From positions 62,001 to 126,000 of the forward strand of contig DASSIZ010000013.1 in NCBI GenBank assembly GCA_035691485.1: a stretch of 64,000 nucleotides of DNA, read 5' to 3'. Shown here in pieces: positions 1 through 64,000 of the stretch. The first letter of the stretch is position 1; every line of letters begins with the position of its first letter. The DNA is from Terriglobales bacterium (GTDB taxonomy: Bacteria > Acidobacteriota > Terriglobia > Terriglobales > Acidobacteriaceae). Made by a program: the position numbers and the translations under genes. Below the pieces are notes generated by a model, which saw only the letters and a program-made list of their open reading frames with translations, did no database searches and was not told the origin of the DNA.

Positions 1-229
1 CGTCCGTCACCGTCACCGGCACCAGCACCACGTTGACGTCGCTGCGGATCGGCTTGCTGTGCGCCAATAGGGCTTGTCCCGCGACTTGCGCCGGTTTTTC
101 CCTCGGCGTCAGGTGAACGTCATCCTCCCTTTGCCCGGCGGCACCGGGAACCAGGAGGAGAGCGAAACAGGCGGTCACAAGCGAAAGCGCGGCGGCGGCG
201 ACACGAAGACGGACTGTGGAATGGCGCAT
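1..229 (-). CDS. Secreted VWFA-related acidobacterial protein, N-terminal fragment
   Basis: Only the first 76 codons are in the window; the gene runs off the left edge. It starts at the ATG read from 229 down. It opens with a basic stretch and a hydrophobic core ending in LLLVPGAAGQ, a typical Sec signal peptide. The visible part ends in DVNVVLVPVTVTD, which matches the first strand of the acidobacterial VWFA-related domain (usually V-x-LV-x-VTD before a VWA fold). The role of that family is not known; secreted or surface binding is an inference. The MIDAS motif lies outside the window, so the assignment rests on the N-terminus alone. Confidence 0.7.
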   Translation of the reverse strand, partial: MRHSTVRLRVAAAALSLVTACFALLLVPGAAGQREDDVHLTPREKPAQVAGQALLAHSKPIRSDVNVVLVPVTVTD

Positions 230-314
230 GGGCACTAGAACTACAACACGTGAGCTGCTGGACTTGGCCGGCGATACTATCACACCCTTTCCGTCATGCA
301 AGACGGATTAAGGC

Positions 315-342
315 AAAAAAGAAGCGCCCGTGGAGGGCGCTT
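315..342 (-). terminator. Rho-independent terminator of the beta-barrel gene
   Basis: On the minus strand the arms AAGCGCCC (342-335) and GGGCGCTT (329-322) enclose a 5-base loop and are followed by a run of six T (320-315). It lies 20 bases past the stop codon of the gene ending at 365. Confidence 0.9.
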
Positions 343-364
343 GGGAACATCGGAACGCGATTTC

Positions 365-994
365 TTACCAGCGGATTTGCGGCCCGAACCGGACTGTCAG
401 GTTGTGGTTGACACCGCCGCTCACGGTATTACCCGCGCTCGTCGTAAACCGGCTCTGCCAGTACATCGTGTCGCCGGCTTCGACCCGCAGGCCGATGTTG
501 TGGTGGAAGAAGAACTCCAACCCGCCCGATGGAAACAGGGAGAAGTGGGTATCGCCGCTGGGCACGTTACTCACCGACGTGACAAACCCCGTCGCCACCC
601 CCTGGTTCGTAATTCCAAAATTCATGAAGCCCGGCTTCACCGCGATGAAACCCTTCACCGGGCCGATACCGGTCTGGAACTTCGGCCCGAAGTAGCCATC
701 CAGGATCCGGAACCTCGTGTTTTGGAAGCTGCCGATGGTACCGAGCGTCGTGCTTCCGCCACTGACGAAGTTGCGCTCGAAGTCGTACGCCATCGTGCCT
801 TCCAATTGCACGTGCTTGCTGAGGTTGAAGCCCAGGTTTCCGCCGGCGCCCCAGAAGTTTTGATTGTTCAGATTGTTGAAGCGCGTGAAATCGGCGAAGA
901 CACCGAATTCTCCGCGTTCCTCTTGTGCGAATACTGCCGGCGCCAATAGGGAAAGCGCCAGAATCAGCAAGATGGCTGCTGTTAGTCTCCTCAT
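365..994 (-). CDS. Outer membrane beta-barrel protein, OmpA/OprF-barrel-like
   Basis: A 209-residue protein. The start at 994 is chosen because a GGGAGGA ribosome site lies just upstream and a signal peptide follows directly (basic start, about 18 hydrophobic residues, AVFA-QEE cleavage). The rest is alternating hydrophobic strands rich in Gly, Phe and Asn (GGNLGFNLSKHVQLEG, PVKGFIAVKPGFMNFG) and ends in an aromatic residue (GPQIRW), as expected for BAM-assembled barrels. It resembles 8-stranded outer-membrane barrels; no ligand can be inferred. It is followed by its own strong terminator, so it is probably monocistronic. Confidence 0.8.
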   Translation of the reverse strand: MRRLTAAILLILALSLLAPAVFAQEERGEFGVFADFTRFNNLNNQNFWGAGGNLGFNLSKHVQLEGTMAYDFERNFVSGGSTTLGTIGSFQNTRFRILDGYFGPKFQTGIGPVKGFIAVKPGFMNFGITNQGVATGFVTSVSNVPSGDTHFSLFPSGGLEFFFHHNIGLRVEAGDTMYWQSRFTTSAGNTVSGGVNHNLTVRFGPQIRW

Positions 995-1559
995 GGTTCC
1001 TGTCCTCCCAGGTTGCTCGTCCCCACCTGCGACCCAGGCCGGGCGCACCTTTCTCAGCATGCGACCTCGCTCCCGCCGCTGCGCCAGGGGATGCAGCAGA
1101 TTGCCAGTGTGAGTGACGCTTATACGATGTGGCTGCCGCTGGCCGGGTGGGCTGCTAATCGCGAGTAGCTGCAACCCTTATCCCCACCAGGGTTGCCTGC
1201 TTTCTCGCTTGGGACCGGCCAGGCAAGTTGCCGCCCAGAGTAGTCGACGGACCCCCGATTCGGCGGCAGTATATGCGGCGGATTTCAATGCTCCGAGATC
1301 GGCCAGTGCCATGCCACCGCTAGCGCTATCGACAAAAATTACTCGCGCCACCCCTTTCCTACGCACCACCAGACATGACCCTTGGGGGCACGCCTTTGTC
1401 TTTCAGTCACTTGCAAGCGGAAAACCAGCCTCAACTTTGGCAATGTATTTGATTATGTAGTGGCGGAGCGCGAAGTCGGCCACCTTGGGCCGCACAAGTT
1501 TTCGCCCTGGCGCATTGTGCCGGGATGCGCCGCTCACGTTTTCTTGGAGGAACTTTGCA
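995..1559. other. Intergenic region between divergent envelope genes
   Basis: About 565 bases separate the beta-barrel gene (minus) from the OmpA-like gene (plus) and should hold both promoters. I see no credible gene. The only clear structure is a perfect 8-base inverted repeat GCAACCCT (1171-1178) / AGGGTTGC (1189-1196) of unknown role. The short open frames here lack ribosome sites and protein-like composition. Confidence 0.6.
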
Positions 1560-2639
1560 ATGAAGAATCGCTTCTGGATCGCTCTGCCGCTCGCGGCCGT
1601 CTTGATTATCCCTGCCGCCGCGCAGACCTCTCCCGCTTCCAGCAATCAGGACCAAACCAGCCCAACCGCAACCCAGCAGACTCCGGACCAGAAATCCGCC
1701 GACCAGAATCTCCAAGCGCGGCAGCCGCTCACCTACGAGCGTCACGAAGGTTTCTGGGGCAAGATCAACCCCTTCGCGCGCAAAAAGTATGTCCAACGCC
1801 AGCTCAGTCCGGTCCGCGACCGCGTCAACGAGCTCGATGAGCTGACCGCCGCCAACGCCAAGAACATCAAGGATGTGGACGCTCGCGCTCAGCAGGGTAT
1901 TCAGCTCGCCCACAACAAGGCGAATGAAGCCGACATGCACGCCGTCGATGCCGGCAACCGCGCCCAGCAGGCGCAGCAGACCGCGACCCAGGCCACCACC
2001 CGCATCCAGACCGTCGAGCAGGTCGTCAACAACATTGACCAGTACAAGCCCGTCACCCAGACCGAAATTCGCTTCCGCCCCGGCCAGACGGTGCTCAGCC
2101 GGAAAGCCAAGGATGCTCTCGACGACATGGCCAAGGGCTTGAAGGACCAGCGCGGTTACATCCTGGAAATCCAGGGCTTCTCGGCCGGCCGCGGCGAATC
2201 CGCGATCGAAAGCTCGCAGCGCATGGCCGACGCCGTCCGCCGCTACCTGGTCATCAACAGTGAAGTTCCGGTGTACCGCGTCCACGTCCTCGGATTGGGC
2301 AACACCCCAATTCAATCCAGCGACGGCACGTCGAAGCGCGTGCGCGGCGCCCGCGTCGAGATCAGCCTGCTTAAGAACGATCTCGAGCAGTTGAGCGCGG
2401 CCCCCTCAATGTCGGCGGGGGCGTCTTCAACCGAGGGCGGCATGAGCGGCACGGCGACCCAGTCGCAGCCCGCTTCCGCCAACACCAGTTCGCAGCCGGC
2501 CACCACCAACAATCCGGCCTCGAACCTGAACACCCCGGCTTCTACCCCCGCTACCGCTCAGCCGGTTTCGCCTGCGCAACAGCAGCAGGGCGCTTCCCCC
2601 AGCGTTCCGCCGCAGCAGCCGAATCCGCCGCAGCAGTAG
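1560..2639 (+). CDS. OmpA-family peptidoglycan-binding protein
   Basis: A 359-residue exported protein. The ATG at 1560 has TTGGAGG about 9 bases upstream and is followed by a signal peptide ending PAAAQ. Residues about 60-160 are polar and helical, suggesting a periplasmic coiled coil. Residues about 170-270 form an OmpA-like C-terminal domain: an FRPGQTVLS strand, a DDMAKGLK helix, EIQGFSAGRGE, then SQRMADAVRRYL and RVHVLGLG. The last 85 residues are a low-complexity Ser/Thr/Pro/Gln tail. It probably ties the envelope to peptidoglycan. The usual D-x-x-x-x-x-x-x-x-x-R anchoring pair is not clear-cut, so binding is inferred. Confidence 0.82.
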   Translation: MKNRFWIALPLAAVLIIPAAAQTSPASSNQDQTSPTATQQTPDQKSADQNLQARQPLTYERHEGFWGKINPFARKKYVQRQLSPVRDRVNELDELTAANAKNIKDVDARAQQGIQLAHNKANEADMHAVDAGNRAQQAQQTATQATTRIQTVEQVVNNIDQYKPVTQTEIRFRPGQTVLSRKAKDALDDMAKGLKDQRGYILEIQGFSAGRGESAIESSQRMADAVRRYLVINSEVPVYRVHVLGLGNTPIQSSDGTSKRVRGARVEISLLKNDLEQLSAAPSMSAGASSTEGGMSGTATQSQPASANTSSQPATTNNPASNLNTPASTPATAQPVSPAQQQQGASPSVPPQQPNPPQQ

Positions 2640-2650
2640 CAACCCCCGAG

Positions 2651-2688
2651 CCCGGTGCGTGCTCCCCCGCGCGTACCGGGCGCCCCTT
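2651..2688 (+). terminator. Possible terminator after the OmpA-like gene
   Basis: Arms CCCGGTGCG (2651-2659) and CGTACCGGG (2672-2680) pair over nine bases with one G-T pair, followed by CGCCCCTTTC. The T run is short, so termination is likely but not certain. Confidence 0.5.
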
Positions 2689-2787
2689 TCTGTGAGCTCA
2701 TCAGTCAACTTTTGCGCAACGGCAGAATTCATTCCGCCGTGTTTTTGTTCGCGTCCTTGAGCTGCGCCCCCGGTGTAACATGACGTC

Positions 2788-3279
2788 ATGGAGACCCTCT
2801 CCTACTCCATCTGGCGCTCGCCCGTTGGCCCCCTGACCCTGGTTGCATCTGAGCGCGGATTGTTGCGGCTGGAGTTCGGACAATCGCGCATCCAGGGCGC
2901 TCTCCCATCCGACGAAAAGCTCGCCCCCTGGCGCCGCCAACTGGAAAAATACTTCGCCGGCGCACTGCGCGCCTTCACCCTTCCTCTTGACCTCCGCGGT
3001 ACCGACTTCCAACTCCGCTGCTGGCGCGCCCTCCTCGCCATCCCTTATGGCGAGACCCGTACTTACGCCGAGCAGGCTCGAACGGTCGGCCAGCCGCTGG
3101 CCTTCCGCGCCGTCGGCATGGCGAACCACGACAATCCCATCGCCATCGTCGTGCCCTGCCATCGCGTCATCAACACCGGCGGCAAGCTTGGAGGCTATGG
3201 CGGTGGCCTTGGCTTGAAGCGGAGGCTGCTCGATCTTGAGCGCGGACAGGCCGTTCTTGTTTCCGCAGCGAACATTTGA
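2788..3279 (+). CDS. ogt: Methylated-DNA--protein-cysteine S-methyltransferase
   Basis: A 163-residue suicide repair enzyme that transfers the alkyl group from O6-alkylguanine (and O4-alkylthymine) to its own cysteine. The active-site motif VVPCHRVI lies at about residues 122-129. Around it are the winged-helix elements FQLRCWRALLAIPYGETRTY and AFRAVGMANHDNP, where the Asn hinge precedes the PCHR loop, and a GGYGGGLGLKRRLLDLE end. The length is normal for the single-domain Ogt form, with no AdaA domain. It seems to be a single-gene unit between two secreted-protein genes. Confidence 0.96.
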   Translation: METLSYSIWRSPVGPLTLVASERGLLRLEFGQSRIQGALPSDEKLAPWRRQLEKYFAGALRAFTLPLDLRGTDFQLRCWRALLAIPYGETRTYAEQARTVGQPLAFRAVGMANHDNPIAIVVPCHRVINTGGKLGGYGGGLGLKRRLLDLERGQAVLVSAANI

Positions 3280-3433
3280 GGCTGCGTGATCGCCGGCTCA
3301 TCTCTCCGTTCTCCAGAGTTGACACTCGTACCAGGGCACGCGTAGGCTTGCGGCCAACCATCCCCAAGTGGTTGGTAGACGGCCCCTTTTATCTGGAAAA
3401 ATTCAATCGAAAGTGTGTTCTGGAGGTCGACGC

Positions 3434-4195
3434 ATGCGCAAACCGCTTCTCCTGCTGTTCATCGTCACCCTCGCCACGACGCTGGTGCTGGCGCAAGCTC
3501 CGCCCGCGGCCAGCGTGTGCGAGATCCACATCAACAAAGTGAAATCCGGCATGACCGCGCAGTATGAACAAGCACGCGCCAAGCACATGGCATGGCATAA
3601 ATCCCAGAATGACGCCTGGTCATGGAACATCTGGGAGATCACGACCGGCGAAAATACCGGCAATTACCTCGTCTCCTCTTGTGGACATGACTGGAAGGAC
3701 TTCGACCGCGAAAAGTTCAACGCCGCCGACTCGACCAATGCCAACGCCACCATGGGTCCCACCCTGGCCGGTGAATCCATGTCGTACTACGTGGTGCGTC
3801 CCGATCTCGGCCCTCCCAGCGCCACCAAGCAGCCGCCGCCGTACGTGAGCGTCATCCATTTCTATCTCAAGCCGGAGGGCATTGCCGACTTCAATGAGGG
3901 AGTGAAAAAGGTCATAGCGGGCATCGCCAAGACCAACAGCCCAACCGTCCCGTCCACCTGGTATTCACTGGCCAATGGCGGACGCGGTCCCGAGGTAGTG
4001 CTGGTGCAGGAACGCAAGAGCATCGGTGACATGGGGATCGGTGGCGGGAAAACCCTGGAACAGATCATGCAGGAAGCTTATGGCGACCAGGGCGCGGCCA
4101 TCCTGGGCTCGCTGCGCAAGGGTTATTACAGCACTCACACTGAGCTGCTGCACTTGCGTCCGGACCTCAGCTACACGCCGCCCAGCAAACCATAG
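3434..4195 (+). CDS. Secreted protein of unknown function with two alpha-beta repeats
   Basis: A 253-residue protein. The start at 3434 has GGAGG at 3422-3426 and is followed by a signal peptide (LLLLFIVTLATTLVLAQ). The mature part seems to have two similar halves: CEIHINKVKSGMTAQYEQA at about 30-48 and VSVIHFYLKPEGIADFNEG at about 137-155. Each is a beta strand followed by a helix, as in dimeric ferredoxin-like (NIPSNAP/antibiotic-monooxygenase-like) folds. No catalytic residues can be named. I do not recognise the family; the fold is a guess from the pattern. Confidence 0.72.
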   Translation: MRKPLLLLFIVTLATTLVLAQAPPAASVCEIHINKVKSGMTAQYEQARAKHMAWHKSQNDAWSWNIWEITTGENTGNYLVSSCGHDWKDFDREKFNAADSTNANATMGPTLAGESMSYYVVRPDLGPPSATKQPPPYVSVIHFYLKPEGIADFNEGVKKVIAGIAKTNSPTVPSTWYSLANGGRGPEVVLVQERKSIGDMGIGGGKTLEQIMQEAYGDQGAAILGSLRKGYYSTHTELLHLRPDLSYTPPSKP

Positions 4196-4210
4196 CGACT
4201 GTCATCCCGG

Positions 4211-4285
4211 GGGCGCGGCGAGATGTCCGCGCCCCACCTACGGAAGCGGCCCACATTCCATCGAAAACAATGTGGGCCCTTCCTT
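4211..4285. terminator. Two hairpins between convergent genes
   Basis: GGGCGCGG (4211-4218) pairs with CCGCGCCC (4227-4234), and GGCCCACATT (4248-4257) pairs perfectly with AATGTGGGCC (4269-4278), followed by CTTCCTTTG on the plus strand. They lie between a plus gene ending at 4195 and a minus gene ending at 4302. The second is the likelier terminator. It could serve both directions, though neither side has a long T run. Confidence 0.55.
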
Positions 4286-4301
4286 TGATCACAAACTTGA
4301 T

Positions 4302-4652
4302 TCACCCTGCCGTTGGTTTTGCTCCTGTCTCCGGCTCGCGGAATGGACTGCACCTTGCCCGCATGCCTTGTCGAAACTTCTCGCGCTCCTCCGGCGTCAT
4401 TTTTTCCCAGCGCTCCATCATGCGGCGACGCCAGTACCAATGGCGGCCAGGACCGCCGCCGCGGAAACCCCCGAACAGGATCTTGCTCAGAACAAGAATT
4501 CCCAGCGCCTGCCAGTAGCTGATCGCATGCCAGCCGAACAGCCCCGGCATCAGCCAGTTCCATAGGCCCTTGACGACGAAACCTGCCACCGCCAGGAATA
4601 CCGCGGCAAACACCGCGAATTTCACCATCCGTACTGCCCAATGCCTTCTCAT
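4302..4652 (-). CDS. Small membrane protein co-translated with an ECF sigma factor
   Basis: A 116-residue protein with a hydrophobic segment at about residues 10-28 and a second, weaker one at about 42-62, then a basic cytoplasmic-type tail (RRRMMERWEKMTPEEREKF). One base separates its ATG from the sigma-factor stop codon, and its ribosome site GAGGAGA lies inside the sigma gene's end, so the two are translated together. By position it could be a minimal anti-sigma or sigma-tethering protein, but it has neither a zinc-binding anti-sigma motif (HxxxCxxC) nor an RsgI-like domain. Function unknown. Confidence 0.75.
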   Translation of the reverse strand: MRRHWAVRMVKFAVFAAVFLAVAGFVVKGLWNWLMPGLFGWHAISYWQALGILVLSKILFGGFRGGGPGRHWYWRRRMMERWEKMTPEEREKFRQGMRARCSPFREPETGAKPTAG

Positions 4653-4653
4653 C

Positions 4654-5241
4654 TCATCTCCTCATGAACTCGTCATAGATGGCCTGCAGGCGCCGGCGCA
4701 GGTACAGCACCGCGTAATGCTTGCGCGAGAGCAGCGTGTTGACGCTGACCCCGTTTTGCGCGGACAGCTCCTTGAAGCTGTATCCCATCAGCTCGTGGCC
4801 GACGAACACCTCCCGCTGTTCCTCCGGCAACTCGTCAAGAGCATCGTCCAGTTCCTCCAGCAGCACGCTGCGCGCATAGGCCGCCTCAGGCCCGGCATCC
4901 GGCGAAGGCAGCAATTCTGCCGTCAACAGCACTGCCTCATCTTCGGTGGCCGTCGCCGCGCCGGTGCGTGCCGCCTCTCGACCTTTTCTGCGGAACAGGT
5001 CGATGATCCGGTGGCGGGCCACGCGAAACAGCCACGCCGTCACTTGCCCGATCGGCTTCGTCATCCGGTAGGCTTCGATCAGCTCGTAGAAAACCTCCTG
5101 CAGGATGTCTTCCGCCTCGCCGGGGTCGGTTACGCGTCTGCGGATAAAGTTCCGCAAACGGGCCCGGTCTCGATCGATTGCCTCCGAGATCTTTTGGTCC
5201 TGCTCTGCCATCGGCCACTGTTTTCTCAGCGCCTGGTCCAT
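4654..5241 (-). CDS. RNA polymerase sigma factor, ECF type
   Basis: A 195-residue sigma-70 family protein. Region 2 is at about residues 25-92 (GEAEDILQEVFYELIEAY, then AWLFRVARHRIIDLFRRKGRE, the -10 recognition part). Region 4 is at about 130-185 (DDALDELPEEQREVFVGHELMGYSFKELSAQ, a helix-turn-helix). A second ATG at 5211 (MAEQDQK) is an alternative start; neither has a clear ribosome site. No zinc anti-sigma gene follows; a small membrane-protein gene begins one base after the stop. It probably controls an envelope or stress regulon, with the signal unknown. Confidence 0.93.
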   Translation of the reverse strand: MDQALRKQWPMAEQDQKISEAIDRDRARLRNFIRRRVTDPGEAEDILQEVFYELIEAYRMTKPIGQVTAWLFRVARHRIIDLFRRKGREAARTGAATATEDEAVLLTAELLPSPDAGPEAAYARSVLLEELDDALDELPEEQREVFVGHELMGYSFKELSAQNGVSVNTLLSRKHYAVLYLRRRLQAIYDEFMRR

Positions 5242-5609
5242 CTACTGCTGTAGACGCCTGGGCGAGAAAAATATTTTAGTGAACGGCATTTTTCCGCGTC
5301 CCGCTCGTGGTGCTCTTTTTCCGGGGCGCGGCTCTGCCCGATGGGTGGCGCAGGCGTTTAGGCCTGCGAAAACACCTCATCAAGTATTCTTCATTCCGAG
5401 CGGGCGTACGGAGGCCAGCGAGGGAGCCCGCGAGGAAATTGGGGTTTTGACTTTTTTTGCGCACGACCGAATCCTGGCTCCGTATTTTTGTGGAGGTGGC
5501 CGCGAGTTGACACGCGACGCTTTGAAAGGGCACGGCTTTAGCCGTCTTCGGTCACGCTGAACTACTAGCACCGTCACCCCGCCCCTGGTGGTAAATTCCA
5601 TCTGCGCTT
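5242..5609. repeat. Intergenic region with several dispersed palindromes
   Basis: This 368-base gap has no convincing gene. It contains a palindrome CGCAGGC (5349-5355) / GCCTGCG (5362-5368) around GTTTA. It also has a degenerate 'CCGAGCG...GCGAGGGA' element at about 5395-5425, related to the repeats at 18665 and 21391. A third palindrome, ACGGCT-TT-AGCCGT, lies within 5528-5546 and resembles the one at 30377-30396. These look like REP-type repeats. The promoters of the sigma gene and of yceH must lie at its two ends. Confidence 0.6.
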
Positions 5610-6281
5610 ATGGACCTACTGCTGAACCACGTCGAAGTCAGGGTGCTGGGAGCATTGGCGGAGAAGGAAATCACCACCCCGGATTACTATCCCTTATCGC
5701 TGAATGCCCTTGTCAACGCCTGCAACCAGAAATCCAGCCGCGATCCGGTGATGGAACTGGGGGAAGACGAAGTCCGCGACGCCTTGTCTTCCCTCGGCGG
5801 CAAACGGCTCGCCGGCCCGGTCAGCTCCGCCGATTCCCGCGTCACCAAGTACGAGCACCGGCTGCAGGAAGTGTTCAACTTCGATCGCCGCGAGTCTGCC
5901 ATTCTCTGCGTGTTGCTGCTGCGCGGGCCGCAAACACCCGGCGAACTGCGCGGCCGCACCGAACGCATGTACCGGTTCGAGGAGCTGTCGGACGTGCAAT
6001 CCACCCTGCAGCGCCTGATGCAGCGTGAACCGCCGCTGGTCACCATGCTTCGCCGCCAGCCCGGCACCAAGGAAGCTCGCTACGCGCACCTGTTCTCCGG
6101 CGAAGTGGAAGGCGCCGCGGAAAGCCAGGCAGCGGTCCAACCCGATTCGTCCCAACCAGCTCGACCGCCACGTTCACTCGATGTCGACCGGATCGCGCGC
6201 CTGGAAATGGAACTTGCCGAATTAAGGGAAAAGGTCGCCGCGCTGGAACAGCATGTCGCCGACCTGGAAACCAGCCGCTGA
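5610..6281 (+). CDS. yceH: YceH/DUF480 family winged-helix protein
   Basis: A 223-residue UPF0502 (YceH) protein. The family signature is clear: LNHVEVRVLGALAEKEITTPDYYPLS at the start, NACNQKSSRDPVMEL, a first winged helix to about residue 80, then YEHRLQEVFNF and a second winged helix containing LLRGPQTPGELRGR. The C-terminus (about 185-223) is a predicted coiled coil (LEMELAELREKVAALEQHV), as in other members. The family has no settled function; DNA binding is inferred from the fold. A TAAATT at 5592-5597 lies only 13 bases before the ATG, so any 5' leader may be very short. Confidence 0.93.
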   Translation: MDLLLNHVEVRVLGALAEKEITTPDYYPLSLNALVNACNQKSSRDPVMELGEDEVRDALSSLGGKRLAGPVSSADSRVTKYEHRLQEVFNFDRRESAILCVLLLRGPQTPGELRGRTERMYRFEELSDVQSTLQRLMQREPPLVTMLRRQPGTKEARYAHLFSGEVEGAAESQAAVQPDSSQPARPPRSLDVDRIARLEMELAELREKVAALEQHVADLETSR

Positions 6282-6343
6282 TTGCGCTGATCAAACGCGG
6301 CCGCACTCAGCAACGGATTGCCGCTGCGTACATCTGATCAGGG

Positions 6344-6913
6344 ATGACGACGAACCTGTCATTTGCCTCCGCCGAGCAGGCCATTCTGGAAGCCCTCGAC
6401 GCGGCCATTCGCGCGCCGCGCGTGTCGGCAAAACTGGCGGCCGTTGCCGACGAGGTCAGCCAGGAACTGGCGCGTCATCCCGAGGCGCGATTGGCGTGGC
6501 GCACGGTTCCGCTCGACATATTCGAGCGCCTGCCCGGAGAGATCGCGTCCAGTTGGATTTTCGTGCTGCGCGCCGGCTGTACCTCCGGCGCCGAGCGCCA
6601 TCCCGACAGCATCCAGCGCTTCATGTCGTACCGCGGCTCGGCAGATATGCAGACCTGGGACGGCGCGAAGTGGGTCTCGCACATCCTGACGAGTGTTCCG
6701 GACGGCGGTAATCAGCAAGCCTTGCAGGACAGGTGGCTCTCGATCCCGGCCAACACCTGGCATCGGCCGGTGATGGGGCCAGGCGATTGGGCCGTGGTGT
6801 CGTTTCACACCGCGCCGGATGACCAATTGATTGAGGAGCGCCCCGTGGACGACGAAAACCCCGACCTCGGCGAGACGTCGGCAGAGCCTTATGCCGGAAG
6901 GAAAGCGCGGTAA
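6344..6913 (+). CDS. Cupin-like protein of unknown function
   Basis: A 189-residue soluble protein. The middle (about residues 60-160) reads as a small beta barrel: FVLRAGCTSGAERHPDS, QRFMSYRGSADMQTWDG, RWLSIPANTWHRPVMGPGDWAVVSFHT. The spacing of H-x(n)-H (ERHPDS ... NTWHRPV ... VVSFHT) is compatible with a cupin metal site, but this is pattern matching only. It ends in an acidic tail. It follows yceH at 62 bases on the same strand and may be co-transcribed. Exact family not recognised. Confidence 0.7.
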   Translation: MTTNLSFASAEQAILEALDAAIRAPRVSAKLAAVADEVSQELARHPEARLAWRTVPLDIFERLPGEIASSWIFVLRAGCTSGAERHPDSIQRFMSYRGSADMQTWDGAKWVSHILTSVPDGGNQQALQDRWLSIPANTWHRPVMGPGDWAVVSFHTAPDDQLIEERPVDDENPDLGETSAEPYAGRKAR

Positions 6914-6932
6914 CTGACCCGCGACCGCTGCC

Positions 6933-7289
6933 TCAGCGCGTGCGCCCGGGCAGGCTGTGCCGCAGCGGAAGGCTTTCGGAAAAACCCATCTGCCAGAAAT
7001 CGTCCATGCCCACGAACTCCAGCGCGAGTTCGACCGCCTCGTCGGAGCTGACTTTGCGAAAGACGACGCGCGCCTGGGTGTAGCGGCCCCGTTCCAGCCA
7101 CCAGACCATGACCTCGTCGGAGAGCTTGATGCGGGCCTCGCAGCTCACCAGGCATCCGTGGCGGCTCAGCATGCGCGTTTCAGCCGGCACTTCGCGCCAG
7201 GTGCCTTGTGGTTCGCGCCAGTGAATCATGACCGGCAGGCGCATCGGAATCCGGCGTCCCCGGCGTTTACGCGCTTTGCCCGTCTCCAT
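6933..7289 (-). CDS. PilZ-domain protein, short form
   Basis: A 118-residue protein that is almost entirely a PilZ domain. An N-terminal basic cluster (RKRRGRRIPMRLPV) matches the RxxxR c-di-GMP arm. The second element reads RMLSRHGCLV, where the family has [D/N]xSxxG, so the acidic or amide residue is replaced. The strands LSDEVMVWWLER and ARVVFRKV follow. It may bind c-di-GMP weakly or act as a non-canonical adaptor. Convergent with the cupin-like gene, 19 bases apart. Confidence 0.78.
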   Translation of the reverse strand: METGKARKRRGRRIPMRLPVMIHWREPQGTWREVPAETRMLSRHGCLVSCEARIKLSDEVMVWWLERGRYTQARVVFRKVSSDEAVELALEFVGMDDFWQMGFSESLPLRHSLPGRTR

Positions 7290-7475
7290 CGGCTTTGCCC
7301 CGTGCGATTAGACGGTATCCGGCCTGAAGGCCATGTACCAAATTACGCCGGTGACCGTACCTTCGTGTGGCGATGAAACCGCGGAATGGGAAAGTGACTT
7401 GCCTGGCGTAGGTCGCTGCCGCAAATTGGCGTGCCACTGGGAGTTTCTCGAGCAGCCGGCAAGCGAGCGGCAAAT

Positions 7476-7505
7476 AAAAACGAGTCCCGAGCGGTTCGGG
7501 ACTCG
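7476..7505 (-). terminator. Strong terminator of the DUF6159 gene
   Basis: Perfect 10-base arms CGAGTCCCGA (7481-7490) and TCGGGACTCG (7496-7505) are followed on the minus strand by TTTTTATTTG (7480 down). It starts 21 bases after the stop codon at 7526. Confidence 0.93.
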
Positions 7506-7525
7506 CGGTTTGTGGAAACTTTGGG

Positions 7526-8344
7526 TTATCCCCTGGAGATGAACGCGCCCTGCACCAGGTCGGGCGAAAAGCCGGCCGGCACCGCGCCCTGCGAGGCGTA
7601 GCGGTAGAGCGCCACGGTGAAGACGGTCTTCACTGCCGCCGAGATCACCGCCAGCATCAGGAAATAGAGCACGCCCAGCGCGATGCCGAGCGCCGGATGC
7701 ACGAACATCGCCGCCAAGGCGAGCACGATTCCAGGAACCATCAATGCCAGCCAGATCAGGCCGAAGCTGAAGCCGCTGATTACTTCCTCGCCCCAGGTCT
7801 GCTTCAGCACCGAGGCCGAGCGCTTGATCGAATCCACGATGCCCATGTCCTCAAAGACCAGCACGGGGACAATGAAGTAGGTCATCAGCGTCCATGCGGT
7901 ACCCAGCAGCCAGGTGATGATGCGCGCGAACTTGCCCAACCGGTCTTCCATGATGCGCAGGATCATGCCCACGGTGGCGGCCACGATCGCCCAGGTGAGG
8001 ATCTGTCCGATGCGCCCCCAGGCGCCCTGCAGGCCGTCACGCACCGTGGCGTGTCCGCCGGAAAGGCAGATGCTGGCGCAATAGACCAGCGCGCTGTTGA
8101 AGAACACGATCACGAAATAGTTGGCGAAGTAGAACAGAAACATGATCCCGTACTCGCCGTTGGTGAGCGGCTGCCCGCGGTGGCCGAACATGCCCGTCGC
8201 GATTACCGGAATCAGGAAGCTCGCGCTGACAATCACCACTGCAATGGCGCTCATCACAGGAAACAGCAGCATTCGCTTATCGGCGGCGAGCACATGAAAA
8301 CTCTGCTTGGTCAGTTCCCAGGTGCGGCCGAATCTTCCGGACAT
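7526..8344 (-). CDS. DUF6159-type multi-pass membrane protein
   Basis: A 272-residue integral membrane protein. The start at 8344 is preferred over an upstream one because GGAGG lies about 5 bases before it and family members begin MSGRFGRTWELTKQSF. It has about six hydrophobic segments (residues about 25-50, 60-85, 110-135, 145-170, 195-225 and 230-250), with the conserved SLDSIKRSASVL-like stretch here read as IVDSIKRSASVLKQTWGEE between segments 4 and 5. The family's role is unknown. It is a single gene with its own terminator. Confidence 0.82.
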   Translation of the reverse strand: MSGRFGRTWELTKQSFHVLAADKRMLLFPVMSAIAVVIVSASFLIPVIATGMFGHRGQPLTNGEYGIMFLFYFANYFVIVFFNSALVYCASICLSGGHATVRDGLQGAWGRIGQILTWAIVAATVGMILRIMEDRLGKFARIITWLLGTAWTLMTYFIVPVLVFEDMGIVDSIKRSASVLKQTWGEEVISGFSFGLIWLALMVPGIVLALAAMFVHPALGIALGVLYFLMLAVISAAVKTVFTVALYRYASQGAVPAGFSPDLVQGAFISRG

Positions 8345-8503
8345 AGCACCTCCTCTCCCAATGTGGCGAAGCATAGCATTCGTCGGACCGGTTACCAGTC
8401 GTAAGTTAGGGGAGAGGGATTACGGAAGGCAATACGACTCCCGGCGCGCCGCGTTCGCGGTTCATCCCAGGAAAGTGACGTCGCGCAGTTGTTCGCTACG
8501 GCA

Positions 8504-8893
8504 TCAAGCAGCCGTCATCCTTGCACTCTCAAGGAACGACTTCAGGCCGGTTACTTCGTCCTCTTCGCAGTGCAGTACTGCGCTCAAGTGCGTCATGCGC
8601 AGCAGTTCGGCCACCCGTGCGGTTGCGTTGCAGACGCGGAATTCGCCCTCGTGGTTGTGCAGCGTGGTCATGCAGGCCACCAGCTCGCCCAGCCCAAAAC
8701 TGTCCACGTAGGTGACGTGACGCAGGTTGAACAGGACCTTCCGGCTGCCCTTCTCGACGATGTCTCGCACCACTGGGTGCAGACCCCGGCCGCCGTCAGG
8801 ACCGAAGGCTTGAGCGTCGCCGCGGCTGATGCGGCCGTCGAGATCGAGGACGGTAACCTCTCCCACCTTTCGGACGGTGTAGTTCACGCTCAT
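8504..8893 (-). CDS. STAS-domain anti-sigma factor antagonist
   Basis: A 129-residue stand-alone STAS domain of the SpoIIAA/RsbV type. The order is EVTVLDLDGRISRG, the helix PVVRDIVEKG, KVLFNLRHVTYVDSFGLGELV with the serine normally phosphorylated by an RsbW-type kinase (DS in YVDSFG), then FRVCNATARVAELLRMTHL. Such proteins sequester an anti-sigma factor when unphosphorylated. No kinase or sigma partner is adjacent, so it must work with a distant module. Confidence 0.92.
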   Translation of the reverse strand: MSVNYTVRKVGEVTVLDLDGRISRGDAQAFGPDGGRGLHPVVRDIVEKGSRKVLFNLRHVTYVDSFGLGELVACMTTLHNHEGEFRVCNATARVAELLRMTHLSAVLHCEEDEVTGLKSFLESARMTAA

Positions 8894-9074
8894 GGCAGTG
8901 ACTCCTTTGCCGCGGGCAGGACGTCCGCAGGCTGGCCACCCCGGATAGGCGCAAATTGTACGACGAAATGGGGTCCCCTTCCATGGCTAACGTTACCTGG
9001 CGGCTGGGCCTTTCGTGACGCGACGGCAGGAGGAACCGGGCCTAAAATCAAGCAATCATTGGGAGGAGAATGTC

Positions 9075-9383
9075 GTGCAAAGCCGCCGGTTTCCCCGCTA
9101 TCCCATCGACCGGCCCATAAACGCCACCGTTTACTGGGATGACCATCCCATACGGAAAATCCATGGCCGCGGATTCATGATCGGCCAAGGTGGTGTGGGC
9201 GCCAGGCTCACCGACGCGCTCTACATCGGCGAAATCGTCAAGCTGGAGATCCCTCCCATGCTCGCCATCTATGCCGCAGTGCGCAACAACCGCGGCACCG
9301 AGCATGGGTTCGAGTTCCTCTACTCGCGCGATGGGCAAAGACGCGCCGTGCAGCAGTTGTGCGCCATCGAAGAACAGAAGTAA
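9075..9383 (+). CDS. PilZ-like domain protein
   Basis: A 102-residue protein. I place the start at GTG 9075 because GGGAGGAG at 9061-9068 is ideally placed for it; an ATG at 9015 in the same frame has no such site. It opens with RRFPRYPIDRPINATV, a good PilZ RxxxR arm. The second PilZ signature reads FMIGQGGVGARL and lacks the serine of [D/N]xSxxG. The rest is short strands ending in a helix (RRAVQQLCAIEEQK). It is probably a PilZ relative in the c-di-GMP network, but ligand binding is uncertain. Confidence 0.75.
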   Translation: MQSRRFPRYPIDRPINATVYWDDHPIRKIHGRGFMIGQGGVGARLTDALYIGEIVKLEIPPMLAIYAAVRNNRGTEHGFEFLYSRDGQRRAVQQLCAIEEQK

Positions 9384-9400
9384 CCCGCTGCTGCCCGCCA

Positions 9401-9781
9401 TTACCGCGTCGCCACGTTGCTCAGCGGGTATTTCTTTTCGCGCCAGTCGCGAATGCCGCCGTCCATTGAGATTACGTTGGTGTAGCCCATCTTCTGCAAA
9501 TTATCGGCGGCCAGGGCGGAGCGAAAGCCGCCGCCGCAGTAGAGCACGATTTCCGTGCTCGGGTCCGGCACCTTGGCCTCGATGTCCCGCTCGATGATCC
9601 CCTTGCCCAGGTGAATCGCGCCGGGGAGATGGTCCTTGGCGTATTCGCTCTCTTCGCGCACGTCCACGATGGTTAGGCGTTCGCCGCGGTCGAGCCGGCT
9701 CTTGATTGCGTCGACGGTGGTTTCACGCACGCGCTTTTTGGCGTCGTTGACGATCTGCAGGAATCGCGGTGAATGTTGCAT
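9401..9781 (-). CDS. Single-domain rhodanese-like protein
   Basis: A 126-residue protein: an N-terminal helical lead (residues 1-20), then a rhodanese domain with LTIVDVREESEYAKDHLPGAIHL, the strand EIVLYCGGG and the active-site loop CGGGFRS (Cys at about residue 82), then LQKMGYTNVISMDGGIRDW. The catalytic cysteine and the arginine of the loop are present, so persulfide transfer is plausible. It lies near selD on the same strand with a plus gene between them; a role in selenium or sulfur delivery is possible but unproven. Confidence 0.92.
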   Translation of the reverse strand: MQHSPRFLQIVNDAKKRVRETTVDAIKSRLDRGERLTIVDVREESEYAKDHLPGAIHLGKGIIERDIEAKVPDPSTEIVLYCGGGFRSALAADNLQKMGYTNVISMDGGIRDWREKKYPLSNVATR

Positions 9782-9811
9782 CCCGGAATTGTAAATTTGA
9801 AACGCGAAAAT

Positions 9812-9842
9812 TTGAAATTTGTAAATCGCTCTTGGCTACAAT
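9812..9842 (+). promoter_or_regulatory. Candidate promoter directly abutting the DinB-type gene
   Basis: TTGAAA (9812-9817) and TACAAT (9837-9842) are 19 bases apart. The initiation point predicted about 7 bases past the -10 box falls on the ATG at 9849, so the mRNA may be leaderless. No ribosome site precedes that ATG. The long spacer is a weakness. Confidence 0.45.
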
Positions 9843-9848
9843 GTGCGC

Positions 9849-10388
9849 ATGGGCACCGCATCTGCCATTCCCGACCTCAGTTATCCCATCGGCAAGTTCA
9901 ACTACGAAGGCCCCTATAGCGAAGATCAGCGACAGCATTTCATCAACGAAATCGCGGCCTGCCCGGAGCGCCTGCGCGGGGCCGTACACAACCTGCGGGA
10001 ATCGCAACTCGACACGCCGTACCGCCCGGGTGGATGGACCGTGCGGCAGGTGGTCCACCACTTGCCCGACAGCCACATGAACGCTTTCATCCGCTTCAAG
10101 CTGGCGCTGACCGAGCCCAACCCCACCATCAAACCCTACGACGAAAAAGAGTGGGCCAAGCTGGCGGATGTGCAGGTGCCGATTGAGACATCGCTGGTGT
10201 TGCTGGAGGCGGTGCACCATCGCTGGCTCGCGGTACTGCGCTCGATGACGCCCATCCAGTTCGAATTCAAGTTGAAGCACCCGGAGCTTGGCCAGCTCGA
10301 CCTTGACCGCCTGCTCGGAATGTACGCGTGGCACGGCAAACATCACGTGGCGCACATCATGAGCTTGCGAAAGAGAATGGGCTGGTAG
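9849..10388 (+). CDS. DinB/YfiT family metal-dependent protein
   Basis: A 179-residue four-helix protein. It matches YfiT-like members from the N-terminus (DLSYPIGKFNYEGPYS...RQHFINEIAACPERLR). Metal-ligand histidines are visible: RQVVHHLPDSHMNAF at about 65-79 and YAWHGKHHVAHIMSLRKRMGW at the end. The family contains metal-dependent hydrolases and thiol transferases such as bacillithiol transferase; the substrate here is unknown. An upstream in-frame GTG (9843) is an alternative start. Divergent from the rhodanese gene across a 67-base AT-rich spacer. Confidence 0.9.
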   Translation: MGTASAIPDLSYPIGKFNYEGPYSEDQRQHFINEIAACPERLRGAVHNLRESQLDTPYRPGGWTVRQVVHHLPDSHMNAFIRFKLALTEPNPTIKPYDEKEWAKLADVQVPIETSLVLLEAVHHRWLAVLRSMTPIQFEFKLKHPELGQLDLDRLLGMYAWHGKHHVAHIMSLRKRMGW

Positions 10389-10445
10389 CAGAGAAGGCCG
10401 GTGGCGAGGGGCTAATAGCAAAGGTAGTGGCCAGGCGGCAGTGGC

Positions 10446-11528
10446 TTACGCAATCACTGCTATCAGGGGTGTGGTGCGCGGGAGGACCTCGCCGATCAAA
10501 GCGGCGGGGATTTTTTTTGCGCGCAGGGCGGCGAGGAGAGCGTCCGCGACAGAGGCGGTAGCGGAGATGAGCAGGCCGCCGGCGGTCTGCGGGTCAAAGA
10601 GCAGAGTACGGACGTCGGCGGGAATGTCGACGTCGAATTCGGCGCAGCATTCCGCGAAGTCGCGATTGTTTTTGAGTCCGCCCGGAATGAAGCCGGCGCG
10701 GGCGCAATCGAGTGCGCCCGGGAGAAGCGGGACGGCCGAGGCGCTGACGCGGAGCGAGACGTCGCTGGCGAGCGCCATCTCGCGGGCGTGGCCGATGAGT
10801 CCGAAGCCGGTGATGTCGGTAAGGGCGTGGACGGCGTCGTTGCGATGGTCGATGGCAGCTTTGTCGACTTTGAAATTCGTGATCACCTCCGCGGCGGCCT
10901 TGTTCAGCGTGGTCATGGACATGATGGCGGCGGAGATCCAGGAGCCCTCGGCCTTCTGCTTCTTGATGGCGGTGGAGATGACGCCGGTCCCGAGCGGTTT
11001 GGTGAAGATGAGCTTATCGCCGGCACGGGCGCCGGAGTTGGCGAGGACACGGTCGGGGTGGATGGTGCCGGTGACAGCGTAGCCAAACTTGAGTTCGTCG
11101 TCACGAATGGAGTGGCCGCCGACGATGGTGCAGTCGGCTTCCATCATCTTGTTGAGGCCGCCGGCGAGGATGCGCTCGAGGACGTCGAGATCGCCCTTGT
11201 CGGGAAAGCAGACGAGAGTGAGCGCGCTGAGCGGGCGCCCGCCCATGGCGTAGACGTCGCTGAGGGCGTTGGTGGCGGCGATCTGGCCGAAGGTGTAAGG
11301 ATCGTCAACGATGGGGGTGAAGAAATCCACGGTCTGAACGAGGGCGAGGTCAGGGGAAATTTTGTACACGCCGGCGTCGTCGGCTTTGTCGAAGCCGACC
11401 AGGACGTTCGCGTCTTGTTGCCGGGCTAATTTCCCAAGCACCGCGTCCAGCGCCGCCGGACTCAGCTTGGAAGCTCAACCCGCGGCTTTGACCGCTTCCG
11501 TCAGACGAATTGGCTTGGCATCAGCCAT
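10446..11528 (-). CDS. selD: Selenide, water dikinase with in-frame selenocysteine codon
   Basis: SelD makes selenophosphate from selenide and ATP, the selenium donor for Sec-tRNA and selenouridine. Read from the ATG at 11528 the frame gives MADAKPIRLTEAVKAAG, then TGA (11477-11475), then ASKLSP, then a complete SelD body of 360 residues in all. The TGA sits exactly where SelD has its catalytic Cys or Sec (AAG-[C/U]-x-x-KL). ATP-site elements follow: GFDKADDAGV, VDFFTPIVDDPY, ATNALSDVYAMGG, IVGGHSIRD, HALTDITGFGLIGH and FDPQTAGGLL. A caller that stops at TGA would begin at GTG 11441 and lose the N-terminus. Starting at 11528 restores it. No clear ribosome site precedes 11528. Confidence 0.93.
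11431..11477 (-). promoter_or_regulatory. SECIS-like hairpin directly after the selD UGA
   Basis: Read on the minus strand from the UGA (11477-11475): a lower stem UUCCAAGC (11472-11465) pairs with GCUUGGGAA (11439-11431, one bulge). An upper stem GUCCGGC (11461-11455) pairs with GCUGGAC (11451-11445) around a GGC loop. Bacterial SECIS elements lie within the coding sequence immediately 3' of the UGA at about this distance. I have not verified the SelB-binding loop bases; the 3-base loop is smaller than in E. coli fdhF. Confidence 0.65.
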
Positions 11529-11536
11529 GCAGAGAT

Positions 11537-11566
11537 TTAACCACAGAGGCACTGAGGCCGCTGAGG
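11537..11566. repeat. CTCTGTGGTTAA-type dispersed repeat, copy upstream of selD
   Basis: Read on the minus strand it is CCTCAG..CCTCAGTGCCTCTGTGGTTAA, ending 9 bases before the selD ATG. It belongs with copies at 11727-11745, 13863-13883 and 13949-13995. Confidence 0.6.
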
Positions 11567-11726
11567 GAAGATTTGCCGTGGGCGGTGCGCCCGCGTCGGC
11601 GGAGATTTCAGGTCCGATTCCTCTCCTTGAGACCAGACAGACTGTCCTGCTCGTCTCCGGCGACGTCCTCCTGTGGATCGGTTTTCCGGCCGCACTGATC
11701 CTGGGCTCGCGTTAGCACAACCCTTT

Positions 11727-11745
11727 TCCTCTGTGGCTAACCACG
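11727..11745. repeat. CTCTGTGGCTAA-type dispersed repeat
   Basis: TCCTCTGTGGCTAACCAC lies just past the stop codon of the M13 peptidase gene (which reads on the minus strand and ends at 11749). The CTCTGTGGCTAA core is shared with the copies near 13.9 kb. Confidence 0.6.
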
Positions 11746-11748
11746 GGG

Positions 11749-13827
11749 TTACCAGACGCGGCAGGCGTTTTGGCGGACCATGGGCTGGCCGGGTTTGCAG
11801 CCGAAGGCCTGCCGGAATTCCGGCATATTGGAAACCACGTTGTTGACGCGGAAGACGGGCAGCGAGTGCGGGTTGGTGACGATGAGGGTGCGTGCGATTT
11901 CAGGCCGAATGTTGTAGCAGGACTCAAACGCATGGGCGAGGAAGAAACGCTGGCGCGGGGTGACCCCGTCGGATTCTTTGTCGTCGATCGACTTGCCCTT
12001 CTCTTTATATAGCTTTTCCAGCGCCATAAAGGCGAGGCGAGTGCCGCCGTTGTCGGCGGTGTCTTCGCCCTGCGTCAGCTTGCCGTTCTGCTTGACGCCG
12101 GTGCCGGGAACTTCGGCCGTGTATTGCTCGGCGATGCAGGCGCCGCGCTGCTCGTAAGCCTGCGCGTCCTGCGGCGTCCACCAGTCGCTGAGATTGCCCT
12201 TGGCGTCGAACTTGCGCCCCTGGTCATCGAAGCCGTGCGTGATCTCGTGGCCGACCACGGTGGCGATGGCGCCGTAGTTGACGGCATCGTCGAGCGCGGG
12301 ATCGAAAAATGGAGGCTGCAGAATGCCGGCGGGAAAGTTGATGGTGTTGAGCTGGGGATCGTAGTAGGCGTTGATGGTGGGCGGAGTCATGGTCCACTCG
12401 GCGCGGTCGACGGGCTTGCCAATCTTGTCGAGCTGGCGGTGAAACTCGAAGGCGGTGGCCTGCGCCACGTTGTCGGACCAGCTGCCGGGCGTGATCTTCA
12501 CCGCCGAGTAATCGCGCCAGCGGTTGGGATATCCAATTTTGTCCTCGATGGCGTGAAGCTTGGTTTCCGCCTGCTGCTTGGTGGCAGCAGTCATCCAGTC
12601 AATCTGCTGGATGTCGCGGCCCAGCGCCGCCTCGACGTTTTTCACCATGGCGCTGGTGCGCTGCTTGCTCTCGGGCGGGAATGCCTTGTCTACGTAAGCT
12701 TGACCGAGGGCCTCGCCAAGATCGCGATCGGCGGCGCGCACACAACGGCGCCAGCGCGGCTGCAGCTGCTGCGCGCCGGTCAGAGTGCGGCCGTAGAAAT
12801 CGAAATTCTCTTCCACGAAGGGCTGGCTGAGGTAGGGAGCGTGCTGGGAGATCGTCCACCAGCGCAGGTAGGCTTTCCAGGCCGGCAGCGGCTCGGACTT
12901 GAGGAGCTGCTGCAGGGCGGTGAAGAACCCCGGCTCACTGACGACGTAGTGTTGGGGGGCAGGAGCCCCGACAAGTTTGAAGTACTCGGCGAAATTGAAC
13001 GAGGGCGTCATCGCCTTCACCTGGGCGAGGGTCATGACGTGGTAAATGTTTTTTGGATCGCGACGTCGGACCGGATCCATGGCGGCGCGGGCCATCGCGG
13101 TTTCCATTTTCATGATGGCGGCCGTGTCGGAAGCAGCCTGTGCCGCTGGTTCGCCGGCGAGGGTCAACATCTTCTGAATGTGTTGCTGGTATTTGCCGCG
13201 GGCTTCCTTCAAGCGAGGATTGTCTTCGAGGTAGTAATCGCGGCCGGGCATGCCCATGCCGCCCTGATCAACCAAGGCGACGACCAGGGTGGCGTCGGCA
13301 AGGTCCTGAGTCTGTCCGAAACCGAAGACGGGAGCGTTGGTCTGGGTGCTGCCCGCGTCCCAGGCAGCGGGGGCGGAGAGATGAAGGCGCGCCAGCACGG
13401 GAGCAAGCTGCGAGATAGAACGCAGGTTGTCAATGGCGTCGAGGAGGGGCTGGATGGGCTTGAGCGCGGCGGCGTTGGCGCCGGATTCGTCCATGCAGGC
13501 GGTCCAGTAGTCGCCAATCTTTTGCTGGATGGCAGAACGGTTCGGCGAAGGCTGTGAGGCTTGCACCAGCGTGTCGCGGAGCACGGTCTCATTCCAGATC
13601 TGAAGGTTCGAACTGGAGCCCCAGGCGGCCTGGTCGGCGGGAATGGGATTCGCCGCTTGCCACTTCGAGCAGACGTACTTGTAGAAGTCGGTGCAGGCGT
13701 CCAGCGAGGGGTCCACTTCGTCGACGCTGAAGTGGTTGAGCTTCGGGGGTGGCGGCCCGGCGGACGGCGTCTGCGCAAAAAGGCTGAAGGAGAGCAGGAC
13801 GAAGACAACGGCGGTGAGAAAGCGCAT
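11749..13827 (-). CDS. M13 family zinc metallopeptidase (neprilysin/PepO-like), exported
   Basis: A 692-residue peptidase. The start at 13827 gives a signal peptide (FLTAVVFVLLSFSLFAQ) with GGAG six bases upstream. The N-terminal helical domain starts with the family's DPSLDACTDFYKYVCSKW. The zinc site is HEITH at about residue 528 (TVVGHEITHGFDDQG). The third ligand region reads GEDTADNGG where most members have GENIADNGG; its Glu and Asp are kept. The protein ends CRVW, the usual C-terminus. It should cleave oligopeptides in the periplasm. It is upstream of selD on the same strand but 220 bases away with repeats between, so probably not one operon. Confidence 0.95.
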   Translation of the reverse strand: MRFLTAVVFVLLSFSLFAQTPSAGPPPPKLNHFSVDEVDPSLDACTDFYKYVCSKWQAANPIPADQAAWGSSSNLQIWNETVLRDTLVQASQPSPNRSAIQQKIGDYWTACMDESGANAAALKPIQPLLDAIDNLRSISQLAPVLARLHLSAPAAWDAGSTQTNAPVFGFGQTQDLADATLVVALVDQGGMGMPGRDYYLEDNPRLKEARGKYQQHIQKMLTLAGEPAAQAASDTAAIMKMETAMARAAMDPVRRRDPKNIYHVMTLAQVKAMTPSFNFAEYFKLVGAPAPQHYVVSEPGFFTALQQLLKSEPLPAWKAYLRWWTISQHAPYLSQPFVEENFDFYGRTLTGAQQLQPRWRRCVRAADRDLGEALGQAYVDKAFPPESKQRTSAMVKNVEAALGRDIQQIDWMTAATKQQAETKLHAIEDKIGYPNRWRDYSAVKITPGSWSDNVAQATAFEFHRQLDKIGKPVDRAEWTMTPPTINAYYDPQLNTINFPAGILQPPFFDPALDDAVNYGAIATVVGHEITHGFDDQGRKFDAKGNLSDWWTPQDAQAYEQRGACIAEQYTAEVPGTGVKQNGKLTQGEDTADNGGTRLAFMALEKLYKEKGKSIDDKESDGVTPRQRFFLAHAFESCYNIRPEIARTLIVTNPHSLPVFRVNNVVSNMPEFRQAFGCKPGQPMVRQNACRVW

Positions 13828-13862
13828 CGGAGGCTCCATTCGTCGAAACGGGATTATACGTG

Positions 13863-13883
13863 GGCTGTGGCTAACTACGGGCG
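13863..13883. repeat. Dispersed repeat GTGGCTAACTACGGGCGCG
   Basis: GCTGTGGCTAACTACGGGCGCG lies upstream of the M13 peptidase start. The same string occurs again at about 13975-13995. Confidence 0.6.
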
Positions 13884-13948
13884 CGTAACGCATACCTGAA
13901 TGAATGGACGCACTGGCACGGCGAACGTCAGGCCAAGTGAAGGTCATT

Positions 13949-13995
13949 TCTCTGTGTCCTCTGTGGCTAACTACTGTGGCTAACTACGGGCGCGG
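13949..13995. repeat. Double copy of the CTCTGTGGCTAA repeat reaching into der
   Basis: CTCTGTGTCCTCTGTGGCTAACTAC is followed directly by TGTGGCTAACTACGGGCGCGG. The last part encodes the final residues of Der (TRARS) and its TAG stop (13982-13980), so the stop codon of der is supplied by the repeat. Confidence 0.65.
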
Positions 13996-15575
13996 GTTTT
14001 GATGATGATGGGTGTGCCGAAAAAACCGAAGGCGCGGCGGATCTGGTTTTCCAGGAAGCGCTCGTAGGAAAAATGCAATTTGACGGCGCGGTCGGTGAAG
14101 AGGACGAAGGTGGGCGGCGAGGTGCCGGCCTGGGTCATATAGAGAATTTTGACGCGGCGCGAGTAGGGAACCGAGGCGCGGTCGAAGTCGATGCTCTGCA
14201 CGAAGCGGTTCATGGCGGCAGTGGGAATACGCTTGCGGCGTTCGGCGGCGACCTGCGCGACGAGATCAAAAATCTTCTCCACATTCGTGCCGGCCTTGGC
14301 GGAAACGAAAACGACGGGGGAGTAGTCGAGAAATTTCAGCTGGTGGCGAAGTTCCTCCTCGTAAATCTTGCGGTCGGCGGGCTTGTGCCCGTTATCGCTG
14401 CCGGCGCGAGCGGCGATGCGGGCGTTCATGCTGCCGCGACGGAACTGCACGCCACCGCGATGGCGCGTGGTGGCGCGGCGCGCGCGCTCATCTTCTTTCT
14501 TGGCGACCAGGTCCCACTTGTTGACGACGACGATGACGGAGCGCCCGCTCTCATGAGCGTAACCGGCGATAGTAGCGTCGAGCGCGGTGACGCCTTCGGC
14601 CGCGTCGATGATGAGCAGGGCGATGTCGGCGGCTTCGAGGTGCTTGCGCGCCATGACCACGGAAAGCTTTTCCGCGACCAGGTTGGTCTTGCCTTTGCGG
14701 CGGATGCCGGCCGTATCGATGAAGCGGTAGGCGTGGCCGTCGCGTTCCACCAGTTCGTCGACCGCATCGCGCGTAGTGCCGGGCATGGGAGAGACGATGG
14801 CACGATCGGTGGCGGTGAGCGTGTTCAGCAGCGTGGACTTGCCGACGTTGGGACGTCCGATGATGGCGACGCGGGTCTCGCGTTCAGAAAGATTTATCCC
14901 GGAGGGCGCGGAGGAAAGGATTTCTTCCTCTGGCTGCGGTGCAACTTCGGATATGGAATCTTGTGGAGTGCTTTTCTTGAACTGCTGCTCTGTGCTCTCA
15001 GTGGCTGGTTTCGCGGATCGCGAGTCACGGGTCGAAGACCCCTGCCACACGGTTTCGGGCAATTTCTGAATGATGGCGTCGAGCAGGTCGGCGACGTTGA
15101 GGCCGTGCTCGGCGGAGATGGCGAAAAGGTTTCGAATGCCGAGGCGGCGGAAATTCTCCGCGGCTGCCTCGAGCTTGGGAGTGTCGATTTTGTTGACCGC
15201 GAGAAACAGCGGTTTGCCGCCGCGAATGAGCATGCGCGCCAGGTCGATGTCAGGGGAGACAAGCTCGGTGCGGCCGTCGACGACGAGAACGATGGCGTCG
15301 GCTTCATCAAGCGCGACCCGGGCCTGGCGAAAAATTTCCGCCGGGATGAGTTCCTTGTCGTCGGGAATGATGCCGCCGGTGTCGATGACGCGCAGGCGGC
15401 GTCCGTTCCATTCCGTCTCGCCGTAGAGGCGGTCGCGGGTGATGCCGGGCTCGTCGGTGACGATGGCGCGGCGGCGCCCGATGAGCTTGTTGAAGAGCGT
15501 GGATTTGCCCACGTTAGGGCGGCCGACGATGGCGAGGGTCGGGAGGTGGGCGGCGGATTGGGAGGCATGAGGCAC
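13980..15575 (-). CDS. der: GTPase Der (EngA), ribosome assembly
   Basis: Der has two GTPase domains in tandem and a KH-like C-terminal domain and is needed for 50S maturation. G1 domain: GRPNVGKSTLFN at about residue 16, DTGG, NKID. G2 domain: GRPNVGKSTLLN, DTAGIRRKGK, NKWD. The KH domain follows from about residue 440. I use GTG 15575 as start because the G1 strand begins 12 residues later and the upstream frame is AT-rich repeat sequence; no strong ribosome site is seen. At 531 residues it is longer than the usual 440-490. The extra length is a 50-odd-residue linker between G1 and G2 and an Arg/Gly-rich insert just after NKWD. Confidence 0.95.
   Translation of the reverse strand: MPHASQSAAHLPTLAIVGRPNVGKSTLFNKLIGRRRAIVTDEPGITRDRLYGETEWNGRRLRVIDTGGIIPDDKELIPAEIFRQARVALDEADAIVLVVDGRTELVSPDIDLARMLIRGGKPLFLAVNKIDTPKLEAAAENFRRLGIRNLFAISAEHGLNVADLLDAIIQKLPETVWQGSSTRDSRSAKPATESTEQQFKKSTPQDSISEVAPQPEEEILSSAPSGINLSERETRVAIIGRPNVGKSTLLNTLTATDRAIVSPMPGTTRDAVDELVERDGHAYRFIDTAGIRRKGKTNLVAEKLSVVMARKHLEAADIALLIIDAAEGVTALDATIAGYAHESGRSVIVVVNKWDLVAKKEDERARRATTRHRGGVQFRRGSMNARIAARAGSDNGHKPADRKIYEEELRHQLKFLDYSPVVFVSAKAGTNVEKIFDLVAQVAAERRKRIPTAAMNRFVQSIDFDRASVPYSRRVKILYMTQAGTSPPTFVLFTDRAVKLHFSYERFLENQIRRAFGFFGTPIIIKTRARS
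14988..15010. repeat. Repeat-like sequence inside the der linker
   Basis: CTCTGTGCTCTCAGTGGCTGG inside der closely resembles the CTCTGTGTCCTCTGTGGCTAA repeat at 13949. It encodes part of the extra linker between the two GTPase domains. Confidence 0.45.
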
Positions 15576-15576
15576 A

Positions 15577-15665
15577 GAAATTTGCAATTGGAAATTTGAA
15601 AATTGGTAATTGGTGCGTTTGCGTCGGGCAGATTTCAAATTCTCAAATTTCCAATTTCAAATCTT
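15577..15665. repeat. AT-rich AAATTTGAAATTTG-type repeat tract
   Basis: Several imperfect inverted copies of CAATTTCCAAATTTGAAA lie between der and the dinG-like gene. A similar tract is at 9787-9828. They form long A/T hairpins and may hold the divergent promoters. Confidence 0.55.
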
Positions 15666-15753
15666 CCAGCAGCTATTATAAGGAAGCGCCTCCGGCTCGT
15701 TCGAGGTCCTTCGCTCGGTCGCCAATTCATTCAGTCCGGTGGCCTCGCTCAGG

Positions 15754-17817
15754 ATGACAGCTTTCACGCCCGTGTCCACACCTGCCAAACCCGCGACCAG
15801 TCCCGCCACCGGGTCTCTGTACAGCTTCTTCGCGCCCGGGGGATTGCTGGCGAAGACGCATCCGGCGTACGAGTTCCGGCGCGGGCAGCTGCAGATGGCG
15901 GAAGAGGTGGCGAAGGCGCTCGAAGAGCGGCGGCACCTGATCGTCGAGGCCGGCACCGGCACCGGAAAAACCCTGGCGTACCTGCTGCCCGTGATCCGAA
16001 GCGGCAAGCGCGTAATCGTGTCCACGGGAACGAAGACGCTGCAGGAGCAGCTCTTCTATAAGGATGTTCCGTTCCTGTCGCAGCATATCGGCGAGCTGCG
16101 CGTCTGCTACATGAAGGGCAGGAACAATTATCTCTGCCGGAAAAAGCTCTATGACCTTTCCGACCAGCCGGTGCTGAGCGGGCTGGAGGAGATCCAGCAG
16201 TATCGCGCGATTGCGGAGTGGGAGAAGACGACGCAAACCGGCGACCGCTCCGAACTGGTGACGATTGCCGAATCGAGCGCGTTGTGGCCGAAGCTGGACG
16301 CGCGGGCGGAGTCGTGCCTGGGACAAAAGTGCCAGCAGTTCGACCGCTGCTTTATCACCGAGATGCACCGCAAGGCGGCGGAGAGCGACATCATCATCGT
16401 AAATCACCACCTGTTCTTTGCCGACCTGGCCATCAAGATGGCGACCGAAGGCGAGACCGATGCGGGCATCCTGCCGGATTGCGCCGCCGTGATCTTCGAT
16501 GAGGCGCACGAGCTGGAGGACGTGGCGGCGAGTTATTTCGGAGTGAGCGTGAGCACGCCGCGCTTTGAAGAGCTGGCCCGCGACGTGGAGGGAACACTGC
16601 AGAAGGCGCAACTGGCGTCGCCGGCATTGCTGCAGGCGACAGCCGGAGTTCGCGAGCACGCGCAAAGATTCTTCTCTCTGCTGCCGGCGGGAGAAGGGCG
16701 GTTTGCCTTCACCGGGCGTCGCGAGTTCCTGGAAGAAAACGGCGACGAGTACGGGGCGGCGATGCGGGCGCTGGGCCGGTTGCAGGCGGAGCTGCAGGCG
16801 GTGAAGAACAAGCCGGACGAGCTGCACATGCTGGCCAGGCGAGCCCAGGAGCTGCAGGTGCAGCTTGGGTTCGTGATGGAAAACGAGGACCCGAACACGG
16901 TGTTCTGGATTGAGCGGCGGGGAACGCGCGTAGCCTCGGCGGCGAAGCCATCCTCGCGTAAGTCGGCGCTCGACGCTCGACGATCGACCTACGAGGGCCG
17001 CCAGCACGTGTTTCTGCAGGCGACTCCGATTGATGTGTCGCAGATCCTGCGACAGTACCTGTTCGACAAGCTGGAAACATCGGTGCTGACCTCGGCGACG
17101 CTGGCGGTGAGTAACGGCTTCCAATACGCCCGCCAGCGCCTCGGGCTGGAGAACGCGCGCGAGCTGGTGGTGCCGTCGCACTTCCACTACGAATCGCAGG
17201 CGCTGTTGTACATTCCGCCGGACCTGCCGGATCCGCGCATGCCGGAGTTCACCGCGAAGGCAGCGGAACGAATGCGCCGGCTGCTGGAGATCACGCAGGG
17301 TAGGGCGTTCTGCTTGTTCACCAGCTACGCGCAGATGCACGAAATCCACGACCGCCTGCTGGCTGAGCTGGCGTACCCGGTCATGATCCAGGGGCAGGCG
17401 CCGAAAAATGCATTGCTGGAGGAGTTCCGGGCCACGCCGAACGCGGTGCTGTTCGCGACGGCTTCGTTCTGGCAGGGAGTGGACGTGCAGGGCGAGCAGT
17501 TGAGCTGCGTCATTATTGATCGACTGCCGTTTGCGGTGCCCAACGATCCGGTGGTGGCGGCGAGGATTCGCGCCATTGACGCCTCAGGTGGGAATGCGTT
17601 TTTCGATTACCAGGTGCCGGCGGCGGTGATCACCCTGAAACAAGGCTTCGGGCGCCTGATTCGCTCGCTCCACGACCGCGGCCTGCTGGCGCTGATGGAC
17701 AACCGGATCTTGAAGAAGCAGTACGGCAAAGTGTTTCTGGACAGCCTGCCCAAGTATCGCCGCACGACGCAGTTGGGGGACGTGGAGAAATTCTTTGGAG
17801 TAGAGTCGCAGGCTTGA
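15754..17817 (+). CDS. dinG: DinG/XPD-family ATP-dependent helicase with iron-sulfur cluster site
   Basis: A superfamily 2 5'-3' DNA helicase of 687 residues. Walker A is EAGTGTGKTLAY at about residue 66, followed by VIVSTGTKTLQEQ. Four cysteines between motifs Ia and II (NNYLC; SCLGQKC; FDRC) fit the XPD-type 4Fe-4S cluster. The DEAH box is VIFDEAHELED at about 250. Motifs IV-VI follow in AFCLFTSYAQM, ATASFWQGVDVQG and KQGFGRLIRS. It unwinds R-loops and forked DNA in relatives. Start 15754 is the first ATG; GTG 15739 is possible. The upstream sequence is a dispersed repeat that also supplies the ATG context (CTCAGGATGAC). Confidence 0.93.
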   Translation: MTAFTPVSTPAKPATSPATGSLYSFFAPGGLLAKTHPAYEFRRGQLQMAEEVAKALEERRHLIVEAGTGTGKTLAYLLPVIRSGKRVIVSTGTKTLQEQLFYKDVPFLSQHIGELRVCYMKGRNNYLCRKKLYDLSDQPVLSGLEEIQQYRAIAEWEKTTQTGDRSELVTIAESSALWPKLDARAESCLGQKCQQFDRCFITEMHRKAAESDIIIVNHHLFFADLAIKMATEGETDAGILPDCAAVIFDEAHELEDVAASYFGVSVSTPRFEELARDVEGTLQKAQLASPALLQATAGVREHAQRFFSLLPAGEGRFAFTGRREFLEENGDEYGAAMRALGRLQAELQAVKNKPDELHMLARRAQELQVQLGFVMENEDPNTVFWIERRGTRVASAAKPSSRKSALDARRSTYEGRQHVFLQATPIDVSQILRQYLFDKLETSVLTSATLAVSNGFQYARQRLGLENARELVVPSHFHYESQALLYIPPDLPDPRMPEFTAKAAERMRRLLEITQGRAFCLFTSYAQMHEIHDRLLAELAYPVMIQGQAPKNALLEEFRATPNAVLFATASFWQGVDVQGEQLSCVIIDRLPFAVPNDPVVAARIRAIDASGGNAFFDYQVPAAVITLKQGFGRLIRSLHDRGLLALMDNRILKKQYGKVFLDSLPKYRRTTQLGDVEKFFGVESQA

Positions 17818-17847
17818 CGGACCGGGCCAGCCGCGTCGCGGATTTCC

Positions 17848-18600
17848 TTACGTCAAATTCCCGATCAGCAGCACGCGTTGCGAGGATTGGGGGATGGCGA
17901 TCGCGCCTGACCATTGGACGGCGGGCGCGAGTTGATGGGCGGCTGCTACCTGCGCTTCACCGATCAACAGGCCAAGGCGGCGCGAGGTCGCGTAAAAGTG
18001 GTGAAGCAGCTTCACGGCGACGGGGAGAATGTCTTCGAAATGCTCGACCGCTCGTAGCGTGACCGTCAGCTCGGCCGCGGGCAGGGCACCCGCGGCAGCA
18101 GCGCTTTCGGTGGTTTCATACGCAGCCCCGGCGCCGGCGCCAGGGCCTACCTTACTTATGTTTTGCGCGAGGGCTTCGGCGCGGCCGGTAAGAACATCCA
18201 ACTGCGCGAGTCCGAGGCAACGGACAACCTCGCGAAGAAAGGTCGACTTGCGCTGATTGGATTCGAGCAAGGTGGTGTGCAGGCCGGGCGCCCAAACCCC
18301 GATGGGCAGGCCAGGGAAGCCGGCGCCGGAGCCGATGTCGACCAGGCTGCAGGAGGCAGGCTTCAGGCTGGCTCCCGGCGGCAGGCTGCCGGACGGGTAG
18401 AGATGCACAGCGGCGAACAGGGATTCCCCGAAGTGGCGAGCGACGATCTGCTCCGCATCGCGAATCGCGGTGAGATTCATGCGAGCGTTCCAGCGGAGAA
18501 GAAGGTCGAGATATCGCGACAGTTGTTCGAGTTGAGTTGGGCTGAGCGAGGCAGCGCCGAGAAAGGGGGAAAGCAGGGCGGCGATGCGCTCAGGATGCAC
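17848..18600 (-). CDS. rsmG: 16S rRNA (guanine527-N7)-methyltransferase
   Basis: RsmG (GidB) methylates G527 of 16S rRNA using SAM. The 250-residue protein has the N-terminal helical part with LLLRWNARMNLTAIRD, the SAM loop LVDIGSGAGFPGLPIGV at about residues 85-101, LLESNQRKSTFLREV, and LRAVEHFEDILP. It has an Ala/Gly-rich insertion at about 150-170 (GPGAGAGAAYETTESAAAAG). Convergent with dinG. In many bacteria rsmG sits beside mnmG and parAB; those genes are not adjacent here. Confidence 0.95.
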   Translation of the reverse strand: MHPERIAALLSPFLGAASLSPTQLEQLSRYLDLLLRWNARMNLTAIRDAEQIVARHFGESLFAAVHLYPSGSLPPGASLKPASCSLVDIGSGAGFPGLPIGVWAPGLHTTLLESNQRKSTFLREVVRCLGLAQLDVLTGRAEALAQNISKVGPGAGAGAAYETTESAAAAGALPAAELTVTLRAVEHFEDILPVAVKLLHHFYATSRRLGLLIGEAQVAAAHQLAPAVQWSGAIAIPQSSQRVLLIGNLT

Positions 18601-18664
18601 GAATTCAGTTTCGATTTCGGTCTTGGAAAAAGCAAGGGCGGCAGATTCATTCCTAGACCGCAGG

Positions 18665-18704
18665 GGTCCTTCGACTCGGGCGTGCGCCCTCGCTCAGGAT
18701 GACG
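18665..18704. repeat. Dispersed repeat TCCTTCGACTCGGGC...CTCAGGATGAC
   Basis: It contains an inner palindrome GGGCG-TGCG-CCC. Related sequence is found at about 15700-15756, 21391-21420 (inside mnmE), 31115-31140 (first half) and 54524-54553. Confidence 0.6.
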
Positions 18705-18772
18705 TGCGTATAACTCCGCTCTAAAAGTCGTGAAACCTGAAGACCGCTCAGGATAAGCCGGTAAAGCACAAA

Positions 18773-19183
18773 TCACTGGCCGGAATCACCCATGTTGCCG
18801 TGGCAAAGAGCGCAATTGCGCCGGCCTTTCAGGAGGTTGAGACGCGCCTCGGCCGCAGCGGCCGTAGGGCTGGCGCTCACCGACAAGCGCTGCTCGTAAC
18901 GCGCGGCGTGGATTTGCCACTTCTGCACTTCCACCTGCAGGGCCTGGCGCGTGGCCGAATTCTGGATCGCGGGCAGGAGACTTTGCACGCGCTCGATGCT
19001 GGCGCGCAGTTCGGCGAGGTCGTAACGATCGGCCTGCGACTGGGCGTCGGTGGAGAAATGAAAAGTGCCCGGCCGGCCGCCGGCGAGTTCCTGCGGCATC
19101 GGCGGCCATTGTGAGTTCACGCGCGCGGGGAACAGGAAAATAAGGAGCAGAATGATCAGGACCATGGCAGCCTTGGACTTCAT
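18773..19183 (-). CDS. Small exported protein with one CxxCH haem-binding motif
   Basis: A 136-residue protein. The start at 19183 has GAGGTGA five bases upstream and gives a signal peptide (MVLIILLLIFLFPARVNSQ). The centre is helical (DLAELRASIERVQSLLPAIQ...ALQVEVQKWQIHAARYEQRL). Near the C-terminus is CALCH followed by GNMGD, a c-type haem attachment site whose distal Met could be in that tail. It is too short for a classic cytochrome c fold after the motif, so it may be a mono-haem tail or a diverged member. Function unknown. Confidence 0.72.
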   Translation of the reverse strand: MKSKAAMVLIILLLIFLFPARVNSQWPPMPQELAGGRPGTFHFSTDAQSQADRYDLAELRASIERVQSLLPAIQNSATRQALQVEVQKWQIHAARYEQRLSVSASPTAAAAEARLNLLKGRRNCALCHGNMGDSGQ

Positions 19184-19282
19184 GGGCGTCACCTCGGCTA
19201 AAGGAAATTGTAGGCCGGGAGCGGACACGGGATTCGAAGGAATGAACTGCGGCGGGAATGGAATTTCAGAACGGGAAAGCAG

Positions 19283-19310
19283 AAAAATAAAGGCCGGCGC
19301 GAGGCCGGCC
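19283..19310 (-). terminator. Terminator of the HU gene
   Basis: On the minus strand GGCCGGC and GCCGGCC (within 19310-19292) form a GC stem followed by TTTATTTTTC (19291 down). It is 26 bases past the stop at 19336. Confidence 0.88.
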
Positions 19311-19335
19311 CAGTTACCGAAACACAAAGAGCAAA

Positions 19336-19629
19336 CTATTTCTTGGGAGCGATTGCATCCTTGACGGCTTTGGCGAGATAGAACTTCGCGGTGGTCTTGG
19401 CTGCGATCTTGATGGGCTCGCCGGTTTGGGGATTACGGCCCATGCGTGCCTTGCGCTGCACCTTCTTCAAGCGTCCGAGGCCGGGAAGAACAAACAGGCC
19501 GTTTTTCTTGGTCTCCTTGACGGCCGTCTCAGCCAGCGTCTCCAGGAAAGTGGCCGCGGTCTTGTTGTTGGTGCCGACCTTTTCGGCCACGTGGCGGACG
19601 AGCTGAGTCTTGGTCATGCCTGCTGCCAT
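19336..19629 (-). CDS. HU-family DNA-binding protein
   Basis: A 97-residue histone-like protein. The start at 19629 has AAGGAGG five bases upstream. The helix-turn-helix dimerisation part (MTKTQLVRHVAEKVGTNNKTAATFLETLAETAV) is followed by the beta arm with the HU signature GLGRLKKVQRKARMGRNPQTGEPI, including the Arg-Asn-Pro tip that intercalates in DNA, then the Lys-rich C-terminus. It packages the nucleoid and assists replication start. It is a single gene with a strong terminator. Confidence 0.96.
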   Translation of the reverse strand: MAAGMTKTQLVRHVAEKVGTNNKTAATFLETLAETAVKETKKNGLFVLPGLGRLKKVQRKARMGRNPQTGEPIKIAAKTTAKFYLAKAVKDAIAPKK

Positions 19630-19945
19630 ACATCCTCCTTGAATTGTGAGTCCAGAATGCTTAACTCGATAGCGGCCATGGTACAACAGGGCGCGAGCGG
19701 TTGAGAAGCGCGGAAGCCTGATTTTATGCGGGTTTTTCGCATCTTCCTGTGGAAAACCCGCAAAAAATGCCCCTTTTGAGGGGATGGGGAGCGAAAATCA
19801 GGCTGGAAGCGCAGATTGGCGCCGAAGAAATCCGCCACCGAGGAATTCGCTCGAGCCCTTGGGTCGAACCGGCGGGTTGGCTTTGTTTGCTAATGGGATA
19901 ATGAGGGGTTCGCGCGCGGGGGCCGAGAGCAATGGAGAAGACGAA

Positions 19946-20593
19946 TTGAGCTGTGCGATCTGTCATGAGCGAAAAGAGAAGCGCTTTTGTCCGGCGGTGC
20001 ACGACCGCATTTGCCCCATCTGCTGCGGCACCGAGCGCGAGGTAACGCTGGATTGTCCCAGCGAGTGTCCGTATCTGCAGCAGGCGCGGAAGAACGAAAA
20101 CATGAGTCACCTGGCCGAGTTGGATCGCGAGGCGCTGATGCCCGAGGTCGACGTGCCGGATTCGTTCCTCTACGAGCGCGAACCGCTGCTGGCCGGCATG
20201 AGTTTTGCTATCGCGCAGTCCGGGCGCCGCGACCGCCAGGTGTACGACCGGGACGTGATCGCGGCGCTGACCGCGATGGCCAAGACGTATGAGACGCAGG
20301 TGAAGTCGGGATTGATCTACGAGCAACCGACGTCGAACCCGGTGCAGCATGCGATTGCGGCGGAGATCTCGAAGACGCTGCAGGAGATGCGGAAAGTGGA
20401 AGAGCAGAGCCGGGGCTACTCGACGCTGAAGGATGGCGACGTGCTGAAGGCGCTGGTGTTCACGCTGCGGCTGGCGCTGGGAAAAACCTCGGGAAGGCCG
20501 AAGTCGCGCGCGTTCCTGGACTTCCTGTTGGCGAATTTTCCCGAGAAGCTGGCGGTAGGAGCGCCGGAGGGAAGCAGGATCATTGTGCCGTAG
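19946..20593 (+). CDS. Zinc-ribbon-like N-terminal protein of unknown function
   Basis: A 215-residue protein in this reading. The start is uncertain: TTG 19946 is preceded by GGAG at 9 bases and begins right at the conserved-looking Cys cluster; ATG 19901 and ATG 19784 are in frame but lack good ribosome sites. The N-terminus SCAICHERKEKRFCP, ICPICCG and CPSECPYL holds eight cysteines in CxxC-type pairs, likely one or two zinc sites. The rest is helical (DRDVIAALTAMAKTYETQ). Acidobacterial relatives seem plausible, but I do not know a function. Confidence 0.72.
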   Translation: MSCAICHERKEKRFCPAVHDRICPICCGTEREVTLDCPSECPYLQQARKNENMSHLAELDREALMPEVDVPDSFLYEREPLLAGMSFAIAQSGRRDRQVYDRDVIAALTAMAKTYETQVKSGLIYEQPTSNPVQHAIAAEISKTLQEMRKVEEQSRGYSTLKDGDVLKALVFTLRLALGKTSGRPKSRAFLDFLLANFPEKLAVGAPEGSRIIVP

Positions 20594-20614
20594 CTCAATT
20601 TTGAATACGCGATT

Positions 20615-21001
20615 TCAGATCAAGACCTGTTCACCGGAGTAAACCGGCCGCGCATCGAGCGGCAACAGAGAACGTTCGGGCCGGTGCGGATCGTAGTGAA
20701 TGAGGTAGCGGTTTCGCTCCACGAAGTGTTGTGCATAGGCCTCGGTGAACAACGTGTTGTACACAAGCTCACCGGCATAGAACTTTCCGTCCACCCGATA
20801 TTCGTACTCCACGCGCAGACCGCAGATGGCGAAAGGCTCGTCCCGCTCTATCACCTGGACCAACGCGTCCGTCGTGGGCCAGTAGCGAGCTGACACATGC
20901 AGGAATCTGTAGCGCGCCCAGCGCCAGCTGGCTTTGCATGCCATGAACGTGCAGACCGCCAGAGGCACGAACAGGTCGAGAGATTCGAAAAACCAGTCCA
21001 T
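20615..21001 (-). CDS. DUF3592-like membrane-anchored protein
   Basis: A 128-residue protein starting at 21001 (MDWFFESLDLF). One hydrophobic segment (about residues 7-22) is followed by an extracytoplasmic beta domain: WPTTDALVQVIERD, GLRVEYEYRVDGKFYAGELVYN, then YLIHYDPHRPERSLL. The pattern VEYEYRVDGKxYxG...VxYDPxxPxxSLL is typical of DUF3592-like proteins. No ribosome site is evident. It lies between mnmE and the Cys-rich gene. Confidence 0.7.
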   Translation of the reverse strand: MDWFFESLDLFVPLAVCTFMACKASWRWARYRFLHVSARYWPTTDALVQVIERDEPFAICGLRVEYEYRVDGKFYAGELVYNTLFTEAYAQHFVERNRYLIHYDPHRPERSLLPLDARPVYSGEQVLI

Positions 21002-21051
21002 GTGAGCCGGACAGAGTAACGGATTCTGCGCCGAAAATCTGTGATCTTCGT

Positions 21052-22449
21052 CTACTTTCCGATGCAAAAGGTGGAGAAGATCAGGTTGAGGATGTCGTCG
21101 GTGGTGGTGGCGCCGGTGATTTCGTCGAGCGGGCGGAGCGCGTTGTAGAGGTCGAGCAAAAGCATTTCGTGCGGAGTATTGTTTTCGACGGCACGGGCGG
21201 CGCCGGCAAGCGCGGCCAGAGAATCTTCCACCAGTTTCTGCTGGCGAAGGTTGGTGAGGAAGGCGGTTTCCTGCTGGGGAGAGCCGCCGGCGATGCGGCC
21301 GAGGATCGCGGCGCGAAGTTCGGCGATGCCGGCGCCGGTGAGGGCGGACGTTTGAATCTGGTGATCGAGTGATCGCGTGCTCGGGTCATGGTTCCCCTCA
21401 GTCGCTCGGGATGACATTCCTGAAAATTGGGTTCGTAGATCGGATTTGTTGGCAACGACAAGCGCGTTTCGTCCGCTGACTTGCTCGATCAGCTCGCGGT
21501 CTTCCGGCGTGAGTGGCTGGGAGGCGTCGGTGACGACGAGGACGAAATCGGCGTCGGCAAGAACCTCCAGAGATTTGCGGATGCCGATGGATTCGGCTTC
21601 CGCTTCATTCGGCGCCTGGCGGATGCCGGCGGTGTCCACCAGGTGCACCGGGATGCCGCCGAGGGCGACAGTTTCGGTGACCAGATCGCGTGTGGTTCCG
21701 GGCGCGGCGGTCACGATGGCGCGCTCGCGCTCGACCAGGCGGTTGAACAGCGAAGACTTGTCGACGTTGGGGCGGCCGACGATGGCGAGCGTCAGGCCTT
21801 CGTGCACCAATTTGCCGTAAGCGAAGGAGCGAGAGAGTTCGCGCAGTGGGGCGGCGATGGCGTCCATGCGCGCCATGATCTGCGGGGCGGGAAGAACGGA
21901 GACATCGTCTTCGGCAAAGTCCACGCCGGCTTCGAGCGTGGCGATCAATTCAACCAACCCTTGCTTGATCGGCGACAGCCGGTGGGAGAGCGCGCCTCCC
22001 AGTTGCTGGGCGGCGACGCGCGCCTGGTAGAGCGTTTGCGAGTCGATGAGGTCGCGCACCGCCTCGGCCTGGGTGAGGTCGAGGCGGCCATGGAGGAAGG
22101 CGCGCATGGTGAATTCTCCGGGCTCGGCGAGGCGCGCGCCGCGGGCAAGGGCGAGCTCCACAATATGTCGTAACACGACCGGTGAGCCGTGGGCGGAGAT
22201 TTCGACGATGTCGTCGGTGGTGTAGGAGTGCGGCTTCTGGAAGAACGTGACCACCACTTCGTCGATTCGTTCCTGGGTGTCGGGATCGATGAATTCGCCG
22301 AAGAGGGCGCTCTGGGGTTGCAGCTCGCTGCCGAAGCGGAGCATGTGCGCGGCGATGGAGCGCGCGTCGGGGCCGGCCAGGCGAACCATACCGATGCCGC
22401 CGCGACCGGGAGGGGTGGAGATGGCGACGATGGTGTCGTCTAATTGCAA
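21052..22449 (-). CDS. mnmE: tRNA modification GTPase MnmE with altered P-loop
   Basis: MnmE with MnmG forms the 5-carboxymethylaminomethyl group on U34 of certain tRNAs. About 465 residues: folate-binding domain from [21 protein letters not shown], helical domain, G domain ([34 protein letters not shown]), and the C-terminal FCIGK with its essential Cys. Two oddities: the P-loop reads GRPNVDKS, with Asp (codon 21762-21760) in place of the invariant Gly, and a repeat-derived insert follows NKSD. The start is set at TTG 22449; upstream sequence is an intergenic repeat. mnmG is not adjacent. Confidence 0.93.
21391..21420. repeat. Dispersed repeat inside mnmE
   Basis: Read on the minus strand, GGAATGTCATCCCGAGCGACTGAGGGGAACC, a copy of the GTCATCC-GAGCG family (reverse of 18665-18704). 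It encodes about ten residues ([10 protein letters not shown]) between NKSDL and the SALTG motif of MnmE. Confidence 0.6.
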
Positions 22450-22552
22450 GTTTCTAGTTTCTGGTTTCTGGTTTCCAGTTGCAAGCCGGGTTGAGAGTCC
22501 TTCGGCTCGGGCTGGGGTTCCGAGGCCTGCGTATGAATCAATAGACGGTGAA

Positions 22553-23095
22553 TTACCGGCGGCGGCCGAAGCGCGGGGCGGCGGGAGGACGCGCCTTGTA
22601 GTCCTTGGGATAGAGAACCACGTGCCGGCCACCCGCTTCCCCGGCGCTCTCGGTGCGCAGGTCGGCATGATCGCGAAGGGCGAGGTGGACGATGCGGCGC
22701 TCGCGCGAACTCATGGGGCCGAATTCGTAGGGTGTTCCGGTCTTGCGCACGCGGTCGGCGGCAACGTCGGCGGCCAGCTTCAACTCCTGGATGCGCATGG
22801 CGCGAAATCCGCGGCAATCGAAGCTGACGCGGTCGTGCTCCTCCCGGCCCAGGCGCAGCATTTCGATGGCCAGGTGTTCGAAGGCGCGCAGCAGTTCGCC
22901 ACCGCGTTCCAGCAACAGGTCGCTGTCGGGCCCGGCCAGTTCGACCAGGATGTCGGGCTTCTCCCAATCGCGTTCCTCGGGAAGCGGAGGATCCACGGTG
23001 ATGCGGTACTTCAGCTTGAAACCGCCCTTGACAATGGCCACTCGGAGCAAGCTTTCGACTTTGCGGGCAGAGGCGACTTTGTCGGCGATCGGCAT
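22553..23095 (-). CDS. khpB: KhpB/Jag-like R3H-domain RNA-binding protein
   Basis: A 180-residue protein in the usual place after yidC. A KH-like part spans about residues 35-95 ([28 protein letters not shown]); the GxxG loop of canonical KH domains is replaced by LERGG. The R3H domain follows ([28 protein letters not shown], the R-x-x-x-H motif). It lacks the N-terminal Jag domain of Bacillus homologues. In relatives KhpA/KhpB pairs bind RNA. It is separated from yidC by 97 bases and from mnmE by about 100. Confidence 0.88.
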
Positions 23096-23192
23096 GAATC
23101 TTGAAAGCTTCGCAGTATAGCAAAGAAGGTTTCGGATGTTTCGCAGGTTTCGCCTGCTTGATTGGAAACATCCGTGACCTGCTTCGAAACTC

Positions 23193-25049
23193 TTACGTCT
23201 TCACCGGCACGCCTTTCTTGCGGGCGCGCTTTTCAGCTTCGGCGCGCATTTCCTGCCCGAAGCGCGTGTTGTTCATCCAGTACTGCTGGATGATGGAAAC
23301 CAGGTTTCCCACCACCCAGTAGAGGCACAGTCCCGACGACAGGTTCCACGAGATGACGCCGAGCATGACCGGCATCATCAGGGTCATGACTTTTTGTTGC
23401 GCCGGATCCATGCCGGCTTGCGGCGTCATCTTCTGCACCGCCAGCGTCGTGATGATGATCAGGATGGGTAGGATGTGCAATGGGTCCGGCGAAGAGAGGT
23501 CGTGCAGCCAGGCAAAATGCGCCTGGCGCAACTCAATGGCGCTGCCGAGCATGGAGTAGAACGCCACCAGGAATGGGAACTGGATGAGCATGGGAATGCA
23601 TCCGCCCATCGGGTTGGCGCCCTCGCGCTTGAACAGGGCCGCGATTTCCTGGTTTTGCTGGGAAGACAATTCCATCTTGCCGGTGCGATCGCCGGGCTTC
23701 AAGTTGCGGATCTTCTGCTGGTAGCGGCTCTTGATGGCGTTGACCTGCGGCTGCATTTTCTGCATCTTCAGCGCCGACTTCATGCTGGAGAGCCGCAGCG
23801 GAAAGACCACGACGTTGATGACGACAGTGAGGATGATGATCGACCATCCCCAGTTCGCCACCACGTGGTGATAGGTCCAGCGCAACCACAGGAACAGAGG
23901 CTTGGCGATGAACCCGAGATAGGTGCCGAAATCCACCAGGCTGCCAAGATTGGTGGCCGATTCCCCAGCCAGGGGCGGCGCTTTGACGCTTTGCAGCACG
24001 TCGAGATTCTTGGGGCCGGCAAAAAGACGTTCCGAGGTCAGGCCGCTGAGATTGCCGACAGCGGCCCCAACAACTTCCAGCTTGACCTTGTCGCCGTCGG
24101 GCTTGGCCGGGTCCTTGGGAATCTCGACGGGATTGCGCAGCATGATGAGCGCGGCATCCTTGGGATCGTCGGGCATGAAGACGGCGGCGAAATACTGATC
24201 GGCGGCGGCGCCCCAGGCGAACGGACCGTTGATGGTCCCTCCCCCGCTGACATTCTTCATGGCACGGCGGATCACCTTCTCGCTGCCATGCCAGTTCCTT
24301 TCCCCGTTATAGAGATCGATGGTGGCGGCGGCGTAGGCGGCGGGCGAGACCTGGTCGCCGAAGCCGCCCGGCCAGGACGGAAAAGCACGGATCGGCTGGC
24401 CGTTCTGCAGGACCGAGGTTTCGATCTTCAACACGTAAGAGTGATCAAAGTGAAACGCCTTGCGAACCACAATGTCGCCATCCGCGTAATCGAAGGTGAT
24501 GTCGGCGGGCGGATGCAGAACATCACCCGCGCTGCTTGCCGCCGGGTCCTTGCCGCGAGAGGGCACGTAGAGTCCCGCCGACAGTTTTTTGCGCAGGCCC
24601 TCGTCATACGTCCACAGCGAGAGCGGGTATCCGAACTGCTGCGCCGCGGCCTGGTGCACGAGCTCGAGGGGATGACCTTCGTCATCCTTGAATTGCTTCA
24701 GCACCCACGACTTCACCTGCGCGCCGCGATTGGTGAAGGTGATCCGGTAGAGATCGTTTTCGATCACCGTTTCCTGCTCGGCGGCGGCTTGGCGGTTGGC
24801 TGCCGGCTTTGTTGCACCGCGTTTGGCCGCGGCGGGAGCTGCCATCGCCGGGGCAGGGGCGGCAGGAGCGGGCGCGGGTGCGGCTTGGGTAGCGGCCGGC
24901 TTCTGCTCGGGCGCGGGCGCCTGCGGCTTGATGTACTTCATCAGCAGCGGCTGCGAGATGAGCAGGACGGCAAAGGTCAGGACGAAGACGAGCAGCAGCC
25001 TGCGCTCCGTGCCGGGGTCCTGCTGCGGGTTTTGCATGTTTCCATTCAT
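23193..25049 (-). CDS. yidC: Membrane protein insertase YidC
   Basis: A 618-residue Gram-negative-type YidC that inserts and folds inner-membrane proteins alone or with SecYEG. It has an N-terminal transmembrane helix (about 17-38), an Ala/Pro-rich linker to about 85, a large periplasmic beta domain (about 95-365) and the C-terminal five-helix core from about 395 ([22 protein letters not shown]), with [13 protein letters not shown] and [17 protein letters not shown] basic tail ([13 protein letters not shown]) ends it. Its ATG overlaps the yidD stop by four bases (ATGA), so they are translationally coupled. Confidence 0.97.
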
Positions 25050-25324
25050 TCAGGCTTCAGGCGCAAGGTTTCAGGCTTGAGGTCGCGCACACGCGCGGGC
25101 GCGTGTGCCACACCGTTCGGCACGGGATCGAATCCGCCGCGCGCCAAGGGATGACAGCGCAGCAGGCGCCAGGCGGCAAGCAGGACGCCTTTCACGGCAC
25201 CGTGAGAATCAATTGCTTCGTGCGCATATTCCGAGCAGCTCGGGACATAACGGCACGCCGGCGACAGCAGCGGCGAGATCCACCGCTGGTAAGCGCGCAA
25301 CAAGGTGAGGAGCGCCGATTTCAT
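25046..25324 (-). CDS. yidD: Membrane protein insertion efficiency factor YidD
   Basis: A 92-residue protein with the family signature [31 protein letters not shown] and [22 protein letters not shown]. It helps YidC-dependent insertion at the inner membrane. Its ATG overlaps the rnpA stop by four bases and its stop overlaps the yidC start by four bases. The last 20 residues ([18 protein letters not shown]) are encoded by intergenic-type repeats and are not part of the conserved family. Confidence 0.95.
25051..25110. repeat. Two repeat elements making up the 3' end of yidD
   Basis: CAGGCTTCAGGCGCAAGGTTTCAGGCTTGAGG (25051-25082) resembles the tract at 40104-40140. Next to it a perfect palindrome GCACACGCGC (25087-25096) / GCGCGTGTGC (25099-25108) resembles elements at 37207-37224 and 51801-51824. 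Both lie within the C-terminal coding part of yidD. Confidence 0.65.
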
Positions 25325-25842
25325 ATGCGAGCCTTTTCGCTGATCACCCGGAAGGCGCGGGCTATCTCCTGGTCCAGAACGGCAAACTCGGCGAGCAGCG
25401 CCGACTTCTTCGGGTTTATCACCACATCGACGGGCAGCGCCAGCCCAGACAAGTGGTGGCGCACCGCCTCGCGCAGGCGGCGCTTGATCCGGTTGCGGTC
25501 CACGGCGCCGCCGAGGATGCGTCCCACGGTAAACCCGACCCGCGGCCCAGTGACAGTCCCGGCCGAGCGCGGCCCGGCTACATCAGTCCGCTGCAGGTAG
25601 AACACGGTCATGTGCGCGGCGAAGTGGCGTCGGCCCTGTTTGTACACGCGCTGAAAATCTGAATGGCGAAGAAGCTTCGAGGTCTTGGCGAAACGCAGCG
25701 CATTGCCGGACACGGCGCCGGCGGGCGGCAGGCCGGCGCCAGACGCGTCGTTGCCCGGGCGTTCCGGTGACGCGCATCGGCGCACCGCTTCGAAGGCGGA
25801 AGCATCGGCGCGTGCTGCAAAAGAATGGGACAGGGGTTTCAC
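25321..25842 (-). CDS. rnpA: Ribonuclease P protein component
   Basis: RnpA is the protein cofactor of RNase P, which matures tRNA 5' ends. The core is clear: [46 protein letters not shown] (the RNR motif), then [15 protein letters not shown]. The frame opens at GTG 25842, giving 173 residues with a long, poorly structured N-terminal extension of about 50. GTG 25713 would give a family-typical length of 130, and I cannot decide between them. It follows rpmH by 25 bases and overlaps yidD. Confidence 0.93.
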
Positions 25843-25867
25843 CGCGACATTGACCGCAGAAGGCGGG

Positions 25868-26023
25868 CTAATCCCGAAAGCCGGGCTTGACCGAGACCCG
25901 CTTGCGGCCCTTGGCGCGCCGGCGCGAGAGAACCGCTTGTCCGCTCTTGGTCTTCATCCGGCTGCGAAATCCGTGCGTTTTGGACCGGCGGCGCCGGTTT
26001 GGCTGGAACGTGCGCTTCGGCAT
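25868..26023 (-). CDS. rpmH: 50S ribosomal protein L34
   Basis: A 51-residue basic protein, start ATG 26023, stop TAG 25868. The L34 signature is complete: [20 protein letters not shown], then [21 protein letters not shown]. The family is usually 44-50 residues; the extra VSVKPGFRD tail is modest. It heads the classic rpmH-rnpA-yidD-yidC run that points away from the origin. GAGGAG lies about 12 bases upstream. Confidence 0.97.
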
Positions 26024-26599
26024 GAAAAGTGAGTGCTCCTCAGTGGAGAAAATTATGAAGGGGCCAAACTGAAAGTATATCTGACGAGGATACGAAGTGG
26101 CTAGCGCGCCTCATTTGCGATTGAGAGATCTGTGATTTACTGATCCCCTCCGTCAACCTCAATCACTCGATCGCCAATGCAGCCACGCCGGTTGAAATTC
26201 AACCCGCAGCTCGGAAGCAAAATTGCACCACGCTTGCGTCATTACGAAATCAATACTTGACATGTCGTGTCCAGATGCTGCAATTTTCGCGCTCAATTTT
26301 TTTTTTACCGGCAACAATTCCGACACGAAGAAAATTTTCATGCTAGTATGCGCGCAGGTTACGAAAAAGCTGACTGCACTGAATGAGTGCAACTCTGAAC
26401 CACCTTGCAGTGCCGCATGAAGTCACAGGTACAACACTCCTGAGTCGAGAGCAGTTTTGATCGGCATACGCGGCGCGTGCTGCGCAAGGTGGAATGCAGA
26501 GCGTCGGGAAACACAAGTATTCGGCGCGGAAAAAAGAGCGCCGGCCAAGTTTTATGCCGGATGTTCGTCGGCGGAATCCGGTGAGAGATTGGAATCATC
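26024..26599. other. Intergenic region between rpmH and dnaA
   Basis: A 576-base AT-rich gap between the divergent rpmH and dnaA operons. It must hold both promoters. TTGACA occurs at 26257-26262 and TAGTAT at 26343-26348, but neither has a convincing partner box. I find no good DnaA box here and no gene with a ribosome site. A run of ten T lies near 26297-26306. Confidence 0.55.
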
Positions 26600-28030
26600 A
26601 TGTCCGTGTCGTCCGCAATCACTGCTGTGAATCCCTGGATGCGCATTCTGGATGCGCTGGAAAAGAAGATCAACCGCCACTCCTACGACACGTGGCTGAA
26701 GCCGACCCGTTTCAGTCATACCAGCGATCACACGCTGTTCGTGCTGGTGCCGAACCCGGAGTTCGGACAAATGGCGGAGCGCTACGAGGACCTGATCCTG
26801 GAAGCGATGGAGGACTTGGGCCTGGAGTTACAGGACATCGAGTTCGTGACCCTGCCGCCGGTGTCGCCACCGGCGCCGACGGCGGCGGCCAACACCCCGG
26901 TGCGGCACGATGGCGGGTTTAATCCCGCCCCATCCCCTGGTTTGGCCGGGACCTCGGCGGCAGCGGCGGGGGTGAAGGTGCAGCAGCAGCAGCGCTTCGA
27001 CTGGGACAGCGCCGCGCAACTGAATCCGCGCTACACCTTCGAGGCCTTTGTCTGCGGCGCCGGCAACCAGTTCGCCCACGCCGCCGCGCTGGCGGTGGCG
27101 GAGAGTCCCTCGAAAGCCTACAACCCGCTGTTCCTCTATGGCGGTGTCGGCATGGGCAAGACGCACCTGATGCAGGCCATCGGGCACGAGGTCAAACGCC
27201 ATAACCCGCAGATGTCCATCTGCTACTTGTCCAGTGAGCGCTTTACCAACGAGATGATCAATTCTCTGCGCTACGACAAGATGACCAGTTTCCGTGACAA
27301 GTTCCGCACCGTCGACGTGCTGCTGATCGATGACATCCAGTTCCTGGCGCAGAAAGAACGGACGCAGGAAGAGTTCTTCCACACCTTCAATGCGCTGCAC
27401 GAGTCGATGCGGCAGATCATTATCGCCAGCGACCGGCCGCCAAAAGAGCTGGCCGAGATCGAAGACCGGCTGCGCTCGCGCTTCGAGTGGGGATTGATCG
27501 CTGACATCCAGCCGCCCGACCTGGAAACCAAGGTCGCCATCCTGCAGAAGAAGGCGGAGTCGGAACGGGTGCAGCTGCCCACCGACGTGGCATTGTTCAT
27601 CGCTTCCAATATCCGCTCCAACGTCAGAGAACTGGAAGGGGCGTTTATTCGCCTGGTGGCGCACGCATCGTTGACGGGCGGTGAGATCAGCCTGAGCTAT
27701 GCGCAAACCGTCCTCAAGAACTTCATTGATTCGCAGCAGCGCAAAATTACGATTGATTCCATTCAGAAGGCGGTGGCGGAGCAATTCGGGCTGCGCCTGG
27801 CGGAGATCAAGGCGAAGAACAACTCGCGCGCCATCGTGTACCCGCGGCAGATCGCGATGTACCTGGCCAAGCACATGACCGATTCTTCGTTGCCGGAAAT
27901 CGGGCGCCAGTTCGGCGGCAAGCACCACACCACCGTGCTGCACTCGATTGACAAGATTGACACCGTGCGCAAAAACGACAAGGACCTGAACCGGTTGCTC
28001 AACAAGCTGACCGAGACCCTGGGCGGATGA
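26600..28030 (+). CDS. dnaA: Chromosomal replication initiator DnaA
   Basis: A 476-residue initiator. Domain I spans about residues 10-90 (ILDALEKKINRHSYDTWLKPTRF). A Pro/Ala/Gln linker reaches to about 135. The AAA+ domain has Walker A YGGVGMGKTHLMQAIGHE at about 180, Walker B VLLIDDIQFL at about 240 and sensor motifs in RLRSRFEWGL. Domain IV is a DNA-binding helix-turn-helix with the signature IAMYLAKHMTDSSLPEIGRQFGGKHHTTVLHS at about 420. All key residues look intact. It has its own terminator, so it is transcribed apart from dnaN. Confidence 0.98.
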   Translation: MSVSSAITAVNPWMRILDALEKKINRHSYDTWLKPTRFSHTSDHTLFVLVPNPEFGQMAERYEDLILEAMEDLGLELQDIEFVTLPPVSPPAPTAAANTPVRHDGGFNPAPSPGLAGTSAAAAGVKVQQQQRFDWDSAAQLNPRYTFEAFVCGAGNQFAHAAALAVAESPSKAYNPLFLYGGVGMGKTHLMQAIGHEVKRHNPQMSICYLSSERFTNEMINSLRYDKMTSFRDKFRTVDVLLIDDIQFLAQKERTQEEFFHTFNALHESMRQIIIASDRPPKELAEIEDRLRSRFEWGLIADIQPPDLETKVAILQKKAESERVQLPTDVALFIASNIRSNVRELEGAFIRLVAHASLTGGEISLSYAQTVLKNFIDSQQRKITIDSIQKAVAEQFGLRLAEIKAKNNSRAIVYPRQIAMYLAKHMTDSSLPEIGRQFGGKHHTTVLHSIDKIDTVRKNDKDLNRLLNKLTETLGG

Positions 28031-28050
28031 CGGGAATGAGGATTGGTGCG

Positions 28051-28078
28051 AGCACGGCGAGAAGCCGTGCTTTTTTTG
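28051..28078 (+). terminator. Terminator of dnaA
   Basis: AGCACGGC (28051-28058) and GCCGTGCT (28064-28071) enclose GAGAA and run into seven T (28071-28077), 20 bases past the dnaA stop. Confidence 0.95.
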
Positions 28079-28099
28079 TGGCCTCGCGCTGATGGGCTC

Positions 28100-28548
28100 G
28101 CCAAAGATCAGGAGCTTCCTCTCGCTGTGGGTTAAGGAAAAGTCGGTGGTGGCGACAGCCGATGAATCGGCCCTTAGTTCGGTTTTTCCACGGCAGTGGC
28201 GCGTAATCCGAAGCAGGCGCTGTGGACGGAATGTGGAAAGCGTGCAACACGGAGAAGTATTAAGGCGGCGGCCGGGGTTATGCTGTGTCAAGCACATTGG
28301 AATTCCCTTATGAACAGGGTGTTAAGAGCGCGTAAGTGGCCGACTCGAAGTGATTTGCCGGAGTCTTCCACATTTTCGAGGCCAACGGCTTCTACTGCTG
28401 TTTTATTGAATTTTCTTTTGATATAAGTTAAGTCCACAGAAGTAAGCGTCAAAGCAACCCCGAGAGCGCATCCCAGCCGCGCGGTTTCGGGCAGATCGCA
28501 AACGGTCACCCTGGATTTCGGGGGACCCTGGTCGGGAGGGGCACCGCA
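28100..28548. other. Candidate replication origin oriC
   Basis: The dnaA-dnaN gap contains sites close to TTWTCCACA: TTTTCCACG (28184-28192), CTTTCCACA on the minus strand (28240-28232), TCTTCCACA (28364-28372), and weaker ones ending TCCACA at 28229-28221 (minus) and 28430-28438. Between and beside the last two is an AT-rich tract (about 28398-28432) that could be the unwinding element. Position between dnaA and dnaN, with genes diverging on either side, supports it. No box is a perfect consensus match. Confidence 0.7.
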
Positions 28549-29727
28549 GTGACGGAAACAACCGCGACGCGCGTATCGGAGGTCCCCGAGGTCAAAGGGG
28601 GCGTAATGGAAATCACGGTCAGCAAGTCGGATTTGCTGAAAGAACTGACGGCGACCCAGGGCGTGGTCGAGCGCAAGACCACGATTCCCATCCTGTCGAA
28701 TTTCCTGTTCGAAGCTGCGGGGGATCGGCTCTCGATCACGGCCACCGACCTGGATTTGAGCCTGCGCACCGGTTGCTCGGCCAAGATCAAGAAGGAAGGC
28801 GCGTGCACCATTCCGGCGCGGCGGCTGTTCGACTACGTCAAGCTGCTGCCCGACGGCGAAATCGCCATCAAGCTGCTGGAGAACCACTGGGTCAACCTGC
28901 GCCTCGGCCGCTCCAACACCAAGATGGTGGGCATGGCGCGCTCGAATTTTCCCAGCCTGCCCGCGTTTCCGGGCGGGACAGCGTTCAAGCTGCCGTCGCA
29001 AATGCTGCACCGGATGATCGCAAAGACAATTTTTGCGATTTCAAACGAAGAGTCGCGCTACACGCTGAACGGGGCGCTGCTGGTGCTGAAGCCGGAGTCG
29101 ATGATCATGGTTGCGACCGACGGTCATCGGCTGGCGCACATCGAGAACACGTCCGCGCGTTTCCACGGCGTTTCGGGCGAGATGCGGATCCTGGTGCCAA
29201 AGAAAGCGATGGGCGAGCTGAACTCGCTGCTCAGCGATTACGACGGCGAGCACGTAGAGTTCGCCAAAGACGAATCCACGCTGTTTTTCCGGCTTGGCGA
29301 CCGCTTGCTGACCTCACGCCAGCTTACCGGGCAATTTCCCAACTACGAGGCGGTGCTGCCGCGCGACAACAGCAAATCCGTCACCGTGCCCACGGAGGCC
29401 ATCTCGTCGGCCATCCAGCGCGTGGCGCAGTTTGCCGACGAACGCAGCGGGGCGATCCGGCTCAAGTTGGATAAGGGAGAGATCAAGGTTTCGTCGTCGT
29501 CGAGCGATGCCGGCGAATCGGAAGACTCGATTGAGACCAGCTACCAGGGCGATTCGCTGACCATCGGCTTCAACAGCCAGTACCTGCTGGACTTTTTCAA
29601 AGCCGCCGGCACTGGCGAGGTGCGATTCGAATTCAAAGATCCGCAGTCGGCAGGACAGTTGCGGCCGGAAGAGCCGCCGGACAGCGACTACAAGTACCGC
29701 TACATCGTGATGCCGATGAGGATCTGA
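28549..29727 (+). CDS. dnaN: DNA polymerase III beta sliding clamp
   Basis: The ring-shaped processivity clamp of the replisome, 392 residues in this reading, with the usual three clamp domains. It is recognised by MEITVSKSDLLKELTATQGVVERKTTIPILSN, ITATDLDLSLRT, EESRYTLNGALLVL, VATDGHRLAH and the C-terminal YKYRYIVMPMRI. GTG 28549 has GGGAGGGG 8 bases upstream; ATG 28606 (MEITVSK) matches the usual N-terminus and is the alternative, giving 373 residues. It is followed by a terminator, so it is not co-transcribed with gyrB. Confidence 0.97.
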   Translation: MTETTATRVSEVPEVKGGVMEITVSKSDLLKELTATQGVVERKTTIPILSNFLFEAAGDRLSITATDLDLSLRTGCSAKIKKEGACTIPARRLFDYVKLLPDGEIAIKLLENHWVNLRLGRSNTKMVGMARSNFPSLPAFPGGTAFKLPSQMLHRMIAKTIFAISNEESRYTLNGALLVLKPESMIMVATDGHRLAHIENTSARFHGVSGEMRILVPKKAMGELNSLLSDYDGEHVEFAKDESTLFFRLGDRLLTSRQLTGQFPNYEAVLPRDNSKSVTVPTEAISSAIQRVAQFADERSGAIRLKLDKGEIKVSSSSSDAGESEDSIETSYQGDSLTIGFNSQYLLDFFKAAGTGEVRFEFKDPQSAGQLRPEEPPDSDYKYRYIVMPMRI

Positions 29728-29748
29728 GCGCCTGCACAGTCAGGACCG

Positions 29749-29779
29749 AATGGGGGCGAGCCAACCGCCCCATTTTTAT
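29749..29779 (+). terminator. Terminator of dnaN
   Basis: AATGGGGGCG (29749-29758) pairs with CGCCCCATT (29766-29774, one bulge) and leads into TTTTTATT, 22 bases past the dnaN stop. Confidence 0.9.
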
Positions 29780-29931
29780 TGCTGCCGGAATGTTCCCGCT
29801 TGGGGCAGAGTTCGTGTCCGCCTATCGCGGCGGAAGGAATTGCGCCGCTACACCATTGCAGTATGATGCTCCGCCTGGATTTTGTCGTTTGTCTTGGACG
29901 GGCCGCAAACCGGCTCTGAGGAGGATCAGCC

Positions 29932-30333
29932 ATGAAAGGCTTCAAGCAATTCCTGTTGCGCGGCAACGTGGTGGATTTGGCGGTGGCGGTGGTGATCGGC
30001 GCGGCGTTTGGCACGGTGGTGGCCGCCCTGGTGAAGGACCTTCTGACGCCGTTGATTGCCGCCATCGTCGGCAAGCCGGATTTTTCCGCCTTCTATTTCG
30101 ACCTGCACGGCAGCCGGTTTCTGTACGGAGACTTCGTGAACGCGGTACTGTCGTTCCTGATCGTCGCGGCGGCCGTGTACTACTTTGTCGTGTTGCCGAT
30201 CAACACGCTGATCCAGCGTTATCACAAGGAACCGGCGCCGGCGGATCCGACCACGAAGAAATGTCCCGAGTGCATGAGCGAAATTCCGATTGCGGCGCGC
30301 AAGTGCGCCTTCTGCACCTCGGCGCTGGCCTAG
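29932..30333 (+). CDS. mscL: Large-conductance mechanosensitive channel with C-terminal zinc ribbon
   Basis: MscL releases solutes on hypo-osmotic shock. This 133-residue protein has the N-terminal amphipathic start KGFKQFLLRGNVVDLAVAVVIGAAFG, TM1 with pore glycines, a short periplasmic loop, and TM2 (AVLSFLIVAAAVYYFVVLPINTL). Instead of the usual charged C-terminal helical bundle it ends KCPECMSEIPIAARKCAFC, a CxxC-x(11)-CxxC zinc ribbon. GAGGAGG lies seven bases before the ATG. It replaces recF in the dnaN-gyrB interval. Confidence 0.95.
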   Translation: MKGFKQFLLRGNVVDLAVAVVIGAAFGTVVAALVKDLLTPLIAAIVGKPDFSAFYFDLHGSRFLYGDFVNAVLSFLIVAAAVYYFVVLPINTLIQRYHKEPAPADPTTKKCPECMSEIPIAARKCAFCTSALA

Positions 30334-30374
30334 GCGCAGGGTCAGCACCGAGGAGCAAAACGAAATCAGCGGGA

Positions 30375-30398
30375 AGGGCACGACTTCAGTCGTGCCGC
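30375..30398. repeat. Palindromic repeat GGCACGACT-TC-AGTCGTGCC
   Basis: Perfect 9-base arms (30377-30385 and 30388-30396). The first half is shared with the degenerate palindrome at 5528-5546. It lies 40 bases past mscL and could also act as a transcript-end hairpin, though no T run follows. Confidence 0.6.
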
Positions 30399-30535
30399 CC
30401 GCGTCTCGAAGACAAATGTCATGTCGAGCGGGCTTCAGCCGGCGAAACGCTTCTACTCCACAACGGCAGCCAGCAATGGCGCGGCAAACCGTACCGGCGC
30501 GGAGGCATCTGTTCTAGGGACTACGGGTGGCGCGC

Positions 30536-30727
30536 ATGAAAAACTTCCTGACGGGGCTTGCGCTTGGGCTGCCAGTCGGCATTCTGATTGCCGAGGCGGT
30601 GACCAGGGAAGAGCGCTCGGAAATGGCGGAGCAGATGCGTCAGATCTGGCTCGAGGCACGCGCGCGTGCGCAGCAGATTGCCGGTGGCGGGGCGAAGATG
30701 GCAGTCAGCATGACCGGAAATGACTGA
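30536..30727 (+). CDS. Small single-pass membrane protein, YtxH-like
   Basis: A 63-residue protein from ATG 30536 (GTG 30527 is possible). One hydrophobic segment (FLTGLALGLPVGILIAEAV, about residues 3-21) is followed by a charged helix (TREERSEMAEQMRQIWLEARARAQQIA). The layout of a short glycine-containing membrane helix and a long soluble helix is like YtxH-type envelope proteins. It is followed 17 bases later by another small membrane protein, so the two probably share an mRNA. Function unknown. Confidence 0.68.
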   Translation: MKNFLTGLALGLPVGILIAEAVTREERSEMAEQMRQIWLEARARAQQIAGGGAKMAVSMTGND

Positions 30728-30743
30728 CTGCAGTGGGGGAATC

Positions 30744-31067
30744 GTGAAAAGTCATCTTGGCGCATTCATGTTTGGCATTGGGCTGGCATTCGCCGGCGCG
30801 TTCACCTTCGCGGCTGTGCAACATCGCCGCCGATACATGGCGGGCTGGCGCGAGCCGCTGGTGGACATCAACACCGCCACGCGCGAACAGCTCATGTCGC
30901 TCGGCATCGTGGAGAGCCTCACGCTGGATCGCCTGATCGAGAACCGTCCGTATCGCAATAAGCTGGAGCTGCTCTCGCGCTTGCTGGTGTCAGAAGATCT
31001 CTACAACCAGATCAAGCACGACATCGTGATTCGTCAAGCTCGGGAAGCGATCAAGGTGGCGGGATAA
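30744..31067 (+). CDS. Membrane-anchored helix-hairpin-helix protein, ComEA-like domain
   Basis: A 107-residue protein. GTG 30744 has GGGGGA just upstream and is preferred over ATG 30720, which overlaps the previous gene. An N-terminal membrane helix (AFMFGIGLAFAGAFTFAAV) is followed by VDINTATREQLMSLGIVESLTLDRLIENRPYRNKLELLSR, the helix-hairpin-helix pattern of ComEA and related DNA-binding proteins. The glycine-rich hairpin (GIG) is replaced by GIVESL, so DNA binding is uncertain. It might anchor DNA at the membrane near the origin, which is speculation. Confidence 0.75.
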   Translation: MKSHLGAFMFGIGLAFAGAFTFAAVQHRRRYMAGWREPLVDINTATREQLMSLGIVESLTLDRLIENRPYRNKLELLSRLLVSEDLYNQIKHDIVIRQAREAIKVAG

Positions 31068-31144
31068 ACAACATGCGCGGTTGGAATGCCGCATCGGCAG
31101 ATGCGGCTGTAGGGTCCCTTCGACTCGGGCATACTCACCTCGCC

Positions 31145-31241
31145 CGGGAGATTGAGGCTCCGATTTGTGGTGGAAATCCGGTGCAAAACAGCGCCATTCC
31201 GCGGCTCCGGGCGGCCCGAAATCTTAGCCTCGTAAGTCCCG
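31145..31241 (+). ncRNA. Candidate three-way-junction RNA element upstream of gyrB
   Basis: The sequence folds into one compact shape. The outer helix is CGGGA (31145-31149)/TCCCG (31237-31241), then GAGGCT (31154-31159)/AGCCTC (31226-31231) and GATTT (31162-31166)/AAATC (31219-31223). Inside are arm two, GTGGAA (31170-31175)/TTCCGC (31197-31202) extended by GGTGC (31180-31184)/GCGCC (31191-31195), and arm three, CGGG (31208-31211)/CCCG (31215-31218). It lies 174 bases before gyrB. The strand is not proven, as the helices also form in reverse. I do not recognise a named family. Confidence 0.4.
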
Positions 31242-31348
31242 CGTGAACAGCAATTTACGGCCATTCTCCGGCCCCAAAATTCCCTTCCTTTGTGGTAGAA
31301 TGAAGTTGTTCGGGCACCCACTAAGTGTGAGTAATTTCAATCATTTGA

Positions 31349-34093
<2,745 letters not shown>

Positions 34094-34116
34094 AAGGTCA
34101 GCAGTCGGTAGTTGGT

Positions 34117-34144
34117 AGGGCGGGAGCGAACCCGCCCTTTTTAT
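34117..34144 (+). terminator. Terminator of gyrB
   Basis: AGGGCGGG (34117-34124) and CCCGCCCT (34131-34138) enclose AGCGAA and are followed by TTTTTATTTT, 23 bases past the gyrB stop. Confidence 0.96.
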
Positions 34145-34242
34145 TTTCTTCAAGAAAACGCTGCAACCTCACGCTGACCTATCGTTCTGTACTCGGAACA
34201 ATTCTCTCCTTTGATTTGTCTATGCCGTAGTAGGAGGCGGTT

Positions 34243-35244
34243 ATGGCGGGTGCGATCGCAAAATACCGGCAGAATTTCAGCAGTGCATTCATTGTCCTGC
34301 TCGCGCTGGGGAGCTTGGCCTGGTATTTCGACGCTCGCCCATGGCAGCAACCTCGTCCGCATTCGACAGCATTGGCCGAATTGCGCGGCGAGCAAGTCCG
34401 TCAAAGCGTTTCTGCACCCGCAGCAGGCCCTATGAAGCGAGGCGGTGTCATGGGCGGCGTCATCGGTGGCGTGCCGGGCGGTGTGCCTGCTGGATTCCTG
34501 GGAGGAGTGCGTCAGCTCAACGATGAGCTACGGATCGTTCGCACGGCTGACTTTCAGCTTCAGACTGCACGCCCAGCGGAAATGGTTGAGAAATTGGCGG
34601 AGCTAGCGGCTCAACACGCAGGCACCATCCAGAACTCGGCTGTGACCGGGACCGAGCGCTCGCAGTGGGCACAGGTGACGATGCAAGTGCCTGTCGCTCA
34701 CTTCGACGAAGTGCGCCGCCAGGTGCGTCAATTGGCCACCAGCGTCCAAAAAGAGAGCACCGACTCCCGCGACGTCTCGCGGACGTTGACCGACGAAGAT
34801 GCGAAGCTGCGCAATCTTCGCGCCGAAGAGTCGCAATACCTGGCGATCATCAAACGTGCGAGCCGGGTGAAAGACATCGTCGCGGTAACGGAAAAGCTCA
34901 GCGAAGTGCGGGGCGAAATTGAACGGCTGGAAGCCGAGCGGAGGTATTTATCTGGACAAGTGGAAATGGCGGCAATTGCCATCACGATCGGGACCGTCGC
35001 GGAGGCGGAGGTGTTGGGCCTGCACTGGCGTCCGCGGTACCAGGCGAGGCTAGCCGTCCTGAGCACACTTTCCGGACTCACTGATTACGCAGACGCGATG
35101 GTACAGCTGTTGGTGCACTTGCCGTTGCTCGCGGTTTGGATTTTGACCGCTATGCTCCTCGGCCGGGTGGGTTGGGCGGTATTGCGGTTCCTGGCGCGGC
35201 GATTTTTTGTCGGCAAACCTCAAGCAGCGGTAGCGCAGAGCTGA
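34243..35244 (+). CDS. DUF4349 domain membrane protein
   Basis: A 333-residue protein; AGGAGG precedes the ATG by five bases. It has an N-terminal hydrophobic anchor (about 14-28), a Gly/Val-rich low-complexity stretch at about 66-88 (GGVMGGVIGGVPGGV), then the DUF4349 body: LRIVRTADFQLQTARPAEMVEKLAELAAQHAG, VTMQVPVAHFDEVRRQVRQLA, a coiled coil (about 190-235) and a C-terminal membrane helix (about 285-310). The family is thought to be exported and cell-surface facing, but its role is unknown. Apparently a single gene. Confidence 0.85.
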   Translation: MAGAIAKYRQNFSSAFIVLLALGSLAWYFDARPWQQPRPHSTALAELRGEQVRQSVSAPAAGPMKRGGVMGGVIGGVPGGVPAGFLGGVRQLNDELRIVRTADFQLQTARPAEMVEKLAELAAQHAGTIQNSAVTGTERSQWAQVTMQVPVAHFDEVRRQVRQLATSVQKESTDSRDVSRTLTDEDAKLRNLRAEESQYLAIIKRASRVKDIVAVTEKLSEVRGEIERLEAERRYLSGQVEMAAIAITIGTVAEAEVLGLHWRPRYQARLAVLSTLSGLTDYADAMVQLLVHLPLLAVWILTAMLLGRVGWAVLRFLARRFFVGKPQAAVAQS

Positions 35245-35335
35245 CCCGGTTTGAGGCGTTCAATTTCATGCAGTTCTATCTGCAAGCCGCCGCGAAATGA
35301 GTGGCAGCCGCGGTCCGGCTAACCCAAATGGCTAA

Positions 35336-35365
35336 TTGACACACCTGCCTGTGACAAGGCATGAT
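35336..35365 (+). promoter_or_regulatory. Promoter of the chorismate mutase leader
   Basis: A perfect -35 box TTGACA (35336-35341) and CATGAT (35360-35365) are 18 bases apart. The predicted start near 35372 would leave about six bases before the leader-peptide ATG at 35378. Confidence 0.7.
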
Positions 35366-35377
35366 GCTCCTGCGCAT

Positions 35378-35467
35378 ATGTCTCGCACTCGATTTAGCTA
35401 CGCCTTTAGTTACCGCTTCTCCTTCGGGAGCAGCGGCTTAGGCGGAGCTTGTGCGTACGCGACCTAG
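35378..35467 (+). CDS. Phe/Tyr-rich leader peptide of the chorismate mutase attenuator
   Basis: A 29-codon frame (stop TAG 35465-35467) reading MSRTRFSYAFSYRFSFGSS and then GLGGACAYAT. Within codons 6-16 there are four Phe and two Tyr, the end products that branch from chorismate mutase's reaction. It lies between a promoter and a terminator just upstream of that gene, the layout of the E. coli pheL and tyrosine/phenylalanine leaders. The peptide itself needs no function: ribosome position on the Phe/Tyr codons is the signal. Too short for normal gene calling; no ribosome site is visible, and the mRNA may start almost at the ATG. Confidence 0.82.
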   Translation: MSRTRFSYAFSYRFSFGSSGLGGACAYAT

Positions 35468-35528
35468 AACCAGCGCAAAGATTCCAGACCGAAGCCGCGA
35501 ACTCTCAAGGTTCGCGGCTTTTGTTTTT
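35413..35528 (+). promoter_or_regulatory. Transcription attenuator with competing hairpins before chorismate mutase
   Basis: Hairpin 1:2 pairs CCGCTTCTCC (35413-35422) with GGAGCAGCGG (35427-35436) around UUCG, nine of ten pairs. Strand 2, GCGGCTT (35433-35439), can instead pair perfectly with AAGCCGC (35492-35498), the first arm of the terminator. The terminator 3:4 is AAGCCGCGAAC (35492-35502) / GTTCGCGGCTT (35510-35520) followed by TTGTTTTT. A ribosome stalled on the Phe/Tyr codons (35393-35425) would cover strand 1, free strand 2 and prevent termination; with ample amino acids the terminator forms. Confidence 0.85.
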
Positions 35529-35543
35529 GACAGGAGAAAACCC

Positions 35544-35813
35544 ATGGCTACCCAAATATCCGACTGGCGCGCCGCGATTGATGTTCTCGACGGCCAGCTG
35601 CTGCAGCTTCTTAACATCCGCGCCAAGCTTGCCTGCGAGCTGGCCAAGGTAAAGCGCGAATCCGGCGTCGAGATCGTGGATCCCGAACGCGAGCAGCAGG
35701 TGCTGGCCCGCGTCCGGCAGGGCAATAGCGGCCCCTTCGACCACGATGCCATTACGCGTATCTTCCAGAGCATCATTGCAGAAGCGCGGCGCGTCGAAGC
35801 TGCCATCGAGTAA
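35544..35813 (+). CDS. aroQ: Chorismate mutase, AroQ class
   Basis: Converts chorismate to prephenate, the first step towards phenylalanine and tyrosine. A stand-alone 89-residue AroQ domain: DWRAAIDVLDGQLLQLLNIRAKLACELAKVKRES with the active-site Arg and Lys of helix 1, then DPEREQQVLARVRQ and the last helix FQSIIAEARRVE. AGGAG lies seven bases before the ATG. It is not fused to prephenate dehydratase or dehydrogenase, and no other aromatic-pathway gene is adjacent. Control by the upstream Phe/Tyr attenuator is strongly suggested. Confidence 0.94.
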   Translation: MATQISDWRAAIDVLDGQLLQLLNIRAKLACELAKVKRESGVEIVDPEREQQVLARVRQGNSGPFDHDAITRIFQSIIAEARRVEAAIE

Positions 35814-35889
35814 GGATTGCGGAATCGGGTAATTGCCGAATTGGGTAAATTGCGGCAACCCCCGACGTACCTGTGCCCTCCAATCAGAG

Positions 35890-36066
35890 ATGCTGACTTG
35901 GGCGATCATCTTTGCCGTCTGCGCTCTGATCTTCGGATTGCTGGGCTTCTCCGGCCTGGCCGCGGGCTTTGCCACCATCGCGCGTTTCCTGCTGGCGCTG
36001 TTTCTGATTCTGCTGGTGCTGGTTCTGATCTTTGGCGGAACGCTGTTCCACCCGGCCGTTCATTGA
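35890..36066 (+). CDS. DUF1328 small membrane protein
   Basis: A 58-residue protein with two hydrophobic helices and a glycine-rich turn: MLTWAIIFAVCALIFGLLGFSG, then AGFATIARFLLALFLILLVLVLIFG. This is the compact signature of the DUF1328/YtjA family found in many bacteria, function unknown but often stress-induced. It lies 76 bases after the chorismate mutase stop on the same strand, so it might be in the attenuated transcript. Confidence 0.88.
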   Translation: MLTWAIIFAVCALIFGLLGFSGLAAGFATIARFLLALFLILLVLVLIFGGTLFHPAVH

Positions 36067-36244
36067 GTTTCCCCCCATCAAGTAGCCACTAACGGGATGT
36101 TAGCAGTGTGATGCCTGCGTCCAAAATGACCTCAAGTGTGGTGAATTAGCCACAGCCAAGGAATCACCCGCCGATGTAATCTCTTCATCGTAAAATAGTT
36201 AGAGAATACCGAAACTGGATCCGGTCGGCGCGGGTCTAATCGGT

Positions 36245-37174
36245 ATGGCTGCGCGGAAAGTGAGCGCGACCTCCCTTCTGGCATACGAACAGACAATCCG
36301 CAGCGCGGTTGAATGTCACGGCGTAGGCTTGCATTCGGGAGCGCCCGTGCATTTGCGCATCCTGCCGGCGGCGGCGGGCACCGGCATTGTCTTTCGCCGC
36401 CTGGACCTGGATGGATTCCTGGTTGAAGCCATCAGCCGCAACGTCGCCCGTGTCAGCTACGCCACCAGCTTGATGAAGAAAGGCGTGCTCATCTCCACCA
36501 CTGAGCACCTGCTATCGGCGTTGATCGGCCTGGGCGTGGACAACGCCATCGTCGAACTCGACAACCTGGAGCTGCCAATTCTGGACGGCAGCGCGCGTCC
36601 GTTCATGGACCTGGTGATGAGCGTCGGGCTGAAGAAGCAGAGACGGCGCCGGATTTACCTGCGCATCCGCCGCGAGCTGGAGCTTCGCGAGGCCGGCAAA
36701 TCGCTGGCGGTGTATCCTGCGCCCGGCTATTCGGTTTCCTACACCATCAATTTTCCGCATCCGCTGATCGGCCGCGAAACCTTCGAAGTGGAACTTTCCG
36801 ACGGCCAATACCGCCGCGAGATCGCGCCGGCCCGCACTTTCGGTTTCTTGGAGCAGGAGAAGGCCATGCGCGACCAGGGCCTGATCCGCGGCGCCACGCC
36901 GGAAAACGTCATCGTGCTCACCCGCGACGGCGTGGTCAACGGACCTCTCCGCTACCCGGACGAATTCGTCCGTCACAAGGTGCTGGACCTGATTGGCGAC
37001 CTGGCTCTGCTCGGACGTCGCATCATCGGCCGCGTTGTGGCTGACCGCGCCGGCCACGCCATGCACACCGCGCTGGTCTCTCGCCTGCTGCGCGACCGGA
37101 CGTTGTGGGAGGAAACCGAGGAAGACACGTCCGGGGAGCTCGCCTATTCCGGCGCGGCGGAACTTCGTACTTAA
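36245..37174 (+). CDS. lpxC: UDP-3-O-acyl-N-acetylglucosamine deacetylase
   Basis: LpxC is the zinc deacetylase of the committed step in lipid A synthesis, so the organism makes LPS. 309 residues, family-typical. The N-terminus has VECHGVGLHSGAPV. Zinc ligands lie in ISTTEHLLSALIGLGVDN (His) and RHKVLDLIGDLALLG (His and Asp). The general acid His is in RAGHAMHTALV, and TFGFLEQEKAMRDQGLIRGAT forms part of the acyl pocket. No fusion to FabZ. It appears to be a single gene here. Confidence 0.97.
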   Translation: MAARKVSATSLLAYEQTIRSAVECHGVGLHSGAPVHLRILPAAAGTGIVFRRLDLDGFLVEAISRNVARVSYATSLMKKGVLISTTEHLLSALIGLGVDNAIVELDNLELPILDGSARPFMDLVMSVGLKKQRRRRIYLRIRRELELREAGKSLAVYPAPGYSVSYTINFPHPLIGRETFEVELSDGQYRREIAPARTFGFLEQEKAMRDQGLIRGATPENVIVLTRDGVVNGPLRYPDEFVRHKVLDLIGDLALLGRRIIGRVVADRAGHAMHTALVSRLLRDRTLWEETEEDTSGELAYSGAAELRT

Positions 37175-37205
37175 GACGATCACTGAACGGACTAGCCACT
37201 GATAA

Positions 37206-37264
37206 CCACACGCGATGGCGTGTGCGTATCGCCGTTGGAGCGCGCACGCCCTCGTGCGCGAACA
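37206..37264. repeat. Two adjacent REP-like elements
   Basis: First, CACACGC (37207-37213) / GCGTGTG (37218-37224), related to palindromes at 25087 and 51801. Second, the unit TATCGCCGTTGGAGCGCGC and its tail ACGCCCTCGTGCGCGA (37228-37262), containing CGCGCACG/CGTGCGCG around CCCT; it recurs twice at 40225-40320. They lie between the convergent lpxC and receiver-PilZ genes. Confidence 0.8.
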
Positions 37265-37307
37265 CGCCGCCCTGGCGAGGTGCCTACCCGAAGTTAGAAC
37301 ACGCAAT

Positions 37308-38054
37308 TCAGCTTTGCCAGAACCTGCGTTTCTCGCGCGCCGGCTGGGCCGGCTTCTTTTCTGCCGTCATCGTCTGGGTAAACCAGCGCGCCATATGTTC
37401 TTTGACGGCGTAGGGCGTGTTTTCAAAACGTACGCCGGCCAATCCTTCGCCATCCGCCCAAGCGATGGTCCCCGGAGTCTCAATCCAAGTCTTGGTTCCC
37501 GGCAGCATGAAATGAACCATGGCAACCGCCTTGGTGTCCGGCGGCTTCGACTTGAGGTTCAGCGCCATGCCCCCTTCGCTCAGGTTGACCGCAGTGGCCA
37601 TCAGGTCAAAGCTGCGGCCGGTGTCTTTGTCTTCAAACTTCAGCGTGACCGCCATGTCCACCGGGTGGCGGTAGTAGCGGCGGCGCTCGGCCAGCATCAT
37701 GCCGTGGACGGCGCGGAAGCTGTGCTTGGCGCGGTCGGCGGTGATCGGTTTCTCCAGCGCCAGGTTGGCGCCCAGCTCGAAGGCGATGCGCACGCTGGTG
37801 ATGCCGTTGATGATGGCGAAAGTAGTGGAAGTCTTGTTGGACGGGCTCTGGCGTACCGTGCGCAACACGTCAACCGCGCCCTGGACGTCGTCGCAGTCGA
37901 TGATGATAGCGTCCCACTTGCGGCGCGCCAGCTGCTCGCCTGCCTTGTCGGACCCGTTGCAGACCTCGACGTCGATCTCGAGGTCGGTGAGCACCCGCCG
38001 CAAGACGCGGATTACATCATCGTCACGGCTGAGCAGCAGTGACTGTAACGCCAT
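37308..38054 (-). CDS. Response-regulator receiver fused to a PilZ domain
   Basis: A 248-residue two-domain protein. The receiver domain (about 1-115) reads LQSLLLSRDDDVIRVLRRVL with acidic residues, WDAIIIDCDDVQG with the likely phospho-Asp region, and EKPIT near its end (the conserved Lys-Pro). The PilZ domain (about 128-225) has RRRYYRHPVDMAVTL (RxxxR) and VNLSEGGMAL (NxSxxG), both canonical, so c-di-GMP binding is likely. It probably links phosphorelay and c-di-GMP signals; no kinase is adjacent. The start is at 38054. Confidence 0.88.
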   Translation of the reverse strand: MALQSLLLSRDDDVIRVLRRVLTDLEIDVEVCNGSDKAGEQLARRKWDAIIIDCDDVQGAVDVLRTVRQSPSNKTSTTFAIINGITSVRIAFELGANLALEKPITADRAKHSFRAVHGMMLAERRRYYRHPVDMAVTLKFEDKDTGRSFDLMATAVNLSEGGMALNLKSKPPDTKAVAMVHFMLPGTKTWIETPGTIAWADGEGLAGVRFENTPYAVKEHMARWFTQTMTAEKKPAQPAREKRRFWQS

Positions 38055-38184
38055 GAATGCCCTAACCCCGCAGGAGGCGCTGAGCTTCGATTCTATGCCA
38101 TGTGACAACAGTTCGCATTGTCCAACAAGTTACTATCGTGTCTCTCTTGCTCCGTGACGACGAAAACTGGAAACTAGGGCGAGC

Positions 38185-38676
38185 ATGCGCAAGAACGTGT
38201 ATCTCTCGCTGGGTTCCAACGTGGGCGATCGCGCCGGCAACCTGCGCGAGGCCCTGCGCCGGCTGGGGGAATTGGGCGAGGTGGCCGCGGTCTCCTCGTA
38301 TTACGAAACCGAGCCCGTCGATTTCCTGGCCCAACCCTGGTTCCTGAACTGCGCCGTCGTGGTCGCAACCGACAAAATGCCGCGCCAGTTCCTGGGTGCG
38401 CTGCAGAAGATCGAGCAGGAGATGGGACGCAAGCGGGTGCAGCCCAAAGGTCCCCGGGTGATCGACCTCGATATCCTGATGTTCGGTTCGGCGGTGGTGG
38501 ATACCGCGCAACTGACCATCCCGCATCCGGCGATGCACGAGCGCCGCTTCGTGCTGGAACCGCTGGCCGAGATCGCGCCTGAGGCCCGTCACCCGGTCTT
38601 CAAGCGGACCGTGCGCGAGCTGCGCGACGCGCTACCTCCGGGACAGCAGGTGAAGAAGGTAGCTGGTAGTTCGTAG
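38185..38676 (+). CDS. folK: 2-amino-4-hydroxy-6-hydroxymethyldihydropteridine pyrophosphokinase
   Basis: FolK transfers pyrophosphate from ATP to the pterin in folate synthesis. 163 residues with the family pattern: VYLSLGSNVGDRAGNLREAL, SSYYETEPVDFLAQPWFLNC, IEQEMGRKR...KGPRVIDLDIL (the signature), then IPHPAMHERRFVLEPLAEIAP. The last residues (KKVAGSS) come from a GGTAGCTGGTAG-type intergenic repeat. No folB or folP adjacent. Divergent from the receiver-PilZ gene. Confidence 0.96.
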   Translation: MRKNVYLSLGSNVGDRAGNLREALRRLGELGEVAAVSSYYETEPVDFLAQPWFLNCAVVVATDKMPRQFLGALQKIEQEMGRKRVQPKGPRVIDLDILMFGSAVVDTAQLTIPHPAMHERRFVLEPLAEIAPEARHPVFKRTVRELRDALPPGQQVKKVAGSS

Positions 38677-38698
38677 CTGGTGGGTGGGAGCTGCTGAC
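38654..38698. repeat. GGTAGCTGGTAGTTCGTAG-type repeat at the folK end
   Basis: The tract GGTAGCTGGTAGTTCGTAGC and following GTGGGTGGG supply the folK stop codon. Related low-complexity strings are at 34098-34118, 38742-38760 (reverse) and 39450-39475. Confidence 0.5.
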
Positions 38699-38753
38699 TC
38701 AGGAAACTCCTGGTTCTGCAGACTTCCCCGTTCGACGACCAGCGGCCAACTAC

Positions 38754-39419
38754 CTACCACGGGCGGTTTTCGCCGCTCCAATTGGGATGCGTTTCGGGGA
38801 CGACCACTACCTGGAAGACGCCGCCGATGTCGGCGGGATCATCGTGGCCGTTGACGAATGAAACCTCGCGCTCCTTGCCGGTGCGCAGCGGGTCCACAAG
38901 TTTCATTTCCTTGATCTGGAACATGCGCTGGCCGTTGGGGTAGATGTACTCGTCGTAGGTGACGGCGCGAACCACCAGCGCGCGTGATTTCCAGAACAGC
39001 AGCACCGGCCGGCCGAGACGCAGGGGCGCGATCAGGTCGTCGGGAATGGTGGGCGCGCCGGAGACGATGTGCGACTCCAGGCGCACGTGCCGTCCATCGT
39101 CGAGCACGTAGCCGCCGTTCACCCACTTAGCGAGCGACTCCAGGCTAGGTGCTTCGTCGATGCAGACCTCGCCGTAATTGGCTTTCTGCACCCAGGCATT
39201 CTGCTTGATGGTGACCTGCTGCGACTTCAGCATTGCCTCGACGGCGACCGCCCATGCCCAATTGGTGCATTTCTGTGCCGGAGTGGGCAGCCAGAACACC
39301 GCCAGCTCGACGTTCTGGTCCTGCAAGCGCACCAGTGGCGCGGTTTTGGGCTTCTTGCCCGCCGCCAACGGCAGCGCAATCGCAATTGCGAAACACAGGA
39401 TCAGACCGCGGCGAATCAC
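38754..39419 (-). CDS. Exported papain-fold-like protein, probably inactive
   Basis: A 221-residue exported protein. GTG 39419 gives a signal peptide (GLILCFAIAIALPLAAG). A TTG at 39449 is in frame but lies in repeat sequence. The middle resembles C39/AvrRpt2-like cysteine peptidases: QKCTNWAWAVAVEAML at about 50-65 where active members have W-C-W, and GRPVLLFWKSRALVVRAVTYDEY where they have a His in place of the Arg. If that alignment is right both catalytic residues are missing. The family is inferred from pattern only; function unknown. Confidence 0.6.
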   Translation of the reverse strand: MIRRGLILCFAIAIALPLAAGKKPKTAPLVRLQDQNVELAVFWLPTPAQKCTNWAWAVAVEAMLKSQQVTIKQNAWVQKANYGEVCIDEAPSLESLAKWVNGGYVLDDGRHVRLESHIVSGAPTIPDDLIAPLRLGRPVLLFWKSRALVVRAVTYDEYIYPNGQRMFQIKEMKLVDPLRTGKEREVSFVNGHDDPADIGGVFQVVVVPETHPNWSGENRPW

Positions 39420-39515
39420 AGACCGCAGCCTAACGCCGATGGAACACAAATGGTAGTTGGTAAATGGTAGCTGGGGGCCGGCAGATGCTGGCTCGGAGGT
39501 TGAGCAGTGACAGGC

Positions 39516-40100
39516 TTATTTCGATAAGCCCGCCAGCGCATCTCGAAACAGCGTGTCGAAGCTCCGATCGTTATCGCCGCGTGCGGCCGCCGCGACCGCG
39601 CGTTCGGCTGCCGCGCGCTGGTATCCCAGGTTCACCAGCGCCGACAGCACATCTTCTTCGGCGGGGGTGGCGGTTGCGACCGCCGGCGCCGCGCCAAAGC
39701 CTTCCAGCTTGTCGCGGAGTTCCAGCACCATGCGCTCCGCGGTTTTTTTGCCGATGCCGGGAATGCGCGTGAGCCGCGCGACATCGTTACCGCGGATGGC
39801 GCTCACCATGTCCGCTGTGGGCATGCCGCTCAGGATGGTGATGGCCAGCTTGGGCCCGATGCCGCTGACGGAAATCAGTTTCTCGAACAGCTGCTTCTCT
39901 TCCGCTCGCAGAAAGCCGAACAGCGCAATCGCATCCTCGCGCACATGGGTATGGATGTACAACGCGACATCGTGACCGGAGGCGGGCAGGTCGGAAAAGG
40001 TCGGCACCGTGATGGTGACGTCGTAGCCGACGCCGCCGGTTTCGACGATCGCCTGGTTGGGGTGCTTGGCGATCAACTTGCCGCGTAGGTGGGCAATCAT
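39516..40100 (-). CDS. ruvA: Holliday junction branch-migration protein RuvA
   Basis: RuvA binds Holliday junctions and loads the RuvB motor. A 194-residue protein: N-terminal OB fold (MIAHLRGKLIAKHPNQAIVETGGVGYDV), two helix-hairpin-helix motifs (LISVSGIGPKLAITILSG and LTRIPGIGKKTAERMVLEL), an Ala-rich linker and the RuvB-contacting domain III (DVLSALVNLGYQRAAAERAVAAAAR). ruvB and ruvC are not adjacent. A tract of AGGCTCCAGGC-type repeats lies immediately upstream. Confidence 0.97.
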   Translation of the reverse strand: MIAHLRGKLIAKHPNQAIVETGGVGYDVTITVPTFSDLPASGHDVALYIHTHVREDAIALFGFLRAEEKQLFEKLISVSGIGPKLAITILSGMPTADMVSAIRGNDVARLTRIPGIGKKTAERMVLELRDKLEGFGAAPAVATATPAEEDVLSALVNLGYQRAAAERAVAAAARGDNDRSFDTLFRDALAGLSK

Positions 40101-40103
40101 GTG

Positions 40104-40140
40104 AGGCTAAGGCTCCAGGCACAAGGCTCTAGGCTTGGGG
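40104..40140. repeat. AGGCTCCAGGCACAAGGCTCTAGGC tract upstream of ruvA
   Basis: A low-complexity tract much like the one at 25051-25082 inside yidD. It starts four bases upstream of the ruvA ATG. Confidence 0.55.
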
Positions 40141-40224
40141 AATATTAGACCGTGCTGCCGTTCGCATGCACGCTCATTCAGCAGCTGCGAAAATTTGTAC
40201 TAAAGCCCGATTCACTTTTCGTCT

Positions 40225-40320
40225 GCGTATCGCCGTTGGAGCGCGCACGCCCTCCTGCGCGAGCACCCGCGTCGCGCGTGTATATCGCCGTTGGAGCGCG
40301 CACGCCCTCGTGCGCGAGCA
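40225..40320. repeat. Two direct copies of the TATCGCCGTTGGAGCGCGC repeat
   Basis: Copies at about 40228-40264 and 40283-40319, about 55 bases apart, each with the CGCGCACG-CCCT-CGTGCGCG palindrome (the first has one change). A third copy is at 37228-37262. They lie upstream of the kinase gene. Confidence 0.82.
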
Positions 40321-40378
40321 TTTGACCGTTCCCGTTGCTCCCTCGTACGATGACTCAATCTTCGTGGGGCAGCCGTAA

Positions 40379-43003
40379 ATGGAAGGACAAGTCGTTTCAC
40401 ACTACCGCATCCTGTCGCGCCTGGGCAGCGGCGGCATGGGCATCGTTTATGCGGCGGAAGACACTGTCCTCGGCCGCCAGGTGGCGCTTAAGTTCCTTCC
40501 TCGGGACACGGAGGCTGACCCGCACGCGCTGGAGAGGCTACGCCGCGAGGCGCGCGCCGCCTCGGCGCTCAATCACGAATCCATTTGCACGATTTATGAA
40601 GTCGGCGACCACGACGGCCGCCACTTCATCTCCATGGAGCTGCTGGATGGCACGACGTTGGACGCGCGCCTGCGTTCCGGCCCGCTGCCCGTGGGCGATG
40701 TGCTCGAGATGGGCATCCAGATTGCCGATGCGCTGGACGCCGCACACCAGCTCGGCATCGTTCATCGCGACATCAAGCCGGCCAACATTTTTGTGACCAA
40801 GCGGGGACGGGTGAAGGTGCTGGATTTCGGGCTGGCAACCGTGCACGTGGATCGCCATGCCGCGCAGACCGTCACCGCCTCCGCACCGGACCCGCGCCTG
40901 ACCAGCCCCGGCACGGCGGTCGGCACCGTCGCCTACATGTCGCCGGAACAGGCGCGCGGAGAGGACCTGGATCCGCGGTCGGACTTGTTTTCCTTTGGCA
41001 CCCTGCTGTACGAGATGTCCACCGGCGTCCTTCCCTTCGACGGCAAAACCACGGCCGTGATGTTTGCCGCCATATTGGACAAGACGCCGGCGCCGGCGTC
41101 CTCGGTGAATCCGGCTGTGCCGGCCCGGCTGGAGGAGATCCTGGAAAAATCGCTGGAGAAGGAGCGCGATCTCCGCTACCAGACCGCGGCCGAACTGCGG
41201 GGTGACCTGAAGCGCTTGAGGCGCGACACGGAGTCGGGTCGCACGGCGGCGGCGCAGCGCAGCAGCAAGTCAATTCCGGCCGCGGTGGCGACGAAGAAGA
41301 AATTATGGCCGATCGCGGCCATCGCGGCGGGCCTGATCATTGTCGCGGCACTTGGGGCATATTTTTATTCCGCGCGCACCAGGCCGAATGTGGTTACGCC
41401 ACAGAACTTGACGATTACGCGGTTGACTGACAACGGTCACGTGCATGATGCCGCTATTTCGCCGGACGGAAAGTGGCTGGCCATGATGCGCCATGACGCC
41501 CACACCGCCGCTCTCTGGGTGAAGCAGGTCGCCACCGGCGCCGAGACGCGCGTCGTTGAACCGCAGGAGGGCGACTTTTCCGATCTTGCCTTTAGTCCCG
41601 ACGGTAACTACCTCTACTACGCGTTTCGCGCCGAGGGGAAGGCGCAGGAATCGGTATACGTGATTCCGTCACTCGGGGGTGCGCCGCGCGTGGTGATCAG
41701 CAACACCTCAACCGGTGTTGCTCTCTCGCCCGACGGCCGGCAGGTTGCCTTCCTGCGCGAAGTGGGCGGGCGCGACCGGGTTCTAATCGCCGACGTCAAT
41801 GACAATGGCGAGAAAGTCGTCGCCGAGTACCCGCATCTTTACAAGGTGCCGCCCTCCTGGTCAGCGGATGGCAAAACCCTGCTGCTGACCGTCGACCTGT
41901 TTACCGAAAAGGGCTTGGGGGCGTTGCTGCTGCAGCCGGTTGCTGGTGGACGCGCGCGGGAAATCGCGCAGCATGGACAGGTTCCGGCAGCGCAGTGGCT
42001 GCCCGACGGAACCGGGATAGTGTGGCTGGAAAAATCGCCGGAGACGCAGGGCCGCTCGCAAATTTATTTTCGCGCCGAAACTTCCGGCCCGCCCGTTCGC
42101 CTGACCAATGACCTCAACGATTATGGCGACGTGCTCAGCGTCGTCCACGACGGGAAAGGAATTGTGGCAGTGCAAACCGAGGCGACCACGACCGTGTACG
42201 CCGGCGATATCGCCAGCCTTGCCGGTTTCGACCAGCTGCAGCCGGTGACGGGCGCATCATCGGAGCGGGACGTGGCCGACTGGACCCCCGAGGGCAAGAT
42301 CGTGGTTCAGGATGATTCCGGACATTTGGCGCTGCTCGACCCGGATGGGTCCGGCATTGTCCGCCTGCCGACCCAGGATTACAGTGTCGCCGCCAGCGTT
42401 TGCGGCGATGGCAAGTCATTCCTCTACTCGCGCCTGACGCACAATGCCCTGCACGTTGCGCGCGCTCCGATTGGGGGCGGACGCGAAACCGATCTGACCT
42501 CTGGCCGCATGGACTATCAACCGGTCTGCTCTCCCGACGGCGCCTGGGCGTTGTATTTGACCCACGATAGCGGCGCCTGGAAGTTGATGCGGGTTTCCAC
42601 CTCCGGCGGCAACAGTGTTGTGGTCGGCGAAAACGGGCCCTGGTATCCGAGCATCTCCGGCGATGGCAAGTACATCGGATGCCGGGCGGGCAATGACGAA
42701 GACCATCCCAAATACGTGGTGATGAACGCCGAAGGGGGCGCGCCGGTGCACGAGTTCGACGCGCCTCCCGGCGCCCGTCTTTTTCAGCTTGCCCGCGACA
42801 CCTCCGGCTTCTATTACTCCCGGCGCAATGGCGACGTCGACAATCTGTGGTATCAAGCGATGGCGGGAACTCCGCCGCGGCAGGTGACTCACTTCACCAG
42901 CGACCACATTTACGCCTTTGCATTTTCGCGCGACGGCAAGCGCCTGGCGCTGACTCGCGGCAACGACAAACAGGATGCCGTCATGCTCAGCAACTTCCGT
43001 TGA
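40379..43003 (+). CDS. Membrane Ser/Thr protein kinase with TolB-like beta-propeller
   Basis: An 874-residue sensor kinase of the kind common in Acidobacteriota. Kinase domain about residues 8-280: glycine loop [21 protein letters not shown] with the ATP-binding Lys, [12 protein letters not shown] catalytic loop, [31 protein letters not shown]. One transmembrane helix at about 305-327 ([20 protein letters not shown]). The extracytoplasmic part has repeated WD40/TolB-like blades ([51 protein letters not shown]). All catalytic residues are present. Ligand and substrates unknown. Confidence 0.94.
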
Positions 43004-43082
43004 CGCAATGGAAATGGGAGTTGCAGAAAATTGAAACCAAGGGGGATTCCTCCCCGCAAAATTCACCTTAGGAGGATGGCAC

Positions 43083-44744
43083 ATGAGGTCCTGCCGTTAC
43101 GCAACGCTGAAAATTGTATTGACGCTCGCAGTGCTTCTTCTCTCAGGCGCTGCCTTCGCGCAGCACGAGCACGCCGCCGGCTCCGGCAAGTCGGTGTGCG
43201 GTGAGAGCGGCTTCGGGGCGGCGCATCACCCGGTGAAGACGGCCAGCGCCGAGGCACAGAAGTTATTCGACCAGGGCCTCGCGCTCGATTACGGCTTCAA
43301 CCACAACGAGGCGGAGAAATGTTTTCAGCAGGCCGCGAAGCTGGATCCGGACATGGCGATGGCGTACTGGGGAATCGCGCTGGTCGTGGGACCGAATTAC
43401 AACCTGCCGGTTGATGCGGAACGCGAAAAGCAGGCCTACGAAGCCATCCAAAAAGCGCGGCAACTCGCCGCCAACGGCCCCGCGGTCGAGCGCGACTACA
43501 TTGAGGCGCTGGCCAGGCGCTACACCAACCAGCCGACGAAGGACTATCACCCGCTCGACGTTGCCTACAACGATGCCATGCGCGATCTGGCGAACAAATA
43601 TCCCGACGACCTTGATGCGGCCACACTCTTCGCCGAGAGCGGCATGAACCTGCGCCCGTGGAGGCTGTGGAAGCACGACGGCACGTCGGAACCCGGCACC
43701 GAAGAAATTGTCGCCACCCTGCAGTCGGTGCTGCAGCGCGATCCCGATCATCTCGGCGCGAACCATTTCTACATTCACGCCGTGGAGGCCTCGAACCATC
43801 CTGATGTTGCCCTGCCGTCGGCGGAGCGTCTTGCCGGCTTGGCGCCGAAATCCGGCCACCTGGTGCACATGCCAGGTCACATCTACATCCGCACCGGCAT
43901 GCATGAAGTCTCTGCCAAGACCAACGTCGCCGCCGCCTCCGCCGACGAGGCCTACATCGCGGAGACCCAGCCGCAGGGCATTTACCCGATGATGTATTAC
44001 ACCCACAACCTGCACTTCATCGCTTTCGAGAACGCAATGATCGGCCGCTACGCGGATTCACTCGCGGGCGCCAAACGGGTGCAGGAGCATGTTGGGCCGC
44101 ACGTCAAGGAAATGGCGCTGCTCGACAGCTTCAATTTCATGCCGTTGCTGGTGATGGTGCGCTTCCGCAAGTGGGACGACGTTCTCGCCTTGCCGCAACC
44201 CGACGACGCTCTCCCCATGAGCAATGGAGCGTGGCACTACGCGCGCGGCCTGGCGCTCGCCAGCCGGGGCAAGCTGGCGGAAGCGAAAGCAGAACTGCAA
44301 GCGCTGCAGAAACTCGCGCCGGCCATGGCGAAGGTCCCCACCATGGCCCCTGGACCGAACAACGCAACCATAATTCCTGCTCTCGAAGCGCATCTGGTGG
44401 AGAGCCGCATCGCCTGGGCGCAGGGCAACAAGGACGCCGCCATCCAGCACATGCGCGAAGCGGTCAAGCTGCAGGACGACATGGATTACACCGAGCCTCC
44501 CGACTGGTTTTATCCGACGCGCGAGTCGCTCGGCGGCGAGCTGTTGCAGGCGGGCCGCGCGGCGGAAGCGGAGAAGGTTTTTCGTGACGATTTGCAGCGC
44601 AACCCGCGCAATCCGCGCTCGCTGTTTGGGCTGATGCGCGCGCTCCAGGCACAAGGACGCGAGCACGACGCCGAGTGGGTCGGCCAGCAGTTCGACGCCG
44701 CCTGGAAGGATGCCGACACGAAGTTGAGAGTGGAAGACCTGTGA
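43083..44744 (+). CDS. Exported tetratricopeptide-repeat protein
   Basis: A 553-residue exported protein; AGGAGG lies seven bases before the ATG, and a signal peptide (IVLTLAVLLLSGAAFAQ) follows. TPR-like helices are visible: AQKLFDQGLALDYGFNHNEAEKCFQQAAKLDPDMAMAYWG and, near the end, GELLQAGRAAEAEKVFRDDLQRNPRNPRSLFGL. A His-rich middle part (DHLGANHFYIHAVEASNHP, HLVHMPGHIYIRTG) is conserved-looking and could bind metal. Relatives are abundant in Acidobacteriota, function unknown. It follows the kinase gene by 79 bases and may be its target or partner. Confidence 0.85.
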   Translation: MRSCRYATLKIVLTLAVLLLSGAAFAQHEHAAGSGKSVCGESGFGAAHHPVKTASAEAQKLFDQGLALDYGFNHNEAEKCFQQAAKLDPDMAMAYWGIALVVGPNYNLPVDAEREKQAYEAIQKARQLAANGPAVERDYIEALARRYTNQPTKDYHPLDVAYNDAMRDLANKYPDDLDAATLFAESGMNLRPWRLWKHDGTSEPGTEEIVATLQSVLQRDPDHLGANHFYIHAVEASNHPDVALPSAERLAGLAPKSGHLVHMPGHIYIRTGMHEVSAKTNVAAASADEAYIAETQPQGIYPMMYYTHNLHFIAFENAMIGRYADSLAGAKRVQEHVGPHVKEMALLDSFNFMPLLVMVRFRKWDDVLALPQPDDALPMSNGAWHYARGLALASRGKLAEAKAELQALQKLAPAMAKVPTMAPGPNNATIIPALEAHLVESRIAWAQGNKDAAIQHMREAVKLQDDMDYTEPPDWFYPTRESLGGELLQAGRAAEAEKVFRDDLQRNPRNPRSLFGLMRALQAQGREHDAEWVGQQFDAAWKDADTKLRVEDL

Positions 44745-44747
44745 GGG

Positions 44748-45485
44748 CTATCCGCGCCGCTTGTAGTACACGTTGAATTCGAAACCCGGGTTGGGCGGGA
44801 ACAGGGCCGCCACCGACCTCAGCCGCTCGGCGAGGGCATTGGGGGCGAGCAAGGGATATTCTCTTTCGCGCAGGTCGTAGTAATCGACGTCGAGAAAAAT
44901 TGCCAGCATGTAAATGGCGATGGCGTCGGCGAAGGCGGCGGTCAAGTACTCGTTGCGCGCCTTCTCCGCCTGCGGTCCCGGCGTGGTCGCCGCCTTGCGC
45001 GATTCAAAGGCATCGAGCGAGGTCTCTCCGCGCACGCGGTCTTCCGCCTGCTTCCACATCATGTCGGCAAACGTCTCTGCCACCCCTGCCTGCTCCACGA
45101 AGGCGTGCGCCACGTTGATATAGAACTCGAACGCCACCGAGAAGCGGTCATCCATCAGGCGGGTAGAGATGAACACGCACTGCGAGTCGCCGATATTCAG
45201 GTTGCGGTGACAGACTGCGCTGTCGCTGAGGGTGACGTCGTAGCGCTCCGTGATCAGGGTTTCGTCGTTCTGGCTGACCGCCAACGGCACAAAGTAATAC
45301 GCCTTGTGGTGCAGCGCCGCGGCGATGATCCTGGGGACGGCGGCCACCATCCGCTCCAGGTCGGCGGCGTTCACCGTCACTTCTCCCATCGCGGCGTAGC
45401 AGACGCCGTTGGGAGCTTGCGAAACCGGAGCGCGCCGGATTACCTCGGCGGGAGTCAACGTAGTTGCCTGTGTCGTTTCAGCCAT
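44748..45485 (-). CDS. Conserved hypothetical soluble protein
   Basis: A 245-residue protein (start ATG 45485, MAETTQATTL). No signal peptide or membrane segment. It contains ISTRLMDDRFSVAFEFYINVAHAFVEQAG and a helical stretch with AEKARNEYLTAAFADAIAIYMLAIFLDVDYYDLR. These strings suggest a mainly helical fold, but I do not recognise a family and no catalytic motif stands out. Convergent with the TPR gene, three bases apart. Confidence 0.7.
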   Translation of the reverse strand: MAETTQATTLTPAEVIRRAPVSQAPNGVCYAAMGEVTVNAADLERMVAAVPRIIAAALHHKAYYFVPLAVSQNDETLITERYDVTLSDSAVCHRNLNIGDSQCVFISTRLMDDRFSVAFEFYINVAHAFVEQAGVAETFADMMWKQAEDRVRGETSLDAFESRKAATTPGPQAEKARNEYLTAAFADAIAIYMLAIFLDVDYYDLREREYPLLAPNALAERLRSVAALFPPNPGFEFNVYYKRRG

Positions 45486-45619
45486 GAAGAAGTCAGCGCG
45501 GGTCATCTGGTGCGACCGCTATTGGAACACACCACGGAATTGCCCGCTTACCCAGTCCCCGCTTACCCAGTCATTGTAATGTATCCCGGTGGCGAAGCAT
45601 TGCGATACCATGCCCGCCA

Positions 45620-46234
45620 ATGGCCCTGTCCCCGATCGAGGTCCTGGGTTTTGTGACCGGCGTGGGCTGCGTCTGGCTGGCGGCGCGCGAGAACGTCTGG
45701 AACTGGCCGGTGGCGATCGTCAACGCCGTCAGCTACATCATCGTCTTCTTCGGCGCCAAGCTCTATGCCGACTGCGGCCTGCAACTGGTGTACGTCGCCA
45801 TTTCCGTCTACGGCTGGTGGAGCTGGCTGCACGGCGGGCGCAACCGCTCCGAGTTGCCGGTCAGCCGGGTTCGATCGAACCATATTCCCGCGCTGGCGCT
45901 GGCGACCGTAGCGTCCACGGCTGTACTGATGTTCCTGCTGCGCCGCTTTACCGACAGCACCGTGCCCTTCTGGGATTCGCTGACCACCGCCATCAGCCTG
46001 ACCGCGCAATATATGCTGGCGCGCAAGATCATCGAGAACTGGTGGCTGTGGATGGCCGCCGACGTCATCTACGTCGCGCTCTACCTCTACAAGTCGCTCT
46101 ATCTCACCGCCGTGCTGTACGTGATCTTCTTCGCCATCTGTGTTGCCGGCCTGGTGCGTTGGCAGAAACTTCTGATTGCGCGTCTCCAGCACGAAAAACA
46201 GCCTGCGATCCAGGAAGGCTTATTGCATCCGTGA
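45620..46234 (+). CDS. pnuC: Nicotinamide riboside transporter PnuC-like
   Basis: A 204-residue inner-membrane protein with about seven hydrophobic segments. The PnuC pattern is seen in VWLAARENVWNWPVAIVNAVSYIIVFF, ADCGLQLVYVAISVYGWWSW (the substrate-contact WW region) and ENWWLWMAADVIYVALYLYKSLYLTAVLYVIF. It takes up nicotinamide riboside by facilitated diffusion, for NAD salvage. No nadR-like kinase is adjacent, and I see no NAD riboswitch before it, only a short duplicated CGCTTACCCAGTC (about 45544-45574). Confidence 0.93.
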   Translation: MALSPIEVLGFVTGVGCVWLAARENVWNWPVAIVNAVSYIIVFFGAKLYADCGLQLVYVAISVYGWWSWLHGGRNRSELPVSRVRSNHIPALALATVASTAVLMFLLRRFTDSTVPFWDSLTTAISLTAQYMLARKIIENWWLWMAADVIYVALYLYKSLYLTAVLYVIFFAICVAGLVRWQKLLIARLQHEKQPAIQEGLLHP

Positions 46235-46281
46235 TCGCAGGCTCAAATTATGGTTGACGTCCAATTACGGACATCATGCTC

Positions 46282-46743
46282 TTATGCCGCTTTACCTGCT
46301 TGCGCGCGCATTTGCTTCATCATCTGGCGCATGGCGGCAATCTGGCCGGGGGAGCGGCTTTCGGTCCATTTTTCGAAGCGGTCGGCCGCCTTCTCCAGGT
46401 GGGCGAGGAACTGTGGACTGGCAAACCGCTTGCGGCCTTCGGCCAGCGTCGGCTTGATGCGCTCCCATACGCCGTAGAATTCGCCGCTGGTCTCGAAGAA
46501 CAGGTCTTCGTGCAGCAAACCGTAATTCAGGAAGGCGCAAGCCTGCTCCCAGTAGCTCGCCACCATCATCCAGTTGGTGCCGGCTTCGCTTCCCATGGGG
46601 GCAATCCGCATGGCCTCTTCGAATGTGTCCGCAAAGTAGTTCTTGAAGAACCAATCGCGGGCCTGGCGCAACCTGGCTTCACGCCGCTGCTCGAAGATTT
46701 GCAGGTGGAGTTGTCCTTGTTCGTAGGTCGGCTTTGTGCTCAT
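46282..46743 (-). CDS. Conserved hypothetical helical protein
   Basis: A 153-residue soluble protein, apparently all-helical: LHLQIFEQRREARLRQARDWFFKNYFADTFEEAMR, TNWMMVASYWEQACAFLNYGLL, then a Met/Gln-rich helical end (AAMRQMMKQMRAQAG). Aromatic-rich helices of this kind occur in DUF4760-like proteins, but the match is weak. Convergent with pnuC. Function unknown. Confidence 0.65.
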   Translation of the reverse strand: MSTKPTYEQGQLHLQIFEQRREARLRQARDWFFKNYFADTFEEAMRIAPMGSEAGTNWMMVASYWEQACAFLNYGLLHEDLFFETSGEFYGVWERIKPTLAEGRKRFASPQFLAHLEKAADRFEKWTESRSPGQIAAMRQMMKQMRAQAGKAA

Positions 46744-47009
46744 CTCAACGTCTCCTTATCCTTCGGGTGGTTTCTAGACCAGGTTCTTGCAGGCTTTGAA
46801 CTACTCGGCCTGGCTTCACGGGTGGATCGAACGAGGATTGGCAAAATCGACAACGGAACGACCTTTTTTTTGATGACCTTCATGGCGGGTCGGCTGCTGT
46901 TGTTTTTGCACAAATTCCCCGAATATCCCCAAGTGATTGGTAATCAGAACTGTGAGCCGGCATCCTGGTATTTCTCATATGGCTCGTTCCCGCGGCTTAG
47001 AATGGACCG

Positions 47010-47300
47010 GTGACCGCCATCCTGAAGAGCTTGGCTTTGGCTCTCGCCGGCGCAGCGCTGTTCTTCTCATTCTTCATGATGATCTCCATTCCCGTGCTGA
47101 TGGTGCTGGCCAAGCTGCACGATCCCAACGCCCCGCTCCAAGCGCCCGATGTGGTGCTTGCGCCCATCGGGCTGTTCCGCGGCGTCGGCCTGCCGCTCAG
47201 CGCGGTCGCGTTTGCCGCCTGCTTCGTATTGGCGATGAAGAAATATCGCAAGCGCGGTTCTGACGCATCGGCTACCCAGCCGAGTCCGAGTTCAATGTGA
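47010..47300 (+). CDS. Small two-helix membrane protein
   Basis: A 96-residue protein starting at GTG 47010. Hydrophobic segments at about 5-32 and 56-75 (GLPLSAVAFAACFVLAMKKYRKRG) flank an Asp/Pro-containing loop. The stop overlaps the GTG start of the next small membrane-protein gene by four bases (GTGA), so they are coupled. No family recognised. Confidence 0.6.
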   Translation: MTAILKSLALALAGAALFFSFFMMISIPVLMVLAKLHDPNAPLQAPDVVLAPIGLFRGVGLPLSAVAFAACFVLAMKKYRKRGSDASATQPSPSSM

Positions 47301-47563
47301 GCTTTACCGCCGCCGTGAAGCTGCTGTTTCGTGTCGCGCTGGTGACCATCGCCTTTGCCATGCTGGGATTTGCCTTGGGAGGATTGCTTGGAATCCTGAG
47401 CGTCATCGTGATGAGCGCCGCCCGAGTGCCGGTCAACATGATGTACTCGCTGTGGTTCGGCGCCGTCCCCGGCGGCGTGCTGGGCTGCATCGCCGGATTC
47501 ATCATCATCACCATATCGGAAAAGCGCTCCCGAGGCGCTGCGCCTCGATCCACAATGCTGTGA
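47297..47563 (+). CDS. Small membrane protein coupled to the preceding one
   Basis: An 88-residue protein from GTG 47297 with hydrophobic segments at about 8-40 and 48-72 (SLWFGAVPGGVLGCIAGFIIITI). Glycine-rich helices suggest tight packing, possibly with the product of the upstream gene. No family recognised. It is followed 87 bases later by the TauE-like gene. Confidence 0.6.
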   Translation: MSFTAAVKLLFRVALVTIAFAMLGFALGGLLGILSVIVMSAARVPVNMMYSLWFGAVPGGVLGCIAGFIIITISEKRSRGAAPRSTML

Positions 47564-47650
47564 CCAATGAAAGGACGAAGACCATCCACATGGCTGCTGA
47601 GGTAACCGAATGTTGACTCGACAGCAAACTCCGCTATTCTCTTCGCACGG

Positions 47651-48484
47651 ATGACTGTTCTCGTCTTCACCATCCTGGTCGCCATGGGCTCCTTCCTCGC
47701 CGGGTTTCTCGGGGCGCTGACCGGCCTGGGCGGCGGTGTCGTCCTGGTGCCGCTGCTGGCGCTGTTCTTCAAGGTGGATATCCACTACGCGATGGGCGCA
47801 TCGCTGGTATCGGTAATCGCGACCTCCTCCGGCGCGGCGGCCGCCTACGTGCGCGAGGGATATTCGAACATTCGCATCGGCATGTTCCTGGAGATCGCTA
47901 CCACGCTGGGCGCGATCGTTGGCGCGCTGCTGGTGCAGCGGGTCTCGACCGCCGCCATCGGCGTCATCTTCGGGCTCATGCTGCTGTACTCGGCGTTTCA
48001 GTCGGCGCGGGAGAAACGCGACCACCTGGCGACATCTTCCGATCGTTGTGCGCGCCTGCTCAGCATGAACGGCAACTATCCGGTTGCGGACGGCCGGCAG
48101 GAGTACGCGGTCACCAATGTCCCCGCCGGGTTCGGCCTGATGTTCGGCGCCGGGACGCTCTCCGGGTTGCTCGGCATCGGTTCCGGCGCGGTCAAGGTGC
48201 TCGCCATGGACCAGGCGATGCGCATGCCGTTCAAGGTTTCCACCACCACCAGCAATTTCATGATCGGCGTCACTGCTGCCGCCAGCGCGGGTGTATATCT
48301 GCGGCACGGCTACATCGATCCCGCGCTGGCCATGCCGGTGATGCTCGGTGTGCTCGCCGGATCGCTCGTCGGGACCAGGGTGCTGATGCGGGCCAAGGTA
48401 CGGCTGCTGCGCTATGTGTTTGCCGCCGTCATCGTCGCCTTGGGAATTGAGATGATCTTCAACGGCGTCACCGGGAGGCTGTAA
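47651..48484 (+). CDS. TauE/SafE-family sulfite/anion exporter
   Basis: A 277-residue membrane protein of the TauE/SafE (DUF81) family. Two similar halves start with SFLAGFLGALTGLGGGVVLVPLL (about 12-34) and FGAGTLSGLLGIGSGAVKVLAM (about 165-186), the glycine-rich signature. About eight helices. Members export sulfite, sulfoacetate or related organosulfur anions. Its stop overlaps the ATG of the DUF1634 gene (TAATG), a pairing seen in other genomes. Confidence 0.92.
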   Translation: MTVLVFTILVAMGSFLAGFLGALTGLGGGVVLVPLLALFFKVDIHYAMGASLVSVIATSSGAAAAYVREGYSNIRIGMFLEIATTLGAIVGALLVQRVSTAAIGVIFGLMLLYSAFQSAREKRDHLATSSDRCARLLSMNGNYPVADGRQEYAVTNVPAGFGLMFGAGTLSGLLGIGSGAVKVLAMDQAMRMPFKVSTTTSNFMIGVTAAASAGVYLRHGYIDPALAMPVMLGVLAGSLVGTRVLMRAKVRLLRYVFAAVIVALGIEMIFNGVTGRL

Positions 48485-48882
48485 TGGCGGCGGAGACGGA
48501 TACCAACACCGGCGCTTGGAGCGATGCACGGCTGGAGATCATCATTGGCAACCTGCTGCGCATAGGGGTGGCCGCGTCGGCGGCGGTTGTGCTCGCTGGC
48601 GGGGTTCTGTACTTGTTGAAGTACGGTGGCGAGAAGGCGGATTACCGCACCTTCCTTGGCGAACCGGAGAACCTGCGCAGTCTGTCGGGGATTGTGCGCT
48701 CTGCCGCAGCCGGACATCCGGCGGGCATCATTCAGGCCGGGCTGCTGCTGCTGATCGCCACGCCGATCGCGCGCGTGATTTTTTCCGCGTTCGGATTTTT
48801 GCAGGAGCGCGATTACCGCTACGTGCTTATCACTCTGATCGTGCTGGCCGTGCTGTTGTACAGCATCCTGAAGCCTGCATGA
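48484..48882 (+). CDS. DUF1634 membrane protein, partner of the TauE-like exporter
   Basis: A 132-residue protein with three hydrophobic segments: LLRIGVAASAAVVLAGGVLYLL, GIIQAGLLLLIATPIARVIFSAF and YRYVLITLIVLAVLLYSIL. This matches DUF1634, regularly encoded next to TauE/SafE proteins. It is translationally coupled to the upstream gene by a one-base overlap. It is probably an accessory subunit; the function is inferred only from the neighbourhood. Confidence 0.88.
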   Translation: MAAETDTNTGAWSDARLEIIIGNLLRIGVAASAAVVLAGGVLYLLKYGGEKADYRTFLGEPENLRSLSGIVRSAAAGHPAGIIQAGLLLLIATPIARVIFSAFGFLQERDYRYVLITLIVLAVLLYSILKPA

Positions 48883-48888
48883 CCGCCG

Positions 48889-49860
48889 TTACAAGGCCAC
48901 CCAACCGGCGCGAATCGCCGCCACCGAAACCACCGCCACAATCATCCATAGCAATACGCCCTGAATCAGGGGACGGGCGCCGACCTGCTTGAGGGTGGCG
49001 CGCGAGACGCCGCTGCCGATCAGGTAGAGTGTCACCGTAAGTCCGACAATGCCAAGCCGCGCCAGCGCGTGGAAAGCGGGCGCGCCGCCGGGTACAAATG
49101 AGTTCGCCACCGCCGCCAGGACGAAGAGCAGGATGAACCAGGGCCACGGCACTTTGGTCGGGATGGAGACCGCGTTGTCCGGTGCTCGCCGATCATCCAT
49201 CCGCCGCTTGACCGCGGCGGCGCCGAGGGTGATGGGCACAATCCAGAGAGCGCGCGCCAGCTTGACGGTGGTGGCAACGGCAAGCGCGACCACGCCGTAC
49301 TTGGCTCCGGCGCCGACCACGGAACTGGTGTCGTGAATCGCCAGCGCAGCCCACAGCCCGAATTGCGACTGGGTCAGGTGCAGCGAAGCTCCGATCGCGG
49401 GAAAAATCAGCAGGGCAATCGAATTCAGGATGAAGACGGTGCCCAGCGCAACCGACATTTCCTCCTCGTCGGCAGCCACCACCGGCCCGACCGCGGCAAT
49501 GGCGCTGCCGCCGCAGATCGCCGTGCCCGTCGCAATCAGGAAACCGGCCGTGGGACGCACTTTCAGCAAATGCGCCAGGCTGATGCCGACCAGCATGGCA
49601 AAGCTGATGCCGATGGCGGTATAGACGAACCCGGAGCGGCCGGCCTTCAGGATCTGCTGCAGGTTCATGCCGAAACCGAGGCCGACTACAGACGCCTGCA
49701 AAAGGCGAGTGGTCCACGCCCGGGTTTGCTCGCGAAAGGGATTACCGGAGGTGAGACCGATGAGCAGACCGAGAGTGAGCGCCAGCGGCGGCGAGGCCCA
49801 TGGGCTGAGGGCAAAAACAAGCCCGGCGATGAACAGAACCTTGGCGAAACTGGGATTCAT
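48889..49860 (-). CDS. YeiH/UPF0324 family putative sulfate exporter
   Basis: A 323-residue membrane protein with about ten hydrophobic segments. Family marks: TSGNPFREQTRAWTTRLLQASVVGLGFGMNL at about 37-67, the inverted half with GTAICGGSAIAAVGPVVAADEEEMSVAL at about 110-137, and WAALAIHDTSSVVGAGAKYG at about 172-191. The acidic-His pair in AIHDTSSVVGA is retained. It lies convergent to the TauE/DUF1634 pair, seven bases apart. Together they suggest handling of sulfur oxyanions. Confidence 0.92.
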   Translation of the reverse strand: MNPSFAKVLFIAGLVFALSPWASPPLALTLGLLIGLTSGNPFREQTRAWTTRLLQASVVGLGFGMNLQQILKAGRSGFVYTAIGISFAMLVGISLAHLLKVRPTAGFLIATGTAICGGSAIAAVGPVVAADEEEMSVALGTVFILNSIALLIFPAIGASLHLTQSQFGLWAALAIHDTSSVVGAGAKYGVVALAVATTVKLARALWIVPITLGAAAVKRRMDDRRAPDNAVSIPTKVPWPWFILLFVLAAVANSFVPGGAPAFHALARLGIVGLTVTLYLIGSGVSRATLKQVGARPLIQGVLLWMIVAVVSVAAIRAGWVAL

Positions 49861-49997
49861 GCTGGCCAGCGGCGGTCCAATGTACCAGATTGGTGTAGCA
49901 GACGCGCAGCACCGCAGAGTGTGATGCTTCGCACAGGCTGGCGTGACATCAGCGGGAACGTGTATGCTTGACGCCGCTCACGGGTGAGGAGGCAACT

Positions 49998-50540
49998 ATG
50001 AAAAAAGTTCTGTGTCTCGCGCTAGTGCTGCTGTGCGCGGCCGTGGTGCTGGCGCAGCAGTCGAATTCCAATCCGGTCAGCGACAGCGTGCGCTCGATGA
50101 TCGACCGGCAGGCCAAGAACATGACGGCAGCGGCCGAGGAGATGCCGGCGGACAAGTACTCTTACAAGCCGACACCGCAGCAGATGAGCTTTGCCGAGCT
50201 GGTGGAGCACATCGCCAAGGGTAACCAATTCTACTGCTCCAAGCTGACGACGCAGGCGCCACCCGCGATGACGGTCAGCGAGAAAGACTCGAAGGAAAAG
50301 CTGGTCACAGCGATGAAGGACTCGTTCACTTATTGCGATACCGCGCTCAAGGGCGTGAAAGACTCGCAGTTGGGTGAGGAAGTCAGCTTGTTTGGCGGAC
50401 ACAAGGGGCCCAAGGCGGCGGCGCTGCTGGGTCTGACCAACGGATGGGCCGACCACTACGGGATGGCGTCCATGTACCTGCGCCTGAACGGCCTGCTTCC
50501 GCCGACAGCAAAGAAGACCGAAACCGCGTCGAAGGAGTAG
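49998..50540 (+). CDS. Exported DinB-like four-helix protein
   Basis: A 180-residue protein. ATG 49998 has GAGGAGGC six bases upstream and is followed by a signal peptide (KVLCLALVLLCAAVVLAQ). The mature part is a DinB fold: a first helix RSMIDRQAKNMTAAAEEMPADKYSYKPTPQQMSFAELVEHIAKGNQFYCSKL, then a last helix NGWADHYGMASMYLRLNGLLPP. Metal-type histidines are in LVEHIAKGN and WADHYG, giving two of the usual three. Exported DinB proteins are common in Acidobacteriota; substrate unknown. Confidence 0.85.
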   Translation: MKKVLCLALVLLCAAVVLAQQSNSNPVSDSVRSMIDRQAKNMTAAAEEMPADKYSYKPTPQQMSFAELVEHIAKGNQFYCSKLTTQAPPAMTVSEKDSKEKLVTAMKDSFTYCDTALKGVKDSQLGEEVSLFGGHKGPKAAALLGLTNGWADHYGMASMYLRLNGLLPPTAKKTETASKE

Positions 50541-50722
50541 TTGAGCAGCGGATACCGAGTACCGGGCGCGCCGTCTCGCTCGACGCGGGCAGCGCGCTCA
50601 ATTCTTTGTATCGGAAGGCGGTTAGCACCTCAAAACGCTCCGTTCGGTGAACCGATTTGCCACTCGCTGTATACACTCCATCGTTGCTCCCCGGCCGTGG
50701 TGTAATAGCTGGTTTGAGAAGG

Positions 50723-51757
50723 ATGCCGACTGCCGCTGTACGATTCCGGCGCAGGCTGAACGCGATTCATCGCCGCTCGCGGGAGTGGAAGATGATCGCG
50801 AAGGCGCTGGTGTCGACGCGCCATCCCGTGCTGGCGCACATTATCCCGATGCGGCGCTGCAATCTCTCCTGCGCCTACTGCAACGAGTACGACGCGACCT
50901 CCAAGCCGGTGGCCCTCGATACGATTTACCAGCGTATTGACAAGCTCGCTTCGCTGGGCACGACCATCATCACCATCAGCGGCGGCGAACCGCTACTGCA
51001 CCCGGAACTGGACGACGTCATCCGGCGCATCCGCATGCACGGGATGATCGCCGGGCTGATCACCAACGGATATTTGTTGACGGCGGAGCGCATCCAGCGC
51101 CTGAACCGCGCCGGTCTGGAGCACCTGCAGATTTCCATCGACAACGTCAATCCCGACGAGGTCTCGAAGAAGAGCCTGAAAGTGCTGGACAAGAAGCTGC
51201 AACTGCTCGCCGAGTACGCCGAGTTCCACGTCAACATTAATTCCGTGGTCGGGGGCGGCATCAAGAACCCGCAGGATGCGCTGGTGGTCGGGCAGCGCGC
51301 AGTGCAGCTGGGATTCACCTCCACCGTCGGCATCATTCACAACGGCGACGGTCAACTGCAGCCGCTGGATCCGGTGGAACGCGCCGTGTACCACGAGATG
51401 AAGAAGCTGGAAAAGGGCAGCTACTCGCGCATCAACGGCTTCCAGGACAACATCGCTAACGGCCGCCCCAACCAGTGGCGCTGCCGCGCCGGCGGAAGGT
51501 ACTTGTACATCTGCGAAGACGGCCTGGTGCACTACTGCTCGCAACAGCGCGGCTACCCGGCCAAGCCGCTGATGCAGTACACGCTGGCCGACGTCCGCCG
51601 CGAATACTACACGGAAAAAAGCTGCGCCCCGCACTGCACGGTTTCGTGCGTACACCAGGTCTCCTACCTCGATTACTTCCGTGCCCCGCAGAAGATCACC
51701 GCCATTCCGCCCTCGCCCAACGAGGCGCCGGACCTGGTGCAGATCCAGTCTGATTAG
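50723..51757 (+). CDS. Radical SAM protein with C-terminal cysteine-rich region
   Basis: A 344-residue radical SAM enzyme. The start is ATG 50723 ([14 protein letters not shown]); ATG 50792 is also possible. The 4Fe-4S/SAM motif is [14 protein letters not shown] (CxxxCxxC) at about residue 44, followed by [16 protein letters not shown] (the GGEP SAM motif) and [13 protein letters not shown]. The C-terminal part has cysteines in [28 protein letters not shown] and [16 protein letters not shown], resembling SPASM-type auxiliary cluster sites. Substrate unknown; no peptide precursor gene is seen nearby. Confidence 0.88.
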
Positions 51758-51800
51758 TTTCTCGATACTGCCAAGTGCCGCGGATCTCAATGTGACGTAC

Positions 51801-51824
51801 CGCACACGCGGGGGCGGGTGTGCC
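51801..51824. repeat. REP-like palindrome CGCACACGCG...GTGTGCC
   Basis: GCACAC (51802-51807) and GTGTGC (51818-51823) flank a G-rich centre; related to palindromes at 25087-25108 and 37207-37224. It lies in the 158-base gap before tdh. Confidence 0.65.
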
Positions 51825-51915
51825 ATAGCCTGCGCGCGGCAGAACCTTTTATGCATGCTAAAATGATGAGTTTGCCCACAGTTTCCGCGCGCTCATGCTG
51901 CGCGCCGAGGATTCC

Positions 51916-52968
51916 ATGCCGGACACGATGCAGGCGGTCATGAAGCCGGAGGCCAAGCCGGGCGCCGAAATCCGCGAGGTCAAAATTCCCGGGTTTGGGC
52001 GCACCGACGTGCTGGTCAAGGTCAACGTCGCCAGCGTCTGCGGCACCGACCTGCACATTTACGAGTGGGACCGCTGGGCCGCCGGCCGCATTCATCCGCC
52101 GCTGATTCCTGGGCACGAATTCTGCGGCACCGTGGTGGCTTACGGCGACGAGGTCACCAGCGTCAAGCAGGGCGACTTCGTCTCGGCCGAGATGCATGTG
52201 GCCTGCGGCAAGTGCCTGCAGTGCCGGATCGGCGAAGCGCACATCTGCCAGAACGTGAAAATTCTCGGCGTGGACGCCAACGGAGCCTTCGCCGAATACG
52301 TGGTCATTCCGGAGTCGAATATCTGGAAGCTTGACGCGGCGATCCCGCAGGAATATGCGTCCATCCTCGACCCTCTGGGCAATGCGGTCCACACCGTGCT
52401 GGCGGGTGAAATCGCCGCCAAGACGGTGGCGATCACCGGCACCGGCCCCATCGGGCTATTCGCCATCGCGGTGGCACGCGCGTGCGGCGCGACCCAGGTG
52501 TTCGCCATCGAGGTGAACCAGTACCGGCGCAGGATCGCCAAGGAAATGAAGGCGGACTACGTGCTCGATCCTTCCACGCAAGACGTGCGTCAGATCGTGA
52601 TGGACCTGACCGGCGGCGTCGGTGTGGACGTGGTGTGCGAGATGGCCGGGCACCCGGAAGCGATCCGGACAGCGTTCAACATTGTGCGCCGTGGCGGACG
52701 CATATCCCTGCTGGGGCTGACCTCGAAGCCGATCGCGCTGAATTTTTCCGAAGACATCATTTTCAAGGGCATCACCGTGCAGGGCATCAACGGCCGGCGC
52801 ATGTACCAGACGTGGTACCAGATGACCGCGCTGCTCAAGGCGGGCAAGCTCGACCTGCACCCGGTGATCACCGACAAGCTGGCGATGAAGGACTTCAACA
52901 AGGGCATGGAGCGGTTGAAGACCGGCGAGGCCAGCAAGATCCTGCTGTATCCCAATGGGGCGCGCTGA
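51916..52968 (+). CDS. tdh: L-threonine 3-dehydrogenase
   Basis: A zinc-dependent medium-chain dehydrogenase that oxidises threonine to 2-amino-3-ketobutyrate with NAD+. 350 residues; the ATG at 51916 has GAGGA close upstream, and ATG 51895 is an alternative. Catalytic zinc: VCGTDLHIYEWDRWA (Cys, with the threonine-dehydrogenase HIYEWD string) and PGHEFCGTV (His, Glu). Structural zinc: four cysteines in ACGKCLQCRIGEAHIC. NAD fold: AITGTGPIGLFAIAVAR. The late motif ITVQGINGRRMYQTWY is typical. It pairs with kbl 120 bases downstream. Confidence 0.97.
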   Translation: MPDTMQAVMKPEAKPGAEIREVKIPGFGRTDVLVKVNVASVCGTDLHIYEWDRWAAGRIHPPLIPGHEFCGTVVAYGDEVTSVKQGDFVSAEMHVACGKCLQCRIGEAHICQNVKILGVDANGAFAEYVVIPESNIWKLDAAIPQEYASILDPLGNAVHTVLAGEIAAKTVAITGTGPIGLFAIAVARACGATQVFAIEVNQYRRRIAKEMKADYVLDPSTQDVRQIVMDLTGGVGVDVVCEMAGHPEAIRTAFNIVRRGGRISLLGLTSKPIALNFSEDIIFKGITVQGINGRRMYQTWYQMTALLKAGKLDLHPVITDKLAMKDFNKGMERLKTGEASKILLYPNGAR

Positions 52969-52972
52969 ATGA

Positions 52973-53026
52973 AGAATTAAGAATGCAGAATTTTTGAATT
53001 TTTTACGATCGTTGATTCTTAATTCT
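52973..53026. repeat. Long inverted repeat AGAATTAAGAAT / ATTCTTAATTCT
   Basis: Perfect 12-base arms (52973-52984 and 53015-53026) in an A/T-rich spacer between tdh and kbl. It could act as a hairpin affecting read-through, or be another copy of a dispersed intergenic repeat. Confidence 0.65.
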
Positions 53027-53088
53027 GCCTTCGTCATTCTTGATTGTTCGATCGGCGTAGATCCGCGGTTGCTTTTCTTGGGGGCTTC

Positions 53089-54303
53089 ATGCCGACTTCT
53101 ACCCGCACCAACCCGCTCTCCTATCTCTCCGATGAACTCACAGAGCTGAAGAACAAGGGCACGTACTTCCACCTGCGGGTCCTGCAGGACGAGCAGGCGC
53201 CGGAGTGCACCTTCGACGGCAAGCACGTCATCAACCTGGCCTCCAACAATTACCTCGGCCTGACCACCCACCCCAAGCTGCGCGAGGCGGCACTGGAGGC
53301 GACCCGCAAGTACGGCGTGGGGTCCGGTGCGGTGCGCACCATCGCCGGCACCATGAAGGTTCACATGGAGCTGGAGGAAAAGATTGCCCGCTTCAAGAAC
53401 GTGGAAGCCAGTGTCGTCTTCCAGTCGGGATTTACGGCGAATGCGGGCACGGTTTCGGCGGTGCTGGGCAAAGAAGATTTCATTATTTCCGACGAGTTGA
53501 ACCATGCCTCGATCATCGATGGCGCGCGGCTCTCGCGGGCAAAAATCCTGGTCTTCCGCCACAAGGATACGGCGCACGCCGAGGAGCAATTGAAGTCGGT
53601 GGCGAAAGAGGCCGGGCGCAAGCTGCTGATCACCGACGGCGTGTTTTCCATGGATGGCGACATCGCGCCGCTGCCGGCCTTGTGCGATGTGGCACAGAAA
53701 TACGGCGCCATCATGATGGTGGATGATGCCCACTCCTCGGGCGTGTTGGGAAAGAATGGGCGCGGCACGATCGATCATTTTGGCGTGCACGGCCGCGTCG
53801 ATATCCAGGTGGGCACGCTCTCCAAGGCCATCGGAGCGCTTGGCGGCTATGTCTGCGGCACTCGCGACTTGATTGAGTTCCTCTATCACCGCGGGCGTCC
53901 GTTCCTGTTCTCGACCTCGCACCCGCCCTCGGTCGCGGCCACCTGCATTGCGGCATTTGAGGTGCTGGAGCAGGAACCGGAGCGCATCGAAAAATTGTGG
54001 GAGAACACCCGCTACTTCAAGAAAGAACTCGGCAACCTCGGCTTCGATATCGGCGGCCGCAACACCCCGAAGAGCGAAACCCCGATCACGCCCATCATTA
54101 CCGGCGAAGGCCGGCTGGCGATGGAGTTTTCCCGCGAGCTGTTCAAAGACGGCGTGATGGCCACGGGCATCGCCTTCCCCACCGTGCCCGAAGGCAAGGC
54201 GCGCATTCGCACCATCATGACCGCCACCCACACGCGCCTGGAACTGGACAAAGCGCTGGAGGTTCTGGCGCGGGTAGGCAAGCGGCTGGGGATTATTTCG
54301 TAG
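53089..54303 (+). CDS. kbl: Glycine C-acetyltransferase (2-amino-3-ketobutyrate CoA ligase)
   Basis: A PLP enzyme that cleaves 2-amino-3-ketobutyrate with CoA to glycine and acetyl-CoA, completing the Tdh pathway. 404 residues of the alpha-oxoamine synthase family: INLASNNYLGLTTHPKL, FQSGFTANAG, DELNHASIIDG, MVDDAHSSGVLG, and the PLP lysine in QVGTLSKAIGALGGYVCG at about residue 246. The start ATG 53089 opens MPTSTRTNPLSYLSDEL. It follows tdh and is probably co-transcribed despite the palindrome between them. The family overlaps with BioF, but the context favours Kbl. Confidence 0.95.
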   Translation: MPTSTRTNPLSYLSDELTELKNKGTYFHLRVLQDEQAPECTFDGKHVINLASNNYLGLTTHPKLREAALEATRKYGVGSGAVRTIAGTMKVHMELEEKIARFKNVEASVVFQSGFTANAGTVSAVLGKEDFIISDELNHASIIDGARLSRAKILVFRHKDTAHAEEQLKSVAKEAGRKLLITDGVFSMDGDIAPLPALCDVAQKYGAIMMVDDAHSSGVLGKNGRGTIDHFGVHGRVDIQVGTLSKAIGALGGYVCGTRDLIEFLYHRGRPFLFSTSHPPSVAATCIAAFEVLEQEPERIEKLWENTRYFKKELGNLGFDIGGRNTPKSETPITPIITGEGRLAMEFSRELFKDGVMATGIAFPTVPEGKARIRTIMTATHTRLELDKALEVLARVGKRLGIIS

Positions 54304-54560
54304 ACCACACCAACGAGCGGCCTGCACTTTGCCTTCAACGTGAGCGCACCACCCCAGGCATGCTTCGCAGCCCAACGCGTGAGCGTGGCGCAGAATCGCA
54401 AACCGAAAAAAACCACACCAACGAGCGGCCTGCATTTTGCCTTCAGCGCGAGCGCAGCGAGCCCGGCACGATGTATCAGCCCAACGGCGTAAGCCTTGGG
54501 GAAACAACCCAGCGAAACAGTTCAGCCCGAGCCCTGAGCGGAGTCGAAGGGCGAGGCCGA
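54304..54560. repeat. Imperfect 108-base tandem repeat with mosaic tail
   Basis: ACCACACCAACGAGCGGCCTGCA and following TTTGCCTTCA occur at 54304 and again at 54412. The units continue similarly (AGCCCAACG...GTGAGC / AGCCCAACGGCGTAAGCC). A third partial piece (CACCACCCCCGGCATGCTT) follows near 54590. Within 54524-54553 is a CCTGAGCGGAGTCGAAGG copy of the 18665 family. No gene here is credible. Confidence 0.75.
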
Positions 54561-54614
54561 CACGCAGTTGGTGAGGCCGACAGCCCGAACCACCACCCCC
54601 GGCATGCTTAACGT

Positions 54615-54643
54615 TTTGCATGGGCACGGATTCCCGTTACACT
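54615..54643 (+). promoter_or_regulatory. Candidate promoter of the M28 peptidase gene
   Basis: TTTGCA (54615-54620) and TACACT (54638-54643) are 17 bases apart, each matching four of six consensus bases. The leader would be about 16 bases. Confidence 0.45.
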
Positions 54644-54665
54644 CCAAGATTGATTTTGCGGAACC

Positions 54666-56756
54666 ATGCGACGTTTTAACTCAATACTTCTGTCCTTGTT
54701 GTTCGCCACGGCACTGCTCGCGCAGGCGCAGCAGAAGCCGCCGGCCCCCGTCGCCGAGCGCACCCTCGAGCAGCAGTTCCTCGCCGTCCCCGACCCGCAC
54801 CACGCCGAGCAGCACATGAAGATTCTGACCGCGGAGCCGCACATGGCGGGCACGCCGGGGGACCGCAAGACGGCAGAGTACGTGGCGCGCAAGTTCCGCG
54901 AGTGGGGTTTCGAAACGGAAATCGTCGAGTACAAGGTGTGGATGAATTATCCGGCGGAGGTCAGCGTGGACGCAGTCACCCCCGCCGGCGTCATCATGCA
55001 CGGTCCCACGCGCGAACACGTGCCCGGCGATCCCTTCCAGGACGATCCGCGGGTGGTGATGCCGTTCAGCGCCTATTCGCCGTCGGGCGATCTCGAGGCG
55101 GAGGTGGTGTACGCGAACTACGGACGTCCGGAAGACTTTGACAAGCTGAAGGAACTCGGGGTGGACGTGCGCGGCAAGATCGTGCTGGTGCGCTACGGGG
55201 AAAATTTTCGCGGGGTGAAAGCCTTCATCGCGCAGGAGATCGGTGCGGCCGGCATGCTCATCTATTCCGACCCGATGGACGACGGATATTTTCGTGGCGA
55301 CGTCTATCCCACTGGTCCGTGGCGGCCGGATACAGGCGTGCAGCGTGGGACCATCGAGTTGGGTTTCGAACATACGGGGGACCCGACCACTCCGGGGTGG
55401 CCATCCACGCCGGACGCCAAGCGGGTCAGTCCGCAATCTTCGCCCGACATTCCCAAGATCCCGACCACGCCCCTGTCGTATCACGATGCATCTCCGATCC
55501 TGCAAGCGCTGCGCGGAACCGAGTCGCCGCGCGAGTGGCAGGGCGCTTTGCCCTTCACCTATCACCTGGGACCGGGACCGGTGAAAGTGAAGCTGCACTT
55601 GAAGCAGGATTACGCCTACCGCAACATCTGGGACGTGATCGCGCGCGCTCGCGGCACGCGCTGGCCCGACGAGTGGGTGATCGCCGGAGCACATCGTGAC
55701 GCGTGGGTGTACGGCGCGGTGGATCCAATCAGCGGCACCACCGCGATGCTGGAGGCGGCGCGCGGTATCGGGCGGTTGCTGCAGAACGGCTGGCGTCCCA
55801 AAAGAACCATGATTTTCGCCAGTTGGGACGGCGAGGAGCAGGGATTGATCGGGTCCACGGAGTGGGTGGAGCAACACGAAAAAGAATTGGAGAGCGCCGC
55901 CGCGTATTTCAACGTCGACACCGGCGCGTCGGGACCGGAGTTCCGCGCCTCGGCGGTGCCGAGCCTGCGCGGATTCCTGCGCGACATCACCAAAGTCGTG
56001 CCCAGTCCCAAGGGCGGTACGCTGTACGACGCGTGGCGGACCGCGGCGCGTCGCGAAAATGCGCAGGAAGGCGCGCCGTCATCGGAAACGACGATAGGAA
56101 ACCTGGGCAGCGGCTCCGACTTCACCGCCTTCCTCGATCATTCCGGAGTGCCCGCCACTGACATCCGCTCCAGCGGCCCCTACGGCGTGTATCACTCCGC
56201 CTTCGACAATTTCGCCTGGTACAAGAAATTCGGGGACACGACTTTTGTTTATACCCAGGAAGTGGCGCGCGTGTACGGCCTGCAGGTGCTGCGCATGGCC
56301 GAAGCCGGCCTGCTGCCGTATGACTACGAAGCGTACGGCAAGGAAATCGAGACTTACCTGGCGAGCGCGCAGAAGTCGGCGGCAGCGCATTTAGGCGACG
56401 GGGCGCCAGACTTCGAGCCGGCGCTGGCCGCATGCCGCGGTTTTGCGCGCGCCGCCGCCGCATTGAACTCGATGGCGCGGACGGCGGCGCCCGAGGACCT
56501 GGACCGGCTGAACAAAATTCTTCTCGCCACCGAGCGCGCGCTGCTGCTGCCCGCCGGGCTGCCGCGGCGCCCGTGGTTCCGGCATGCGATTTACGCTCCC
56601 GCCGATTTGAAAGGCTACTCGGCTTCCACCATTCCCGGGGTCAACGAAGCCATTCAGCGCAATGACGCGCCGGTTGCGGCGCAGCAGTTGAAGGAGTTGA
56701 CGAACGCGCTGAACCGGGCTGCTGCCTTGCTGGAAAGCTACAAGAAATCGGACTAG
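54666..56756 (+). CDS. Exported M28B family zinc peptidase (glutamate carboxypeptidase II-like)
   Basis: A 696-residue exported peptidase resembling glutamate carboxypeptidase II. Signal peptide (SILLSLLFATALLAQAQ); a PA domain insert at about 115-270 (VRGKIVLVRYGENFRGVKAFIAQEIGAAGMLIYSDP); the M28 catalytic domain with zinc ligands in VIAGAHRDAWVYGAVDPISGT (His, Asp), ASWDGEEQGLIGS (Glu-Glu), YFNVDTGASG (Asp) and YGVYHSAFDNF (His), all present; and a C-terminal TFR-dimerisation-like helical domain from about 570. It probably trims peptides in the periplasm. Single gene. Confidence 0.95.
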   Translation: MRRFNSILLSLLFATALLAQAQQKPPAPVAERTLEQQFLAVPDPHHAEQHMKILTAEPHMAGTPGDRKTAEYVARKFREWGFETEIVEYKVWMNYPAEVSVDAVTPAGVIMHGPTREHVPGDPFQDDPRVVMPFSAYSPSGDLEAEVVYANYGRPEDFDKLKELGVDVRGKIVLVRYGENFRGVKAFIAQEIGAAGMLIYSDPMDDGYFRGDVYPTGPWRPDTGVQRGTIELGFEHTGDPTTPGWPSTPDAKRVSPQSSPDIPKIPTTPLSYHDASPILQALRGTESPREWQGALPFTYHLGPGPVKVKLHLKQDYAYRNIWDVIARARGTRWPDEWVIAGAHRDAWVYGAVDPISGTTAMLEAARGIGRLLQNGWRPKRTMIFASWDGEEQGLIGSTEWVEQHEKELESAAAYFNVDTGASGPEFRASAVPSLRGFLRDITKVVPSPKGGTLYDAWRTAARRENAQEGAPSSETTIGNLGSGSDFTAFLDHSGVPATDIRSSGPYGVYHSAFDNFAWYKKFGDTTFVYTQEVARVYGLQVLRMAEAGLLPYDYEAYGKEIETYLASAQKSAAAHLGDGAPDFEPALAACRGFARAAAALNSMARTAAPEDLDRLNKILLATERALLLPAGLPRRPWFRHAIYAPADLKGYSASTIPGVNEAIQRNDAPVAAQQLKELTNALNRAAALLESYKKSD

Positions 56757-56785
56757 CCACGCATGAGCGCCGATACCAAGGTTGT

Positions 56786-57946
56786 TCAGCGCGCGCCGGG
56801 ATAGAGCAGCAATCCGACTACGGCAGCTGCCGCGATGATGGCCGGCTCTGGCAGTTTCCATTTCAACAGCAATAGCAGGGTGACGGCGGCAATGATCGCC
56901 GTGGTCAGATCGCGCACCGCTCCTCGAGCGATCACCACCACCGCGCCGGCGATGGCGCCGACCGCCGCCGCTGTTACTCCTTGCACGAAGGCACGCAACA
57001 AGGTGTTGCCGGCAATCTTGTGGTAGTAGGGGCCGAGAAGCAGCACGACGGCGTACACGGGAAGAAACACGCCGGCGCCGGCGGCGAACGCGCCCGGAAT
57101 TCCCGCGACCAGGTAACCGATAAACGCCACTGTAATGACGACCGGGCCGGGGGTGATCATGGCCACCGCCACGGCGTCGAGGAATTGCTGTTCGTTGAGC
57201 CAGGCGTGCTGCTGCACCACGCCGCCGTGCAGAAAGGGCACGATGGCCAGCCCGCTGCCGAACACGAACAATCCTGCTTTGCCGAAGAATAGCAACAATT
57301 GCCAGGTCTGCCCGCCGGCAAAGGCCGGAATCGCAGGCGCAAACAACAGCAGTAGGGTTGCCCGTGCGGCGCGCAGCTGCGGCCACGCTTTTACCGCCAG
57401 CGAGACCACGCCGCCCAAGACGAACAACCACGCAATCTCGCGCTTGGTGACAGCGGTAGATACGGCGAGCGCGGCGAAGATCACCCACAACAGGCGGTCT
57501 TTTCCGAGCACGGTTTTGCCGAGCTTGGCCGCCGAACGCGCGATGATTGCGACCACTGCGGCGCCGATGCCGTAGAACACTGCCTGCATCCACGGCAGTC
57601 CTCCGAAGCGCACGTAGGCGGCGGCCAGCGCCAGTACCATGAGAAAGGAGGGCAGGATGAAGACGGCGCCGACCAGGGTTGCGCCCAGAATGCCGGCGCG
57701 CACGTACCCGAGATACATTGCCAGTTGTGCCGCCAGGGGTCCGGGCGCGAGTTGTGCCAGCGCCAGGCCGTCGAGATACTCCTGTTTGGAAATCCAGCCG
57801 CGCTCGTCGACCAGGTCGCGCTGCATGTGACCGGCAAGCGCGATGGGTCCGCCGAAGCCGATGGTCCCCAATTTCAGGAAGTACAGGAGAAACGAACCGA
57901 GAGGCGCGAGCGGCGGGCTGGGCGCAGCGTCGGAGATTTTCATCAT
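56786..57946 (-). CDS. chrA: Chromate efflux transporter, CHR family
   Basis: A 386-residue long-chain CHR protein with two homologous halves. The first has LKLGTIGFGGPIALAGHM, ERGWISKQEYLDGLALAQLAPGPLAAQLAMYLGY. The second has GLFVFGSGLAIVPFLHGGVVQQHAWLNEQQFLDAVAVAMITPGPVVI. Both contain the GGP/PGP motifs of the family; about ten helices. It should export chromate or a related oxyanion, but family members need not confer resistance. It is the last gene of a three-gene run, 10 bases after the cyclodeaminase stop; ATG 57943 is an equal start choice. Confidence 0.93.
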   Translation of the reverse strand: MMKISDAAPSPPLAPLGSFLLYFLKLGTIGFGGPIALAGHMQRDLVDERGWISKQEYLDGLALAQLAPGPLAAQLAMYLGYVRAGILGATLVGAVFILPSFLMVLALAAAYVRFGGLPWMQAVFYGIGAAVVAIIARSAAKLGKTVLGKDRLLWVIFAALAVSTAVTKREIAWLFVLGGVVSLAVKAWPQLRAARATLLLLFAPAIPAFAGGQTWQLLLFFGKAGLFVFGSGLAIVPFLHGGVVQQHAWLNEQQFLDAVAVAMITPGPVVITVAFIGYLVAGIPGAFAAGAGVFLPVYAVVLLLGPYYHKIAGNTLLRAFVQGVTAAAVGAIAGAVVVIARGAVRDLTTAIIAAVTLLLLLKWKLPEPAIIAAAAVVGLLLYPGAR

Positions 57947-57956
57947 CTCACCCCGG

Positions 57957-58952
57957 TCAGGCAGCAAGTTCCACTCTGTGTCCCGCGCCCGCGGAGAGCG
58001 CTCGTTCGTAGACCATTACAGCCGCCGCAACGTCTTCCAGCGCCACGCCGGTGCTGTCGAAGATCGTGATCTCGTCATCACCGGTGCGGCCGGGCTTTTT
58101 GCCGGCGACGACCTCGGCGAGTTCCGCATCCTCCGGGTTCTCTCGCGCCTTCAGACCACGCTCGATAGCATGATGCAGCTCGCCCATGGAAGCGCACTGC
58201 TGGGCATCGTCCAGCACCAGGCGCGCACTCGCCAGCAATTCTGGCTCGATCTCCTGCTTGTACGGATTGTCGGCGCCGACCGCGGCGATGAAGGTCCCGG
58301 TTTTGACCATGTCGCGTCGCACGAAGAACACCTCGCTCGGCGTGCAGGTGACGCACACATCGCTGTCACGCACGGCTTCGCCCACATCCGCCGCCGGCGT
58401 TACCTCCATTTCCAGCGCGGACGACATTTCTCGCGCAAACGACTCGGCCGCGCGCCCGTCCCGGTCGAACGCATAGGCTCGCTGGATGGGCAGGACGCGC
58501 GTGACCGCCTGCAGTTGCACGCGGCCCTGGTTGCCGCAGCCGCAGATCGTTACCACGGTTGAGTTCGCGCGCGCCATTCGCTTGGCCGCCACCCCGGTTG
58601 CCGCTCCCGTGCGTAGGATCGTGATCTCAATCGAATCCATCACCGCCAGCGGCGATCCATTATCAGCGTCGCACAACATGATCACCCCCTGGATCGTGGG
58701 CAGACCGAAGCGCTCCGGGTTGGCGGGAAAATTTCCATTCAGCTTGGCGGCAAAGTAGGCATGGGTCGGGTCCATGGATGTCTTGATGTGGAAGCCGCCG
58801 CCCGGAAAGTGCGTGGAGAGGGTGCCCGATGACGGCGCCCGGCCTTCGCCTCGCAGCCGAAACGCCTCCTCGACAGCAACGATGCAATCATCGAGCGAGA
58901 GCAGTTGCGCCACTTCGCGGCGCCGCAACAGGAGCGTCCCCGGCGACTTCAC
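57957..58952 (-). CDS. Ornithine cyclodeaminase/mu-crystallin family protein
   Basis: A 331-residue NAD(P)-dependent enzyme of the OCD/mu-crystallin family, which includes ornithine cyclodeaminase, ketimine reductases and alanine dehydrogenase. Substrate domain: GFHIKTSMDPTHAYFAAKLNGNFPAN (catalytic Lys region). Rossmann fold: STVVTICGCGNQGRVQLQAV at about residues 130-149. DDEITIFDSTGVALEDVAAA near the end is the family's terminal motif. Its ATG overlaps the pepE stop by four bases. The substrate is not deducible; an amino- or imino-acid is expected. Confidence 0.92.
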   Translation of the reverse strand: MKSPGTLLLRRREVAQLLSLDDCIVAVEEAFRLRGEGRAPSSGTLSTHFPGGGFHIKTSMDPTHAYFAAKLNGNFPANPERFGLPTIQGVIMLCDADNGSPLAVMDSIEITILRTGAATGVAAKRMARANSTVVTICGCGNQGRVQLQAVTRVLPIQRAYAFDRDGRAAESFAREMSSALEMEVTPAADVGEAVRDSDVCVTCTPSEVFFVRRDMVKTGTFIAAVGADNPYKQEIEPELLASARLVLDDAQQCASMGELHHAIERGLKARENPEDAELAEVVAGKKPGRTGDDEITIFDSTGVALEDVAAAVMVYERALSAGAGHRVELAA

Positions 58953-59674
58953 AGCGCCGCTCCCGATGCCTTGAATGGGTCCACCACGCTTCCTGGCGCG
59001 ATTTCAAACGGACTCTCGCCGCGGCGAAAAACTTTCCCTCCGGTCGTTCCCTTCAGCACGACAAGGCCCTTTTCCACGCGCAGCATGGACCCTTCGCGAA
59101 TTCCTACGACGGGCATCTCATTCTCCTCGTGGAATTCGCGCAGGCGGACCTCGCGCGTTTCGCCCATATGGGTGGAGTTCGGGTCGGCGTCGAAGTAGTG
59201 GCAATTGAGTTGGAACGCGATCAACCCGAGGGACGTCAGGCTTGGCGGCTCCACAATCGGCATGTCGTTGGTGGTCCTGATAGTGGGGCAAGCGACCACC
59301 GACCCGGCGCTGGAGCCGATGTACGGCATGCCGCCTTCAACACGGGCGCGGATTACCTCGAGCAGCCGGTGTTCGTAGAGCGTTTTGAGCAGGCGAAAGG
59401 TATTGCCACCGCCGATAAACGCGGCCTCCGCCTTCTCCGCGGCTTTGCGCGGGTCGGGAGCGCGATGGATCGACTCCAGCGCGCAGCCGATCCGCTCGAA
59501 GCGCGCCTGCGCCGTCTCCGCGTAGCCATCACGGTCGAGCAGCGCGTAGGGCACGAACAGTACGCGCTTCGTTCCGCCGAGAAAACTGCGCAGCTCCGCT
59601 TCGGCGTGGTCCAGGTATCCATGCCCGTGCTGGACAGAATTGCTGATCAGCAGCAACCGTTTCGTAGGCGTCAT
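58949..59674 (-). CDS. pepE: Peptidase E-like (S51) dipeptidase
   Basis: Alpha-aspartyl dipeptidase of the S51 family, 241 residues. The start at 59674 has AGGAG eight bases upstream. Family strings: RLLLISNSVQHGHGYLDHAEAEL, RVLFVPYALLDRDGYAE, AAFIGGGNTFRLLKTLYEH, and the nucleophile turn YIGSSAGSVVACPTIRTTNDMPIVEPP (Ser in GSSAG). It hydrolyses Asp-Xaa dipeptides in relatives. It heads the pepE-cyclodeaminase-chrA run. The 102-base gap to the divergent dioxygenase gene should hold both promoters. Confidence 0.93.
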   Translation of the reverse strand: MTPTKRLLLISNSVQHGHGYLDHAEAELRSFLGGTKRVLFVPYALLDRDGYAETAQARFERIGCALESIHRAPDPRKAAEKAEAAFIGGGNTFRLLKTLYEHRLLEVIRARVEGGMPYIGSSAGSVVACPTIRTTNDMPIVEPPSLTSLGLIAFQLNCHYFDADPNSTHMGETREVRLREFHEENEMPVVGIREGSMLRVEKGLVVLKGTTGGKVFRRGESPFEIAPGSVVDPFKASGAAL

Positions 59675-59776
59675 GGCTTGCTCCTGTCGCGTCTGGTGTT
59701 CCGGCAACCCCTGATACTTTACGACCTTCGGGACCGATATGGCAGAATAGGGACGAACTGGGGGAGAGGACGCCCG

Positions 59777-60358
59777 ATGAGCACGCAACCGGCGGTGACC
59801 ACCTGTACCATCCAGCACTTCATCCGCGAACTGCGCAAGTTCCCCGAATCCGCGTTCCTGGAGCCGGCACAGTTGCAGCGCTTTCTCAATGCGCATCCGG
59901 TGGCGCCCGACACGCTCGCGCCCTACCTGCACTGGGACCGCCAGCATTACACGCGCAACCTGATCGACAAAACGGCGCTGTTTGAGCTGGTGGCAATCTG
60001 CTGGGAGGTGGGACAGGGCAGTTCCATTCACAACCACCATCAGCAGAACTGCTGGATGGCGGTGCCGATCGGGCGCCTGCTGGTACAGAACTACCGCACC
60101 ATCGCAGAAGACCTCACGGCCGGCAGATGCCGGATCGAGCCCACCGACATCGAGGAGATGAACCCCACGCAATGTTGCGCGGTCGATCCGGCCGAACCGG
60201 TGCACAAGGTGTACAACCCGCCCGAGTTCAATCACCGCGCGGTCAGCCTGCACATTTATTCGAAACCGTTCGATTCCTGCGTTGTCTATTCGGAAGCGCA
60301 AGGCACCTGCGGCGAAATCAAGCTGAGCTACACCACCGAGTACGGAAAAAAACGCTAG
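59777..60358 (+). CDS. Cysteine dioxygenase type I
   Basis: A cupin-fold iron enzyme that oxidises cysteine to cysteine sulfinic acid, 193 residues. ATG 59777 has GGGGAGAGGA upstream. The iron ligands are in GSSIHNHHQQNCWMAV (two His) and NHRAVSLHIYSKPFDSC (third His). The Tyr and Cys of the mammalian Cys-Tyr crosslink are not obviously both present: SLHIYSKP has the Tyr. It is transcribed divergently from pepE. Export of the sulfite-type products could involve the TauE/YeiH transporters encoded 10 kb away, but that is speculation. Confidence 0.93.
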   Translation: MSTQPAVTTCTIQHFIRELRKFPESAFLEPAQLQRFLNAHPVAPDTLAPYLHWDRQHYTRNLIDKTALFELVAICWEVGQGSSIHNHHQQNCWMAVPIGRLLVQNYRTIAEDLTAGRCRIEPTDIEEMNPTQCCAVDPAEPVHKVYNPPEFNHRAVSLHIYSKPFDSCVVYSEAQGTCGEIKLSYTTEYGKKR

Positions 60359-60499
60359 CCGGCAAGGAAATCAGCCGCAGATGGACGCAGAGGAACGCGG
60401 ATCTTGATTCTTCCTCTAAAAACCTCTGCCGCGTTTTTTGAACGCTCCACCCCGACCGCGGATTTCCGGCCTCCGGCAATCTCTTGGTAAACTGAACTG

Positions 60500-63349
60500 T
60501 TGCCCGCACGCAGGAAATCCACGAAGAATGCAGAGCAGACCACGATTGCCGTGGCCGAGCCCGTGTCCGCGCCGGAGAAGACCCGGGTCGCAGACACGCG
60601 CCACACCGTCGCGAAGCCACGCATTTTCCTGATTGATGCCATGTCGTTCATCTTCCGCGCCTATCACGCCATGGCGCGGCAGCGGCCGATGTCGACCCGA
60701 ACCGGCATTCCTACCAGCGCCACCTATGTCTTCACCAACATGCTGCTCAAGCTGGTGAAGGACTTTGCGCCCGAGTATCGCGCCGCTGTCTTCGACGTGG
60801 CCGCGCCCACCTTCCGCGACCAGCAGGCGGCGCAGATGTCCGCCGTCGGAAAGTTCGACCTCAAGACACAGAGCTTCCAGACCATCGAGTATGCCGGATA
60901 CAAAGCGCAGCGAGTGGAGATGCCGGCGGACCTGGCACAGCAGATTCCCTACATCCGACGCCTGCTGGAGGCGTATCGCATTCCCATCCTCGAGATGCCG
61001 GGCTACGAAGCCGACGACGTGATCGGCACTCTTGCCCGCCAGGCAGCGGAGCAGGCGCACCGCGTTTACGTAGTTTCCAGCGATAAGGACATGCTGCAGC
61101 TGGTCAACGAAAAGATCTGCGTTCTGAATCCACCCAAGGATAACCTGCTGTGCGATGCCGCCAAGGTGGAAGAAATACTGGGGGTGCCGCCGGAGCGCGT
61201 GGTCGACGTCATGGCGCTGCGCGGAGACACGATCGACAATATTCCCGGCGCTCCCGGCATCGGCGACAAAGGTTCGGTGGACATCATCCGGCGCTTCGGG
61301 TCGGTGGAGAACGCGCTGGAACACGCCGCCGAAGTCGAAAAAAAGAGCTATCGCGAATCGCTGCAGAATTACCGCGAGCAGATTCTCTGGTCCAAGCGGC
61401 TGGTCACCATCGATGCCAACGTGCCGGTCACGCTCGAACTGGAGCCGATGCGCGCCGTCGATCCGGACGCCGCCGCCTGTCGCGAGCTGTTCACGGAACT
61501 GGAATTCAACGCGCTGTTGAAGGAATTTCTGCCCTCGGGCGTCGAGCTTGGCGAAACCGACTACCGCGAAGCGGAATCCGCCGCCGATGTGGAGCGGGTC
61601 CTGAAAGCGCTGAGCGAAGACGCGCCGCTGGCGCTCGCCGTGGAGGTGGAGGCGGGTCGGGCGAACACGCCCGCCGCCGAGCCGGAGGAAGTCGAAGAGG
61701 ACGAAACGGCGCCGTTGCCGCTCACCGCCGCCGTTCCGGAAGCGCGCAAGGCGGACAAGCTTGCCATCTCCGCGGCGCCGGGCCAGGCGCTGTCGATCAC
61801 GCTCGATGACGGGGCGGCGTCGGCGCGGCTGAAGAAGGCGCTCGCCGATCCCAAAACTCCCAAGGCAATTCACGATTACAAGGCCGCCTTGCACGCGCTC
61901 TCGGGCTGGCCCGATCAATTGCACCACGCGGTCCGGCTCTCGGCAGTCGAGCACGACCCGATGCTGTACTCCTACCTTCTCGATCCGACGTACTCCAACC
62001 ACGAACTGGCGCAGGTGGCGTTGCGGCACTTCAACCTGAAGCTGAGCGGGTCGGTGGCGGAAGCGGCCGACATCACCGGCCGCTTGGCGTCTTCCCTGGT
62101 CGAAAAAGTGGAGCAGGCGGGGCTGAAGAAACTCTACGCGGAGATCGATCTCCCCCTCGTGCCGGTGCTGGCGCGCATGGAAGATGCCGGAGTCAAGATC
62201 GATTGCGATGTGCTCGCCGAGATGTCCCAGCGCCTGGACCGCGACTGCCAGTCGGTGGCGCGCAAGATCCACGCGCTTGCCGGCCAGGAGTTCAACATCA
62301 ATTCTCCCCGCCAGCTTGGGGACGTGCTGTTCAACAAACTGAACCTGCCGAAACCGGTGAAGTACGGAAAGGGCAAGACCATCTCCACCGCGGTAGACGT
62401 GCTGCAGGACCTGGCGGCGGAGCACGAGGTTCCGCGGCTGGTGCTGGAATACCGCCAGCTTTCCAAGCTGAAGTCCACTTACGTTGACGCGCTCCCGGCA
62501 CTGCTCAACCACTGCACGCGCCGCCTGCATACCACGTTCGATCCCACCAACACCGCGACCGGGCGGCTGTCGTCCAGGAATCCAAACTTGCAGAACATTC
62601 CCATCCGGACTGAGTTGGGGCGCGAGATACGAGCCGCCTTCATCGCCGAGCCGGGATGCGTGCTGCTGGCCGCCGACTACTCGCAGATCGAGTTGCGGCT
62701 GCTGGCGCATTTCTCCGAAGACGCGCTGCTGGTCGAGGCCTTCCGCCGCGGCGACGACATCCATACCCTGACCGCATCGCAGGTATTCGGCGTGCCGCCA
62801 CTGATGGTCAATTCCGAGCATCGCCGCCGCGCCAAGGTGGTGAACTTCGGCATCGTATACGGGCTTTCCGCCTTCGGGCTGTCGCAGACGCTGGGCATCG
62901 AGCCGAAAGAAGCCAAGGCTTACATCGAGGCGTACTTTGAGAAGTACGCCGCCGTGCGGCGCTGGCTCGACCGCACCGTCGAACAGGCGCGGCGCGAGCA
63001 GAAGGTGAGCACGCTGTTTGGGCGCGTGCGGCCGATTCCCGATATCTTGAGCAAGAACTCCAACTTGCGCGGATTCGCTGAGCGGACCGCCATGAACACG
63101 CCGCTGCAGGGCACCGCCGCCGACCTGATCAAGATCGCAATGATCCGCATCGACCGCGAACTGCGGCAGCGCCAGCTGCGATCGCGCATGCTGCTGCAGG
63201 TGCACGACGAACTGGTCTTCGAGGCGCCGCAAGAGGAGACAGAAATCCTGCGTGCCCTGGTCCGCGAGCAGATGGAGCAGGTACAACCGCTCAAGGTTCC
63301 GCTGCTGGTGGAAATCGGTGTCGGCAAGAACTGGCGCGACCTGGAATAA
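60500..63349 (+). CDS. polA: DNA polymerase I, proofreading domain inactive
   Basis: A 949-residue Pol I for Okazaki-fragment processing and repair. 5'-nuclease domain about 40-330 (IFLIDAMSFIFRAYHA, GYEADDVIGTLA, SSDKDMLQLV). The 3'-5' exonuclease domain (about 370-550) has lost its metal ligands (see findings) and carries an acidic insert. Polymerase domain from about 640: ATGRLSSRNPNLQNIPIR, LLAADYSQIELRLLAHFS (motif A), RRRAKVVNFGIVYGLSAFGLSQ (motif B), LLQVHDELVFEAP (motif C). The start is probably TTG 60500; no in-frame ATG precedes the nuclease domain. Single gene. Confidence 0.96.
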   Translation: MPARRKSTKNAEQTTIAVAEPVSAPEKTRVADTRHTVAKPRIFLIDAMSFIFRAYHAMARQRPMSTRTGIPTSATYVFTNMLLKLVKDFAPEYRAAVFDVAAPTFRDQQAAQMSAVGKFDLKTQSFQTIEYAGYKAQRVEMPADLAQQIPYIRRLLEAYRIPILEMPGYEADDVIGTLARQAAEQAHRVYVVSSDKDMLQLVNEKICVLNPPKDNLLCDAAKVEEILGVPPERVVDVMALRGDTIDNIPGAPGIGDKGSVDIIRRFGSVENALEHAAEVEKKSYRESLQNYREQILWSKRLVTIDANVPVTLELEPMRAVDPDAAACRELFTELEFNALLKEFLPSGVELGETDYREAESAADVERVLKALSEDAPLALAVEVEAGRANTPAAEPEEVEEDETAPLPLTAAVPEARKADKLAISAAPGQALSITLDDGAASARLKKALADPKTPKAIHDYKAALHALSGWPDQLHHAVRLSAVEHDPMLYSYLLDPTYSNHELAQVALRHFNLKLSGSVAEAADITGRLASSLVEKVEQAGLKKLYAEIDLPLVPVLARMEDAGVKIDCDVLAEMSQRLDRDCQSVARKIHALAGQEFNINSPRQLGDVLFNKLNLPKPVKYGKGKTISTAVDVLQDLAAEHEVPRLVLEYRQLSKLKSTYVDALPALLNHCTRRLHTTFDPTNTATGRLSSRNPNLQNIPIRTELGREIRAAFIAEPGCVLLAADYSQIELRLLAHFSEDALLVEAFRRGDDIHTLTASQVFGVPPLMVNSEHRRRAKVVNFGIVYGLSAFGLSQTLGIEPKEAKAYIEAYFEKYAAVRRWLDRTVEQARREQKVSTLFGRVRPIPDILSKNSNLRGFAERTAMNTPLQGTAADLIKIAMIRIDRELRQRQLRSRMLLQVHDELVFEAPQEETEILRALVREQMEQVQPLKVPLLVEIGVGKNWRDLE

Positions 63350-63361
63350 AGCGCGCCCTGC

Positions 63362-64000
63362 CTATTTTGCGTTTGGCGCCGCCGGTTGGGGCGTTGCCGA
63401 AGCGATCCTCTGCTCCACGTCCTTCAGCATTGCGCGGGCCCCCTCCGCGTCCGTTCCCGAGCTTTCATATGCCAGGAACGAGCGCAGCTGTTCCGCGGCA
63501 CCCGCATAATCGTTGCGCCGGATCAGGATATTCGCCAACAGGTAATCGATCCGCGGCAGGCGGTGTTGTGAGTCAAGCCGGCGAGCCGCCCGGGCGTTCT
63601 TTTCGGCGACGTCGAGCTTGTTCAGGTTATAGTTCGCGACCGCGTTATAAAAATAGGCAATGGGAAACTGATAAGCGTTGAGCGCCAGCGCGCGTTCGCT
63701 GAAGTTGGCCGTCGCGTTCCAATCCTGCTCTCGCGCCGAGAGGATCGTCATCCCGAAGTACGGCAGAAGGTAGCGGCTGTCAGCGTCCATGGCGCGCTGG
63801 TACAGCTTTTTCGCTTCCTCGTTCTGCCCCTTTTCGACGTCAAGGTCCGCCAGGTGCGCAAGCGCCTCAGCGTACGTGGGGTAAACCTCGATTGCCTTGT
63901 TGAACTCAGAAGCTGCTTCGTCCTTTTTGCCTTTCTTCAGCAGGCTCTGCCCATGCTCGAAGGCTTTTTTCGCCTCTTTCGGCGCCTTGAACGAGGTGGC
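63362..64000 (-). CDS. Tetratricopeptide-repeat protein, C-terminal part (partial)
   Basis: At least 212 residues, open at the right edge (the frame continues through 64000) and ending TAG at 63362. TPR units in order: FEHGQSLLKKGKKDEAASEFNKAIEVYPTYAEALAHLADLDVEKGQNEEAKKLYQRAMDAD, FSERALALNAYQFPIAYFYNAVANYNLNKLDVAEKNARAARRLD, then YLLANILIRRNDYAGAAEQLRSFL. The C-terminal tail is Ala/Pro-rich. The N-terminus is outside the window, so export cannot be judged. Convergent with polA. Confidence 0.85.
   Translation of the reverse strand, partial: ATSFKAPKEAKKAFEHGQSLLKKGKKDEAASEFNKAIEVYPTYAEALAHLADLDVEKGQNEEAKKLYQRAMDADSRYLLPYFGMTILSAREQDWNATANFSERALALNAYQFPIAYFYNAVANYNLNKLDVAEKNARAARRLDSQHRLPRIDYLLANILIRRNDYAGAAEQLRSFLAYESSGTDAEGARAMLKDVEQRIASATPQPAAPNAK

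Follow-up and report, generated by a model that had tools for sequence, protein, structure and literature searches.

A predicted Phe/Tyr attenuator precedes the chorismate mutase gene

The chorismate mutase gene aroQ in the window (the whole 64-kb stretch of DNA that was analysed) is preceded by an element that we take, with a probability of about 0.9, to be a ribosome-mediated transcription attenuator sensing charged tRNA-Phe and tRNA-Tyr. Sequence comparison suggests that it is best explained as a member of a set of aromatic-pathway attenuators in Acidobacteriota. The parts of the element, all on the plus strand, were identified from the sequence and by comparison with related genomes. They begin with a promoter-like pair consisting of the -35 element TTGACA (35336..35341, kept in 4/4 genomes of the genus) and, after a spacer of 18, the -10 element CATGAT (35360..35365, also kept in the genus), which together match the consensus at 10 of 12 positions. 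The ATG of the leader peptide gene lies 12 nt 3' of the -10 box and has no clear Shine-Dalgarno sequence. This gene (35378..35467) comprises 29 codons and encodes MSRTRFSYAFSYRFSFGSSGLGGACAYAT, followed by a stop codon. It contains the control codons Phe6, Tyr8, Phe10, Tyr12, Phe14 and Phe16 (35393..35425), which specify products of the downstream pathway; a further tyrosine, Y27, is located outside this cluster. Strand 1 (35413..35422), as defined by folding and covariation, lies within codons 12-15 and thus overlaps the control codons. It is connected by a UUCG loop (35423..35426), evident in both sequence and fold, to strand 2 (35427..35442), with which it forms a 1:2 hairpin of nine pairs and one mismatch (35413-35422/35427-35436).

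Strand 2 has an alternative partner in strand 3 (35489..35498), which it reaches via 35433-35442 and which overlaps the 5' arm of an intrinsic terminator. The promoter, the leader with four Phe and two Tyr in codons 6-16, the 1:2 hairpin with its UUCG loop and the 11-bp terminator with T tail ahead of the chorismate mutase gene had all been reported in the first-pass annotation, and each is present where it was placed. The antiterminator had been described there as a perfect 7-bp pairing; this core is correct (35433-35439 GCGGCTT with 35492-35498 AAGCCGC), but the helix is longer, as one mismatch is followed by a GG/CC extension that completes 35433-35442/35489-35498, and the outer part of strand 2 (35444..35447) pairs with 35482-35485 in a helix that covaries in relatives. 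The terminator (3:4, 35492..35528), seen in both folding and alignment, has arms of 11 perfect pairs (35492-35502/35510-35520) and a T tail TTGTTTTT (35521-35528), and stands 5' of the first structural gene. The 2:3 and 3:4 helices are therefore mutually exclusive, with 1:2 in the position of a protector. A Shine-Dalgarno sequence AGGAG (35532..35536) then leads into aroQ (35544..35813), the proposed regulated gene, which encodes a stand-alone type II chorismate mutase of 89 aa (Pfam CM_2, E 8.5e-24; the best NCBIfam matches are chorismate mutase models) and is neighboured by a DUF4349 gene on one side and lpxC on the other.

Folded separately, the 1:2, 2:3 and 3:4 helices of the window have energies of -15.2, -29.8 (z -2.8) and -24.3 kcal/mol (z -5.6), respectively, and the fold of the whole leader region has a z-score of -3.8, with 0/200 shuffles as good. 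The combination of 1:2 and 3:4 (about -39.5 kcal/mol) is better than 2:3, which in turn is better than 3:4 alone, and this is the order required of a switch. The leader is the only one of 764 short ORFs starting with ATG in the window to have 6 Phe/Tyr in 12 codons, and when the region was subjected to 3000 dinucleotide shuffles such an ORF appeared in one, an equally good terminator in two, and both together in none. We therefore do not consider the element to be a product of chance.

From this arrangement we infer the start site, translation of the window leader, ribosome stalling, the efficiency of termination and a response to Phe and Tyr, which would operate as follows. The transcript would start a few bases 5' of the leader ATG, such that ribosomes load near its 5' end. 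When Phe and Tyr are ample, the ribosome would pass the codon cluster and reach the stop codon, allowing 1:2 to re-pair and leaving strand 3 free for strand 4; formation of 3:4 would then stop transcription before aroQ. As the leader ORF spans strand 2, a ribosome at the stop codon would sit inside the antiterminator loop and should help to block 2:3. Under a shortage of Phe or Tyr, the ribosome would instead stall on codons 8-14 and cover strand 1; with strand 1 masked, 2:3 would pair, the terminator would be blocked and aroQ would be transcribed, its expression directing chorismate into the Phe/Tyr branch.

Control codons and competing helices are conserved

The promoter, leader, hairpin, antiterminator and terminator are all kept in 4/4 genomes of the genus. 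The leader reading frame aligns without gaps and ends at the same stop position, the spacer 3' of the ORF contains indels, and at codons 6, 8, 10, 12, 14 and 16 the only differences are synonymous changes or Phe-Tyr swaps. In several other families, AroQs that carry a leader have likewise retained the terminator, the two competing helices and the Phe/Tyr codons.

Helix conservation was assessed in a structural alignment of 29 leaders, from which the Phe/Tyr-rich ORF 5' of the canonical AroQ at L070 was left out; the covariance model R1, built from the aroQ leaders, does not match it. The 1:2 helix is 93% paired, with a covariation of 0.321 as compared to 0.191 in shuffles, and the 2:3 helix is 80% paired, with both sides changed in 9/18 pairs and a covariation of 0.213 as compared to 0.140, although the leaders are related and these counts are thus not independent. 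For each of these two helices the covariation exceeds that of every shuffle and every slid register; the terminator helix is 87% paired and covaries more weakly. When strands were exchanged between leaders, the mean energy of the 2:3 duplexes was -28.9 kcal/mol for own partners versus -23.8 kcal/mol for swapped ones (0/5000 permutations), although in four leaders (L005, L020, L056 and L065) the own duplex has no advantage over the swapped ones. Together, the covariation and the matched-duplex test indicate that two mutually exclusive helices are both maintained by compensating changes, which is the signature of an attenuator switch. The Phe/Tyr attenuator reading advanced in the first-pass annotation is thereby strengthened, and the orthologue comparison that it had proposed came out in its favour, as the Phe/Tyr frame, the 2:3 pairing and the covarying stems are all kept alongside the terminator in the leader-bearing AroQs.

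A terminator/antiterminator pair directly 5' of an aromatic gene would also suit translation-independent sensing of Phe, Tyr or prephenate, by either a metabolite-binding riboswitch or a protein-dependent attenuator. We regard this as highly improbable, since the leader alignment shows no aptamer-like conserved core apart from strands 1-4, no Rfam family matches the element, including the riboswitch and T-box models, and the reading frame appears to be under selection, as judged by the Phe-Tyr swaps within a fixed frame. The short ORF might instead encode a trans-acting small protein, with attenuation being secondary; the motif FAFTYRF is retained across long distances, and peTrpL of Sinorhizobium provides a precedent (PMC7298713). 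However, the conserved residues coincide with the control codons and the bases of strands 1 and 2, while the C-terminal half of the peptide varies freely, and this explanation is accorded only a marginally better chance than a riboswitch. An attenuator read by the translating ribosome accordingly remains the preferred reading of these patterns.

The leader marks one clade of AroQ and begins near the promoter

Among 118 regions upstream of CM_2 genes, nearly all of them from the class, 29 contain a short ORF with a Phe/Tyr cluster (at least 5 Phe/Tyr in 12 codons), as compared to 0/118 on the reverse strand. In the AroQ tree, 28 of the 29 proteins with a Phe/Tyr leader fall into one supported group of 32, and the other 86 AroQs are mostly leaderless. 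The element thus marks one AroQ clade, not AroQ at large. Within this group, the leader of L048 lies just under the threshold, L008 and L082 have no recognisable leader, and L036 is a gene from Neomarinimicrobiota. In the latter (L036:1120-1300, JAJRVI010000201.1), aroQ is preceded by a perfect terminator and by a short ORF containing WW and YYF; R1 does not match this region, which could possibly be an aromatic attenuator in another phylum. Four genomes (G000, G416, G201 and G135) have one AroQ of each kind. In the genome of the window (G000), the second AroQ belongs to a trpC-trpF-trpB-trpA-aroQ-aroF cluster on a different contig (L267, contig C103), and the stretch read there contains no aromatic leader. 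In L056, aroQ is separated from the attenuator terminator by about 250 nt of extra sequence that contains further hairpins, and L061 has a shorter stretch of this kind.

The position of the leaders relative to their promoters is also distinctive. A promoter-like pair is located at most 90 bases upstream in 84/106 leaders, as compared to 7.6 expected from shuffles. Leader starts are often located 8-15 nt 3' of the -10 box, with a peak at 8-11 nt (26 cases versus 0.3 expected). Of the leader starts, 38% passed the Shine-Dalgarno cut, versus 100% of the aroQ starts, where the scan covered a wider stretch. The spacing peak and the general lack of a Shine-Dalgarno sequence place the leader start near the transcript start in many of these leaders, as had been suspected for the window, and the promoter spacing points to leaders that are near-leaderless.

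Similar leaders precede other genes of the aromatic pathway

R1 matches were found in 121/399 genomes of the class and in 47/396 genomes drawn from the phylum. Besides aroQ, the genes 3' of these matches encode DAHP synthase (aroF), shikimate kinase (aroK), prephenate dehydratase (pheA), a fused CM-PDT and tryptophan synthase beta (trpB). The best aroF, aroK, trpB and pheA leaders score 67-100 bits, as compared to less than about 37 bits for matches that lack a leader ORF, and this gap indicates that the shared feature exceeds a terminator alone. Common descent of the aroQ, aroF, aroK, pheA and trpB leader scaffold is likely, with convergence under shared constraints as the competing reading. 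In the genome of the window, the R1 matches L158 and L160 proved to be ordinary terminators without a leader, and in the stretches read from the window's genus no such leader precedes aroF, trpB, aroK or pheA.

The codons of these leaders differ according to the gene that follows. Trp codons are present in 20/20 aroK, 18/18 trpB and 19/21 aroF leaders (57/59 together), as compared to 11/47 aroQ/pheA leaders, a comparison in which the genomes are related and not independent, and in which part of the aroQ set was chosen on Phe/Tyr alone; in the aroQ/pheA subset found through R1 they occur in 6/18, still far fewer. Owing to this relatedness, the p-values calculated for the contrast serve as indications only. 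The tabulation omits the R1 matches that lack a leader ORF (L149, L222, L230, L239, L242 and L244) and the doubtful L238. Leader codon content thus tracks the products of the operon, with a match that is imperfect given the Trp codons in 11/47 aroQ/pheA leaders. These results also bear on the notion that the window hairpin is a mere terminator which insulates aroQ from upstream transcription, behind an accidental Phe/Tyr-rich frame. A similar GCCGCGA stem does occur in many ordinary terminators of these genomes, as exemplified by the false R1 matches L149, L222 and L230. Nevertheless, the codon cluster and the covarying 1:2 and 2:3 helices are conserved across families, the terminator is separated from the upstream gene by a conserved promoter, and the presence of Trp codons varies with the gene that lies downstream, all of which make simple insulation very improbable and argue for the attenuator.

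Several leaders merit separate mention. In G202 (L276, 2900-7000), the leader MTFQSSRFISFIYRYWYPVAASAE heads a trpB-trpA-aroQ-aroF-tyrA operon serving Trp, Phe and Tyr. In G609 and G765 (L243:60-300 and L246), the leader MSHRFTYPYWSPRADRAWRGQGPS and a terminator stand 5' of an AroFGH-type DAHP synthase gene, with a weak R1 match and a sequence unlike the main scaffold. A leader containing Cys (MTRKLYYCHYWCACTFASPAGG) and a terminator precede a cysteine synthase (CysM-like) gene in G764 (L138:1490-1680, minus strand), a candidate cysteine attenuator in Acidobacteriota, and a nitrite/sulfite reductase gene in G774 (L156:1480-1660, plus strand) is preceded by a strong terminator and the Cys-rich leader MCCLACMCCCFFSGERRR.

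With somewhat better than even confidence, we propose that one ancestral near-leaderless scaffold was copied to new promoters in Acidobacteriota and re-coded at aroF, aroK, aroQ, pheA and trpB. Each copy would then read Phe, Tyr and Trp tRNAs in a mixture suited to what its operon makes, and the window element would be the Phe/Tyr copy.

Relation to known attenuators and implications

In the pheL attenuator, a Phe-rich leader peptide gene, alternative 1:2, 2:3 and 3:4 helices and a terminator precede a chorismate mutase gene. The window element shares this type of leader, the alternative helices and the terminator with enterobacterial pheA (Rfam Phe_leader). It differs in that its gene encodes a stand-alone AroQ, whereas pheA encodes a fused CM-prephenate dehydratase, in that its leader mixes Phe and Tyr codons in a frame that runs through strand 2 and beyond, and in that the leader apparently starts near the transcript end without a Shine-Dalgarno sequence. 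The Rfam Phe_leader model does not match the window element up to E 5. In the literature searched, leader-peptide attenuators in Acidobacteriota are not described; Lopatovskaya et al. 2010, reportedly a broad attenuation survey, could hold a prediction.

The trp attenuators of Corynebacterium and Streptomyces resemble the proposed mechanism in being ribosome-mediated and in having a GC-rich antiterminator/terminator with conserved complementary triplets, but they belong to another phylum and use other codons, and the paper describing them mentions neither pheA nor a Phe leader (PMC1262725). The rnTrpL/peTrpL system of Sinorhizobium meliloti is similar in that its transcript opens with the leader peptide gene; it differs in that it mediates Trp attenuation of trpE, and its attenuated transcript and peptide also act in trans (PMC7298713). 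Within the same phylum, Naville and Gautheret predicted premature terminators genome-wide, assigned almost no function to the predicted Acidobacteria attenuators, and do not mention chorismate mutase or pheA in the main text; in this 2010 survey, leader-peptide attenuation was known only from Proteobacteria and Actinobacteria, to which a Firmicutes case was then added (PMC2965389).

The mechanism itself is thus known, and what we rate as new, as read from the genomes, is the phylum, the form of the target gene, the predicted mixed Phe/Tyr control, the near-leaderless leader and the apparent use of one scaffold with re-tuned codons at several operons. If this is correct, leader codons would help to annotate the genes behind the leader, and in a large soil phylum leader-peptide attenuation would extend over an entire pathway, the codon mixes of which could be read as its logic. 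A single RNA scaffold re-coded for different amino acids would, moreover, make the evolution of attenuator specificity directly testable.
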